Made by a program: the position numbers and the translations under genes
Part shown: one piece after another, positions 1 through 35,807 of the stretch
How the letters are laid out: each line of letters opens with the position of its first letter
Numbering within the stretch: position 1 is the first letter of the stretch
Virus record (IMG/VR): IMGVR_UViG_3300025299_000044
Span: 1-35,807 of that record
Origin: a virus
DNA: 35,807 nt
Direction: 5' to 3' (one strand)
Notes under the pieces: model-generated
Databases searched by the model: none
What the model was told of the DNA's origin: nothing
The model's input: the letters and a program-made list of their open reading frames with translations, nothing else

Positions 1-743
1 TCGCCGTTCTCGGCTACAATTATATCCAGAACCCCGTCATGCGGCATATCAAGGCACTGATCGAGGAGGGGGCGATCGGTGCGGTCAATCACATCCGCGT
101 CGAGATGGACGAGGACTTCATGGCCGATCCCGATGTCTTCTTCTATTGGAAGAGCGAGCTTTCCGCCGGCTACGGCGCGCTTGATGATTTCGCCGTGCAC
201 CCGCTGTCGCTGCTCTGGTATCTGTTCGGTCACGTTGAGGCTGTCATCACCGACATGGTAAAGCCCTACGCCAGCCGGCCGTTGAAGGAAGGCGGTCGCC
301 GCGAAGTCGAGAATCACGATGCGGCCAATGTCCTGATGCGACTTGGCGGTGGGATCTCTGCGGTGCTGATGGCAAACCGCGCCGCTTGGGGGCGGAAAGG
401 GCGAATCGCGCTGCAGATCTTCGGCTCGAATGGCGCCATTACTTACGATCAAGAGCGCATGAACGAATTAGAACTCTATCAGGCAGAAGGGCGCGGCTCG
501 GAGCAGGGCTTCCGCAAGATACTCGCCGGCCCGGCGCATCTGCCCTACGATCGCTTCATCCCGGCGCCTGGCCACGGGCTCGGCTTCAACGATCTGAAAA
601 TCATCGAATGCCGCGAACTGATCCGCGCAATTTCCGGTGAGCCGTCGTCGATCGTGACATTCGAAGACGGTCTTAGGATAGAGAAGTCCGTTCACGCCAT
701 GGCACAGTCATTCCACGAGCGCCGCTGGATCGAGATCGATTGA
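1..743 (+). CDS. Gfo/Idh/MocA-family oxidoreductase, C-terminal part (5' end outside window)
   Basis: The frame is open from base 3, well before the first ATG at 39, so the gene starts upstream of the window. What remains is mainly the C-terminal substrate/dimerisation domain of an NAD(P)-dependent sugar or inositol dehydrogenase. The segment GYNYIQNPVMRHIK followed by EEGAIGAV is the typical transition from the Rossmann domain into the beta-sheet domain, and the later WGRKGRIALQIFGSNGAI strand is also typical. The N-terminal NAD-binding glycine motif is not visible because it lies outside. Substrate cannot be named; family members act on inositols, sugars and related polyols in the cytoplasm. 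It belongs to the host chromosome, and an 84-base gap separates it from the next gene on the same strand. Confidence 0.85.
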   Translation, partial: AVLGYNYIQNPVMRHIKALIEEGAIGAVNHIRVEMDEDFMADPDVFFYWKSELSAGYGALDDFAVHPLSLLWYLFGHVEAVITDMVKPYASRPLKEGGRREVENHDAANVLMRLGGGISAVLMANRAAWGRKGRIALQIFGSNGAITYDQERMNELELYQAEGRGSEQGFRKILAGPAHLPYDRFIPAPGHGLGFNDLKIIECRELIRAISGEPSSIVTFEDGLRIEKSVHAMAQSFHERRWIEID

Positions 744-827
744 GGTCTGTCCGCTTCCGGTTGACGGCGCTGGAGGCAGGGGATACCCCTTTTCTGGAAC
801 GCGCGGCTGCATGCTGGGAGTGAAAAC

Positions 828-2045
828 GTGACGGACAGACTGGTGATCATCGGCGCGGGGCAGGCGGGCTTTGCATTGGCCGCGAAACTGCGTGCGCTCA
901 AGGATATGCGCCCAATCACCATCATCGGTGCGGAAGACGCGCTGCCCTACCAGCGGCCGCCACTCACGAAGAAGTACCTGCTTGGCGAGATGACCTTCGA
1001 TCGACTGCTGTTCCGGCCGGAACACTGGTACCCCGACAACAATGTCGAGATCAGGCTTTCCACGTGGGCGGAGCAGATCGTGCGTGACAAGAAGCAGGTC
1101 CTGCTACAGGACGGTTCAGCGCTCGACTACGGCACGCTGGCGTTGACGACCGGCTCCACGCCGCGCGCACTGCCTGCGTCGATCGGCGGGGATCTCGAGG
1201 GCGTTTATGTGGCGCGTGACAAACGTGACGCTGATCTGCTTGCCGATGAAATGCGGCCCGGTCGCCGGGTCCTCATTATTGGTGGTGGCTATATCGGACT
1301 TGAGGCAGCTGCTGTCGCCCGTCACCGCGGTCTCGAGGTTACCGTGATCGAGATGGCTGACCGAATCCTGCAGCGCGTCGCTGCCAGGGAGACGGCCGAC
1401 ATCATGCGGGTGATTCATGAGACACATGACGTTGTCATCCGGGAGAAGACCGGGCTCAAGCATCTTGTCAGCCATGAAGGCAGGGTTGTCGCTGCCGAAC
1501 TCTCCGACGGGTCCACGATCGAGGTCGATTTCGTCATTGTCGGCATCGGCGTCGTCCCGAACGATCAACTCGCCAAGGAGGCGGGTCTCGAGGTCGCCAA
1601 CGGAATCATCGTGGATGAATTCGCCCGCACGTCCGATCCGTCGATTTTTGCCGCGGGTGACTGTGCGGCCCTGCCGTGGCAAGGCGGACGCATCCGTCTC
1701 GAATCGGTGCAGAACGCCGTCGACCAGGCAGAAGCCGTCGCCGCCATCATCGCCGGCGGCAACGAAGCATACGATCCCAAGCCTTGGTTCTGGTCGGATC
1801 AGTATGACGTGAAGCTGCAGATCGCCGGCTTCAACATGGGCTATGACGATACAGTCCTGCGTCCAGGCTCGCGCGACGGCGCCCACTCGATCTGGTATTT
1901 CAAGAATGGGGCGTTCATCGCCGTGGATGCCATCAATGACGCCAGGGCCTACGTCAGCGGCAAGAAGATGCTGGAATCCGGGATCAATCCCGATAGGGCG
2001 ATCATTGCGGACGCATCTACCGATCTCAAGCAACTGCTGAGCTGA
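828..2045 (+). CDS. FAD-dependent NAD(P)H:ferredoxin reductase-type oxidoreductase
   Basis: The 405-residue protein has the two dinucleotide-binding folds of the ferredoxin/rubredoxin/rhodocoxin reductase family. The first glycine motif, VIIGAGQAGFALA, is at residues 5-17 (FAD). The second, LIIGGGYIGLEAA, is near 147 (NADH). The C-terminal FAD contact SIFAAGDCAALPW is near 270, followed by a reductase C-terminal dimer domain. The early motif PYQRPPLTKKYL is characteristic of this family. Such enzymes pass electrons from NAD(P)H to a [2Fe-2S] ferredoxin that feeds an oxygenase or P450; no ferredoxin or oxygenase gene is visible here, so the partner is unknown. The length is normal for the family. 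A perfect GC-rich hairpin follows the stop codon. It is the last intact host gene before the prophage. Confidence 0.9.
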   Translation: MTDRLVIIGAGQAGFALAAKLRALKDMRPITIIGAEDALPYQRPPLTKKYLLGEMTFDRLLFRPEHWYPDNNVEIRLSTWAEQIVRDKKQVLLQDGSALDYGTLALTTGSTPRALPASIGGDLEGVYVARDKRDADLLADEMRPGRRVLIIGGGYIGLEAAAVARHRGLEVTVIEMADRILQRVAARETADIMRVIHETHDVVIREKTGLKHLVSHEGRVVAAELSDGSTIEVDFVIVGIGVVPNDQLAKEAGLEVANGIIVDEFARTSDPSIFAAGDCAALPWQGGRIRLESVQNAVDQAEAVAAIIAGGNEAYDPKPWFWSDQYDVKLQIAGFNMGYDDTVLRPGSRDGAHSIWYFKNGAFIAVDAINDARAYVSGKKMLESGINPDRAIIADASTDLKQLLS

Positions 2046-2058
2046 GGCCGGCGGCCTC
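2044..2058 (+). terminator. GC hairpin after the reductase gene
   Basis: A perfect inverted repeat, GAGGCC-ggc-GGCCTC, overlaps the stop codon of the flavoprotein gene. A second dyad, CAGGTGA (2064-2070) with TCACCTG (2093-2099), follows. No T-run follows the first hairpin, so it is only a candidate transcript end, possibly Rho-assisted or an mRNA-stabilising structure. Confidence 0.4.
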
Positions 2059-2125
2059 GGCATCAGGTGAAAAAGCCGAAAAAGCGCTTGCGTCACCTGT
2101 CGAATGACTCTATCAGGCTCCCACC

Positions 2126-2170
2126 GGAGAGGTGGCCGAGTGGTCGAAGGCGCTCCCCTGCTAAGGGAGT
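2126..2170 (+). tRNA. tRNA-Ser(GCT), 5' part only, interrupted by prophage
   Basis: The acceptor 5' strand GGAGAGG is at 2126-2132, the D arm GCC...GGC at 2135-2151, and the anticodon stem CTCCC/GGGAG at 2153-2157 and 2165-2169 with loop CTGCTAA. The anticodon is GCT at 2160-2162. No long variable arm or TTCGAAT T-arm follows; the sequence becomes AT-rich and unrelated. The tRNA is therefore cut just after the anticodon stem. A functional copy is probably rebuilt at the right phage end outside the window, but that is an inference. Confidence 0.85.
2135..2170. other. Probable attL (left attachment site) in the tRNA-Ser anticodon arm
   Basis: Host tRNA sequence ends abruptly near 2170, and the integrase gene lies about 270 bases away pointing towards the site, the usual arrangement for tRNA-targeting tyrosine recombinases. 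The exact core cannot be set without attR; it should lie within the D-arm to anticodon-arm stretch. The anticodon-stem dyad itself would be the expected recombination centre. Confidence 0.7.
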
Positions 2171-2274
2171 TTAATATTTCCCTTCGGCCTCTCATAACGA
2201 TTTGTTTCTGTTAGCTTTTCCTGTCAAGAATATTTTCTGTCTCTGTGCCTTGTGCCATGGATGTGACAAAACAC

Positions 2275-2445
2275 TCATTTTAGAGGCTGTTTCTTCTTCA
2301 AAAGCGACAGCGGGTAGGCGACGGCAACAATGGGCGCAAACATCAAAACCATTGTCCCACCGAGAATGGCTGCAGCCGCATAATCCAGAGCATCCGGCTT
2401 TCTCCCGTCTTTCAATTCGACGTGAATTATGTCCTTGAGCTTCAT
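2275..2445 (-). CDS. Small membrane protein coupled to the integrase gene
   Basis: A 56-residue frame starts at the ATG that overlaps the integrase stop codon (ATGA), so it is probably translated by coupling. The N-terminal half is charged (MKLKDIIHVELKDGRKP). Residues about 20-48 form a hydrophobic segment rich in Ala, Val, Leu and Met, and the tail is basic (LLKKKQPLK). I do not recognise a family. It lies between the integrase and attL, a place where phages often keep small lysogeny-expressed membrane proteins such as exclusion factors. That role is a guess from position and topology. Confidence 0.6.
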   Translation of the reverse strand: MKLKDIIHVELKDGRKPDALDYAAAAILGGTMVLMFAPIVAVAYPLSLLKKKQPLK

Positions 2446-3413
2446 TTCGTTCCCTTTCCAAAAACGCGGTCGATAACCTCTCGATCCGCATCCCCCTCCA
2501 CATAGGTCTCCATCAGCAACCGGCGTGACTTCCAGCCGCCGTGATCTGCTGTCGTCGCCACGTCCACGCCATTGCGCCGGATCATCTCAGTGGCGAACCC
2601 ATGCCGGCCGATTTCATGGCTGGTGAGGCGCGAGAGACCAGCTTCCTTGATCACCTTGTCGAACCGCTTCTTGACCGTCGATCGATTGGCGGCAGCGAAA
2701 ACCAACGTCTCGTGAAGGCTCCGAATGTTCGCCAGATCGATCACCATGGCACGCGTCAGGAACACCTTGCGCGGCTCCGTCTTCGTCTTCTCCAAGAATG
2801 CTATGCCTAGCTGTAGATCCGTATGCTCCCACGTCAGGCGGCAAGCCTCGGAGACGCGGGTGGCTGTCTCAAACATGAAGCGGGCTATTGCCGCCGTCTC
2901 TGGCATCCCGAGCTTCTTGGCAGCCTTGCAGAAAGCATCCAGCCATACCTTGTTTCCGGCCGGTCGCGCCTTTCGCTCTTCTTTGAACCGCTTGACCGAT
3001 ATCTTCGGCCAGCCCTTGGCGTCGGCTATGTGGTTGATGACAGCCCGAGCCGGGGTTATCACCTGCCGGTTCCATGTCGCGGGCTGAGCGCCAGGATAGA
3101 TCGCCTTCGCTGCCTTGCGGATCTCGGGGCCGGTTATGTCCTTCACCTTCCACTTGCGAAAGTGATTGATCAGCGGCGCTAGAAACCGCCCGTCCTTCCC
3201 GTCGTTCAGGTATTCCGCGACAGCCTCCGGAAAGGTGACTATCGCCTCTTCGCCGTGGACAGCGGCACGACGGACCCGCTCTTCGTGCTTGATCGCGATG
3301 TCTTCCGCGAGCCGCTTGTCAGTCGTCTTAGAAGATGGTCGGTATCGTTTTCCGTCCACCGTGAAATCGTAGTGCCAGATGTCGCTGCCGTTTCGCTTGA
3401 AGAGGTTTGGCAT
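2442..3413 (-). CDS. int: Phage integrase, tyrosine recombinase
   Basis: The 323-residue protein catalyses site-specific integration and, with an excisionase, excision. The N-terminal part (about 1-60) resembles an arm-binding domain (RNGSDIWHYDFTVDGKRYR), the middle is a core-binding helical domain, and the C-terminal half is catalytic. Visible active-site elements are Arg186 (ATRVSEACRLTW), a Lys in the beta-hairpin near 211, the HEIGRHGFATEM box with His266 and Arg270, the HGGW segment at 291-294, and the nucleophile Tyr303 in METYVEGD. The spacing in the H-x-x-x-R box is one residue longer than the common HxxR. It lies next to the interrupted tRNA-Ser, fitting that target. The start region overlaps the upstream HTH gene by 175 bases. 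Confidence 0.95.
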   Translation of the reverse strand: MPNLFKRNGSDIWHYDFTVDGKRYRPSSKTTDKRLAEDIAIKHEERVRRAAVHGEEAIVTFPEAVAEYLNDGKDGRFLAPLINHFRKWKVKDITGPEIRKAAKAIYPGAQPATWNRQVITPARAVINHIADAKGWPKISVKRFKEERKARPAGNKVWLDAFCKAAKKLGMPETAAIARFMFETATRVSEACRLTWEHTDLQLGIAFLEKTKTEPRKVFLTRAMVIDLANIRSLHETLVFAAANRSTVKKRFDKVIKEAGLSRLTSHEIGRHGFATEMIRRNGVDVATTADHGGWKSRRLLMETYVEGDADREVIDRVFGKGTK

Positions 3414-3610
3414 GAAACGGGCTCCGGACGCGCGGCGTTGAGGATTGTGTCAATATCGGATGGCATGAGGAACATGGCTTTGCCGAGAACGCGGCAGGCG
3501 CCTAGAGCCCGTGCGCGTTCCCGCAAGGTCCGCTCAGAGATTTGTATGCCTGCAGCTTGGAGCTTGGCAACAGCCATTGCTGGGGATATAGCTTCGTCGA
3601 GAATCGTCAC
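3239..3610 (-). CDS. Small HTH protein, possible excisionase/regulator
   Basis: The 123-residue frame has a compact N-terminal part (residues 1-65) that reads like a DNA-binding domain: SPAMAVAKLQAAGIQISERTL, a helix-turn-helix-like stretch, then LGACRVLGKAMFLMPSDI, as in helix-turn-helix domains of Xis or plasmid regulators. The second half overlaps the integrase gene in another frame and is Ser/Thr/Arg-rich, as expected for sequence constrained by integrase coding. The start ATG overlaps the stop of the next upstream gene (ATGA). Its place directly ahead of int is where excisionases usually lie. The function is inferred from position and a weak HTH pattern. Confidence 0.6.
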   Translation of the reverse strand: MTILDEAISPAMAVAKLQAAGIQISERTLRERARALGACRVLGKAMFLMPSDIDTILNAARPEPVSCQTSSSETAATSGTTISRWTENDTDHLLRRLTSGSRKTSRSSTKSGSVVPLSTAKRR

Positions 3611-4167
3611 CGGCTCTCCCCCTCTGCTTTTAGGGCGCGGATAGCAGCGGCGATTTTTCCTGCCGCCTCAGAGTGCAGCACCGATGCGGCGGCTGTTTTC
3701 AGCATGCCATCCTTATGCCAAAGTTCCGCGTCTGACGCCCATTCCCTGCTTAGCCTGTCCGCCACATCTGCAGCCTCGTCAATTGCCTTCCGCCTTGCCT
3801 CTTCCGACTGGGTGCGGGTGGAGACGCGCTCTTCGTCAAGCTCTCTAGTTCGGCTCTCCAGTTCTACTTCTGCGGCCTCCGCACGGTCAACGTGTATAGA
3901 CGACACGGCTGCTGTCTTTGCTAATTCTGCGCGGAGCTCTATAATTTCGGTGGCATAGCGCGTTGCGGTAGCTTCTTCTGCCTCTGTGAGCGCCTTTGCC
4001 TCCAGCGCCGCATTGCGGGCGTTGGCTAGCTCGGAGCGTAGGAGGCCAGCAATCTTGAAGCTTGCCGGTCCAGTGCCGTTCACATCGAAATCAGGATCGG
4101 CCCAAAGCTCATCGGCCATGATGCCTTGGATTGCATAGGCGAGGCGGCTGCGTTCGTCGTCGCTCAT
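3607..4167 (-). CDS. Hypothetical coiled-coil protein
   Basis: The 186 residues are mostly predicted helix, with a long Glu/Ala/Arg-rich coiled coil from about residue 45 to 130 (for example AEVELESRTRELDEER). The last 40 residues hold an amphipathic helix ending KIAAAIRALKAEG. The pattern resembles many poorly conserved rhizobial phage proteins. The gene overlaps both neighbours by 4 bases, so it is part of the leftward operon. No enzymatic motif is visible. Confidence 0.7.
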   Translation of the reverse strand: MSDDERSRLAYAIQGIMADELWADPDFDVNGTGPASFKIAGLLRSELANARNAALEAKALTEAEEATATRYATEIIELRAELAKTAAVSSIHVDRAEAAEVELESRTRELDEERVSTRTQSEEARRKAIDEAADVADRLSREWASDAELWHKDGMLKTAAASVLHSEAAGKIAAAIRALKAEGESR

Positions 4168-4766
4168 TCTCCCCTCCCATCGGTCTGTTCCGGCTTTGCG
4201 TTGGTGGCGGGGCTCGTCACATAGTCGGCGTAGTCAAGCGCGGCTTTGTGTAGGAGCCCTCCGAAATCTTCATTTTGCCGATACCAAGTCGCGCCTCGGA
4301 TATATGCGTCAACCAGCATCTGAAACCCCTTCTCATGCGCCCCGCCTTCCGTTGCCTCTGGCTTTGGTTCTGCTGCGAGGCAGTATTGCTGCCATAGGTC
4401 GTTTATAAGCTTGCTGACTTCATCGAATGGCGTGGCCTCGGTGATATTGGCACATCGCATTTCCAGTTCCCACTCGGCATCGGTTTCCCAACCTACCGGC
4501 TCTGGCTTTGGATTGGAGATGAGTACGCTCCTGATGCGAGCTTCGAAGTAGGCTTGTGCGGCGGCTTGCGCTGCTTCGAATGTTTCATGCCGCGTGTATT
4601 TCGTCCTGCTAGCGCAGAGTAGAAATGGCATCCGTCTTCTAAGTTCGCTCGGGTTCACGGCATCGCGCTGATCCGTGATCTCGTACCAGCCAAAGGGAGT
4701 TTCAGCGCCGTATGGGGTCCATTCCAGCGGCTTCACGCTCACCGTCAGTTCTTCCTCGCGCTTCAT
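4164..4766 (-). CDS. Hypothetical rhizobial-phage protein with VKPLEW-type N-terminal domain
   Basis: The first 80 residues match a short domain that I recognise as common in rhizobial phage and prophage proteins: a start like VKPLEWTPYG, a GWYEI strand and a helix with AQAAAQAYFEARIRSVL. Its function is not known to me. The C-terminal part (100-200) has no recognisable motif and looks like a second helical region. ATGA overlap with both neighbours shows it belongs to the leftward operon. Confidence 0.7.
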   Translation of the reverse strand: MKREEELTVSVKPLEWTPYGAETPFGWYEITDQRDAVNPSELRRRMPFLLCASRTKYTRHETFEAAQAAAQAYFEARIRSVLISNPKPEPVGWETDAEWELEMRCANITEATPFDEVSKLINDLWQQYCLAAEPKPEATEGGAHEKGFQMLVDAYIRGATWYRQNEDFGGLLHKAALDYADYVTSPATNAKPEQTDGRGE

Positions 4767-5062
4767 GGCTGTGCCTCCAGCTTTGCGAGGATTTCGGCAA
4801 CATCGCTATAGTCAACCCAATGTCCATCTGCTGCAGCGGCTGCATTTCTGTTATAGCGATCAATGTGCAGCAACGCCGTCCGCGCCTCCTCCAGCAATTC
4901 GTACTGGCGCTTGTAATCGGCCAGCATGTTCTGAGAAGCGGCTTTTAGATTGACAACCGCCTTTGCTATGGATGGCTCAACTCTAGCCAGTATAGTCCCG
5001 GTGATAGCCATATCGGCCTTCTCTATCTTATCGACCACTTCCTCGCGCTTCATGGGTGTCAT
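4763..5062 (-). CDS. Hypothetical small helical protein
   Basis: The 99-residue, largely helical protein starts at an ATG overlapping the stop of the HNH gene; an internal ATG at 5053 is an alternative start. It contains a heptad-like middle (LKAASQNMLADYKRQYELLE). The Met-Lys-Arg-Glu-Glu beginning recurs at the start of the next gene. No family is recognised. The Ala/Glu-rich composition suggests a soluble cytoplasmic protein. Confidence 0.65.
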   Translation of the reverse strand: MTPMKREEVVDKIEKADMAITGTILARVEPSIAKAVVNLKAASQNMLADYKRQYELLEEARTALLHIDRYNRNAAAAADGHWVDYSDVAEILAKLEAQP

Positions 5063-5412
5063 CGGACTACCTCTCCGGTTCTGGTGTCGATCACGTCACC
5101 GTTGATTTTGCGCTTGAAACGCCCTTGGAACGCTCCGGATTTCTTCGAGGTCCCGTTGTGCTTGGCCCACACCCTTTTCACCTTGGCAATGATGCGCTGA
5201 TCGTCAGCCGTCTTGGCGCCGACGCCGCGGTGACATGGCACGCACAAAACTTGGCAGTTGGAGAGCGATGAATCCTGGGTGAGATAGAATGCGATGATAT
5301 GATCATACTCGCCTTCGCCGGCCTTCAGCTTGGCCGAGCAGCTTTCGCACTTGCCGCCGCAACGGAGGAAGGCTTGGGCGCGCACCTTGTCGGAGAACTC
5401 TTGACGCTTCAT
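5059..5412 (-). CDS. HNH endonuclease
   Basis: The 117-residue protein has a zinc-bound beta-beta-alpha-metal nuclease fold. The first zinc pair is in RCGGKCESC, the HNH start is in EYDHIIAF (Asp-His), and the second zinc pair is in CQVLCVPCHR. A basic C-terminal tail follows (GRFKRKINGDVID). I chose the ATG at 5412 because it overlaps the stop of the 56-residue gene upstream (ATGA); a longer start at 5439 is possible. Phage HNH proteins of this size nick or cut DNA as homing enzymes or help packaging. Here it lies far from terminase, so a homing or DNA-processing role is more likely. Confidence 0.85.
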   Translation of the reverse strand: MKRQEFSDKVRAQAFLRCGGKCESCSAKLKAGEGEYDHIIAFYLTQDSSLSNCQVLCVPCHRGVGAKTADDQRIIAKVKRVWAKHNGTSKKSGAFQGRFKRKINGDVIDTRTGEVVR

Positions 5413-5579
5413 GCCCGCCTCCAGATCCAGAACAGCCACGATCTGCGGCGCTGCTTCTTCATGTCGGATATCTCACGGCGCAACTGGGCGGTTACCTCGT
5501 CGCGCTTCGCCAGGTACTGGATGGTGGAGGTTCTCGCATGGGGATATCGGATGAGATGGCGATTGACGGTGTTGCTCAT
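5409..5579 (-). CDS. Hypothetical 56-residue basic protein
   Basis: This short frame is linked by ATGA overlaps at both ends to the 98-residue gene before it and the HNH gene after it. It is strongly basic, with a helical centre (YLAKRDEVTAQLRREISDMK) and a Trp-rich, Arg-rich end (RRRSWLFWIWRRA) that could lie on a membrane or bind nucleic acid. No family is recognised. The perfect coupling on both sides is the main support that it is translated. Confidence 0.6.
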   Translation of the reverse strand: MSNTVNRHLIRYPHARTSTIQYLAKRDEVTAQLRREISDMKKQRRRSWLFWIWRRA

Positions 5580-5872
5580 GCTGACGCCTCCTTTCCGACG
5601 AGATCAACGATTTGATCCGGCCAAATCCACCAAACCGGGAATGCGCCTTCTTCTTCTGCGCGCGTGAAGTGCGCGCCGTGTGTGCATCTGCGGCCAAAGC
5701 TATCGAAGCAGAGCGCAGTGAAGTGATGGCCACGCCACCCTTTTTCGTCGCCGTGTTCCGTGTTGTTGTAGTCAACGTGGCACGTCAGCCAGGAGCTGGC
5801 TCTGTTCACCCATTGGGCGTGACTGTCGAAAGCCTGATCGGCAAAGGGAGGGTCTATGCGAAACTCGCTCAT
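5576..5872 (-). CDS. Hypothetical protein, His/Trp-rich
   Basis: The 98 residues are rich in His and Trp (WVNRASSWLTCHVDYNN, GWRGHHFTALCFDSFGRRC, FPVWWIWPDQIVDLVG). It has several Cys and His that could bind a metal, but no known zinc pattern. A similar composition is seen in small rhizobial phage proteins of unknown role. It is coupled by ATGA overlap to both neighbours in the leftward operon. Confidence 0.65.
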   Translation of the reverse strand: MSEFRIDPPFADQAFDSHAQWVNRASSWLTCHVDYNNTEHGDEKGWRGHHFTALCFDSFGRRCTHGAHFTRAEEEGAFPVWWIWPDQIVDLVGKEASA

Positions 5873-6141
5873 GCTGCACCTGCCTTTGCCTTCGCCATCA
5901 GGCGCTCAAGTGGGGAGAGATGTTGTTCAGGGGCTTTGGAATGGAGTGGCGGCAAGCCGAACTTTTCGAGGTAGGTACGGGAGTGCTTCGCCCAGACCTT
6001 CTTGCCCCAACTCGTAGCGGCGAACTCCCAAGGGCGCGCAGCGCGCAAAGCCTTCTTGCGAGTGGCTAGATCAGCGTCGGCAGGAAGGTTGCGATGCACC
6101 TCGCCAATGACGCTGGATGCGGTTTTCTGCCAGTCGATCAT
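5869..6141 (-). CDS. Hypothetical small protein
   Basis: A 90-residue basic protein, with WEFAATSWGKKVWAKHSR in the middle and a short helical end (SPLERLMAKAKAGAA). The Trp/Lys pattern suggests a small fold that could bind nucleic acid, but I recognise no family. The start ATG overlaps the preceding stop by four bases, keeping it within the same leftward operon. Confidence 0.65.
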   Translation of the reverse strand: MIDWQKTASSVIGEVHRNLPADADLATRKKALRAARPWEFAATSWGKKVWAKHSRTYLEKFGLPPLHSKAPEQHLSPLERLMAKAKAGAA

Positions 6142-6533
6142 GCTGCACCTCCGGAAATTGCGCTGATGCGGCGCAAGAACCAGTCGCGCATGGCGGACTT
6201 GCCTTGGTTGTAGCGTTTGAACTCGGGGCCTTCGCCAATGACTCCCATCATTGCGTCAAGGCTGTCGCCATCGAGCTTCCCGAGGCAGATGCGAAGTTGT
6301 GCTGTCTCTTCGCGGTTGGCTTCAAAAGCGGCTGTAATGCGGTCTGCGAGCGTTGACCAATCCTCGTCTCCGGTCGCCTGAGAATAGGCAAGAAGGAACT
6401 CGTCTGGATTGCGACTCTCCGCTTCCGGGTCACCGTATGCCGCTGGGAATATGCCTTCCCCGGCGGCCCAGTCTGCAAACGCTATACTGCGCTTGATGAG
6501 CAAGACCATTGCGCTGACAGTGGTGTCGGTCAT
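6138..6533 (-). CDS. Hypothetical acidic protein
   Basis: The 131-residue acidic protein is probably mostly helical (for example DRITAAFEANREETAQL and GKLDGDSLDAMMGVIGE). It ends in a basic segment (FKRYNQGKSAMRDWFLRR). No motif is recognised. It sits between the DUF1367/NinB-like gene and small hypotheticals, with ATGA coupling at both ends. Confidence 0.65.
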   Translation of the reverse strand: MTDTTVSAMVLLIKRSIAFADWAAGEGIFPAAYGDPEAESRNPDEFLLAYSQATGDEDWSTLADRITAAFEANREETAQLRICLGKLDGDSLDAMMGVIGEGPEFKRYNQGKSAMRDWFLRRISAISGGAA

Positions 6534-6946
6534 GCTGCCTCCGTCATTTCCGGGGTCACGCCGTAGGTATCTGCAATGAACCGCAGGCCATCGTTCAAAA
6601 ACCGGGAAAACTCCTCCTCAGACATTGAGGAGAACGCGATGCTGCGCGGGATCATCACGGTCAGCTTCCCGACCATGACCGGCGTGGTGTAGCCGCACAT
6701 TAATTTGACCGTCTCGTGCAGAGCCTCGGCGGTCGGGCAGCACTCGGTGCTTTTCACGACCTCATGGAGGAAGGCCCACCAGAACCGCAGCCTGCTCGGC
6801 ACTCTCCCGGTGCGCACGTCTATGCGGACGCGCTCACCTTCCTTGATTTCGGCTATGCGCTCTCTGTCGGCTGCCATCTCGCCAACTAAATTCGAACCAT
6901 ACCTGACGCAATAAATCGAAGGCGATTCTCCGGTTTTCTTCGACAT
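6530..6946 (-). CDS. DUF1367/NinB-like phage recombination-region protein
   Basis: In this 138-residue protein, residues about 40-130 follow the layout seen in phage DUF1367 and NinB-type proteins: an aromatic helix (RLRFWWAFLHEVV), a helix ending LHETVKLMCGY, a beta pair with KLTVMIPRSIAFSSM, and an EEEFSRFLNDGLRFI helix near the end. Such proteins are found in recombination/replication clusters of temperate phages; NinB is linked to recombination with SSB-coated DNA. Here it directly follows the SSB gene, which supports a recombination context. The family assignment is by eye and not firm. Confidence 0.5.
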   Translation of the reverse strand: MSKKTGESPSIYCVRYGSNLVGEMAADRERIAEIKEGERVRIDVRTGRVPSRLRFWWAFLHEVVKSTECCPTAEALHETVKLMCGYTTPVMVGKLTVMIPRSIAFSSMSEEEFSRFLNDGLRFIADTYGVTPEMTEAA

Positions 6947-7326
6947 CAGCGGACCTCCGGCGAAAATGGAATGTCATCGTCGAAGTTGGCTGGCTGGTTG
7001 CCGTAGCTGTCACGCTGGTCAGTTTCCCGACGCTCACCGCCGCCCTGGATGGTGATATCGCTTGCACGGCAGGTGAAATAAGTCTTTGCCTCGTGCTGAC
7101 GGCTTCCGAACTCACCGGCTACCGTGACGCGGGTTCCCTTCTTGAGATGGGGCTCGAGAGATTGACCGCGCTTGCCCCACATGTTCACGTCGAACCACAT
7201 GGTGCTCTTGTTTTCGCCGTATCCGTCGTCAACAGCGACCGAGAAGCCGAGAACCGGCTCCCCGCCTTGTGTGCGCCTCAGAACAGCGTCCTTGCCGATT
7301 GTGCCTGCGAGAGTGATGACCTTCAT
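6946..7326 (-). CDS. ssb: Single-stranded DNA-binding protein
   Basis: The 126-residue protein has an OB-fold opening MKVITLAGTIGKDAVLRRT, the core GFSVAVDDGYG and WFDVNMWGKRGQSL, and the strand KGTRVTVAGEFGSR. An acidic tail FDDDIPF follows, as in bacterial SSBs, where it binds replication and repair partners. Here it is followed by five extra residues (SPEVR) rather than ending at Phe, which is unusual. It coats ssDNA during phage replication and recombination. The Rad52-type annealing gene lies immediately upstream with a gap of only 12 bases. Confidence 0.93.
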   Translation of the reverse strand: MKVITLAGTIGKDAVLRRTQGGEPVLGFSVAVDDGYGENKSTMWFDVNMWGKRGQSLEPHLKKGTRVTVAGEFGSRQHEAKTYFTCRASDITIQGGGERRETDQRDSYGNQPANFDDDIPFSPEVR

Positions 7327-7338
7327 GTTCTTCCCCTG

Positions 7339-8076
7339 TTAGGCGTTGAGCGGGTGTTGGGAGGCTTCTGCGTCGGTCATGCCGCCATCCGTCCCGAATT
7401 TCCGAAGATCAACGCGCTTGGCGTCGAACTTCTCCTTGGCGATGACCTTGTAGTCACGCGACCAGCCGTCACGGGTGGAAATGGACTGCCAGATATCGGC
7501 GCAGCGCTTCACGTCGGCCTCGGAGTGGCAATCGAGCAGATCCTTGTCGATCTCGGCCAACTGGCGCTTTTGCTCTGCTGAACTGATGGGCTTGGGTTCG
7601 TCGGACTTCGCCTTTTTGCCTTCCTCGGCAAACTCCTGGCGCACGGTGTTGACGTACTTGTTGTCGTCGAACATGCCCATATGCACATCAGCGCCGACGC
7701 CAATCAGCTTGAGAGCATTGGTGACAGCATCGGTGAACGCCTTCTTGAAGGCCTCGTCGTCCGTGCTAAGGCCATACTTGTTCTTCCCAGCAACCTTGTC
7801 GCCGCCGACGCCGAAAACGCGCTGCTCGGGCTTCTCGTGCCAAATGGACACGGTGCAATAAACGAGGATCTCCTCGCCAGCCGGAACGACTTGGAACGAC
7901 GGTTCGCCAATACCCCAACCAATCCCGCAGGGGCCAAATTCTTCCGTCATGCGGCGGTAGGAGAACATCGGCTTGATGGCCGTACCCTTGAAGCCACCAG
8001 CGCGGCTGAATTCCTTCGTGTGGGCTGGATCGGTCTTGCCGAGTTTGTCCCAAAGAGCTGTCTTGTCGGTCATCAC
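7339..8076 (-). CDS. Rad52-superfamily (Erf/Sak-like) single-strand annealing protein, probable
   Basis: The 245-residue protein sits between Gp157 and SSB, the usual place of phage recombinases. Residues 30-140 look like a Rad52/Erf core: PMFSYRRMTEEFGP, GWGIGEPSF, the beta hairpin ILVYCTVSIWHE and the helix DEAFKKAFTDAVTNALKLIG, where the conserved Ala/Thr-Asp-Ala helix precedes a short Gly-rich turn. The C-terminal half is charged and low in complexity, as in Erf proteins where it binds SSB. It would anneal complementary strands for phage recombination. Which subfamily is uncertain. Confidence 0.65.
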   Translation of the reverse strand: MMTDKTALWDKLGKTDPAHTKEFSRAGGFKGTAIKPMFSYRRMTEEFGPCGIGWGIGEPSFQVVPAGEEILVYCTVSIWHEKPEQRVFGVGGDKVAGKNKYGLSTDDEAFKKAFTDAVTNALKLIGVGADVHMGMFDDNKYVNTVRQEFAEEGKKAKSDEPKPISSAEQKRQLAEIDKDLLDCHSEADVKRCADIWQSISTRDGWSRDYKVIAKEKFDAKRVDLRKFGTDGGMTDAEASQHPLNA

Positions 8077-8582
8077 TTCACCCTTACTGTTAGGCCAACG
8101 TCGCCCATGACGAGCTGTGCGCCGGGGATTGCGTTCCCGCTTTCGAGAGCGGTCTTGATTTCTGCTGTGAGAGCCTTGCGCTCGGTCTTGAAGAAGCCTT
8201 GGGGCAGGGCGTCGAGATCGGTCACGTCAACGGACACGCGCGGTTTGGTGATCGACAGCGTGGCCTCTGGAAGCGTGATCTTCTCCTGCTGCGCTGCTTC
8301 CATGAGCTGCAGAATGATCTTCTTCACACCGGCAGACTTGCGCTCGAAACGCTTGCGGCGCTCCTGCATGTCGCCTTCACGTTCCTTGATGGCGGAGGCC
8401 ATGGTTTCGGCCTCACGGCGCTCTCCGAGGAGCTTTTCGAGGACGCGATGAAGATCGGTCTCGCCCTCAAGGCTATCGGCCAGCAGCGTCGCGTCTTCCT
8501 CAAGCTCTGGATAGGCGACGATCAGCGCCAGGATCTGTGTGCGGACGTTCTGAGCGTCCTTGAAGACGAACGAGCCCATCAC
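8073..8582 (-). CDS. Gp157-family protein (Siphovirus Gp157)
   Basis: The 169-residue protein has a long coiled coil in the first half (residues 35-105, with LLGERREAETMASAIKERE). A C-terminal domain follows with the family signature: an LMEAAQQEKITLPEATLSI hairpin, PRVSVDV, the LPQGFFKTE turn and ALESGNAIPGAQL. Gp157 proteins were first noted for phage resistance in Streptococcus thermophilus and are common in recombination clusters, next to SSB and annealing proteins, as here. The molecular role is not settled. ATGA-type overlap links it to the annealing gene. Confidence 0.85.
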   Translation of the reverse strand: MMGSFVFKDAQNVRTQILALIVAYPELEEDATLLADSLEGETDLHRVLEKLLGERREAETMASAIKEREGDMQERRKRFERKSAGVKKIILQLMEAAQQEKITLPEATLSITKPRVSVDVTDLDALPQGFFKTERKALTAEIKTALESGNAIPGAQLVMGDVGLTVRVK

Positions 8583-8797
8583 GCGGCCTCCTGCTCACGG
8601 TCGGCGCGGCGCGCTTCCCACTCTTCGGCAAAGTCCGCTTCACGCTCGTAGAAGTCGGCATGATCTTCGCGGCTCTGGGCGCACTTCAGGAGATACGACT
8701 TGCGCGGCTCCTTCTCGGTGACGGCTTCGACGCGGTATTCTGCAGCCATGACACGGGCGACGGCGGCGTATGCTCTGTAGTCACTTGGAGGCAACAT
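8579..8797 (-). CDS. Hypothetical small acidic helical protein
   Basis: A 72-residue, highly charged helical protein (for example YEREADFAEEWEARRADRE). An AGGAG Shine-Dalgarno lies seven bases before the ATG, and the start overlaps the end of the small membrane protein gene by 17 bases. No family is recognised. Four-base overlap with the Gp157 gene keeps it in the operon. Confidence 0.65.
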   Translation of the reverse strand: MLPPSDYRAYAAVARVMAAEYRVEAVTEKEPRKSYLLKCAQSREDHADFYEREADFAEEWEARRADREQEAA

Positions 8798-9011
8798 GTT
8801 CTTGCTCCTGTCGATCGAGTTGTTGACGGTGAAAGCCCTTGTCGGCCTCGTTCAGCGCCCAGTAGGCGACCAGCGTCACGACTACGGCTGATGTGAAGAT
8901 CCGGATGAAATCACCACGGCGTGCGGCAATCGTCGGGACCGGCGTCGGCTGCTGCTGGCACGTTCCGGCAGGGCAATCACATTCCCGGTATGTGCGGAGA
9001 TCACAACGCAT
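8781..9011 (-). CDS. Small single-span membrane protein
   Basis: With the ATG at 9011 the protein has 76 residues: a Cys-rich N-terminus (CDLRTYRECDCPAGTC, four Cys), a proline stretch, one hydrophobic segment (IFTSAVVVTLVAYWAL) and a charged C-terminal tail. The start lies inside the end of the preceding 57-residue gene, so translation is probably coupled; a longer in-frame start at 9056 is less likely. No family is recognised. The Cys cluster resembles small metal-binding or disulfide motifs. Confidence 0.55.
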   Translation of the reverse strand: MRCDLRTYRECDCPAGTCQQQPTPVPTIAARRGDFIRIFTSAVVVTLVAYWALNEADKGFHRQQLDRQEQEHVASK

Positions 9012-9174
9012 CGGCCATCTCCTCGATTTGCGCGTCGATATCTGCCTTGGCCTCATCGAGAGTGCGGGAAAAGCCGTGACGCGGATCGTCTACGTCGATG
9101 TCCTTGTGGTTCCACGCGTAGCCGATGCAGTATTCGTGGCGGATGTAGTAGCCGCGATATTCGATGTTATGCAT
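9001..9174 (-). CDS. Hypothetical 57-residue protein
   Basis: This small acidic protein begins MHNIEYRGYYIRHEYCIGYA and ends with an Asp/Glu-rich helix. It fits a frequent small alpha/beta pattern in rhizobial phages: a beta hairpin with a Tyr-rich strand followed by DEAKADIDAQIEE. The ATG overlaps the stop of the 49-residue gene before it by eight bases, and its end overlaps the start of the membrane protein gene. Function unknown. Confidence 0.6.
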   Translation of the reverse strand: MHNIEYRGYYIRHEYCIGYAWNHKDIDVDDPRHGFSRTLDEAKADIDAQIEEMADAL

Positions 9175-9316
9175 AGCTAGCCTCTTTCGTGTTCAGATGA
9201 TCCACAACCTCCTGCCATCCTTCTCGGTCGGCTTCGTCCTTGGCTTTCGCTAGGTGCTCTTCGGCGTGGCGGAGGAGTTGGGACTTCATGGTGAAGTCTT
9301 CGGGCTCATCGTCCAT
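9167..9316 (-). CDS. Hypothetical 49-residue protein
   Basis: A short, charged, helical protein (HAEEHLAKAKDEADREGWQE) placed between the 126-residue gene and the 57-residue gene. A GAGGC-type ribosome site precedes the ATG. Overlap with the following gene is eight bases. No family recognised; support comes from operon packing and protein-like composition. Confidence 0.5.
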   Translation of the reverse strand: MDDEPEDFTMKSQLLRHAEEHLAKAKDEADREGWQEVVDHLNTKEASYA

Positions 9317-9325
9317 CACGGCCTC

Positions 9326-9706
9326 CTATTCCGCAGCGTGAAGGTATTCGAGGCGAGCCTCGGCGTTGTGGACAGTGAAGCGGGAGGAAGCGTCTTGGCT
9401 CCAGCAAGCCCAAGAAATGCTATTGCGGACGTAGGCCGGGAACAGGCGCTCGTCGTCGAGGCCGAATTCCTCGTTGTTAGCTCGGTAGAGCCAGTGACTG
9501 GCAACTTCCTCGGTGATGTCTTCGGAAACCATCGTCTCGGGCGTCAGGCGGAAAATCCGCTGCACCTGATCACCAAACTCGTCGATGATGTGCTCGACCT
9601 TGTAGGAGCGTCCGTGGAACGGGCTTTCGCCAAAGAACGGCTTGCCGTCAGCGAATTGCTCAAGCGTGATGTAGGTTTCGGTTGCTTCGATGATGTGCTT
9701 GCGCAT
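9326..9706 (-). CDS. First gene of the leftward operon, hypothetical
   Basis: The ATG at 9706 has a GAGAG Shine-Dalgarno nearby and gives 126 residues starting MRKHIIEATETYITLEQF. A longer frame to 9820 would start inside the promoter and is unlikely. The protein is acidic and mixed alpha/beta, with DEFGDQVQRIFRLTPETM and a Trp-containing C-terminal part (SISWACWSQDASSRF). I recognise no family. As the promoter-proximal gene it should be expressed first after leftward transcription starts. Confidence 0.65.
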   Translation of the reverse strand: MRKHIIEATETYITLEQFADGKPFFGESPFHGRSYKVEHIIDEFGDQVQRIFRLTPETMVSEDITEEVASHWLYRANNEEFGLDDERLFPAYVRNSISWACWSQDASSRFTVHNAEARLEYLHAAE

Positions 9707-9792
9707 TGCCGTGCTCTCACCCTCTGTTCGATGCCGATCGACGTTTCTCTGAGCCCTGGGGCTAGTCAGTCGTTGATTGGCTGGTGAGTACA

Positions 9793-9820
9793 GTTGTAAC
9801 AGTTTATGCGACAGTGTCAA
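9793..9820 (-). promoter_or_regulatory. Leftward early promoter candidate
   Basis: On the minus strand TTGACA (9815-9820) and TACAAC (9793-9798) are separated by 16 bases and lie about 90 bases ahead of the first gene of the leftward operon. The -35 box sits in an imperfect dyad, CAGT-GTCA-ACTG, and repeated TGTAAC words occur on both sides (9796-9800 region and 9826-9831). A repressor could bind these. Confidence 0.6.
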
Positions 9821-9882
9821 CTGTGTGTAACATGTAATGACGCAAAATATTTGACATTGCTGCGCGCATGTAGCAAAAAGAA

Positions 9883-9911
9883 AGCGCCGGCGGGATGATC
9901 CGACCGGCGCT
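9883..9911 (-). terminator. Intrinsic terminator for leftward transcription
   Basis: The stem AGCGCCGG (9883-9890) pairs with CCGGCGCT (9904-9911) around a 13-base loop. Read on the minus strand it is followed by TTTCTTTTTG. It would stop transcripts arriving from the Arc-like gene before they enter the leftward early operon, whose own promoter lies just beyond it. Confidence 0.75.
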
Positions 9912-10425
9912 CAAAGCAGCGTTATTGATACAATCGACTTAACACATCACAACAATTGATGGAAGTCGAAAGCTGCCGAGAGGTGCTGAAAAGCGCAAAA
10001 TCTTGGGTCTGCTCGGAGGTTCCCGCCAAGATGATGTGCTTAGAGGTTCAAAGGCAGCGGTTTTTCAAGGGCATTGTCCCGCGCCGCCGATCATTCCGGT
10101 AAATCAATCCCAACGCGGTACTGGCGCCAGTCTCACCAGGCGGAATCGAACGGGGTTGATGGCCCGCCGGATCAACGAGTTTGCAGCTCGCCGGGAAACT
10201 GAAGCAGCTTATACCGAGTGCCGAAGAAAAGGCGCTTGCTCGTATCGGGGATAAATGAGCCTGACCAGCTCGATAAAAAGCCTTCCCCCGGTGTTAGACC
10301 CAGTAGCGGCTGGGAAATCAAACCGAGCTTCAGATTAGGTTGGTTCCACGGATGCTAGGTGCTGGTTAGTCAGCACAAGGTTGGATGTCTCTGTGTTAGA
10401 GACCATCCTAATGCCTAGGTTATAC
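9912..10425. other. Gap without an intact gene
   Basis: No convincing intact gene on either strand. The left 300 bases hold a decayed transposase-like stretch. The right 130 bases hold a cluster of hairpins. The longest plus-strand frame here (10003-10254) is Arg-rich and has no ribosome site of note. Confidence 0.6.
9959..10257 (+). pseudogene. Possible decayed IS transposase OrfA (IS66/IS2-like) remnant
   Basis: No single frame is intact, but pieces from three frames line up in the order expected for the DNA-binding OrfA of IS66/IS2-type elements: a Trp-containing SAKSWVCSEV-like segment, then INPNAVL in one frame continuing as YWRQSHQAE in another. At least three frameshifts and a stop would be needed to break it. 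No terminal inverted repeats are seen. This is a reading by eye of short segments and could be chance. Confidence 0.35.
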
Positions 10426-10428
10426 CTA
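10290..10428. ncRNA. Hairpin cluster, possible structured RNA or 3' UTR
   Basis: Successive perfect or near-perfect stems lie in about 140 bases: CCCAG/CTGGG (10299-10314), GTGCTG/CAGCAC (10359-10376), GGATGTCTCT/AGAGA-c-CATCC (10383-10408) and TAGGT/ACCTA (10416-10428). The word GTTAG appears in or beside three of the loops. The last stem covers the stop codon of the leftward Arc-like gene, so it may be that gene's 3' UTR, or an independent small RNA on either strand. Confidence 0.35.
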
Positions 10429-10698
10429 AAGACCAGACGCAGCTTCGATCTTCTCGATAATCGACCGCCAAAATTGAGCCTGATCGTCGATCGGCGCCAT
10501 CCTCACCAAATCAGCGATATCTCGAATGTATTCATCGACGATGGCTTCGGGCGGGTAGGTTCGCTCTAGGAGCGTCAGCAGCTCGGCGTTGACCGATCGA
10601 TCATTCTTCTCTGCAACCAGACGGATTCTTTCCTTGAGCCCATCCGGTAAACGGATGATGATCTTGTCCAGAGATCGGCTAGGGCTTTGATCAGTCAT
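10426..10698 (-). CDS. Arc-type ribbon-helix-helix DNA-binding protein
   Basis: With the ATG at 10698 the protein has 90 residues. Residues about 6-55 are an Arc/MetJ-like ribbon-helix-helix: the strand KIIIRLPDGLKERI, then helices LVAEKNDRSVNAELLTLLER with the typical R-S-x-N-x-E. The C-terminal helices (DEYIRDIADLVRM) may help oligomerise. A GTG at 10743 would add 15 residues. Neither start has a clear Shine-Dalgarno. In P22 the small Arc and Mnt repressors control an anti-repressor gene in a second immunity region; here the gene is divergent from an S24-like protein, which suggests a comparable job. A TGGCCA repeat upstream is a candidate operator. Confidence 0.85.
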   Translation of the reverse strand: MTDQSPSRSLDKIIIRLPDGLKERIRLVAEKNDRSVNAELLTLLERTYPPEAIVDEYIRDIADLVRMAPIDDQAQFWRSIIEKIEAASGL

Positions 10699-11018
10699 GC
10701 GAAATGCATAGCGGTTGCAATTAACCAAATAAATATTGGCCACTGGCCATACGCTTGAACTACTGGAACCGGGGGCGCTGGTTTATTACGATAGGTTGAG
10801 CAGTCCAAAGGGAGGAGAAGACCGCCGGGGAAAAGAGGAGAGGGCGAGGCCCGTTAGAATATTGGCCTTGTTTTCAAATGGGATAACGCAATTAAGAATG
10901 GAATTTTCAACATGCGAATGCAGACTACTATTGTTGTGCGTGTTTCTGCAATTCCCAATTGTGAGAATCAGAAGACATGCTGTCGGTTGGTCTCCCCTCT
11001 TGTTATGGGGGGTGCAAA
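10699..11018. promoter_or_regulatory. Divergent control region between Arc-like and S24-like genes
   Basis: This 320-base stretch has no convincing long gene. It holds a TGGCCA-c-TGGCCA repeat (10737-10749), each half itself a palindrome, about 40 bases before the Arc-like start. An imperfect dyad, ATTCCCA-attg-TGAGAAT, lies at 10951-10968. A purine-rich stretch lies at about 10806-10850. A possible 36-codon leader frame (10912-11022) ends in an ATGA overlap with the S24-like gene. I searched for the alphaproteobacterial LexA box GTTC-N7-GTTC; only a GAAC-N5-GAAC (10757-10769) with the wrong spacing is present. Confidence 0.5.
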
Positions 11019-11022
11019 ATGA
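10912..11022 (+). CDS. Possible 36-residue leader peptide ahead of the S24-like gene
   Basis: The frame starts MRMQTTIVVRVSAIPNCENQ, contains four Cys-region residues (NCEN, TCC) and ends with an ATGA overlap on the ATG of the next gene. It covers the candidate operator at 10951-10968. Translational coupling is the only real support; composition is not decisive. It could equally be untranslated leader. Confidence 0.3.
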   Translation: MRMQTTIVVRVSAIPNCENQKTCCRLVSPLVMGGAK

Positions 11023-11375
11023 ATTTAGATGGTAGGGCGACTTCGGTCGCGGTTTTGAACGACAGGTTCCGTGTTCACCCAGTTTTCGGGGACGTGATGG
11101 AGCCAGCACTTCGTGGGGGGCGAGACTACGTGCTCACCGCTCCGGTAACGTCATATGAAGGCGAGGGCGTGTACCTCGTCGATGCGGGGCTCGGAATTGA
11201 ACTATTTCGGGTCACTAATGTTCTCGGCCCAGATGGCGGATTGCTGCTCTCGCGAGAGAACACCATCTACCGATCCCATCGCATGACGCGGGAAGAGTTC
11301 GACGACGTTGTGGTCGGCAAGGTTGTCGCGGATATCCGCATCAGAGACGAGCGTCGGTTCATAGCCTACGGATGA
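11019..11375 (+). CDS. Free-standing S24/LexA-like domain without catalytic Ser and Lys
   Basis: The ATG at 11019 has a GGGGGG run six bases upstream. The 118 residues align along their length with the C-terminal peptidase domain of CI/LexA proteins: FGDVMEPALRGG for the usual GDSMEPTLxDGD, YVL, GEGVYLV for GGIYAL, GIELFRV for the VVVKRL strand, LLLSRENTIYRSHRM for the LxSDNPxY strand and VVVGKVVADIR for the final VVGRVV strand. The nucleophile Ser is Val26 and the general-base Lys is Phe63, so it cannot self-cleave. It also lacks any HTH. These domains dimerise, so it may pair with the CI-type repressor encoded next door and block or alter it. That role is inferred. An intrinsic terminator follows. 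Confidence 0.75.
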   Translation: MNLDGRATSVAVLNDRFRVHPVFGDVMEPALRGGRDYVLTAPVTSYEGEGVYLVDAGLGIELFRVTNVLGPDGGLLLSRENTIYRSHRMTREEFDDVVVGKVVADIRIRDERRFIAYG

Positions 11376-11380
11376 AGCCT

Positions 11381-11402
11381 AGGGCGGTCATGCCGCCCTT
11401 TT
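11381..11402 (+). terminator. Intrinsic terminator after the S24-like gene
   Basis: The perfect stem AGGGCGG (11381-11387) and CCGCCCT (11393-11399) around loop TCATG runs into TTTTC on the plus strand. It separates the rightward S24-like gene from the oppositely oriented repressor gene. Confidence 0.85.
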
Positions 11403-11405
11403 CGG

Positions 11406-12158
11406 TTAGATCGTAAAGCGGCCGATATAGCGGCCCACGATCTGGATCTCATCGAGATTTAACTCGCGCGTCGTGTGTCGCGGGTTGTCAGAAGAGATCT
11501 GAACCGTAATCCTCTCGTCGCCAGGGCGAGACGTGACCTCAAGCCTCTTCACGACCACACCGCCGAATTCATCAGCCAGCGCATAGATGCCAGGAGGCGA
11601 GGGAACGCGGTGACGGGTATCGACAAATACCACATCCCCATCTTCGATCGTTGGAGTCATGGAATCGCCCCGTGAAGGAAAAGCCGCGACGTGCTGAGGG
11701 CGAACGCCCATGCGGCCTAGCATCCACTCAGGAAGGCGCCAGTGATCGCGGACAGCCTCCTGCGCAAACGAGATGCCATTGCGACTGGACACTTCCAGAG
11801 CCGCAAATCCACCGCCGCCAAGACCGGCAATCAAATCGATCTCTGGGATATCCTTGGCAGTGGTTTCCGGCTTTGAATCTTCATGGCGATCCTCATGGGT
11901 ATCCGGGTCGAATGACGTCAAAAGGGATGCATCGACTTTCGGAGGCCGGTTGAGCATCAGCGCCTCTACGGTCGTCCCAAGGATCGGGGCCATCTTCTCG
12001 GCGCGATCTCTCTTGAGCTGATCATGATCATTAGCAAGCCGGTTGATAGTCGCACGCGAAACATCCAATGCTTCAGCGAGCGCTTCTTGTGAGCCAATTT
12101 TTGATGCTTTGAGAAAAGGATCGAGCCAATTTTTCGACATGACGATTTTATCCGTCAT
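11406..12158 (-). CDS. CI-type phage repressor (HTH plus S24 peptidase)
   Basis: The 250-residue protein keeps the prophage silent. Residues 22-65 form an HTH_XRE-like domain (SQEALAEALDVSRATINRLA). A linker holds the self-cleavage pair Ala111-Gly112 in LIAGLGGGG. The peptidase domain follows, with nucleophile Ser166 in RGDSMTPTIEDGD and base Lys204 in VVVKRLEV. It should bind operators as a dimer and be inactivated by RecA-stimulated self-cleavage after DNA damage. Starts at 12158 or 12140 (MSKNWLD) are both possible; a TTG at 12167 is weaker. It is divergent from the Cro-like gene across a region with a TGCTACAC/GTGTAGCA inverted pair. Confidence 0.92.
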   Translation of the reverse strand: MTDKIVMSKNWLDPFLKASKIGSQEALAEALDVSRATINRLANDHDQLKRDRAEKMAPILGTTVEALMLNRPPKVDASLLTSFDPDTHEDRHEDSKPETTAKDIPEIDLIAGLGGGGFAALEVSSRNGISFAQEAVRDHWRLPEWMLGRMGVRPQHVAAFPSRGDSMTPTIEDGDVVFVDTRHRVPSPPGIYALADEFGGVVVKRLEVTSRPGDERITVQISSDNPRHTTRELNLDEIQIVGRYIGRFTI

Positions 12159-12184
12159 CTCTGGCAAACGATCTATGCCATAAA

Positions 12185-12227
12185 ATGCTACACACCCGTT
12201 GACATTGCGTTAAGAGTGTAGCAATAA
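12185..12227. promoter_or_regulatory. Divergent CI/Cro promoter-operator region
   Basis: The rightward promoter has TTGACA (12199-12204) and an AT-rich -10 near 12222-12228 (CAATAAT), with 17 bases between. The leftward promoter has TTAACG (12208-12213) and TAGCAT (12185-12190) on the minus strand, also with 17 between. A perfect inverted pair, TGCTACAC (12186-12193) and GTGTAGCA (12216-12223), overlaps both -10 boxes, with half-sites 30 bases apart. The position is what is expected of the CI/Cro operator. Confidence 0.65.
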
Positions 12228-12234
12228 TTGCGAC

Positions 12235-12429
12235 ATGACCCTTGAAGATTATATCCACGAGCACACCACTGTAACAGCTTTTGCGGCATTGCTGGGCAAG
12301 AGCCGGGCACAAGTGCACCGGTATATGCGCGGTGAGAATCTCAGCAAGAGCGTCATCGAGGAAATCTGCCGCGCAACTGGCGGGGCAGTGCAGCCGAAGT
12401 CGTTTTTCCAAACAGAGAACGCAGCATGA
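12235..12429 (+). CDS. Cro-like HTH regulator
   Basis: This 64-residue protein is a single helix-turn-helix of the Cro/YdaS type. Residues 10-45 read TTVTAFAALLGKSRAQVHRY followed by a short wing (MRGENLSK) and a capping helix. It would bind the same operators as the CI-type protein and favour lytic growth. The ATG lies about seven bases after the predicted -10 box and no Shine-Dalgarno is present, so the mRNA is probably leaderless. It is the first gene of the rightward transcript. Confidence 0.85.
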   Translation: MTLEDYIHEHTTVTAFAALLGKSRAQVHRYMRGENLSKSVIEEICRATGGAVQPKSFFQTENAA

Positions 12430-12431
12430 CC

Positions 12432-12728
12432 TCAGTTCGCTTGAGATTTATCGACGGGCTTCGTCGCTTCTTTGATCATGTTGTCAAGAGCCGTGCGCAG
12501 TCCTTGGGCGGTAACAATATCCAGCCTCAGTCTGGCGCAGACTTCTACAACAGGGGCGTTGCCAAACTCAGCAATGAGGGAGCCGAGAGACAGGTAAACA
12601 ACGCCATTCAAATGGCGAACCTCTGTCAGGATGTTAACAAAGTTGACCCCTCCGGACTTGTCAATGATCTCAGCTTTTTCGTCGCCCAGAGTAAGCGTCT
12701 TACCGCTGCGAATAACTACGTCGTTCAT
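12432..12728 (-). CDS. Hypothetical protein, possibly DUF3467-like, on the opposite strand
   Basis: The ATG at 12728 has a GGGGG Shine-Dalgarno five to nine bases upstream and gives 98 residues. The sequence is protein-like: VNILTEVRHLNGVVYLSLG, then a strand with VVEVCARLRLDIVTAQGL and a helix RTALDNMIKEATKP. This resembles the short DUF3467 layout of two strands followed by a helix that starts after an S/T-x-Q-x-L turn. The overlapping plus frame (12426-12800) lacks such features. It converges on the cro-like gene with only two bases between the stops, so it could be a lysogeny-expressed gene or influence cro mRNA. Confidence 0.65.
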   Translation of the reverse strand: MNDVVIRSGKTLTLGDEKAEIIDKSGGVNFVNILTEVRHLNGVVYLSLGSLIAEFGNAPVVEVCARLRLDIVTAQGLRTALDNMIKEATKPVDKSQAN

Positions 12729-12786
12729 CAAAGCCCCCAAAGTAAGAATCATCCTGATCTGGAGAGATTGAATGCTCGCAACGCGG

Positions 12787-12796
12787 GAGTCGAGTC
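12787..12796. promoter_or_regulatory. Tandem GANTC sites
   Basis: Two adjacent GAGTC words, 54 bases ahead of the secreted-protein gene. GANTC is the target of the CcrM adenine methyltransferase and of GcrA-controlled promoters in Alphaproteobacteria. With a GcrA-like gene in this phage, the pair may be a regulatory site. Confidence 0.35.
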
Positions 12797-12849
12797 ATGA
12801 CCTCCTCCCGATCATTTGCAACACCTTCCACCCACAGAGAGGGCATGAA

Positions 12850-13143
12850 ATGAAAATCGCACTAGCACTTTCATCACTTCTCATAGCTTCCCCTGCAATG
12901 GCTGAAGGAAGCCTACGGACTGCTGCTCTCACTGCAGTTGGCATCGAGGTATGTGGAGCGCAGGTACAGAAGGGCGTCCTTACTGAACTGGTCGTTCGCG
13001 GCGCAGAGGAAACCGGCATCCCGGCAGAAACAGCGGCATACATCGCCCTCGGCATGAAGCTGGCATACACGGACATCATCGCGCGCACCAACACTGCTGC
13101 TGAGTTTTGCGCTGGTTCCAAGACGGCGAGGATTGGGCAGTGA
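12850..13143 (+). CDS. Small exported protein with signal peptide
   Basis: The ATG at 12850 follows a GAGGG Shine-Dalgarno. The 97-residue product has a clear Sec signal peptide (MKIALALSSLLIASPAMAEG, cleavage after AMA). The mature part has two Cys, in EVCGAQ and EFCAGS, likely joined by a disulfide in the periplasm. The mature domain is otherwise helical and has no recognised family. An exported protein just after the regulators, together with two membrane proteins, suggests a lysogenic-conversion or superinfection-exclusion set; this is inference from position. Confidence 0.75.
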   Translation: MKIALALSSLLIASPAMAEGSLRTAALTAVGIEVCGAQVQKGVLTELVVRGAEETGIPAETAAYIALGMKLAYTDIIARTNTAAEFCAGSKTARIGQ

Positions 13144-13310
13144 TCAGGCTACTTGCATATCGAATATCAAACATCGTTGATCTCGTCGGCATGTGGCTCA
13201 TTGGCTACTGCGCGGCATCTGGCCGTCCACTGACGGTTCTCGCGATCTTCGCAATCGGCCTGCCGCTTTCGGTCATCGTCGAGGAAATCGAGCGTAGGAG
13301 ACAAGCATGA
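13140..13310 (+). CDS. Small membrane protein
   Basis: The GTG start overlaps the preceding stop (GTGA) and gives 56 residues. There are two hydrophobic stretches, IVDLVGMWLIGYCAA and LTVLAIFAIGLPLSVIV, and a basic end (EIERRRQA). A GTG start is preferred over the upstream frame because of this coupling. No family recognised. It overlaps the next gene by four bases (ATGA). Confidence 0.65.
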   Translation: MIRLLAYRISNIVDLVGMWLIGYCAASGRPLTVLAIFAIGLPLSVIVEEIERRRQA

Positions 13311-13540
13311 GCAACGACGCATTCATGATCCTCCTCGCTGTCGGCGTCCCTGCCGTGGCTATCACCGGCCTAGCTCTGGCGATCTGCAAGAAGTCGGGAC
13401 AGTGCGCTCGGCAAGAGGAAAAGGTTCTGACAGCGGCGTGCATCAAGGCGGTGGAGCGCGAGCTTGTCGACCAGTACTGCGCCGCAGAGGGCGCGACCAT
13501 CCGTTTCAAACCTGAGACTCAGTCTTCCTCCCGGCTTTGA
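13307..13540 (+). CDS. Small membrane-anchored protein
   Basis: The 77-residue protein has one N-terminal transmembrane segment (FMILLAVGVPAVAITGLALAI), then CKKSGQC and a soluble tail with two more Cys. It is coupled to the preceding membrane-protein gene by an ATGA overlap. Its last 22 bases overlap the end of the leftward gene at 13519. Family unknown. Confidence 0.65.
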   Translation: MSNDAFMILLAVGVPAVAITGLALAICKKSGQCARQEEKVLTAACIKAVERELVDQYCAAEGATIRFKPETQSSSRL

Positions 13541-13821
13541 GGTCTCGGTAGCTGGTGCCGGTCGTACTCCTCTCGGATCGGCACCAGCGACATTCTCGGC
13601 AGCGTCCAAGCTGCCATCAATCGAACGGCGATCGAGCCAATGGGTACGAATGAACTTTCCCCATCTGGCTCGACCGCATCAACCGAAGCAACAGGCGGCG
13701 GAGCGCTTCGGTAGACTTGAATTACTGGCTTTCCGGTTCCCCGGCGGGCCTCGTGAGACGAAGGGCTAGAGGCCCCGGCAAGGGTCGGTCCTTCGTCTCC
13801 AATGTGAATGTGCTTCGACAT
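13519..13821 (-). CDS. Hypothetical Pro/Ser-rich protein on the opposite strand
   Basis: The ATG at 13821 has a perfect AAGGAG Shine-Dalgarno nine bases upstream and gives 100 residues beginning MSKHIHIGDEGPTL. A Pro/Ser-rich linker (SAPPPVASVDAVEPDGES) separates this start from a C-terminal part with a hydrophobic helix (VRLMAAWTLPRMSLV). The plus frame across it (13464-13769) has no ribosome site. A divergent promoter region of 83 bases lies between it and the gene at 13905. Family unknown. Confidence 0.6.
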   Translation of the reverse strand: MSKHIHIGDEGPTLAGASSPSSHEARRGTGKPVIQVYRSAPPPVASVDAVEPDGESSFVPIGSIAVRLMAAWTLPRMSLVPIREEYDRHQLPRPQSREED

Positions 13822-13904
13822 CTGTGTGGGCTCCTTAAGCACGAGCAACCTCGCACGGAGACGAATGCAGGATGTGCAAAGAAACAAAGCATTTGGAGCA
13901 AGAA

Positions 13905-14255
13905 ATGAGTTCCGCGGTAAAAACCCAGAGCTACATTTGCCGGATGGTCGAGAAAGAGACCAAGGGCTGGGGCGACACTTTGCCCGCTCTAGAGCGGCTG
14001 GCCAACCGGTACGCGATTCCCTTTTGGACAATGAATAACATAAGAATTGGCCGCGCGAAGACCGTCGAGGGCGGGATTATGCGTAGGGTCAAACTGGCTT
14101 ACCTCGACATGTGCGAGCGCCAGCTCAAGAACCTCCAACACGAGCTCGAATTAGAAGGAGGAGACACAGCAGATGATTTGGATGCGGATCTGCTGGCTGA
14201 GGTTCAAAGCCTCGCTGCGAAAGTTACTCAAGCGAAAAAGGGAATAAGGGCATGA
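13905..14255 (+). CDS. Hypothetical phage protein, helical
   Basis: I chose the ATG at 13905 because GGAG lies six bases upstream; an in-frame ATG at 13872 has no proper spacing. The 116 residues start with a compact domain (YICRMVEKETKGWGDTLPAL, then NRYAIPFWTMNNI) resembling a small HTH-like regulator. They end in an acidic coiled coil (LKNLQHELELEGGDTADDLD). Similar proteins are common in rhizobial prophages without known function. It is coupled by ATGA to the HNH gene. Confidence 0.65.
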   Translation: MSSAVKTQSYICRMVEKETKGWGDTLPALERLANRYAIPFWTMNNIRIGRAKTVEGGIMRRVKLAYLDMCERQLKNLQHELELEGGDTADDLDADLLAEVQSLAAKVTQAKKGIRA

Positions 14256-14785
14256 GCAACCTGATTTCGATTGAGGAGTTGCGTGAAAACTATCTCTACG
14301 ACCCGAAATCAGGGATCGTTTACTCGAAGAAGAACAATCGGGGAGGGGATATTTCCCCTCCCAAGCCGGCCGGCACACTTTGGTCGCACGGATACCTCGT
14401 CATTAGAAAATCGGGGAAGGCATACCCCGCGCACAGGGTAGCGTGGGCGTTATTCCACGGAAAATGGCCAAGCCAGAATATCGACCACATCAACGGGGTT
14501 AGAGACGACAACAGGATCGAAAACCTTCGAGACGTCTCGTTCTCCGATAATTCTAAAAACATGCGCCTCTTGTCACGCAACAAAACCGGCGTGCCTGGGG
14601 TTTCCTGGTCGGCTTCCAAGCAAAAGTGGATAGCCCAGATCACTCACCGCCGGAAACAGATTCACCTGGGTACGTATTCCTCATTCGAAGAGGCCGTCTC
14701 AGCTAGAAAAACCGCAGAGATTTCGTGGGGATTCCACGAGAACCACGGACAGCGATCCCGGCCAACATACCACAACTACAACTGA
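14252..14785 (+). CDS. HNH homing endonuclease with AP2 DNA-binding domain
   Basis: The 177-residue protein has the common phage layout: an N-terminal strand region (YLYDPKSGIVYSKK), the HNH core with HRVAWALFHG (61-70), IDHINGVRDDNRIENLR (78-93) and the SFSDNSKNM helix, then a C-terminal AP2-like domain (112-160: TGVPGVSW, KWIAQITHRRKQIHLGTY, EEAVSARKTAE). It would cut a specific site in phage DNA that lacks the gene and so spread by homing. It sits at the joint before the methyltransferase gene, with its start coupled to the preceding stop. Confidence 0.93.
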   Translation: MSNLISIEELRENYLYDPKSGIVYSKKNNRGGDISPPKPAGTLWSHGYLVIRKSGKAYPAHRVAWALFHGKWPSQNIDHINGVRDDNRIENLRDVSFSDNSKNMRLLSRNKTGVPGVSWSASKQKWIAQITHRRKQIHLGTYSSFEEAVSARKTAEISWGFHENHGQRSRPTYHNYN

Positions 14786-14859
14786 CATTCCCCCGGTGGC
14801 CCATACCTCCGGTCACCGCAACTGCCGCGCAAATGCGGGATCTTCTCAACGAGGCGGAT

Positions 14860-15615
14860 ATGACGAAGCTCAAGGTTCTCGATCTCTTCAGCGGCATAGG
14901 CGGCTTCTCGCTGGGCCTGGAGCGTACGGGCGGCTTCGAAACGGTCGCCTTCTGTGAAATCGAGGAATTCCCTCGTCGAGTGCTCAAGAAACACTGGCCA
15001 GAGGTGCCCTGCTACCATGACGTACGAGAACTCACAGCAGACGTTCTTCGACGAGACGGAATTTCCGTTGATGTCATCTGCGGAGGCTTCCCCTGCCAGG
15101 ATATCTCAAGCGCAGGGAAAATGGCAGGTATTGACGGAGAGCGAAGCGGTCTATGGGGCCAAATCGTCCGCCTTTGTGGCGAGCTTCAGCCAGGTTACGT
15201 CATTGTGGAGAACGTCTCAAACCTCCTTACAGGAGGGAAGGGAAGCTGGTTCGCAAGAGTTCTCAGTGACCTGGCCACGATCGGGTACGATGCGACATGG
15301 CACTGTATCCCAGCTTCCCACCTTGGCGCACTCCATCAACGAGACCGTGTCTGGATCGTCGCTTATCCCAACTCCGACAGCCTGCGACTACAAGGGTTCC
15401 GGCGTCCCAAGGATCGGCCGTGGACCGAAGAACAATTTGCGGGATTGGTTCAAGTGGCACTTCAGGCTGCAGTACCCACCCGTAATGGCGGTGGAATACA
15501 TGATGGGGTTTCCAATCGGGCACACAGACTTAGAGCCCTAGGAAATTCGATCGTTCCCCAGATCCCCGAACTTATCGGCCACGCCATCCTCCAAGCAGAG
15601 AGGGCCGCAGCATGA
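14860..15615 (+). CDS. C5 cytosine DNA methyltransferase (Dcm family)
   Basis: The ATG at 14860 has GAGG upstream at good spacing and gives 251 residues. The motifs appear in order: I LDLFSGIGGFSLGLE (7-21), II FCEIEEF, IV GGFPCQDIS with catalytic Cys79, VI VIVENV (114-119), VIII QRDRVWIVAYP (160-170), then X RALGNSIVPQIPELIG (225-240). It transfers a methyl group from S-adenosylmethionine to cytosine C5, probably shielding phage DNA from host nucleases. It is shorter than typical family members (about 300-420) because the target-recognition region between motifs VIII and IX is only about 45 residues. A second frame inside it is also protein-like. It overlaps the next gene by ATGA. Confidence 0.93.
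   Translation: MTKLKVLDLFSGIGGFSLGLERTGGFETVAFCEIEEFPRRVLKKHWPEVPCYHDVRELTADVLRRDGISVDVICGGFPCQDISSAGKMAGIDGERSGLWGQIVRLCGELQPGYVIVENVSNLLTGGKGSWFARVLSDLATIGYDATWHCIPASHLGALHQRDRVWIVAYPNSDSLRLQGFRRPKDRPWTEEQFAGLVQVALQAAVPTRNGGGIHDGVSNRAHRLRALGNSIVPQIPELIGHAILQAERAAA
15017..15541 (+). CDS. Overlapping gene inside the methyltransferase gene (alternate frame)
   Basis: The frame is shifted by one relative to the methyltransferase and is open for 174 codons from the ATG at 15017 (195 from a GTG at 14954). The product is not low-complexity shadow. It contains ASPARISQAQGKW, SLWRTSQTSLQEG, FSVTWPRSGTMRHGT, LIPTPTACDYKGSG and YMMGFPIGHTDLEP, and I recall the same ordered motifs in separately annotated phage proteins. 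Those motifs correspond base for base to methyltransferase motifs: SPARIS to PCQDIS, LWRTSQTSL to VENVSNLL, IPTPTAC to AYPNSDS, MGFPIGHTDLEP to DGVSNRAHRLRA. The ribosome site at 15017 is weak. Both readings may be used, or this may be an evolutionary by-product of the shared codons. Confidence 0.5.
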   Translation: MTYENSQQTFFDETEFPLMSSAEASPARISQAQGKWQVLTESEAVYGAKSSAFVASFSQVTSLWRTSQTSLQEGREAGSQEFSVTWPRSGTMRHGTVSQLPTLAHSINETVSGSSLIPTPTACDYKGSGVPRIGRGPKNNLRDWFKWHFRLQYPPVMAVEYMMGFPIGHTDLEP

Positions 15616-15872
15616 CACAGAAGCTCCTCGACCTCTTCCGCGCTCCCCACAACATGGACACTGCCCAGATCGCCGCACACCTCGGCGGCGAGGCTGCCGG
15701 ATGGACAGAGGGCCGCGTCTACAACGTCATCAACGCCGAACGCCGAGAAGAACGCGCCGTCCCGGTCACATGGAAAGACGTTGAGCCGAAAGAGCGAAAG
15801 CACGCTCCCACGGCCAAGCTCCGCAAGCTCGTCCCGTTCGCTGGCTATGACGGCAAGGAGGAACGGATCTGA
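15612..15872 (+). CDS. Small winged-helix-like protein
   Basis: The 86-residue protein has an N-terminal segment like a short winged helix: helices KLLDLFRAPHNMDTAQIAAHL and WTEGRVYNVINAE, followed by RREERAVPVTW. A basic tail follows. This may help recognise DNA near the replication genes. It is coupled by ATGA to the methyltransferase and by TGATG to rusA. Confidence 0.6.
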   Translation: MTQKLLDLFRAPHNMDTAQIAAHLGGEAAGWTEGRVYNVINAERREERAVPVTWKDVEPKERKHAPTAKLRKLVPFAGYDGKEERI

Positions 15873-16234
15873 TGACGCGCTTAGAACTTCCCTTTCCCTT
15901 GCCCGTCTCGGCCTGCTTCGAAAACGTCCCAAAGGTCGGCCGTCGCGCCACAGCTCGTTACCGTGAATGGACCAACGAAGCCTTGTGGATGATCCACAGC
16001 CAGAAGCCACAGAAGTTCGCAGGTGAGGTTTCTATCTCCATCGGCCTCGTAGCCCCAGACAAGCGCGCTCGTGACGCTGACAACGCCTTGAAGGGCTGCC
16101 TCGACGTTCTCGTCAAGTCCGGCGTCATCCGTGACGACTCCAACCGGTATGTGCGCCGCCTGACGGTTCAGTGGGTGGCATCTGGCGCTCCCTGTACCGT
16201 GCTCATCTCTGAATATGAGGATCAAGCAGCATGA
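15872..16234 (+). CDS. rusA: RusA-family Holliday junction resolvase
   Basis: The 120-residue protein resolves Holliday junctions formed during phage recombination and before packaging. The family's acidic site is visible as RARDADNALKGCLDVLVKSG (Asp68, Asp70, with Lys74), followed by GVIRDDSNRYVRRL (Asp88/89). The first strand has FPLPVSACFENV. Length matches RusA (about 120). It acts as a homodimer with metal. TGATG coupling to the gene before and ATGA overlap to the gene after place it in the rightward early operon. Confidence 0.93.
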   Translation: MTRLELPFPLPVSACFENVPKVGRRATARYREWTNEALWMIHSQKPQKFAGEVSISIGLVAPDKRARDADNALKGCLDVLVKSGVIRDDSNRYVRRLTVQWVASGAPCTVLISEYEDQAA

Positions 16235-16560
16235 CAACGTTCGCAGAATTCTATCAGCAGTTCCCACGAAAAAAGGCCCGTGGCGATGCCCAGAAGGCTT
16301 GGGATCAGGCCCTGAAGAAGGGCTATAGCGCCGACGAGATCATGGCGGGCCTGATGCGCAACCTTGCTGATCTCCAGCGCCGTGAGCCTCAGTTTGTGCC
16401 GTATCCGGCAACCTGGCTTCGCGCTGAGGGCTTCTTCGACGAGCCCGACCCCATCCGCAGCAACACTGGCAGAAGGACGATAGCCGATGCCGCAAGGGAC
16501 TTCCTCAGCAACGATTATCGCGGCGATGCTTTCGGGGTTCCCAGCATCGGCCGCCATTGA
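16231..16560 (+). CDS. Replication protein, C-terminal loader-like domain
   Basis: The 109-residue protein opens with FAEFYQQFPRKKARGDAQKAW, a motif common in the C-terminal domain of phage replication initiators and helicase loaders. This is followed by ALKKGYSADEIMAGL and the FVPYPATWLRAEGFFDEPD box. In other phages this unit follows a longer N-terminal winged-helix region; here it stands alone. It may recruit the host helicase. No helicase or primase gene is visible in the window. It overlaps the next gene by 74 bases. Confidence 0.7.
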   Translation: MTTFAEFYQQFPRKKARGDAQKAWDQALKKGYSADEIMAGLMRNLADLQRREPQFVPYPATWLRAEGFFDEPDPIRSNTGRRTIADAARDFLSNDYRGDAFGVPSIGRH

Positions 16561-16918
16561 TCCTGACATGGCAATCCGAGCCTACCTCATGGCCGTTGAA
16601 GGCATAGCGCAGGAGGCAATAGCCCGAGCAGCGCGTCTCTTCATCACAGGACAGGTGAAGGACCAGAACCGGGATTTCGCCCCGTCCTGCGCCGCCTTTG
16701 CCGAACAATGCCGGTATCAGCAAGCATCGATCGACGCAGAGCGCCGGCCACGCATCGAGGCCAAGCCCAAGGTCGAAGGCCCGAGAGTGGCTGAATGGAA
16801 GCTGGATCTGCTCAACGCCGCTCTCAAGGGCGACAACAAAGCCCGCGCCAAGCTTCGAACCATGTTCCCTCAAATTGACATCCCAGACGCGCCAGAACCG
16901 CAGGAGGCAGCAGAATGA
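16487..16918 (+). CDS. Hypothetical replication-region protein
   Basis: The ATG at 16487 has an AAGGA Shine-Dalgarno at good spacing, inside the end of the preceding gene in another frame. The 143 residues contain a helical domain with AIRAYLMAVEGIAQEAIARA, GQVKDQNRDFAPSCAAFAEQ (a pattern found in phage proteins that follow replication loaders) and an acidic end. The N-terminal 25 residues lie in the overlap and may be non-essential. It overlaps the GcrA-like gene by four bases (ATGA). Confidence 0.65.
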   Translation: MPQGTSSATIIAAMLSGFPASAAIDPDMAIRAYLMAVEGIAQEAIARAARLFITGQVKDQNRDFAPSCAAFAEQCRYQQASIDAERRPRIEAKPKVEGPRVAEWKLDLLNAALKGDNKARAKLRTMFPQIDIPDAPEPQEAAE

Positions 16919-17613
16919 ACGCCCGCCCAGACATCAACATGAATACAGCCGCCAAGGCGAAGGGCCGGTATTTTAAGCCAAATGTGACGCCGCACGCTGA
17001 TATAGACGTCGAGAAGGCAGCAAAGCTGTGGAGCGAAGGCAAGTCGATGGACCAGATCGCCATGCTTCTCCGCACCAACAAATATTCCGTCCGCACTCTA
17101 ACGTTGAAGAACAGAGATCTTTTCCCAAAGAGGCAAAGAGCGGAATCGGATTGGACGGACGCCAAGATCAAAGAAGCTGCCAGGATGTGGGCGGATGGCA
17201 TGTCGCCAGCAGAGATTGGAAAGAAATTCCATAGCACCAAGGGCGGCATTATCGGGCTTGCATATCGCAATCGCGATCTGTTCCCGGCTCGCGGAACTGG
17301 CCGGAAGACCGCCGAAGGGAAACCGAGACGATCAGTTACGATCATCCCGAAGGCGAAACAGAAGAGGATGGTTGAGCCTGACTTCGGCCCCGCAGAGCCG
17401 CAAATCCCGGCGACGGAATACGACCTCATGCGCCTCCCGCACGCAAAGTCGCTCATCGATCTTGAGCCGTGCGAATGCAAGTGGCCCCTCACATCAGGTG
17501 GTCCCTTCATGTTCTGCGCTGAGACGACGGAAAGTCGCGCATCCTACTGCACCAACCATCTGGAGCGGTCTTTGCCTCGGCCAGAACATCGACGACTGAA
17601 AGCAGCGGCATAA
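16915..17613 (+). CDS. GcrA-like transcription regulator with duplicated HTH
   Basis: The 232-residue protein combines two copies of a GcrA-type HTH with a GcrA-type C-terminal end. Copy 1 is at about 29-73 (DVEKAAKLWSEGKSMDQIAM ... NRDLFPKR). Copy 2 is at about 80-126 (WTDAKIKEAARMWADGMSPA ... NRDLFPAR). The end has CECKWPL (186-192), FMFC and SYCTNH, as in GcrA where this part binds the sigma70 region of RNA polymerase. Cellular GcrA is about 170 residues with one HTH and activates promoters bearing methylated GANTC. The phage form may redirect host polymerase to phage promoters or alter the host cell-cycle program; both are inferred. Confidence 0.8.
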   Translation: MNARPDINMNTAAKAKGRYFKPNVTPHADIDVEKAAKLWSEGKSMDQIAMLLRTNKYSVRTLTLKNRDLFPKRQRAESDWTDAKIKEAARMWADGMSPAEIGKKFHSTKGGIIGLAYRNRDLFPARGTGRKTAEGKPRRSVTIIPKAKQKRMVEPDFGPAEPQIPATEYDLMRLPHAKSLIDLEPCECKWPLTSGGPFMFCAETTESRASYCTNHLERSLPRPEHRRLKAAA

Positions 17614-17628
17614 CGAGGAACAGGCGGC

Positions 17629-18243
17629 ATGAAGATCAAGGCGGCGAAATGGTATGCAATCCGGCTCAAGCCGAGCGCGCAACGTCCAGCGAAACAGGAC
17701 CCGCGCATCACCAACATAGAGTTCTCCCTACGGCAGGAGGGCTTTGAGCATTACATGCCTCTGGAGCGGCGGGAAATAGTGCACCACCGCACAAAGAAGC
17801 CGATCGACAAGCAGTACCCGCTCATCCCAGGCTATGCCTTCGTATGCGAGCCCCACGACTGGCTGAGGCTCGCCAAGTGCGATTTCGTCGCTGGCGTGCT
17901 CGGAGTGAGGGGAACGCCCATTCCTCTGATCCCTACCGTCATCGACGCCGTTCGTGATGCCGAGGCTGTCATCCTCTCCGAATACGAGAGGCAGAAGGCC
18001 ATGCGACGCCAGCGCGAGAAGGAGCAGGCAGACCGTCTACAGCACATCCCGCAGCGGCGCGCCCGCCAGATGTACCCCGCAGGAACGCCGATCGTCATCG
18101 ACCGCACGCACGTACTCCTCGGCGGCATGAAGGGCAGGGTAGTGGACGCAACCGGGCGGCAGACCATCAAGGCAGTGATTGAAACGCTTAACGGCATGGT
18201 GAATGCAGAGCTGTCGTTGGCATTTGTGGAGAAGGTGGCGTGA
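17629..18243 (+). CDS. NusG/RfaH-like antitermination protein
   Basis: The 204-residue protein has an N-terminal NGN-like domain, KWYAIRLKP near residue 7, an unusually basic central strand region, and YPLIPGYAFV near 62, the strand that contacts RNA polymerase in NusG. A charged helical linker (about 120-145) follows, then a C-terminal KOW-like domain (GTPIVIDRTHVLLGGMKGRV). Such paralogs make polymerase read through pauses and terminators. The gene lies directly before an intrinsic terminator (18504-18548) and the late gene cluster, so it may act as a Q-like late antiterminator. Confidence 0.85.
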   Translation: MKIKAAKWYAIRLKPSAQRPAKQDPRITNIEFSLRQEGFEHYMPLERREIVHHRTKKPIDKQYPLIPGYAFVCEPHDWLRLAKCDFVAGVLGVRGTPIPLIPTVIDAVRDAEAVILSEYERQKAMRRQREKEQADRLQHIPQRRARQMYPAGTPIVIDRTHVLLGGMKGRVVDATGRQTIKAVIETLNGMVNAELSLAFVEKVA

Positions 18244-18386
18244 TGTTGGCTATCATTTACGCCATGATCGCTTGCGGCGTGGAGAGCGCCACGGGCAGCT
18301 TTTGGAAAGCGACTATATGGCCGTATCATGTCGGTGTGGTTATAGGAAAGGCTGTGAATGCCCATAAGTGCGCCTTGAAATCATAA
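18243..18386 (+). CDS. Small hydrophobic peptide gene
   Basis: The 47-residue frame starts at an ATG overlapping the stop of the NusG-like gene (TGATG). It begins MLAIIYAMIACGVESATG and contains HVGVVIGKAV, so it may be membrane-associated. No family recognised. It is the last gene before the terminator that closes the early rightward region. Confidence 0.5.
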   Translation: MLAIIYAMIACGVESATGSFWKATIWPYHVGVVIGKAVNAHKCALKS

Positions 18387-18454
18387 CCAAATCAGCATAT
18401 AAATCGCTCAGTGATTTGATGGGTTGTTCTGCTAGCGGATAATCGCCGGACCCA

Positions 18455-18548
18455 CTGGAGAGCTTCACGGCTCCAGCATCAGCAGAAATTTGCCTGAAAC
18501 GCACCCGCCACGCCTCTTAACAATGCGCACCCCGGCGGGTTTTCTTTT
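18455..18548 (+). terminator. Hairpin and intrinsic terminator between early and late genes
   Basis: A hairpin, CTGGAG/CTCCAG (18455-18476), precedes a second stem, CCCGCC (18504-18509) with GGCGGG (18534-18539), followed by TTTTCTTTT at 18540-18548. The second is a good rightward intrinsic terminator. It separates the NusG-like gene cluster from the late operon, so late expression should need read-through or a promoter just after it. Confidence 0.75.
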
Positions 18549-18557
18549 GGGAACGAG

Positions 18558-18743
18558 ATGCCCGACGAAGACGCATTCTCCCCTCTAGAATCCCACTGCT
18601 ATCTCCGAGAAGCAACCTACGACGGCATCCAAGGCTTCGCCCTCATGGACTGCGACGGAGAGATGGAGATATTCGCAGAGAACCGCTCCGACGTGTTCTT
18701 CTACGCAAGGGAGCATGACCTAACCGTGGTGAGGCTGAATTGA
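18558..18743 (+). CDS. Hypothetical acidic protein
   Basis: The 61-residue acidic protein has GGGAACGAG upstream as ribosome site. It contains LREATYDGIQGFALMDCDGE and a C-terminal FFYAREHDLTVVRLN helix-strand. The pattern looks like a small alpha/beta fold, with no named family. It is coupled to the next gene at a TTGA overlap. Confidence 0.6.
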   Translation: MPDEDAFSPLESHCYLREATYDGIQGFALMDCDGEMEIFAENRSDVFFYAREHDLTVVRLN

Positions 18744-18916
18744 CGGTATCAGGACTTTCGTACAGCCTCGGTGCTGCCGCCAAGGAAAAGGCCGAGGGCC
18801 AATTGCGTGACTACATGGATCGCCAGGCTAAGGTCGCCGCCGATCGCGCGAAAATCCGGTCTGAGAAGATGAAAGCAGTGTGGGCAAAGAAGAAGGCCGC
18901 GCAAGCTTCACGATGA
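18740..18916 (+). CDS. Hypothetical basic helical protein (TTG start)
   Basis: The TTG start overlaps the preceding stop (TTGA) and gives 58 residues. It is Lys/Ala-rich and helical (AAAKEKAEGQLRDYMDRQAK then AVWAKKKAAQASR). It could be a small nucleic-acid-binding protein. The stop overlaps the ATG of the lipoprotein frame (ATGA). Family unknown. Confidence 0.55.
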   Translation: MTVSGLSYSLGAAAKEKAEGQLRDYMDRQAKVAADRAKIRSEKMKAVWAKKKAAQASR

Positions 18917-19005
18917 CTAGTAAGTTATTGCTTTTCCTAGCAATTCTTTCCCTCTCCTCATGCCAAGCCCCGCAGATATGCAAACACTGCTGGGTGGCTC
19001 TGTGA
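18913..19005 (+). CDS. Small lipoprotein, 30 residues
   Basis: The product begins MTSKLLLFLAILSLSSCQAP: a basic start, hydrophobic core and lipobox LSSC, so it would be a lipoprotein with a mature part of only 14 residues containing two more Cys (QICKHCW). It starts in an ATGA overlap and ends in a GTGA overlap with the following gene. Rz1-type spanin lipoproteins are also tiny and overlap another gene, but they are usually proline-rich and next to Rz, which is not seen here. Confidence 0.5.
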   Translation: MTSKLLLFLAILSLSSCQAPQICKHCWVAL

Positions 19006-19235
19006 TCATCGATCTCAACGCAGAACGCGACAAGCGCAACGCTCCAGACCCACAACACATCCTCACCGACCAATTCGGCATCCCAATGTTCGAATACCTC
19101 TGCGACTACAGAATGAACGATTCATCCTGGTCCCTTCGCCTCTGGGCATACTCGATCGAAGACGCAGAAGCAGGGATTGAGGCGATCAGGGGCTCGCTAG
19201 GATATCTCGGGCAGGTTTATACGGTCGTTTCGTAG
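19002..19235 (+). CDS. Hypothetical small protein
   Basis: I prefer the GTG at 19002, which overlaps the lipoprotein stop and has GGGTGG just upstream, giving 77 residues; upstream ATGs at 18960 and 18978 are in frame. It contains HILTDQFGIPMFEYLCDYRM and a strand-helix pair SWSLRLWAYSIEDAEAGIEA ending in GQVYTVV. This resembles a small beta-alpha-beta fold common in rhizobial phage proteins. Function unknown. Confidence 0.6.
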   Translation: MIIDLNAERDKRNAPDPQHILTDQFGIPMFEYLCDYRMNDSSWSLRLWAYSIEDAEAGIEAIRGSLGYLGQVYTVVS

Positions 19236-19330
19236 AAAACCATTCCGGCAAGTATCGGATTTTACCGCCTTAGTATCCAAGACGGCGGAATATCATTCTA
19301 TCGCACCAACCTTTCCAAAGGAGTGCATCA

Positions 19331-19357
19331 ATGAAAACAACTGGATGGCCGTTTTAA
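19331..19357 (+). CDS. Eight-codon leader ORF before the terminase genes
   Basis: The frame encodes MKTTGWPF and has a perfect AAGGAG ribosome site seven bases before its ATG. Its stop is one base before the ATG of the small terminase gene, which has no good ribosome site of its own. Re-initiation from this leader would explain translation of the terminase gene. Confidence 0.45.
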   Translation: MKTTGWPF

Positions 19358-19358
19358 A

Positions 19359-19649
19359 ATGGCCGGCAATCAAAACAGCGGTCGCAAGCAAGAGAAGCCA
19401 TTCAGGGATGCCCTGAGGATCGAGCTTGCAAAACTGCAAGACGACGATCAGCGCGGCCTTCGCAAGATTGCTCGCTCTCTCATCGAGGCAGCAGAAGAAG
19501 GCAAGATGGACGCCGTTAGGGAAATCGCCGACAGAATGGACGGCAAGGTTGCCCAAGCGATCATCGGCGATGAGGAAAACCCTGTGAACCTCGTCCACGT
19601 CATCAAGCGAGAGATTGTCCGTGCGGGCACTCGCGATACAGACGGCTGA
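19359..19649 (+). CDS. Terminase small subunit-like protein
   Basis: The 96-residue protein starts MAGNQNSGRKQEKPFRDALR, a beginning typical of phage small terminase or DUF5681-type proteins. A helical region with DDQRGLRKIARSLIEAAEEG and VREIADRMDGKVAQAI follows. Its position directly before, and overlapping, the large terminase supports a role in recognising phage DNA for packaging. The length is short for a small terminase, so it may be a minimal form. Confidence 0.7.
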   Translation: MAGNQNSGRKQEKPFRDALRIELAKLQDDDQRGLRKIARSLIEAAEEGKMDAVREIADRMDGKVAQAIIGDEENPVNLVHVIKREIVRAGTRDTDG

Positions 19650-21024
19650 GGTTTTCGAGCCTCTGCTAGAACCGGCCCGCGACAAAGGGGCATGGGGCGG
19701 TCGAGGATCGGGAAAGTCTCACTTCTTCGCTGAGCTGTTGGTTGAGGATGCCTTGCGCTTCCCAGGCGATGCGAACGAAGGGATGCGTGCCATTTGTGGC
19801 CGCGAGATCCAAAAGAGCCTGAAGGACTCGGCCAAGTTCCTCATCGAGAGCAAGCTGAACAAGTTCGGCCTCGGTGAAGCTGAAGGCTTCAAGGTCTTCA
19901 TGGACAAGATCGAAACGCCAGGAGACGGCGTGATTATCTTCCAAGGCCTTCAAGATCACACGACGGATTCAATCAAGTCGTTCGAAGGCTTTCACCGGTT
20001 CTGGGGCGAAGAAGCGCACGGTATCAGTACTCGATCGGTTGGCCTGATCCGCCCGACAATGCGTTGGGAGAGCAAGCGCCTCGGCCTCGCGTCGGAAATG
20101 TGGTGGTCATGGAACCCACTACGCCGCATGGATGCAGTCGATGTCATGCTCCGAGGCGATGGCCTTCCAACTGGCGCTGCTGTCGTTCGGGCGAACTGGT
20201 CGGACAATCCGTGGTTCCCGAAGGTTCTTGAGCAAGAGCGTCTGGACTGCCTCTCAAACACGCCTGATCAATACGACCACATATGGGAAGGCGGATACGC
20301 AACGGTCTTGAGTGGCGCCTATTACGCTCAAGCGCTTCAGATAGCCAAGGCAGAGGGCCGCATCGGTCGCGTAGCCGCTGACCCGCTCATGACCATCCGG
20401 CTCGTCTGCGATATCGGCGGCACTGGCGCACGAGCTGACGCATTCACGATCTGGGCATGCCAATTCATCGGCAAGGAGATCCGGTGGCTCGATTACTACG
20501 AGGCGGTTGGACAGCCGCTGGCATCGCATCTCAACTGGTGCAGGTCAAAAGGCTACACGCCGGACAGGGCGCAATTCTGGCTGCCGCACGATGGCTCGAC
20601 CAACGACAAGGTCTACGACGTTTCCTACGAAAGCGCGCTTCGTGAGGCTGGCTATCGGGTGACGGTCGTTCCCAATCAGGGGAAGGGCGCGGCATCAGCC
20701 CGCATCGAGGCAGCAAGACGGCTGTTCCCGAATATGTGGTTCAACGAGGCAACGACCGAAGGCGGTCGCGGTGCTCTCGGCTGGTATCACGAGAAGAAAG
20801 ACGACGCTCGCGGCATTGGGCTTGGCCCAGAACACGATTGGGCATCACACGGCGCCGACTCCTTCGGGCTTGGCTGTGTCGTCTACGAAGAACCGCATGC
20901 ACCACGAAAGAAAGACCCGAGGCACGCAGGTGCTGGCGGATGGATGGGGGCTATTGCATGGCTATCAATCGGCGTGAGCAGTTTATCGCTGATGCTCTCT
21001 CATCTGCCTCAGATGATTGCATAG
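19621..21024 (+). CDS. terL: Terminase large subunit
   Basis: This packaging ATPase-nuclease has 467 residues from the GTG at 19621, chosen because GAGAG lies seven bases upstream; a TTG at 19615 is poorly spaced. The Walker A motif is GGRGSGKSH (about 26-34). The Walker B-like site is in FHRFWGEEAHG (about 124-134). The nuclease part has LVCDIGGTGARADAFTIW with a catalytic Asp, a HDGSTNDK segment, and a final Asp in HDWASHGADSFG. After the usual end (GGWMGA) the last 20 or so residues become hydrophobic and are read from DNA that also encodes the following HNH gene, so the C-terminus looks altered. Confidence 0.93.
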   Translation: MRALAIQTAEVFEPLLEPARDKGAWGGRGSGKSHFFAELLVEDALRFPGDANEGMRAICGREIQKSLKDSAKFLIESKLNKFGLGEAEGFKVFMDKIETPGDGVIIFQGLQDHTTDSIKSFEGFHRFWGEEAHGISTRSVGLIRPTMRWESKRLGLASEMWWSWNPLRRMDAVDVMLRGDGLPTGAAVVRANWSDNPWFPKVLEQERLDCLSNTPDQYDHIWEGGYATVLSGAYYAQALQIAKAEGRIGRVAADPLMTIRLVCDIGGTGARADAFTIWACQFIGKEIRWLDYYEAVGQPLASHLNWCRSKGYTPDRAQFWLPHDGSTNDKVYDVSYESALREAGYRVTVVPNQGKGAASARIEAARRLFPNMWFNEATTEGGRGALGWYHEKKDDARGIGLGPEHDWASHGADSFGLGCVVYEEPHAPRKKDPRHAGAGGWMGAIAWLSIGVSSLSLMLSHLPQMIA

Positions 21025-21428
21025 TGTGGCCGTTCGCCGTTCGCAAAAGCAGCGGGTATGGCGCTCACTCCATCAGCCTTGGCTCTCGGACAAATAAAAA
21101 GAACCTCGACGCCCATCGATATGTCTGCTCCCTCGCTCACGGTGAGCCCGAGACTGGAATGCAAGCAGCTCATCGTTGCGGCAACAAGCTCTGCGTGAAC
21201 CCATCGCACCTCTATTGGGCTGATGCCAAGACCAACATGGCCGATGCGAAAGCGCACGGCACGCTCGTTGGTGGCGGTATATATCGCCAACGTCTCTTCG
21301 AAAAAGAGATCCACGAGATAATCACTTCTCGCGACAGCCTTATCGCCCTCGGGAGACGGTTCGGCATGGAGCCATCCCACATCGGCAAGGTTCGGCGCAA
21401 ATATTCATCGGTGAATGTGAATGGCTGA
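20958..21428 (+). CDS. HNH homing endonuclease at the terminase/portal joint
   Basis: The ATG at 20958 has GGGGG seven bases upstream. The 156-residue protein has the zinc/HNH core AHRCGNKLCVNPSHLYW (71-87), preceded by DCIVWPFAVRKSSGYG and a DAHRYVCSLAHGE segment as in group-I-intron and phage HNH proteins. A C-terminal helix (IITSRDSLIALGRRFGM) may be an HTH that binds the target. It begins inside the terminase gene and ends eight bases inside the portal gene. HNH genes next to terminases sometimes aid packaging; this sequence looks more like a homing type. Confidence 0.9.
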   Translation: MAINRREQFIADALSSASDDCIVWPFAVRKSSGYGAHSISLGSRTNKKNLDAHRYVCSLAHGEPETGMQAAHRCGNKLCVNPSHLYWADAKTNMADAKAHGTLVGGGIYRQRLFEKEIHEIITSRDSLIALGRRFGMEPSHIGKVRRKYSSVNVNG

Positions 21429-23433
21429 CGAAAACAAGAGCGCCGACAAAGACGATCTTCTCGCCCAAGGCCGCACTGCGTTCGAGCGTTGCCAGGACGC
21501 AGAGTCCGACAACCGCCAAGCCGCGCTTGATGACATCCGGTTCTCTCGCCTCGGTGAGCAGTGGCCTCGCACGATTGAGCAGCAGCGCCGCAATGAGCAG
21601 CGCCCATGCCTGACGATCAACAAGATGCCTGCGTTCATCCGTCAGGTCGTCAACGACAGCCGCCAGAACAAGCCATCGATCAAGGTTCACCCTGTCGATA
21701 GCAATGCAGACCCGAAGACGGCGGAAGTCATCAACGGGCTGATACGGAACATCGAATACACGTCCAACGCCGATGTGGCCTACGACACAGCGATTGAAGC
21801 CAGCGTCTCGGGTGGCTTCGGCTATTGGCGCGTCGGCATGGATTACGCCTACGAAGACACGTTCGAGATGGATCTGTCCATTGAACGTGTGGCTAACCAG
21901 TTCTCGGTCTATGGCGACCCTGACAGCATGTGCGCCGATTCCTCGGATTGGAATGTGGCGTTTGTCGTCGAGCCGATGCGCAAGGCTGAGTTCAAGGCCA
22001 AGTACGGCAGCAAGAAGAACGCGGACGGTGATGCTGTCGATACCGACTTCGAAAGCGATGCATGGGCCAATGCCGGCGTCTGGATCGAAGACGAAACCGT
22101 CATGGTTGCCGAATGGTGGAAGCGCGAGCCGATCGAGAAGGAGATCGTCAAGCTTTCGAATGGCCATGTCTATTCTGCCGAGGATCTGGCGCAGGACATG
22201 GACCTGCAAGCCCTGATCGAGGCTGGAACGCTTCAGGTAGTCGGCACGCGCAAGACGCGCTCGCACAAAGTGACGCAGATCATCATGAGCGGCGCCGATG
22301 TGCTGGAGAAGAACGATTGGCCTGGTTGTTACATCCCGATCATACCGGTTTACGGCGATGAGATCGTTGTGGAAGGCAAGCGCTATTTCCAGAGCCTGAT
22401 CCACAGCGCCAAAGATGCGCAGCGCATGTTCAACTACTGGCGCACGACCTCGACCGAGCTTGTGGCTCTCGCGCCTCGTGTGCCGTGGATTGGCCGCAAG
22501 GGAACGTTCGACAGCGATGTGGATCGGTGGGCAACGGCGAATACGACCAGTCATTCGTTCCTTGAGTTCGATACTGAGCAGCCTATTCGCCAGCCTCTCG
22601 ACGTTGGTCCGGCTGCAGGAGCCCTGCAAGAGGCACTGAACGCCTCCGACGACATGAAGGCCATCATCGGCATTTATGACGCTTCCCTTGGAGCTCGGTC
22701 GAACGAGACATCGGGCAAGGCCATCATGGCCCGCCAGCGGGAAGGGGACGTGGCAACGTTCCACTTCATCGACAACCTTGCCCGCGCGATCCGTCATACC
22801 GGCCGCATCCTGATTGACCTCATCCCCAAGGTCTACAGCGACGAGCGCGTTATCCGTGTCCTCGGTGAGGATGGCTCTCCTCGCTCTGTGCAGGTCAATA
22901 GCGGGCAACCGCAGCCTGTTGTCGGCAACGACGGCAAGCCGCAGGTGGACGAGTACGGCGAAGCTATCATGGCGATGCATGACCTCACGGTCGGCAAGTA
23001 TGATCTGACGGTGACGACCGGCCCGAGCTTCACGACACGCCGCGAAGAAGCAGCCATGCAGATGACAGAGTTCGTGCGTGCCTTCCCGGCTGCCGCTCCT
23101 GTCATTGGCGACCTTCTGGCGCAAAACCTCGATTGGCCTGGAGCCGACGAGATTGCCGAGCGCCTGAAGTCGATCAACCCAGCACTGCAGAACAAGGGCA
23201 TTCCGCCTGAAGTCCAGCAGATGATCCAGCAGGGGCAGCAGGCCATTCAGGAGCTTACGCAGAAGGTTCAAGCTCTCGAGGCCGACAAGTCCATTGATCA
23301 GTTCAACGCCGAAACGAACCGCATGAAGGTCGTAGGCGACATCCAGAACGATCAAGCCAAGACAGCAGTTTCCGCAGCCGGTCAGCTCGCATCGCTCGAC
23401 CGTCCTGCACCTCAACCCGCGCGCCAAGGGTAA
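21421..23433 (+). CDS. Portal protein, P22-type
   Basis: The 670-residue protein forms the dodecameric portal through which DNA is packaged and ejected. N-terminal features fit the P22 gp1 family: FSRLGEQWPRTIEQQRRNEQ, CLTINKMPAFIRQVVNDSRQ, IRNIEYTSNADVAYDTAIEA with SGGFGYWRVG, then a Gln-rich end (QQMIQQGQQAIQELTQKVQAL) as in the P22 barrel. P22 portal is about 725 residues. It starts within the end of the HNH gene. The co-occurrence with P22-like coat and ejection proteins supports a podovirus form. Confidence 0.9.
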   Translation: MADENKSADKDDLLAQGRTAFERCQDAESDNRQAALDDIRFSRLGEQWPRTIEQQRRNEQRPCLTINKMPAFIRQVVNDSRQNKPSIKVHPVDSNADPKTAEVINGLIRNIEYTSNADVAYDTAIEASVSGGFGYWRVGMDYAYEDTFEMDLSIERVANQFSVYGDPDSMCADSSDWNVAFVVEPMRKAEFKAKYGSKKNADGDAVDTDFESDAWANAGVWIEDETVMVAEWWKREPIEKEIVKLSNGHVYSAEDLAQDMDLQALIEAGTLQVVGTRKTRSHKVTQIIMSGADVLEKNDWPGCYIPIIPVYGDEIVVEGKRYFQSLIHSAKDAQRMFNYWRTTSTELVALAPRVPWIGRKGTFDSDVDRWATANTTSHSFLEFDTEQPIRQPLDVGPAAGALQEALNASDDMKAIIGIYDASLGARSNETSGKAIMARQREGDVATFHFIDNLARAIRHTGRILIDLIPKVYSDERVIRVLGEDGSPRSVQVNSGQPQPVVGNDGKPQVDEYGEAIMAMHDLTVGKYDLTVTTGPSFTTRREEAAMQMTEFVRAFPAAAPVIGDLLAQNLDWPGADEIAERLKSINPALQNKGIPPEVQQMIQQGQQAIQELTQKVQALEADKSIDQFNAETNRMKVVGDIQNDQAKTAVSAAGQLASLDRPAPQPARQG

Positions 23434-23477
23434 GCGGCGCTCTTTCCTCCCACCAACCCGAAACGGAGTGGACCTCA

Positions 23478-24377
23478 ATGCAAGAGGCTTTAACGGCTGT
23501 TGCCGATGCACAGGCTATGCCTGCAGGCGGAGAGCAGCAGCAGAATGCAGCGAATGCCGGCGAAGTCGAACAGACCGAACTGGAGAATGACAACGAGGTC
23601 GTAGACGGCGAAGAGGGTGAAGGGGAAGGCGAACAGCCGGAACCAGAGCTTGCCGACGTTGAATACGAAGGAAAGGCCTACAAGCTGCCTCCGGAGCTGA
23701 AAGACGCTCTCCTCCGGACTGCAGACTATACCCGCAAGACCCAGGAAGTCGCGGAACAGCGCAAGACGGTCGAAGCCAAAATGGCCGAGGCCCAAGCGGC
23801 ATACCAGACCTCGCAGGAGGTCATCGAGGCTCGAGCAGTCGCGCATCACATCGATTCGCAGCTTAAGCAGTACGAGAACGTCAACTGGCAATCTCTTGAG
23901 AACGAAGACCCCATGGCGGCTATGTCGCACTGGCGTCAGTTCCAGCAGCTCCAGCAACAGCGCGGTCAGGTCGCTCAATACCTCGACAAGACGCAGAACG
24001 AATTGTCCGAAAAGGCCGCCCAGGAAACTGACAAGCGCCTACGGGAAACAAGAGCGTTTGCGGAGAAGGAACTCAAGGGCTGGTCGCCCGAACTGGATAA
24101 CAAGATCACGGAATTTGCGATCAAGGATCTCGGCTTCACAGTCGATTCCCTGCGCGGTGCCTATTCACCGCAGGTCTACAAGACCCTCTATCTTGCCCAT
24201 CTCGGCCACATTGCCCTCCAGAAGCAAACAGCCGCCCCCAAGCCCAGCGCCCCGGCAGCCCAACCCCTCACGAAGGTTACTACGCGAGCAAACCCGCCTC
24301 CCTCGGGACTCGATGACCGTCTTTCCGGTGATGAGTGGCTGAAGCGCCGCCAAGCGCAACTGGCGAAAAAGGGCTGA
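23478..24377 (+). CDS. Scaffolding protein
   Basis: The 299-residue protein lies between portal and coat and has the composition of scaffolds: a Gln/Glu-rich acidic start (GEEGEGEGEQPEPELADV), a YEGKAYKLPPELKDALLRTA domain seen in many phage scaffolds, and a long coiled coil through QQLQQQRGQVAQYLDKTQNEL. A basic C-terminal end (DEWLKRRQAQLAKKG) is likely to bind the coat protein. It would direct procapsid assembly and leave before DNA packaging. Confidence 0.85.
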   Translation: MQEALTAVADAQAMPAGGEQQQNAANAGEVEQTELENDNEVVDGEEGEGEGEQPEPELADVEYEGKAYKLPPELKDALLRTADYTRKTQEVAEQRKTVEAKMAEAQAAYQTSQEVIEARAVAHHIDSQLKQYENVNWQSLENEDPMAAMSHWRQFQQLQQQRGQVAQYLDKTQNELSEKAAQETDKRLRETRAFAEKELKGWSPELDNKITEFAIKDLGFTVDSLRGAYSPQVYKTLYLAHLGHIALQKQTAAPKPSAPAAQPLTKVTTRANPPPSGLDDRLSGDEWLKRRQAQLAKKG

Positions 24378-24388
24378 TCCCGAAACCG

Positions 24389-25030
24389 CTATTCCTCCAT
24401 CAACGCGTAGTTACCAAACGAGATAGAAAGGCAACGTTTCCGCAGGGTGTGCGGCTTTTCATTCAGCGCCCTGCCAGCTTCCGAGAACGACCGGTAGATG
24501 ACGCCATCAATTATGCAGCCGCGAGCATTTGGGCTGTTTTGGCGCATCTTTCCAATGGCTTCATCAGAGCACTTGTATCCAAAGGGACGAGGTGGCGGCT
24601 TAGAGCCGAGCCTGAGCGACGCTTCGCGCTGCTTTTGCTTGGTCTCCTCCGGCAGCTTTGACCCAAGGCGTAGCTCTCTAAGCCGTCGCTTCCCCTCTTC
24701 CGACATCACATGGCCGCGAGAAATACCTTCATGACGCTCAGCCATGTGCGTCTTTGGAGAAACCCACTCCAGGTTTTCTGCCCGATTGTCGGTTTTGTCG
24801 CCGTTTATATGGTGGACATGGCGTGCATCCTCTGGCTGGTCCACCCAGCAGGAGGCGACCACGCGGTGAGCCAATCTTTGGCGACCTAGGGATAAATATC
24901 CGTCTTGCCTAGGCAGAGGATCGCATGGGCTCAAGGTCTTTATCTTGAGAAAGCGACCGCAAGCCGACGCTGCATAGATGTGGTCGTAAACTCGGTAGCT
25001 GATCCCATCGTGGATGATAACAGTTCGCAA
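24389..25030 (-). CDS. HNH endonuclease with NUMOD-type domain, antisense in the head operon
   Basis: The 213-residue protein starts at a TTG with GGAG six bases upstream. The HNH core has LAHRVVASCWVD, HVHHINGDKTDNRAENLEWV and SPKTHMAERHE. Two short repeats with EEGKRRLRELRLGSKLPEE and ETKQKQREASLRLGSKPPP look like NUMOD3-type DNA-contact motifs, followed by a NUMOD1-like CIIDGVIYRSFSEAGRAL at the C-terminus. It is a free-standing homing endonuclease. Placed on the opposite strand between scaffold and coat genes, it could only be read by a separate promoter, and its transcript would oppose the late mRNA. Confidence 0.92.
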   Translation of the reverse strand: MRTVIIHDGISYRVYDHIYAASACGRFLKIKTLSPCDPLPRQDGYLSLGRQRLAHRVVASCWVDQPEDARHVHHINGDKTDNRAENLEWVSPKTHMAERHEGISRGHVMSEEGKRRLRELRLGSKLPEETKQKQREASLRLGSKPPPRPFGYKCSDEAIGKMRQNSPNARGCIIDGVIYRSFSEAGRALNEKPHTLRKRCLSISFGNYALMEE

Positions 25031-25094
25031 ACCAATCTCCTTTGGTAACTACGCTTGGTGTTAGGAAGTAGCACACTTTGCAAAGGAAACGCAA

Positions 25095-26285
25095 GTGTCG
25101 AATTCTATATTGACCCCTACCGCGGTGACGCGTGAAGCGCTCCGCATCCTTCATCAGAAGCTGAACTTCGTCGGTTCTATCAACCGTCAGTACGACGACA
25201 GCTTCGCCAAGTCCGGCGCCAAGATCGGTGACACCCTGAAGATCCGCCTTCCGAACCAGTACACGGTTCGTACCGGCAAGACGATCTCCACTCAGGACGT
25301 TGCAGAAGATAGCGTCTCGCTGCAGGTCGCCACCCAGAAGGGTGTCGACGTCAACTTCTCGTCTGCGGAACTCACGCTTTCGCTCGACGACTTCTCCAAG
25401 CGCATCCTCGATCCTGCAATGGCGGTTCTCGCTGCCAACATCGAGGCCGATGCCATGAGCATGTACAAGGATGTCTACAACGCGATTTGGACCTCTGGTT
25501 CCGCCATCGTGTACAACAACATCCTGTCCGGCCGCGTTCTGATGAACAACGCCCTGGCGCCCCTGCCGAGCCGCACTGCAAACCTGAACTCTCAGGACAT
25601 GGCAGACCTCATCAAGGACACCAAGACCCTGTTCAACGATCAGGCTCAGTTGTCCAAGCAGTACCGTGAGGGCTACATGGGCCGCGCTGCCGGCTTTGAC
25701 TTCGTGGAAAACACCCTCTGGCCCGGTAACACCCGCGGCGCAGAAGATGCCAACTACGTTGTCAACACATCGACGGGCATCACCTCCGGTTCGGCTACCG
25801 TTGCCGTTACTGGCGGCACGGGCGCGATGGTCAAGGGTGACGTGTTCACTATCGTCGGCGTCAACTCGGTCCATCCGGAAACGAAGGTTGATACCGGCGT
25901 TCTCCAGCAGTTCGTCGTAACGGCGGCAAACGCTGGCGGTGCTGGCAACATCACTGTGTCCCCGACCCCGATCACCTCTGGCGCCAAGCAGAACGTCGTC
26001 ATCAACTCGGCTGGTTCGGGCAAGGCCATGGTCTTCGCCGGCACTGCGTCGGGCTTCGACAGCACGTCGCTGCTTTACCAGGAAGACGCCTTCACCTTCG
26101 CAACGGCCGATCTCGTCATGCCGAATGGCGTCGATTTCGCTCGCCGCGAAGTTCAGGACGGCATCTCCCTGCGTATCGTCCGCCAGTACGACATCAACAA
26201 CGACAACCTCCCTTGCCGTATCGATGTCCTCTACGGCTACAAGACCCTTCGCCCGCAGTTGGCGACCCGTCTCCACTTCAACTGA
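25095..26285 (+). CDS. Major capsid protein, P22 coat-like
   Basis: The 396-residue protein starts at GTG with AGGAA six bases upstream. The start SILTPTAVTREALRILHQKL, the GDTLKIRLPNQYTVR strand region, the long helix DDFSKRILDPAMAVLAANIE, AIVYNNILSGRVLMNNALAP and the end YDINNDNLPCRIDVLYGYKT fit the P22 gp5 family. An inserted Gly/Thr/Val-rich segment (about 225-310, STGITSGSATVAVTGGTGAM) matches the place where P22 coat has its insertion domain. It would form the icosahedral capsid. Confidence 0.9.
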   Translation: MSNSILTPTAVTREALRILHQKLNFVGSINRQYDDSFAKSGAKIGDTLKIRLPNQYTVRTGKTISTQDVAEDSVSLQVATQKGVDVNFSSAELTLSLDDFSKRILDPAMAVLAANIEADAMSMYKDVYNAIWTSGSAIVYNNILSGRVLMNNALAPLPSRTANLNSQDMADLIKDTKTLFNDQAQLSKQYREGYMGRAAGFDFVENTLWPGNTRGAEDANYVVNTSTGITSGSATVAVTGGTGAMVKGDVFTIVGVNSVHPETKVDTGVLQQFVVTAANAGGAGNITVSPTPITSGAKQNVVINSAGSGKAMVFAGTASGFDSTSLLYQEDAFTFATADLVMPNGVDFARREVQDGISLRIVRQYDINNDNLPCRIDVLYGYKTLRPQLATRLHFN

Positions 26286-26311
26286 TGAGGCTCTAAGAAA
26301 GGAGCATGGAC

Positions 26312-26545
26312 ATGGCAGTTGAATTCCTCGGCGCCGGTTCCCCTGATGGAACGAACCTTGGCCGCAATACCACGACCGACAAAATCGGTTTCTATGGCAC
26401 TACCCCCGTTGTTCAGCGGGCATCCTCTGCGCAGGCATCCAGCCTGATTGCTGCAACCACGTCGCTCACGGCGAACATGGCTGCCGCCATTCAGGAAATC
26501 ATGGCGACCATGACGGCGCTCGGCCTGTGGAAGGGAAGTGCATAA
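26312..26545 (+). CDS. Head fibre-like / decoration protein
   Basis: The ATG at 26312 is seven bases after GGAG; the in-frame ATG at 26306 is too close. The 77-residue protein has the frequent beginning MAVEFLGAGSPDGTNLG, then DKIGFYGTTPVVQ and a C-terminal helix with AIQEIMATMTALGLWKGSA. Proteins with this layout follow coat genes in many phages and are often annotated as head fibre. It may be a decoration or a trimerising base. Confidence 0.65.
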   Translation: MAVEFLGAGSPDGTNLGRNTTTDKIGFYGTTPVVQRASSAQASSLIAATTSLTANMAAAIQEIMATMTALGLWKGSA

Positions 26546-26547
26546 TC

Positions 26548-27231
26548 ATGAAGGTAGTCATCGGGGTCCCGACCCTAACGCGACCCCATGACGCCCTTCT
26601 GAAGGCAATCGAAGAAGCAGTCCCGGCGCTTGATCGTGCCGGGATCGCACACAGCCTAGTCGCTGAGATTGGCTGTCCTTACATCAGCAGCGCCCGCGCA
26701 ACCCTTCTGCGCAAGGCGTTCGATGCGGACACAGACGCAATCGTCTTCCTCGACCACGACGTTTCATTCCGCCCTGAAGATCTCGTGACGCTGGTCGAGG
26801 CAGAAGGCGACGTTGTTGCCGGAACGTACCGCTTCAAGAAAGCGGAAGAAGAATACATGGGAGCGCTGGTAGACGTAGAGGATCACCGCCCGATCGTCCG
26901 TGAAGACGGATGCATCAAGGCGGATCGCGTCCCGGCTGGCTTCCTGAAGATTACCCGCGCTGCGGTCGATAGGTTCAAGCAATCTTTCCCGCATCTCGTG
27001 TTCAAGGATCGCGACGGCTTCGAAGCGGTCGACCTGTTCAACCATGGAGCCCATGACGGGCTTTGGTATGGCGAAGACTACGCCTTCTGCCGCAACTGGG
27101 TGTCGATCGGCGGCGAAATCTGGCTCGTTCCAGACCTGAACATCGATCATCACCAAGGCGATACCGCCTATCGCGGGAACTACCACGAATTCCTGCTGCG
27201 CCAGCCTGGAGGCTCGAATGAGCATATCTAA
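26548..27231 (+). CDS. Glycosyltransferase-like (GT-A fold) protein in the head operon
   Basis: The 227-residue protein has a GT-A nucleotide-sugar-binding layout: first strand MKVVIGVPTLTRPHDALL, a second with AHSLVAEIGCPYISSARATL, the DxD-like metal site AIVFLDHDVSFRPEDL, and VVAGTYRFK. The C-terminal half has DGLWYGEDYAFCRNW and the His-rich IDHHQGDTAYRGNYHEF. It probably transfers a sugar, but the acceptor is unknown; it could be a virion protein, phage DNA or a host surface molecule. Location between coat and adaptor genes suggests late expression. Confidence 0.7.
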   Translation: MKVVIGVPTLTRPHDALLKAIEEAVPALDRAGIAHSLVAEIGCPYISSARATLLRKAFDADTDAIVFLDHDVSFRPEDLVTLVEAEGDVVAGTYRFKKAEEEYMGALVDVEDHRPIVREDGCIKADRVPAGFLKITRAAVDRFKQSFPHLVFKDRDGFEAVDLFNHGAHDGLWYGEDYAFCRNWVSIGGEIWLVPDLNIDHHQGDTAYRGNYHEFLLRQPGGSNEHI

Positions 27232-27862
27232 CTACAGCGAGCTGAAGGCGGCAATCACCGACTGGATGGCGCGCTCAGACCTGACGGGCAACGCTGCTGA
27301 CTTCATCACGCTTGCAGAGGCGCGCATGAACCGCCTTCTTGGCCCTGTCGGCACGACGGCGCTGCTGACCGGTGTGCAAGGCGCTCAGACGGTCGATATC
27401 TCGGCCCTGTCCGTTCAGGAGCCGCAAAACCTCTACGTGACAGAGGGAGAGTCCGAATATTTCGTGGTTCCTCGTGCGCTCGGCACCTATTCCACGACCG
27501 CGATCCAAGGCCGGCCGACGATTTGGGCCATTGAAGGCGACACGATCACGTTCGATCGCCCCATGCTTTCTGCCTATCCGCTCCGGTTCGTCTATCTCGG
27601 CCGCTTTGCCCTGTCGGATCTGGCACCAACCAATGAATTCCTGACCAACCACCCGGATCTGTATCTGGCAGCCTCGATCGTCTGGGGCTGCGCCTACGTC
27701 AAGGATCAGTCGGTAACGCTGTGGAAGCAGATGCTCGACGAGTTCACAGCAGAAGTCGCCAGCGACAACGCCCGCAGGAAACGCTCGCAGCTCACCGTTG
27801 ATCCTGGCCTCGGGACCATTGGCCGCTATCGCTACAGCAGCTTCACGGATTCGTCTGTATGA
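27218..27862 (+). CDS. Head-tail adaptor protein
   Basis: The 214-residue protein starts SNYSELKAAITDWMARSDLT with ADFITLAEARMNRLL, a pattern typical of phage adaptor/connector proteins near portal genes. Later strand segments include TIWAIEGDTITFDRPM and RFVYLGRFALSDL. It would join the portal ring and help form the neck, like P22 gp4 in position. It overlaps the upstream gene by 14 bases and the next by four. Confidence 0.75.
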   Translation: MSISNYSELKAAITDWMARSDLTGNAADFITLAEARMNRLLGPVGTTALLTGVQGAQTVDISALSVQEPQNLYVTEGESEYFVVPRALGTYSTTAIQGRPTIWAIEGDTITFDRPMLSAYPLRFVYLGRFALSDLAPTNEFLTNHPDLYLAASIVWGCAYVKDQSVTLWKQMLDEFTAEVASDNARRKRSQLTVDPGLGTIGRYRYSSFTDSSV

Positions 27863-29316
27863 TCATCCCGCTGCCGAATTTTGAGCCAGACAAGAGCCCG
27901 TTCGAAGGCACGAGCAGCGCCAACGTCGTCAATGCTCTCCCAGTCGCCAATGGCTGGGGACCGATGCCTGGGTTGTCGGTCATCACCGGCTCATTGCCAG
28001 GGGAATGCCGGGGGGGCGTCTACGTTCGCACGGCTGCAGGCAACTACGTCATCATCGCCGGGACGGCAACACGGCTCTACAAGCTCAACACGACCGATTA
28101 CACTTGGACGGATATTTCCGGCCCTTCGGCACCCTATAACGTGCCTTTGCAGGATGCTTGGACGTTCACGCGCTTTGGCGACAAGCTGATTGCGCACAAC
28201 ATCACGGATGCGATTCAGGTCTACGACATTGAGGCTGCGGGAAATTTTGCAAACCTCGCCGGCAGTCCTCCGAAGGCGAAATATTCATGGGTAGCGGGTG
28301 ATTTTCTCGTTCTCGGCTATCTGGAAGGCACCAACGGCCAGAAGACGGTTCGCTGGTCTGGGAACAACGACATCACCTTCTGGACCATAGGGCAGAGAGG
28401 CGCTGATTTTCAGGAGTTGCCGGAAGGCGATGAAGTCCAAGGCGGCTTTGCAGAGCAGGGCGGCTTTACGGTCATCCAGCGTGCGGCCATGCAGTTCTTC
28501 CCATTCGCGCCGTCGTCGGGCTTTACGTTCACAAGAACCGTGTTGAACCCGAAGCAGGGAACGCTTGCACCTCGCTCGATCGTCTCCATTGGTCCTAGCC
28601 GGTTCTTCTATCTCTCCGAAGACGGCTTCTTCGGTGGCGTTGACCGGTCCCCAATTGGCGCAGAGCGTGTGGATCGCTGGTTCCTGTCGCAGGTTGACGC
28701 GACATATCTGGGCGACGTGCAAGGCTCGGCAGATCCGTTCGAAAAGATCGTATGGTGGAAGTATCGCGCCCTCAATGGCAATTTCTACCGTCTCGGCTAC
28801 GACTGGCAGCTTGACCGCTGGTGCACGACCGACATTGCGGTTGGTGAAATGATGGCACTGGCTACCCCTGGCGTGACCTGGGACGGCCTGTCTCTGCTCT
28901 ATTCGCAGATCGACGATGTAACGGAGCCCTTCGATAGCCGATTGTTTACCGGTGGCCGGCCGACGTTCGCGACGTTCACCACGGACAACAAGCTTGCATG
29001 GTTCACCGGCCCGAACCTGCAGGCAACGATTGATACTGCTGACGTGGAGATCGACAGCAATACGCGGACGTTCGTCAACGAGGCGCGAGTTATCACGGAC
29101 GCGCCTCGCGACCAGTTCACGCTTGCCGATGGAACGAGCGCCTATCACGGCGACAGCACCACATGGTCGAGCGCCAACTCTGCCAATCGGGCAGGGGTCG
29201 TTCCTTTCCGGTCTGACGGGCGCTTGCACAAGTTCAGACTGATCATTGCGGAAGGCGCGGTCTGGTCGATCGCGAGTTCGGTCAATGCTCATGGCCTGGG
29301 AAGTGGGGAACAGTAA
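27859..29316 (+). CDS. Packaged-DNA stabilisation / tail hub protein (P22 gp10-like)
   Basis: The 485-residue protein is nearly all beta-strand and has the sequence style of a gp10-like neck protein: IIPLPNFEPDKSPFEGTSSA with VVNALPVANGWGPMPG at the start, then YVRTAAGNYVIIAGTATRLY, VAGDFLVLGYLEGTNGQK and SRFFYLSEDGFFGG. It would follow the adaptor in assembly and close the portal. The 472-residue P22 gp10 has similar length. The assignment rests on position and general pattern. Confidence 0.65.
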   Translation: MIIPLPNFEPDKSPFEGTSSANVVNALPVANGWGPMPGLSVITGSLPGECRGGVYVRTAAGNYVIIAGTATRLYKLNTTDYTWTDISGPSAPYNVPLQDAWTFTRFGDKLIAHNITDAIQVYDIEAAGNFANLAGSPPKAKYSWVAGDFLVLGYLEGTNGQKTVRWSGNNDITFWTIGQRGADFQELPEGDEVQGGFAEQGGFTVIQRAAMQFFPFAPSSGFTFTRTVLNPKQGTLAPRSIVSIGPSRFFYLSEDGFFGGVDRSPIGAERVDRWFLSQVDATYLGDVQGSADPFEKIVWWKYRALNGNFYRLGYDWQLDRWCTTDIAVGEMMALATPGVTWDGLSLLYSQIDDVTEPFDSRLFTGGRPTFATFTTDNKLAWFTGPNLQATIDTADVEIDSNTRTFVNEARVITDAPRDQFTLADGTSAYHGDSTTWSSANSANRAGVVPFRSDGRLHKFRLIIAEGAVWSIASSVNAHGLGSGEQ

Positions 29317-29663
29317 TGGCTGTCCTCGGCACATACGTCGGCAATGTTGCAATACCGGTCTCGCTCAATCTGGCCGGAACGTCTCTCACGGACCTGTTCA
29401 CGGCAAGCGACGATTCGACAACCGCTGCGTCTATTTCGTTTGCGAACGACACGGCTGGCTCTGTCACCTGCTACGTCTATTGGTATCAGGCGAGCACGGC
29501 GACGGATTTCATGGTCTGGGTCGGTGCTGTCGCGACAAAGACGACGGTGACAATTTCTGACATCCCTATCCGTATGCGCGACGGGGACAAGATCAAGGTC
29601 ATCGGGGCGGCGAATGTGCGCGCTACGGCGATCAACATGGCCAACTACGCCCTCAGCCGATGA
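29316..29663 (+). CDS. Small beta-rich structural protein
   Basis: The 115-residue protein is rich in Thr, Ala and Val with alternating strands (SLTDLFTASDDSTTAASISF, SVTCYVYWYQAS, KTTVTISDIPIRMRDGDK). It resembles small beta-sandwich virion proteins that sit between neck and ejection genes in podophages. The ATG overlaps the upstream stop, and the last four bases overlap the GNAT-like gene. Exact role unknown. Confidence 0.65.
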   Translation: MAVLGTYVGNVAIPVSLNLAGTSLTDLFTASDDSTTAASISFANDTAGSVTCYVYWYQASTATDFMVWVGAVATKTTVTISDIPIRMRDGDKIKVIGAANVRATAINMANYALSR

Positions 29664-30064
29664 AGATTGGGATAGCGAATGCCGCCGAGACAGACGCGAT
29701 CTGGCCTCTGTTCTCCGCACGCCTGCAAGCAGCCTGTGAACGCACTGGGGGAGATATCTCCTCGGGCGAGCTTTGGCAGATGTGCCGGTCTGGGCAAGCC
29801 TTCTGCGTGGTCGTCTTCAATGACGAAGGCCCGAAGGCGATCCTGATCATGCAGTTCCAGAAATGGACGGCGAAAACCGTCATGCGCTGCCTCGGGATCG
29901 TGGGCGACGGCGTAGACGAATGGCTGCCTGCAGCAAGGGAATTTATCGCGAACATGGCGAGAGAAGGCGGCGCGACCAGCTTCGTAGCCGAAGGACGAGA
30001 CGGTTGGGCGAAACTGTTCCCCGACGCGAAGAAACTGCGCACCACATTTGAGGTTAGCCTATGA
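29660..30064 (+). CDS. GNAT-fold-like virion protein
   Basis: The 134 residues look like a small acetyltransferase fold: IANAAETDAIWPLFSARL at the start, AFCVVVFNDEGPKAILIM in the middle and a helix VDEWLPAAREFIANMAREGG near the CoA end. It lacks an obvious RxxGxG/A loop, so catalytic activity is unlikely. T7-type phages have a gp13 with similar fold in the same gene position, and the place before ejection proteins fits. Fold assignment is tentative. Confidence 0.5.
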   Translation: MKIGIANAAETDAIWPLFSARLQAACERTGGDISSGELWQMCRSGQAFCVVVFNDEGPKAILIMQFQKWTAKTVMRCLGIVGDGVDEWLPAAREFIANMAREGGATSFVAEGRDGWAKLFPDAKKLRTTFEVSL

Positions 30065-30906
30065 CCGGTAGCTCAAAACAGACCACGACGACCACCAACA
30101 ATGCGCCATGGTCGGGCGCCCAGCCGGCGCTCAACACGGCCCTGAAGGGTGCGCAAGACCTCTATAATAGCGGTGTCGGTGGCGGTGTTTATACCGGTTC
30201 CACTGTCGTCCCCTATGACGTTCACACCGGGAACGCCCTCAACCAGTTGTCTGCCAACGCATACGCGAACACAGCCGGCAGGGGGGCAGGGGCCCAGTTC
30301 CAGAATATTATCGATGCCGGTGGCTATAACCCTGCTCAATCGGCCGCGCTGAAGAACACGCAGAACGTCGCCAATGCCAACTGGTCGGTCTCTCCAGAGC
30401 TTCAGAAGATCATCAACCAGACGAACGCTGACGCGACAACCAACGTCGGCTTGGCCAACTCGGGGGCCGGTCGCTACGGGTCGGGCCTCGGCAGTGGGGC
30501 AATCGCTGATGCGGTCAGCAAGAACACGAACAATCTTCTCTATTCGGACCTGAACAACTTCAACGCCCGCAAGGATGCGGCCAATTCCAACCTGTTCAAC
30601 ATGGGCCAGACGGGGATAGGCAATCTCGCCTCGTCTTACCAAAACATGAACGCCCCGCTGACTGATCTTATGAAGGTTGGAGCGACGAGCGAAGACATGG
30701 CAACCCGCCAGCTGAATGACAAACTGCGCATCTTCGACGCACAGCAGAATCGGCCCTGGGAGAACTTGGCCCGCCTCAACGCCATCGCGTCGGGCGCCGG
30801 TCAGCTTGGCGGAACTAGCACACAGAGCCAGCCAGGGGCCAACCCTTGGTTACAGGCGGCTGGGTATGGATTGACCGGAGCCGGTTTGCTCGGCTCGTTC
30901 TTCTGA
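30061..30906 (+). CDS. Internal virion / ejection protein 1
   Basis: The 281-residue protein is low in complexity and rich in Asn, Gly, Ala and Gln. It has TTTTTNNAPWSGAQPALNTA at the N-terminus, repeated helix turns (NLLYSDLNNFNARKDAANSN) and a Gly-rich hydrophobic end (WLQAAGYGLTGAGLLGSFF) that could insert in membranes. This matches internal proteins of podophages such as T7 gp14 or P22 gp7 in place and style. It is probably ejected into the host envelope with the DNA. Confidence 0.7.
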   Translation: MTGSSKQTTTTTNNAPWSGAQPALNTALKGAQDLYNSGVGGGVYTGSTVVPYDVHTGNALNQLSANAYANTAGRGAGAQFQNIIDAGGYNPAQSAALKNTQNVANANWSVSPELQKIINQTNADATTNVGLANSGAGRYGSGLGSGAIADAVSKNTNNLLYSDLNNFNARKDAANSNLFNMGQTGIGNLASSYQNMNAPLTDLMKVGATSEDMATRQLNDKLRIFDAQQNRPWENLARLNAIASGAGQLGGTSTQSQPGANPWLQAAGYGLTGAGLLGSFF

Positions 30907-30915
30907 GGGTAGACA

Positions 30916-31971
30916 ATGGCGATTTTCCCAACTCTCGGCAATCAGACGCTGCCCTCGTGGTTCGCGAACAACGACCAGCCGTTCAACAACTCCAACACCC
31001 TCCTTAGCGTTGGTCTCGGCCTTCTCAGCGGCAAGACCGCTCAGGATCAGGTCGGGCAGGCTGCTTCCAATCTCTACAACGCGAGGCAGGACGGTCGCAC
31101 GTATAACCGCACCCTGCAGTTCCTGAAGCAGAACAACCCCGATCTCGCGCAGGCTGTTGAGGCTGGCGCCCTTGGGCCTGCTGATGCTTATAAGCTCTAC
31201 CACCAGGATAAGCTTGCCGCTCAGAAGCCAGCACGTAACTTCTCGTTCCAGACCCTTTCTGATGGCACCTACGGCACGTTCGACCCTGAGAGCGGGTCAT
31301 TCAGCGCCATGGGCAAGGTCGAAAAGGCGGGGGGCATGGACGACTACTCCAATCGCGCCAACGCAGCCAATAGCCTCGGGCTTGCTAAAGATGACCCGCG
31401 CTATCAAGCGTTCGTTCTCACCGGCAAAATGCCGCGCGAAGACGCTCAGCCGCTCACGACGACCGATAAGAAGGCAATTCTTGAGGCTGACGACGCGATT
31501 TCGACCAACAAGTCGGCGATCGGGCTCCTCGATCAGGCAATGTCGATCAACGACAAGGCCAATTCTGGCTGGTTCACCGGTACGCGCGCCACTCTCGGCA
31601 ACAATCTGCCTGACTGGGCGGTCCCCGACGCTCTTTCCTCGCCGGAAAGCTCCGCAGCCACCACGGAATACGACAATCTTGTCCAGCAAGGCGCTCTTAG
31701 CCAGTTGAAGACCATATTCGGCGGCAACCCGACTGAAGGCGAACGCGCTATCCTGCTCGAACTACAGGCTTCATCGTCCAAGCCCCCGGAAATCCGCAAG
31801 AAGATCCTGCAGCGGGCCAAGGAGCTTGCAAACAACCGCCTAGCGCTCAACCAGCAGCGCGCCGATCAGCTTCGCGGCGGTGACTTCTACAAGCCACAAG
31901 GCGGCATGAGCGCTCCGTCCGGCCCAGGCCCTCGTAAAACCTCCACAGGCACTACCTGGAGCGTCGAATAA
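30916..31971 (+). CDS. Ejection / internal virion protein 2
   Basis: The 351-residue protein has a hydrophobic Gly-rich start (NTLLSVGLGLLSGKTAQDQV), a helix-rich body and a C-terminal domain with GGNPTEGERAILLELQASS and KKILQRAKELANNRLALNQQ. I know this last segment from phage ejection-type proteins. It follows the first ejection gene with nine bases between and overlaps the third gene by one base (TAATG). It may form part of the DNA translocation tube. Confidence 0.65.
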   Translation: MAIFPTLGNQTLPSWFANNDQPFNNSNTLLSVGLGLLSGKTAQDQVGQAASNLYNARQDGRTYNRTLQFLKQNNPDLAQAVEAGALGPADAYKLYHQDKLAAQKPARNFSFQTLSDGTYGTFDPESGSFSAMGKVEKAGGMDDYSNRANAANSLGLAKDDPRYQAFVLTGKMPREDAQPLTTTDKKAILEADDAISTNKSAIGLLDQAMSINDKANSGWFTGTRATLGNNLPDWAVPDALSSPESSAATTEYDNLVQQGALSQLKTIFGGNPTEGERAILLELQASSSKPPEIRKKILQRAKELANNRLALNQQRADQLRGGDFYKPQGGMSAPSGPGPRKTSTGTTWSVE

Positions 31972-34052
31972 TGCCGACACTCAATATCAACGGCCGAAAG
32001 GTGACTGTTGACGACTCTTTCCTGCAACTCTCTCCGGAGGATCAGGAAAAGACCGTTGACGAGATCGCCTCTCACCTCGACGCCAGTCCAAAGCAGGATG
32101 CTGCCGTACAGGTCGAGCAGCCTACAGAGGATGACGACAGCCAGAAGTCTTTGCGCTCCGAACTGTCGGCTATGACGCAGAACCCCGCCAAGGCGCTCTA
32201 CGACCAGCGTCCGACGTGGCAGAAGCCGATTATCGCTGCGCAGGACATCGGGAACATCATCGGGGACGACCTGACGTTCGGCTTTGGTGACAAGGCGGCT
32301 GCAGCTATCCGCGCGCCCTTCACCGACAAGACCTATGAGGAAGAGCTAGCCGCGAACCGCCAAGGGACGCAGAACGCCCGCGATCGGGCCGGTTCGGCTG
32401 CTTATGGCGCCGATGTGACGGCTGCTCTGATGCTCCCGCGCCTTCTCCCTGCGAAAGCTGGCGTTGTAGCCAATCCTGGCACGCTGTCGAAGCTCGGCCG
32501 GTTCGCTGGTGGCGTCGTTAAGGGTGGTGCGCAGGGTGCGGCGGTTGGTGCTGCGCAGGCGGCAGGACACGATACGGATATCGGGCAAGGCGCGGCGACT
32601 GGATTGGCATTCGGTGCTGCGGTCCCGGCTGCGCTTGGCATTGGCAAGACGGTCGGCGGTGCTGTCCTGAATCCGGTGGCTGATGCTGTGCGCGCTCGCG
32701 TCAATCCGTCTGGCTATGCTGCGGGCAAGATCGCAGAACGCCTTAACAGTGGCGGCCTGTCGGTAGAGCGCGCGGCAAAACGTGCAGCGGATCAGAATAT
32801 CTCATTGGCGGATGCAGGAGGGGATTCAACGCGTGGTCTCCTTCGCACTACTACAAATATCCCGGGGCCAGCTAGGGATACCGTGAACGCCAGACTTACC
32901 ATGCGCCAGTTTGGGCAAGGAGGCCGGCTCAAGAGCGCCATCGCTCAAACGTTTGCAGACCCTGACGGTTATCTGGCCGCAAAAGACGAGATTGCGGACA
33001 CTGCGAAGCGCCTCGCCTCGCCGCTGTTCCGAGAGGCCGAGAAGACGCCCATCCACTTCACCAAAGAGCTTGAGGGCATCATCAACACCCCGGCTGGTCG
33101 CCGTGCGTTGGCAAAGGCAGAAGAACTCGCTGCCAATGAGCAGGTGCCGTTCAAGCAGATGTTCGTAAACATTGCCGACGATGGCACGGCTACGTTCAAG
33201 CGCGTCCCGGATCAGCGAGCATGGCAGTATATCAAGACCGCGCTCGACGACATGGTGGATGCCGAGACCGACAGCATCACCAAGAAAGTGAGCAACGATG
33301 GCCGCATCATCAACAACCTGAAGAACCGCCTCCTTGAGCAGCTAGACGCACAGAACCCTGTCTATGCTCAGGCTCGGAAGGTCTGGGGCGGACAACGGTC
33401 ACTGGACGACGCGCTGGAAACTGGAAGGGATGTGTTCAAACTCTCTCCAGGCGCCCTCAAGCGTACTGTAGCCGGAATGACAGAAGCTCAAAAGGCATCA
33501 GCACGAGTTGGGGCAGCCGAGACGCTAAGAGCGCAAATAGACGCCGCTGGCGTAACCAACAATGCTGTCTTGAGGATATTTTCAAAACCCCAGCAAATTA
33601 GGAATCTACAAACACTTTTTGAGACTCCGCAGAAGTTCTCCGAGTTTCGGAAAGCGGTATGGGCTGAGGCGCGGAAACGCGGAACTTATGAAGCAGTTAA
33701 AAACAATTCGACTACAGCCCGACAAATGGCGGACATGATGGAGTCAGGAGGCCTGCAGGAGGGGTTCAACACGGCAAAAACAGCCCTAACGCAAGGGCCT
33801 ATTGCTGCGACGATGCAGTTTGTCGGTTCCCGCCTTCGGATGCTAGGCGGCCTAACGCCACAGGTGGCGGACAACATTGCCAAGCGCCTCATGACGACCT
33901 CGCCAGAGGTACGGGCTCAGATCACATCTGAGCTTCAGCGCATCGAGCAGGCCCGCCTAAGCTCCGAGCAGAAGTCACAGGCTGTCCGCGCTCTATTGGG
34001 ACGCACTTCAGCAATCGTCGGAAGCGGGGCGCTCGTCCAGTCGCAACAGTAG
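31971..34052 (+). CDS. Large ejection / internal virion protein 3
   Basis: The 693-residue protein starts with a short module, MPTLNINGRKVTVDDSFLQL, plus SPEDQEKTVDEIASHL, which recurs at the N-terminus of large phage internal proteins. Residues about 140-230 are a Gly/Ala-rich hydrophobic region (GGVVKGGAQGAAVGAAQAAG, ATGLAFGAAVPAALGIG) able to enter membranes. The rest is helical. There is no lysozyme motif. It would be the P22 gp16 counterpart by position. Codon use becomes less GC-rich after about 33480. Confidence 0.75.
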   Translation: MPTLNINGRKVTVDDSFLQLSPEDQEKTVDEIASHLDASPKQDAAVQVEQPTEDDDSQKSLRSELSAMTQNPAKALYDQRPTWQKPIIAAQDIGNIIGDDLTFGFGDKAAAAIRAPFTDKTYEEELAANRQGTQNARDRAGSAAYGADVTAALMLPRLLPAKAGVVANPGTLSKLGRFAGGVVKGGAQGAAVGAAQAAGHDTDIGQGAATGLAFGAAVPAALGIGKTVGGAVLNPVADAVRARVNPSGYAAGKIAERLNSGGLSVERAAKRAADQNISLADAGGDSTRGLLRTTTNIPGPARDTVNARLTMRQFGQGGRLKSAIAQTFADPDGYLAAKDEIADTAKRLASPLFREAEKTPIHFTKELEGIINTPAGRRALAKAEELAANEQVPFKQMFVNIADDGTATFKRVPDQRAWQYIKTALDDMVDAETDSITKKVSNDGRIINNLKNRLLEQLDAQNPVYAQARKVWGGQRSLDDALETGRDVFKLSPGALKRTVAGMTEAQKASARVGAAETLRAQIDAAGVTNNAVLRIFSKPQQIRNLQTLFETPQKFSEFRKAVWAEARKRGTYEAVKNNSTTARQMADMMESGGLQEGFNTAKTALTQGPIAATMQFVGSRLRMLGGLTPQVADNIAKRLMTTSPEVRAQITSELQRIEQARLSSEQKSQAVRALLGRTSAIVGSGALVQSQQ

Positions 34053-34053
34053 A

Positions 34054-34230
34054 CTATTCGCTGCTGCTCTTCGAAGGCTTCAGAAGCCAGTAGAGAAGGA
34101 GGCCGAAGACAACAAACATGGCGTAATCGCGCCAATCGAACGTCATCCCTGGGTTCTGGCGCTGATAGCCAACGGCCAGAGTTCCGCCGATAAGTCCTGC
34201 GGCTGCAAGAAGTGGGTGAGGTTGTTTCAA
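34054..34230 (-). CDS. Small two-span membrane protein, opposite strand (holin candidate)
   Basis: The frame starts at TTG with AAAGGA six to seven bases upstream and has 58 residues. Two hydrophobic segments, LLAAAGLIGGTLAVGY and YAMFVVFGLLLYWLL, are separated by a polar turn (QRQNPGMTFDWRD). The end is basic and Ser-rich (KPSKSSSE). Two-span small proteins are typical of holins, and the endolysin is 1.3 kb away, but orientation is opposite. It converges on the ejection gene with one base between stops. No family recognised. Confidence 0.55.
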   Translation of the reverse strand: MKQPHPLLAAAGLIGGTLAVGYQRQNPGMTFDWRDYAMFVVFGLLLYWLLKPSKSSSE

Positions 34231-34324
34231 AGAGTGTCCTTTGGTATGGGTTAGTGGCTGCCCCAGCCGCCAATGGCGTTAGTCTGGATAATAGGTTCAC
34301 CGTATGGGGGCCGGCAGTTCATAT

Positions 34325-34360
34325 CCCCCAATTCCCCCGGGGCTTTTGGGGGATTTGGGG
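34325..34360 (+). promoter_or_regulatory. C-run/G-run hairpin before the 52-codon gene
   Basis: CCCCCAATTCCCCC (34325-34338) faces GGGGGATTTGGGG (34348-34360) and can form a strong stem with a loop of nine bases. A good ribosome site (AGGAG, 34365-34369) follows immediately. It could act as a transcription stop, an mRNA 5' stabiliser or a translation switch. Confidence 0.5.
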
Positions 34361-34376
34361 AATTAGGAGTGATGTC

Positions 34377-34535
34377 ATGGAACTGAAGCAAATCAATGAT
34401 TCTGCGCAGCGAAATCAGCCCAAGCCTGGGCAGCAGTTGGTTGCGAACTTTGACACCAAAATCTCTCCTGAGACTGCCGAGGCGCTGCATCAAGTTGATG
34501 CACATATTAGGTTCCCTACCACATTGGGAAAATGA
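34377..34535 (+). CDS. Hypothetical 52-residue protein
   Basis: The ATG at 34377 has AGGAG seven bases upstream, so I reject the longer frame from 34212. The product is polar (MELKQINDSAQRNQPKPGQQ), with an acidic helix (SPETAEALHQVDAHI) at the end. No family recognised. Its stop overlaps the next ATG (ATGA). Confidence 0.6.
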   Translation: MELKQINDSAQRNQPKPGQQLVANFDTKISPETAEALHQVDAHIRFPTTLGK

Positions 34536-34663
34536 AAATAAAGAAGAAGAAGGCTGCCGCCGCTGCTAGGCTACTTCCTGTCAAGCCGCAGATTGCAAGT
34601 GTTGCTATTGATAGCAAAGCGGCTATCGCGGTTATCATTCTAGGGGTCAATCTCGTCGCCTAA
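34532..34663 (+). CDS. Small Lys/Ala peptide with hydrophobic end
   Basis: The 43-residue frame is coupled to the preceding stop (ATGA). It starts with a lysine cluster (MKIKKKKAAAAARLLPVKPQ) and ends with a hydrophobic segment (IAVIILGVNLVA), as in small membrane-active peptides. No family recognised. Its last 24 bases overlap the convergent gene at 34640. Confidence 0.5.
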   Translation: MKIKKKKAAAAARLLPVKPQIASVAIDSKAAIAVIILGVNLVA

Positions 34664-35245
34664 CTTTGACCTGAAAAGCTTTACCAATCTGTCTCTGGCT
34701 ACACCTGGAGAGGCAAGCTGGTCGCTTACAGCTTCAAACACGTCAGGTGATAAGCCTTCTAGAAACTTGCCTTCTGCTTCAAGTGCTTCCGCCGCATGAC
34801 GCACGGCCTCCTCCACAACGCTATCAGGAACGTTATTGCGGGAGGCGTTCGCGTAAATCCGTCCGTCTGTTTGCAAGCCAATTAGATGCATGTCTGATTT
34901 GGCGTTCCGTATTCCAAACTCTATGATCACTCCAGCGGCGTCGGCGTCGATATCACCTCTCCTGAGGGCCTCAAGTGTAGCGTCCACAACCGCTTGCAGT
35001 TTGTCAAACGGGTCAGCTTGCAGGAAGTGGCCAAGATGGCCACGGATGCTATCGGGGACATGATTCGTGTTTGGAGGCTGCACCATCTTGCATTCCTCAT
35101 TCTGTCTCGTCAGATGCCTGACTGATGCCTCAAGTTTTTTGATTTTCCCTTGCAAATTGCGCTCTCTAAGTTTCCAGCGAAGGGCATCGAGGGGGATCAT
35201 ACTGTCGTCCATGCCGGTCTCCAAAGTTTCGTCAAACGTCGTCAA
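34640..35245 (-). CDS. Hypothetical protein, leftward cassette
   Basis: The TTG start overlaps the stop of the AlpA-like gene (TTGA) and has GGAGAG upstream. The 201-residue protein has an N-terminal coiled coil (LQGKIKKLEASVRHLTRQNE) and a helical C-terminal part (VDATLEALRRGDIDADAAGV, then SVVEEAVRHAAEALEAEGKF). No enzymatic motif seen. Base composition is lower in GC than the neighbouring structural genes. As an opposite-strand pair within the late region it may be a lysogeny-expressed cargo gene. Confidence 0.65.
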   Translation of the reverse strand: MTTFDETLETGMDDSMIPLDALRWKLRERNLQGKIKKLEASVRHLTRQNEECKMVQPPNTNHVPDSIRGHLGHFLQADPFDKLQAVVDATLEALRRGDIDADAAGVIIEFGIRNAKSDMHLIGLQTDGRIYANASRNNVPDSVVEEAVRHAAEALEAEGKFLEGLSPDVFEAVSDQLASPGVARDRLVKLFRSKLGDEIDP

Positions 35246-35447
35246 TTGTCGCTCTCCGGCGCTTCGACTCTAGCCAAGCATTCAGATCTGCAACCAGATA
35301 AACGACTGCCCTACCGATCTTAACGTAAGGTGGGCCCCCTCCGATCAGCCGAAGCTTGTTCAATGTTGATGCCGAGATGCCGATATACTCTGCAGCATCT
35401 TCTACTCGTAGAGCGACGGGCCTTACATCGTTCTGCTCAAGTGTCAT
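35232..35447 (-). CDS. AlpA/excisionase-type HTH protein
   Basis: The ATG at 35447 has GAGG seven bases upstream and gives 71 residues; a longer frame to 35570 would begin in the divergent region. The product is a small MerR-like winged helix: RVEDAAEYIGISASTLNKLR for the HTH, then GGGPPYVKIGRAVVYLVADL for the wing and NAWLESKRR for the last helix. Such proteins act as excisionases or local regulators. It is far from int, so a regulator of its two-gene cassette is more likely. Confidence 0.8.
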   Translation of the reverse strand: MTLEQNDVRPVALRVEDAAEYIGISASTLNKLRLIGGGPPYVKIGRAVVYLVADLNAWLESKRRRATIDDV

Positions 35448-35497
35448 CGCGTAGCCTCGCGTGTCCTTAAGTAACGCCGAATAATCGCATAGATCAT

Positions 35498-35518
35498 GGA
35501 GAAAGTGAATCTTTCTCC
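35498..35518. repeat. Perfect dyad between divergent genes
   Basis: GGAGAAAG (35498-35505) and CTTTCTCC (35511-35518) form a perfect 8-bp dyad around TGAAT, between the AlpA-like gene and the endolysin gene. This is a candidate operator for the AlpA-like protein, or a hairpin in the endolysin leader. Confidence 0.55.
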
Positions 35519-35563
35519 GCCTCCAAGCCACCAATAATTTCTCAAGATCCAAGTGAGGTTCAC

Positions 35564-35807
35564 ATGGCATCTCGCCAGCGTGATTTCGTTACGCGCGCCT
35601 ATAACGACGCCCGCGCTGCTGGCCTCCCTGACGCACAGGCTCGCCTTGCCGCGTCACAGGCCGCGCTGGAAACGAACTATGGTCAGAACTCGGTAGGCAA
35701 CAACTATTTCGGCATCAAAGCCGGCAGCTCGTGGAATGGCCCGTCTGTCACGGCCAACACGTGGGAAGACTACGGCAATGGACCGGTGCGTGAACGGGCG
35801 GCTTTCC
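35564..35807 (+). CDS. Endolysin, glucosaminidase (GH73/FlgJ-like), 3' end outside window
   Basis: The ATG at 35564 follows GAGG at five bases. The 81 residues visible contain the lysozyme-superfamily entry of glucosaminidases: ARLAASQAALETNYGQNSVG, where the Glu of LETNYG is the catalytic acid, followed by NNYFGIKAGSSWNGPS. It would cut the glycan strands of peptidoglycan to release virions. The N-terminal DARAAGLPDAQ helix and absence of a signal peptide fit a holin-dependent endolysin. The gene is cut by the window edge. Confidence 0.85.
   Translation, partial: MASRQRDFVTRAYNDARAAGLPDAQARLAASQAALETNYGQNSVGNNYFGIKAGSSWNGPSVTANTWEDYGNGPVRERAAF

Follow-up and report, generated by a model that had tools for sequence, protein, structure and literature searches.

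Split C5 cytosine DNA methyltransferases

M.EcoHK31I belongs to a restriction-modification system and has the target YGGCCR. Its small subunit of 176 aa is said to have been traced by Lee, Kam and Shaw in 1995 to an alternative frame inside the gene for the large one. The target of M.AquI is CYCGRG. The C5 methyltransferase motifs of M.EcoHK31I are divided between two polypeptides, the large one having I to VIII and X and the small one only IX (PMC3404938), and the enzyme has been called naturally split (PMC3439449). M.AquI is also naturally split, and its small subunit holds motifs IX and X (PMC3404938). Out-of-frame ORFs within phage methylase genes include the HNH endonuclease of the ShiLan domain, an inserted mobile element (PMC11855218).

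The locus described here lies in a window of 35,807 nucleotides, the whole stretch of IMG/VR record IMGVR_UViG_3300025299_000044 that was analyzed, which is a tailed-phage record judging from its terminase, portal, and major head genes. The methyltransferase gene (alpha) and the gene nested in its +1 frame (beta) have the following features.

14860 to 15615, + strand: alpha, C5 cytosine methyltransferase catalytic subunit, 251 aa (PF00145, 4e-45; phrog_363, 5e-74)
15001 to 15006, + strand: Shine-Dalgarno-like GAGGTG of beta, 10 nt 5' of its ATG, overlapping the Glu-Val codons of HWPEVPCYHDV in alpha
15017 to 15541, + strand: beta, nested +1-frame gene, 174 aa, probable small subunit with motif IX and target recognition part (phrog_1008, +1 conservation, synonymous constraint)
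15017 to 15369, + strand: N-terminal part of beta, overprinted on alpha motifs IV to VIII (translations, beta identity between relatives)
15370 to 15519, + strand: poorly conserved linker of alpha, residues 171 to 220; the same DNA encodes the part of beta from PTPTA to motif IX (pLDDT, divergence)
15473 to 15538, + strand: C terminus of beta, YPPVMAVEYMMGFPIGHTDLEP, motif-IX-like (hhalign via staggered and fused relatives)
15532 to 15591, + strand: alpha motif X (RALGNSIVPQIPELIGHAIL), the start of which is the end of beta (sequence, model helix 234 to 250)

Architecture, not sequence homology, makes a nested two-subunit enzyme of the M.EcoHK31I type the best reading of this locus. As in M.EcoHK31I, motifs I to VIII and X are in alpha and motif IX is found in beta only (motif IX being assigned via intermediates), and the small-subunit gene is inside the large one, in +1, as in all relatives found with alpha. 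The 174 aa of beta are close to the 176 aa of the M.EcoHK31I small subunit. Unlike M.EcoHK31I, which is part of a restriction-modification system, the window is a phage record in which no restriction endonuclease was identified. M.AquI resembles the staggered mycobacteriophage and Samy forms described below in having motifs IX and X in the small subunit and differs from the window form, which is nested and keeps motif X in alpha. The sequence-only reading of the window had called two used frames unusual for such a conserved enzyme, thereby overlooking M.EcoHK31I, one published two-part enzyme. Beta shares with the ShiLan HNH gene its out-of-frame position in a phage methylase gene. It is not an inserted element of that kind, its DNA being alpha's own catalytic and linker region read in +1. 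An HNH endonuclease gene (phrog_99, 7e-67) is located directly upstream of the methyltransferase, at 14252 to 14785, and a RusA-like resolvase downstream, at 15872 to 16234.

A probable catalytic subunit without in-frame motif IX

In-frame motifs I (DLFSG), IV (GFPCQ), VI (VENV), VIII (QRDRVWIV), and X (RALGNSIVP), together with a Rossmann-type fold, identify alpha as a C5 cytosine DNA methyltransferase (PF00145). Its frame contains no motif IX or recognition domain, and the PF00145 match ends at profile position 179 of 324. The AlphaFold model of alpha is confident (pLDDT 83) and has the M.HhaI catalytic-domain fold (Foldseek E 6e-17), without the small domain. Residues 171 to 220, which occupy the position of the recognition domain and motif IX of ordinary enzymes, are mostly unstructured (pLDDT mostly 43 to 58). 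In a monomeric C5 methyltransferase, one frame includes both motif IX and the recognition domain; here, the motif IX match falls in +1. The methyltransferase, initially described as intact with all core motifs, reads intact from 14860 to 15615 and is without an in-frame motif IX.

Relative to alpha, the +1 frame is open from stop to stop at 14900 to 15541, and the ATG at 15017 gives 174 aa, which bears out the claim of at least 174 open codons. The N-terminal part of beta reads SPARIS over PCQDIS, SLWRTSQTSL over VIVENVSNLL, and SGTMRHG over GYDATW. The proposed motif map placed SLWRTSQTSL and PTPTA (over AYPNSDS) correctly and misplaced two others: TWPRSGTMR reads LATIGYDATW rather than the catalytic region (the catalytic PCQ reads SPARIS), and MGFPIGHTDL sits just upstream of RALGNS rather than being its alternate reading.

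Conservation of the nested frame

When alpha alone was resampled synonymously with its own codon usage, 3.5 stops were expected in the stretch from ATG to stop, and 2.1% of trials left it open; one gene is therefore weak evidence. All 80 viral loci fetched with alpha alone, which are close relatives of the window, have an overlapping ORF that matches the beta profile, always in +1. Stops were counted in a fixed 57-codon stretch starting at ENV, ORF-defined overlaps being open by construction. No +1 stop was present in 73 of 73 distinct relatives (18.6 expected open), and stops occurred at the expected number in the +2 frame of the same stretch. Ordinary methyltransferases of two control sets, phi3Ts-type and RB43/Staphylococcus-type, had +1 stops in 38 of 38 cases. 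Frequent, unconstrained stops in this frame of homologous loci, the outcome held to speak against a gene, were thus not seen.

Relatives scored 106 to 200 bits with the beta profile, compared with a maximum of 113 and a median of 60 for synonymously recoded alphas; the window scored 205 bits, compared with a maximum of 98 after recoding. Alpha conservation alone gives about 50 to 60 bits over the N-terminal half of beta, one example of conservation imposed by alpha being SGMMRNG, the +1 reading of GYDAEW. By these scores, conservation of the beta N terminus is partly, not wholly, forced by alpha.

Owing to the +1 geometry, a silent third-position change in alpha is a change at a second codon position in beta. 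Between relatives with 55 to 65% alpha identity, the fraction of differing four-fold sites with the same amino acid was 0.64 before PCQ, 0.34 from VENV to motif VIII, 0.23 from VIII to X, and 0.67 from X to the end. A sliding silent-site profile had its minimum, 0.16, at beta's motif IX and then rose to 1.03 past the end of beta. Silent-site constraint in alpha is confined to the beta overlap and sets in around alpha residue 48, where beta is proposed to start. Beta identity between relatives was 0.55 (VENV to VIII) and 0.30 (VIII to X), versus 0.31 and 0.15, respectively, after synonymous recoding. From VIII to X, alpha amino acids differ in 73% of columns and four-fold sites in only 23%, and beta is therefore the constrained frame there. 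RNA structure could be a source of silent-site constraint but gives no reason for one particular frame staying stop-free.

The ATG of beta falls within the conserved WPEVPxYxDV of alpha, and 68 of the 73 relatives with this motif have a nearby ATG in the beta frame. A Shine-Dalgarno match of at least 5 bases was found in 37 of these 68, versus 20 expected from synonymous recoding. The conserved ATG and the excess of Shine-Dalgarno matches favor independent initiation over frameshifting and argue for a beta that initiates at its own internal ATG.

Both frames of the locus are coding and constrained, and the suggestion that both are used here is well supported by the overlap-only synonymous constraint, the lack of stops in relatives, and the conserved start and ribosome-binding site. 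Comparison of synonymous change in aligned methyltransferase genes, one of the checks proposed, found constraint in the overlap only and beta conservation above the recoding level. Since the +1 frame is conserved, silent sites are constrained, and other methyltransferase lineages do show the expected stops, beta can be regarded as a real gene, and its product is very probably a translated, selected protein.

Probable nature of the nested product

An HMM search with the alternate-frame product, also among the proposed checks, matched the window beta to phrog_1008 (“DNA methyltransferase,” 7e-22) and to no model in Pfam or NCBIfam. Searches of PDB sequences with beta profiles and of viral contigs with beta alone gave no matches. 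The C-terminal end of beta, LNPxxVExLMGFPxGWTDL, is motif-IX-like and stands in canonical motif order, collinear with the motifs of alpha. Assignment of motif IX to the nested beta rests on intermediates. In hhalign comparisons, the beta C terminus matches staggered or fused relatives, whose beta includes motif X or is continuous with alpha (E 1.4e-14). The staggered or fused forms in turn match ordinary enzymes over motifs IX and X (LTPRECWRLQGFPDW...GNSV; E 6.8e-5). Compared directly with ordinary motif IX, the nested beta aligns to LTPRE..RLQGFP, which is not significant (E 0.1). The beta of Streptomyces phage Samy matches the C-terminal part of enzyme family phrog_116 (2e-13).

In the nested layout of the window, motif X is kept in alpha. 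In the staggered layout (JewelBug gp81/gp80, Samy gp49/gp50), alpha stops after motif VIII and beta has motifs IX and X. Mycobacterium prophage prophiT49-1 gp22 (L266:1438-2823, 461 aa) has motifs I to VIII, PTPxA repeats, IX, and X in one ORF, with an N-terminal beta relic remaining in +1, and is apparently a re-fused enzyme. Several PTPxAxD repeats (LLPTPTARDWK...) are present in long staggered or fused betas (loci L016, L215, L253, and L266) and may be repeated recognition modules.

The AlphaFold model of beta alone has a pLDDT of 63, near 90 only at residues 130 to 174, and Foldseek found no match to it. Such a poor fold might be expected of a dependent half-domain but also of a non-protein. 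Birth of a protein family by overprinting, as first proposed, fits the N-terminal half of beta, which lies over motifs IV to VIII. The C-terminal half is not a new protein, because its motif order and profile match are those of the methyltransferase's own motif IX region, displaced to +1. Beta is thus likely to be the motif IX subunit of the window enzyme.

Distribution and annotation

The nested arrangement turns out, from these sequence comparisons, to have a wide distribution among archaea, bacteria, and phages. When GTDB genomes were scanned with the beta profile, 78 loci were obtained from bacteria and archaea (Pseudomonadota, Bacteroidota, Bacillota, Actinomycetota, Cyanobacteria, Planctomycetota, Chloroflexota, Gemmatimonadota, and archaea), a set that was found by beta and indicates breadth, not frequency; 74 have the +1 overlap and the other 4 are indel-joined or staggered. 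Three single-ORF loci (L207, L208, and L238) each seem to result from a single indel (coverage is 1.5x for one of the contigs), and L215 is staggered. The same nested type also occurs on plasmids and in E. coli prophages. One E. coli prophage copy (L257:3992-4753) is annotated as a pseudogene with an internal stop, and a stop interrupts both overlapping frames at nearly the same position. In an E. coli prophage, a second and divergent methyltransferase (L258:1034-2020) has a weak beta-profile match (29 bits) and an open +1 frame ending LNPAHSRWLMGLPRAW.

No free-standing beta, sought as proposed outside methyltransferase loci, was found among 160 viral and 78 genomic loci, in all of which beta overlaps alpha or joins it by an indel or a staggered end. 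Similar phage proteins had been described as annotated separately. They do not form a family of their own, every located homologue being in +1 of an alpha or one frameshift from it, and the separate annotations are annotators' choices of one frame or the other. In phage loci L010:1405-1905, L018:1336-2016, and L001:392-652, the annotated CDS is the beta frame and alpha is unannotated; elsewhere, only alpha is annotated. Some half enzymes bear a methyltransferase label, and phrog_1008 and phrog_16143 (“DNA methyltransferase”) gather alternate-frame products as though they were ordinary methyltransferases.

A second +1 ORF in Streptococcus-type enzymes

Streptococcus-type enzymes (loci L267-L346; e.g., L261:1592-2020) were initially fetched as a negative control. 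They have motif IX in frame, yet none of the 51 distinct members has a stop in +1 (0.5 expected open). The +1 ORF has 142 to 192 aa, ends in SLSDILEExVDEKYFLS, and matches phrog_16143 at 6e-59. Silent-site divergence drops to 0.17 to 0.21 exactly at this ORF and is 0.84 after it. In a quick core-domain tree sampled by similarity to the window, Streptococcus-type and motif-IX-less enzymes form one clade (support 1.0), with ordinary enzymes lacking the +1 ORF apart. Grouping of both types in one clade suggests one old origin of the double-coded frame. There is about an even chance that the nested +1 gene arose once, before the motif-IX-less and Streptococcus-type enzymes split, and has persisted in phages, archaea, and bacteria as two forms, one a motif-IX subunit and the other an ORF of 140 to 190 aa in otherwise complete enzymes.

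Proposed model and alternative explanations

The locus probably encodes a two-subunit C5 cytosine DNA methyltransferase with the small-subunit gene nested in +1 of the large-subunit gene. Alpha would bind AdoMet and carry the catalytic Cys (Cys79) with motifs I to VIII and X, a variable linker replacing the recognition domain and motif IX. Beta would start at ATG 15017 behind the internal Shine-Dalgarno site and supply motif IX and, probably, the recognition part, and an active enzyme would form by assembly of both polypeptides. The arrangement likely arose in an ordinary gene by a frameshift downstream of motif VIII and a compensating shift upstream of motif X, which put the segment from the recognition domain to motif IX into +1. 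In addition, the +1 frame over motifs IV to VIII was probably recruited to become the beta N terminus.

If beta were untranslated, the open frame and its “motifs” would be by-products of alpha's conserved amino acids and codon usage, and the median of 60 bits for recoded alphas and the 2% of recodings in which the window gene stays open are in keeping with this. It is nevertheless highly improbable given observed scores of 106 to 200 bits, beta identity about twice the recoded value, silent sites constrained in the overlap only, an alpha without motif IX, and stops that occur in +2 and in ordinary enzymes but not in +1. Unlikely, though less so, is programmed +1 frameshifting that yields an alpha-beta fusion instead of a separate subunit. 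One +1 shift would give a complete I-to-X enzyme in the staggered forms (JewelBug, Samy), and a fused single-ORF form exists (prophiT49-1 gp22). However, nested forms keep motif X in alpha's frame and would lose it by such a shift, constraint starts near alpha residue 48, well before motif VIII, where the Shine-Dalgarno site and ATG are conserved, and M.EcoHK31I has been reported as two polypeptides.

Beta could also be a real overprinted protein with a role other than that of a subunit, e.g., a regulator or anti-defense protein. Its N-terminal half has no known relative outside the locus, and Streptococcus-type enzymes keep a +1 ORF despite an in-frame motif IX. Such a role is improbable for a protein that was never found without alpha in the viral and genomic loci and whose motif-IX-like C terminus lies, in canonical order, exactly where alpha lacks motif IX. 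The two-subunit enzyme therefore stays the preferred reading of the locus.

Implications

One such enzyme, M.EcoHK31I, was known before, and the arrangement now turns out to be widespread and, as the tree suggests, old; neither its breadth nor the Streptococcus-type ORF is described in the open-licence papers searched. Because gene callers do not allow long overlaps on one strand, databases hold alpha or beta, often half an enzyme labeled “DNA methyltransferase” or “hypothetical protein.” The annotated protein, expressed alone, would be inactive, leading to a false verdict of an inactive orphan. Hundreds of members of the locus family can be aligned, with ordinary enzymes as an outgroup, which makes the family a strong natural data set both for frame-on-frame evolution and for the splitting of an enzyme whose gene stays unbroken. 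If the single origin is true, few nested gene pairs in prokaryotes would be older or more widespread, and the Streptococcus-type ORF would encode an undescribed subunit or accessory protein.

Follow-up and report, generated by a model that had tools for sequence, protein, structure and literature searches.

The virus record analysed here (IMG/VR; 35,807 bases, referred to as the window) encodes a GcrA-like protein in which two helix-turn-helix (HTH) heads precede a sigma-interacting-type domain (SID). The common view of GcrA is of a protein that reads a cell-cycle methylation mark with one head. Comparison with related phage proteins shows the two heads as the apparent second and third heads of a three-headed ancestor, and the first head, which seems to have been lost in frame, is the only one with a host-like recognition helix. 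The gene is the last of the early operon, next to a gene for a NusG-like protein, and we give about an even chance to the reading that its product is a GcrA-family sigma-70 cofactor that recruits host RNA polymerase to phage promoters, probably late ones, with the NusG-like protein as its partner.

Domain structure of the GcrA-like protein

The gene (16,915 to 17,613, plus strand) starts with an ATG that overlaps the stop codon of the preceding gene and encodes 232 amino acids. The whole protein scores 62.8 bits against the Pfam GcrA family (PF07750, cut-off 26.9), which places it in the GcrA superfamily, and it belongs to phrog_16311, which it matches over head and SID (E = 1.6e-38, in two stretches). 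Head A comprises residues 29-73 (16,999 to 17,133) and head B residues 79-126 (17,149 to 17,292). These are followed by a basic linker, placed between the profile matches at residues 127-168 (17,293 to 17,418), and by the SID (17,419 to 17,610), all on the plus strand.

The initial annotation had described two recognisable copies of one HTH unit, each ending in NRDLFPxR, and both statements hold, except that the second copy starts at about residue 79 and not 80. The two heads align by BLASTP over 45 residues without gaps, with 36% identity and 60% positives (E = 7e-12). Using an HTH profile that was built without the window protein and without its three-headed relative L002, head A scores 35.1 bits and head B 57.3 bits, while the best of 2000 shuffled versions of head A reaches 7.6. 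PHROG 16311, an independent family, recognises each head on its own, with E-values of 9.6e-7 for head A and 1.1e-12 for head B.

The C-terminus had been called GcrA-type and Cys-containing, which is confirmed by a score of 29.2 bits for residues 165-232 alone against Pfam GcrA (cut-off 26.9) and by alignment to structures 7ye1 and 5yix. The best PDB matches of the protein are to Caulobacter crescentus GcrA, namely 7ye1 and the domain structures, with 5yix aligning weakly. The conserved cysteine, histidine and CKWP residues of the GcrA SID are all present, in a C-x12-C-x10-C-x2-H arrangement with CKWP, and assign this segment to the SID class. GcrA is an activator that binds sigma2 (PMC7403470), and by this likeness the SID of the window protein would be expected to bind sigma region 2.

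Head number among relatives

Relatives were gathered by tblastn and pattern scans from isolated Rhizobium phages and many IMG/VR records, and heads were counted in 91 proteins that form 34 clusters at 90% identity. One head is present in 26 clusters, two in six and three in two. The two-headed proteins are those of the window, L060, Microcystis phage Mwe-JY13, Rhizobium phage X2_30, L053 (80% identical to X2_30) and L018. The three-headed proteins are L002 (coordinates 6073-6909), which is 70% identical to the window protein, and L058 (coordinates 3001-3768), which is 46% identical. The earlier description of a two-headed phage GcrA is therefore right as to the duplicated HTH joined to a sigma-interacting-type C-terminus, but incomplete, as relatives can have one, two or three heads.

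Cellular GcrA was said to have a single HTH, and this agrees with the 27 chromosomal GcrA loci compared from the host family, each of which has one head. A search of 397 genomes of the order with a three-head query detected no multi-headed GcrA, the two weak matches being in short open frames only, so that multi-head arrays seem to be uncommon and carried by phages. The window protein falls outside the cellular GcrA equivalog NF050816 (NCBIfam), against which it scores 47.4 bits for a cut-off of 280, and with two heads it departs from the single N-terminal HTH that is typical of the cellular protein.

Apparent loss of the first head

A tree of individual heads places head A together with the second heads of L002, L058 and L060 (support 98/99) and head B together with the third head of L002 (96/92). 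By this grouping, head A is the orthologue of head 2 in L002 and in L058, and head B that of head 3 in L002. The heads are short, and the deeper order of the tree is not resolved for that reason. In a tree of the last head together with the SID, the window protein joins L002 (98/94).

The first 14 codons of the gene (MNARPDIN..., 16,915 to 16,956, plus strand) look like the relic of a lost head 1. By protein alignment, a matching leader occurs in L002 (MNARADID...) and L058 (MNMRPDID...), where head 1 starts as MNARADIDIKKA... and MNMRPDIDIEKA..., respectively. The N-terminus of the window protein, MNARPDINMNTAA, is followed directly by the linker that precedes the first full head. At the nucleotide level, blastn aligns 16,900-16,956 of the window with 6058-6114 of L002 (77%, E = 1.8e-5) and 16,999-17,607 with 6301-6906. 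The spacing of these two matches indicates that L002 carries an additional 144 nucleotides, or 48 codons, in frame. The simplest account of these data is a three-headed ancestor from which head 1 was lost in frame in the window phage. It is less likely that L002 and L058 gained heads independently, given that the relic leader is kept in the window.

Recognition helix and GANTC sites

Across 28 cellular GcrA sequences, conservation of the block RNAVIGK is 90% or more. The block sits in helix 2 of the HTH, by position the recognition helix. Head A (KYSVRTL) keeps one of these seven residues and head B (KGGIIGL) two, with the arginine absent in both, so that the block characteristic of cellular GcrA is missing from the window protein. 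The single heads of other phages keep the arginine and mostly also the asparagine and glycine, with a mean of 3.3 of the seven residues kept and the form RNVIVGL in 56 of 85. In the multi-headed relatives, first heads keep two to six residues and added heads none to two. On a profile of host GcrA, the C. crescentus head scores 104 bits, head 1 of L002 24.7, head B 18.0 and head A 12.7. Loss of RNAVIGK would be expected to alter DNA specificity.

The window contains 54 GANTC sites where dinucleotide frequencies predict 192, a ratio of 0.28 that is the lowest among the 16 palindromes of the form XYNZW; in the host loci the ratio is 0.56. No GANTC is found in the gap of the immunity switch (12,123-12,234) or in the gaps between the NusG-like gene and the terminase (18,244-18,557, 18,744-18,959 and 19,236-19,358). 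The only intergenic sites are at 10,143, 10,624 and 10,965, within a poorly annotated stretch, and at 34,398. Pairs of GANTC sites at phage promoters, which the initial annotation had suggested looking for, are therefore absent from the gaps around the switch and the late region. Its suggestion that the heads read methylated GANTC, or compete with host GcrA for such sites, likewise finds no support, as RNAVIGK is lost, the host-like head appears deleted and GANTC is avoided. With the block lost from both heads and GANTC scarce and missing from the switch and late gaps, a dependence of the window phage on GANTC and CcrM is unsupported, though not excluded.

These results also bear on a reading in which the protein modulates the host regulon, either by taking the part of cellular GcrA at promoters with m6A-GANTC or by competing with it there, and so pushes the infected cell to replication competence. 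Phage homologs of GcrA have been described since 2012, and such a role was proposed for gp222 of phiCbK and its kin in phiCbK-like phages, which are also phage-encoded GcrA family members homologous to the cellular protein, with no head array reported (PMC3556154). The Pfam family and the SID that the window protein has in common with cellular GcrA fit this role. However, we consider it unlikely for the window phage, because neither head keeps RNAVIGK, both heads score far below the C. crescentus head on the host profile, the host-like head has apparently been deleted, and GANTC is depleted in the window and missing from the gaps around the switch and the late region.

The GcrA-like gene was considered as a cause of GANTC avoidance and rejected: the ratio is 0.12 in the 13 kb tested of RHph_Y25, which lacks the gene, and the two-headed phages X2_30 and L053 show no avoidance. 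Other related rhizobial phages show the same depletion of GANTC whether or not they carry a GcrA-like gene, X2_30 and L053 being the exceptions. A GANTC about 180 bp past the NusG-like gene in single-head relatives was also rejected as a signal, since in many cases the site is the T-loop of a tRNA-like gene and the density after pooling is unremarkable (2.0 versus 1.6 per kb). A tRNA-like sequence (T-loop GGTTCGATTCC) lies directly behind the GcrA-NusG pair in several single-head prophages (L069, L085, L088, L091, L099, L103 and others), about 150-200 bp past the NusG-like gene.

Constraint on the heads and the SID

In the comparison with L002, the SID is the most conserved part of the window protein, with an amino acid identity of 94%, versus 80% for the linker, 67% for head B and 60% for head A. 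The dN/dS ratios are about 0.07 for the SID, 0.08 for head B, 0.16 for the linker and 0.18 for head A, and values of about 0.2 or less throughout indicate that the gene is under purifying selection. As dS is lower in the SID, the similarity of this domain to that of L002 may be due in part to recombination. The combination of a conserved docking domain with faster-changing reader heads fits a protein that may act as an adaptor.

A SID much better conserved than the heads would also be expected if it served to occupy sigma region 2 and displace host GcrA, with the heads holding the complex on phage DNA or acting in repression. Phages commonly sequester the transcription machinery of their hosts, and it is possible that the window SID competes with host GcrA for sigma. 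Even so, a decoy of this type is improbable, because a pure decoy needs no selection on its heads, which are under purifying selection as well, and would have no need of the additional heads that have arisen in several lineages.

Gene neighbourhood and the GcrA-NusG pair

From its gene content the window record is a temperate phage. The minus strand carries an integrase (phrog_1) and the CI-like repressor of the immunity switch (11,406 to 12,122; phrog_4 transcriptional repressor, E = 4.7e-29). On the plus strand, the rightward early operon begins with a Cro-like gene (12,235 to 12,429; phrog_35, E = 4.7e-8) and continues with genes for an HNH endonuclease, a C5 DNA methyltransferase, RusA and replication-type functions, the RusA resolvase and replication-type genes being directly upstream of the GcrA-like gene (15,872 to 16,918; PF05866, phrog_34, phrog_270). 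The next gene, 15 nucleotides past the stop codon of the GcrA-like gene, encodes a NusG/RfaH-like antiterminator (17,629 to 18,243, plus strand; PF02357, 32.8 bits versus a cut-off of 22.2; phrog_25909 transcription antiterminator, E = 2e-25). The late genes begin with the large subunit of the terminase (19,615 to 21,024, plus strand; phrog_3717, E = 1.3e-40), followed by portal, scaffold and capsid genes.

The order is thus replication, GcrA-like, NusG-like and terminase, with the GcrA-like gene at the end of the early operon, where a late activator would be placed. The end of the early operon is the place of Q in lambda, and a late function for the GcrA-like gene can be inferred from this position. 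In those relatives whose loci reach far enough and in which it was recognised, the terminase gene lies 2.0-3.6 kb downstream.

Between the regulators and the terminase, a consensus scan gives a weak promoter-like match, TTGATG-16-GATAAT (18,416 to 18,443, plus strand), as a candidate late promoter. It is followed by a weak terminator-like element (18,505 to 18,549, plus strand), an imperfect hairpin, CCCGCC...GGCGGG, with a T-run, TTTTCTTTT, which folds at -15.8 kcal/mol in a 65-nucleotide stretch and is missing from the list given by the scan. No late-promoter motif shared with L002 was found in the noncoding stretch, and no repeated site for the HTH array was found upstream of the late genes. 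A 61-residue open reading frame in this interval (18,558-18,743) is 94% identical to L002 at the DNA level and matches no PHROG family.

A NusG-like gene adjoins the GcrA-like gene in 20 of the 26 single-head clusters and in two of the six two-head clusters (the window and L060), but at none of the 27 host gcrA loci. The pair may couple an initiation cofactor to an elongation factor. The partnership is not obligatory, as neither three-headed relative, L002 or L058, has an adjacent NusG-like gene. The GcrA-like gene is itself replaceable, given that some related rhizobial phages lack it and that one of these, RHph_Y25, has a gene for a LuxR-type regulator in the same position instead (L138, 8976-9179), which suggests that late regulators are exchangeable.

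Proposed mechanism

In the proposed cofactor mechanism, the GcrA-like protein would be produced at the end of the early operon, and its C-terminal SID would dock on the housekeeping sigma factor of the host at region 2. The array of heads would bind an extended phage DNA sequence, not GANTC, such that array and SID together bring host RNA polymerase to phage promoters, probably late ones. The NusG-like protein would then make the recruited polymerase processive through the long late operon. The capacity of the GcrA family to drive phage structural genes is independently supported by Brevundimonas subvibrioides, in which an entire prophage structural operon of 26 genes, among them those for terminase, portal and tail, depends on GcrA (PMC7987155).

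The heads may be regarded as evolutionary modules: most relatives carry a single one, a diverged second and a third have been gained in some, and the host-like first seems to have been deleted in the window phage, which would free it from the GANTC/CcrM code of the host. Taken further, and only tentatively, the constant docking domain, the growing and shrinking HTH array and the NusG-like protein could form a modular sigma-70 adaptor and a two-gene late switch that is independent of the CcrM clock. If this were true, heads gained later could come to recognise new DNA sequences, and the ancestral head, the one that reads methylation, could be dropped.

It is very improbable that the array instead organises DNA, in a nucleoid- or replication-related role, by coating repeated phage sequences in the manner of archaeal Cbp1 with a vestigial SID. 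In favour of this are a weak profile similarity between the arrays and Cbp1 (E = 0.033 with the window protein and 8.5e-4 with L002) and the three HTHs of Cbp1, which arose by duplication and are aligned along an extended site (PMC10883916). Against it, the strongly conserved SID argues for polymerase contact, and no family of repeats that would fit was found in the part of the late-promoter region that was searched.

Comparison with known systems

C. crescentus GcrA (7YE1, 5YIU, 5YIX) has the same HTH unit, a basic linker and a SID with CKWP...FC...YC..H, and belongs to PF07750, but it has one head rather than two, and the RNAVIGK block is lost in the window protein. The PHROG 16311 proteins of rhizobial temperate phages, such as that of RHph_Y1_10 (QIG68249, annotated as GcrA-like), are of the same family, have the NRxxFP-type head ending and likewise lie between replication genes and the terminase. 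Unlike the window protein, almost all of them are one-headed, most commonly with RNVIVGL.

Cbp1 and Cbp2 of the Sulfolobales also consist of small HTHs in tandem, three or two in number, which arose by duplication and lie along an extended DNA site; Cbp1, with three HTHs, coats CRISPR repeats (PMC10883916). These are archaeal binders of CRISPR repeats that lack a SID, and their profile similarity to the window array is weak. Lambda Q, Xp10 p7 and T4 AsiA/MotA are phage factors that also retarget host RNA polymerase, in the case of Q and p7 with antitermination, and Q is likewise located before the late genes. Their sequences are unrelated to the window protein, and the window phage would differ in splitting the initiation cofactor and the NusG-like factor into two adjacent genes.

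The literature searched, which covered few subscription papers, contains no report of a multi-HTH GcrA, of the loss of a host-like head or of a GcrA/NusG pair. The recurrence of the pair suggests a widespread late-gene switch in temperate rhizobial phages that is undescribed in that literature. The series of proteins with one, two and three heads offers a natural test of which part sets DNA specificity and which recruits polymerase.

Other head arrangements

Two further proteins of 237 amino acids, L016 and L019 (Chelativorans xinjiangense prophage), have a different-looking HTH-like segment between the GcrA-type HTH and the SID, which suggests another route to a multi-headed GcrA-like protein. 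In the 193-kb phage RHph_I42, the N-terminus of a hypothetical protein (L054, 1489-2157) matches the GcrA-type head of X2_30 with 44% over 50 residues.
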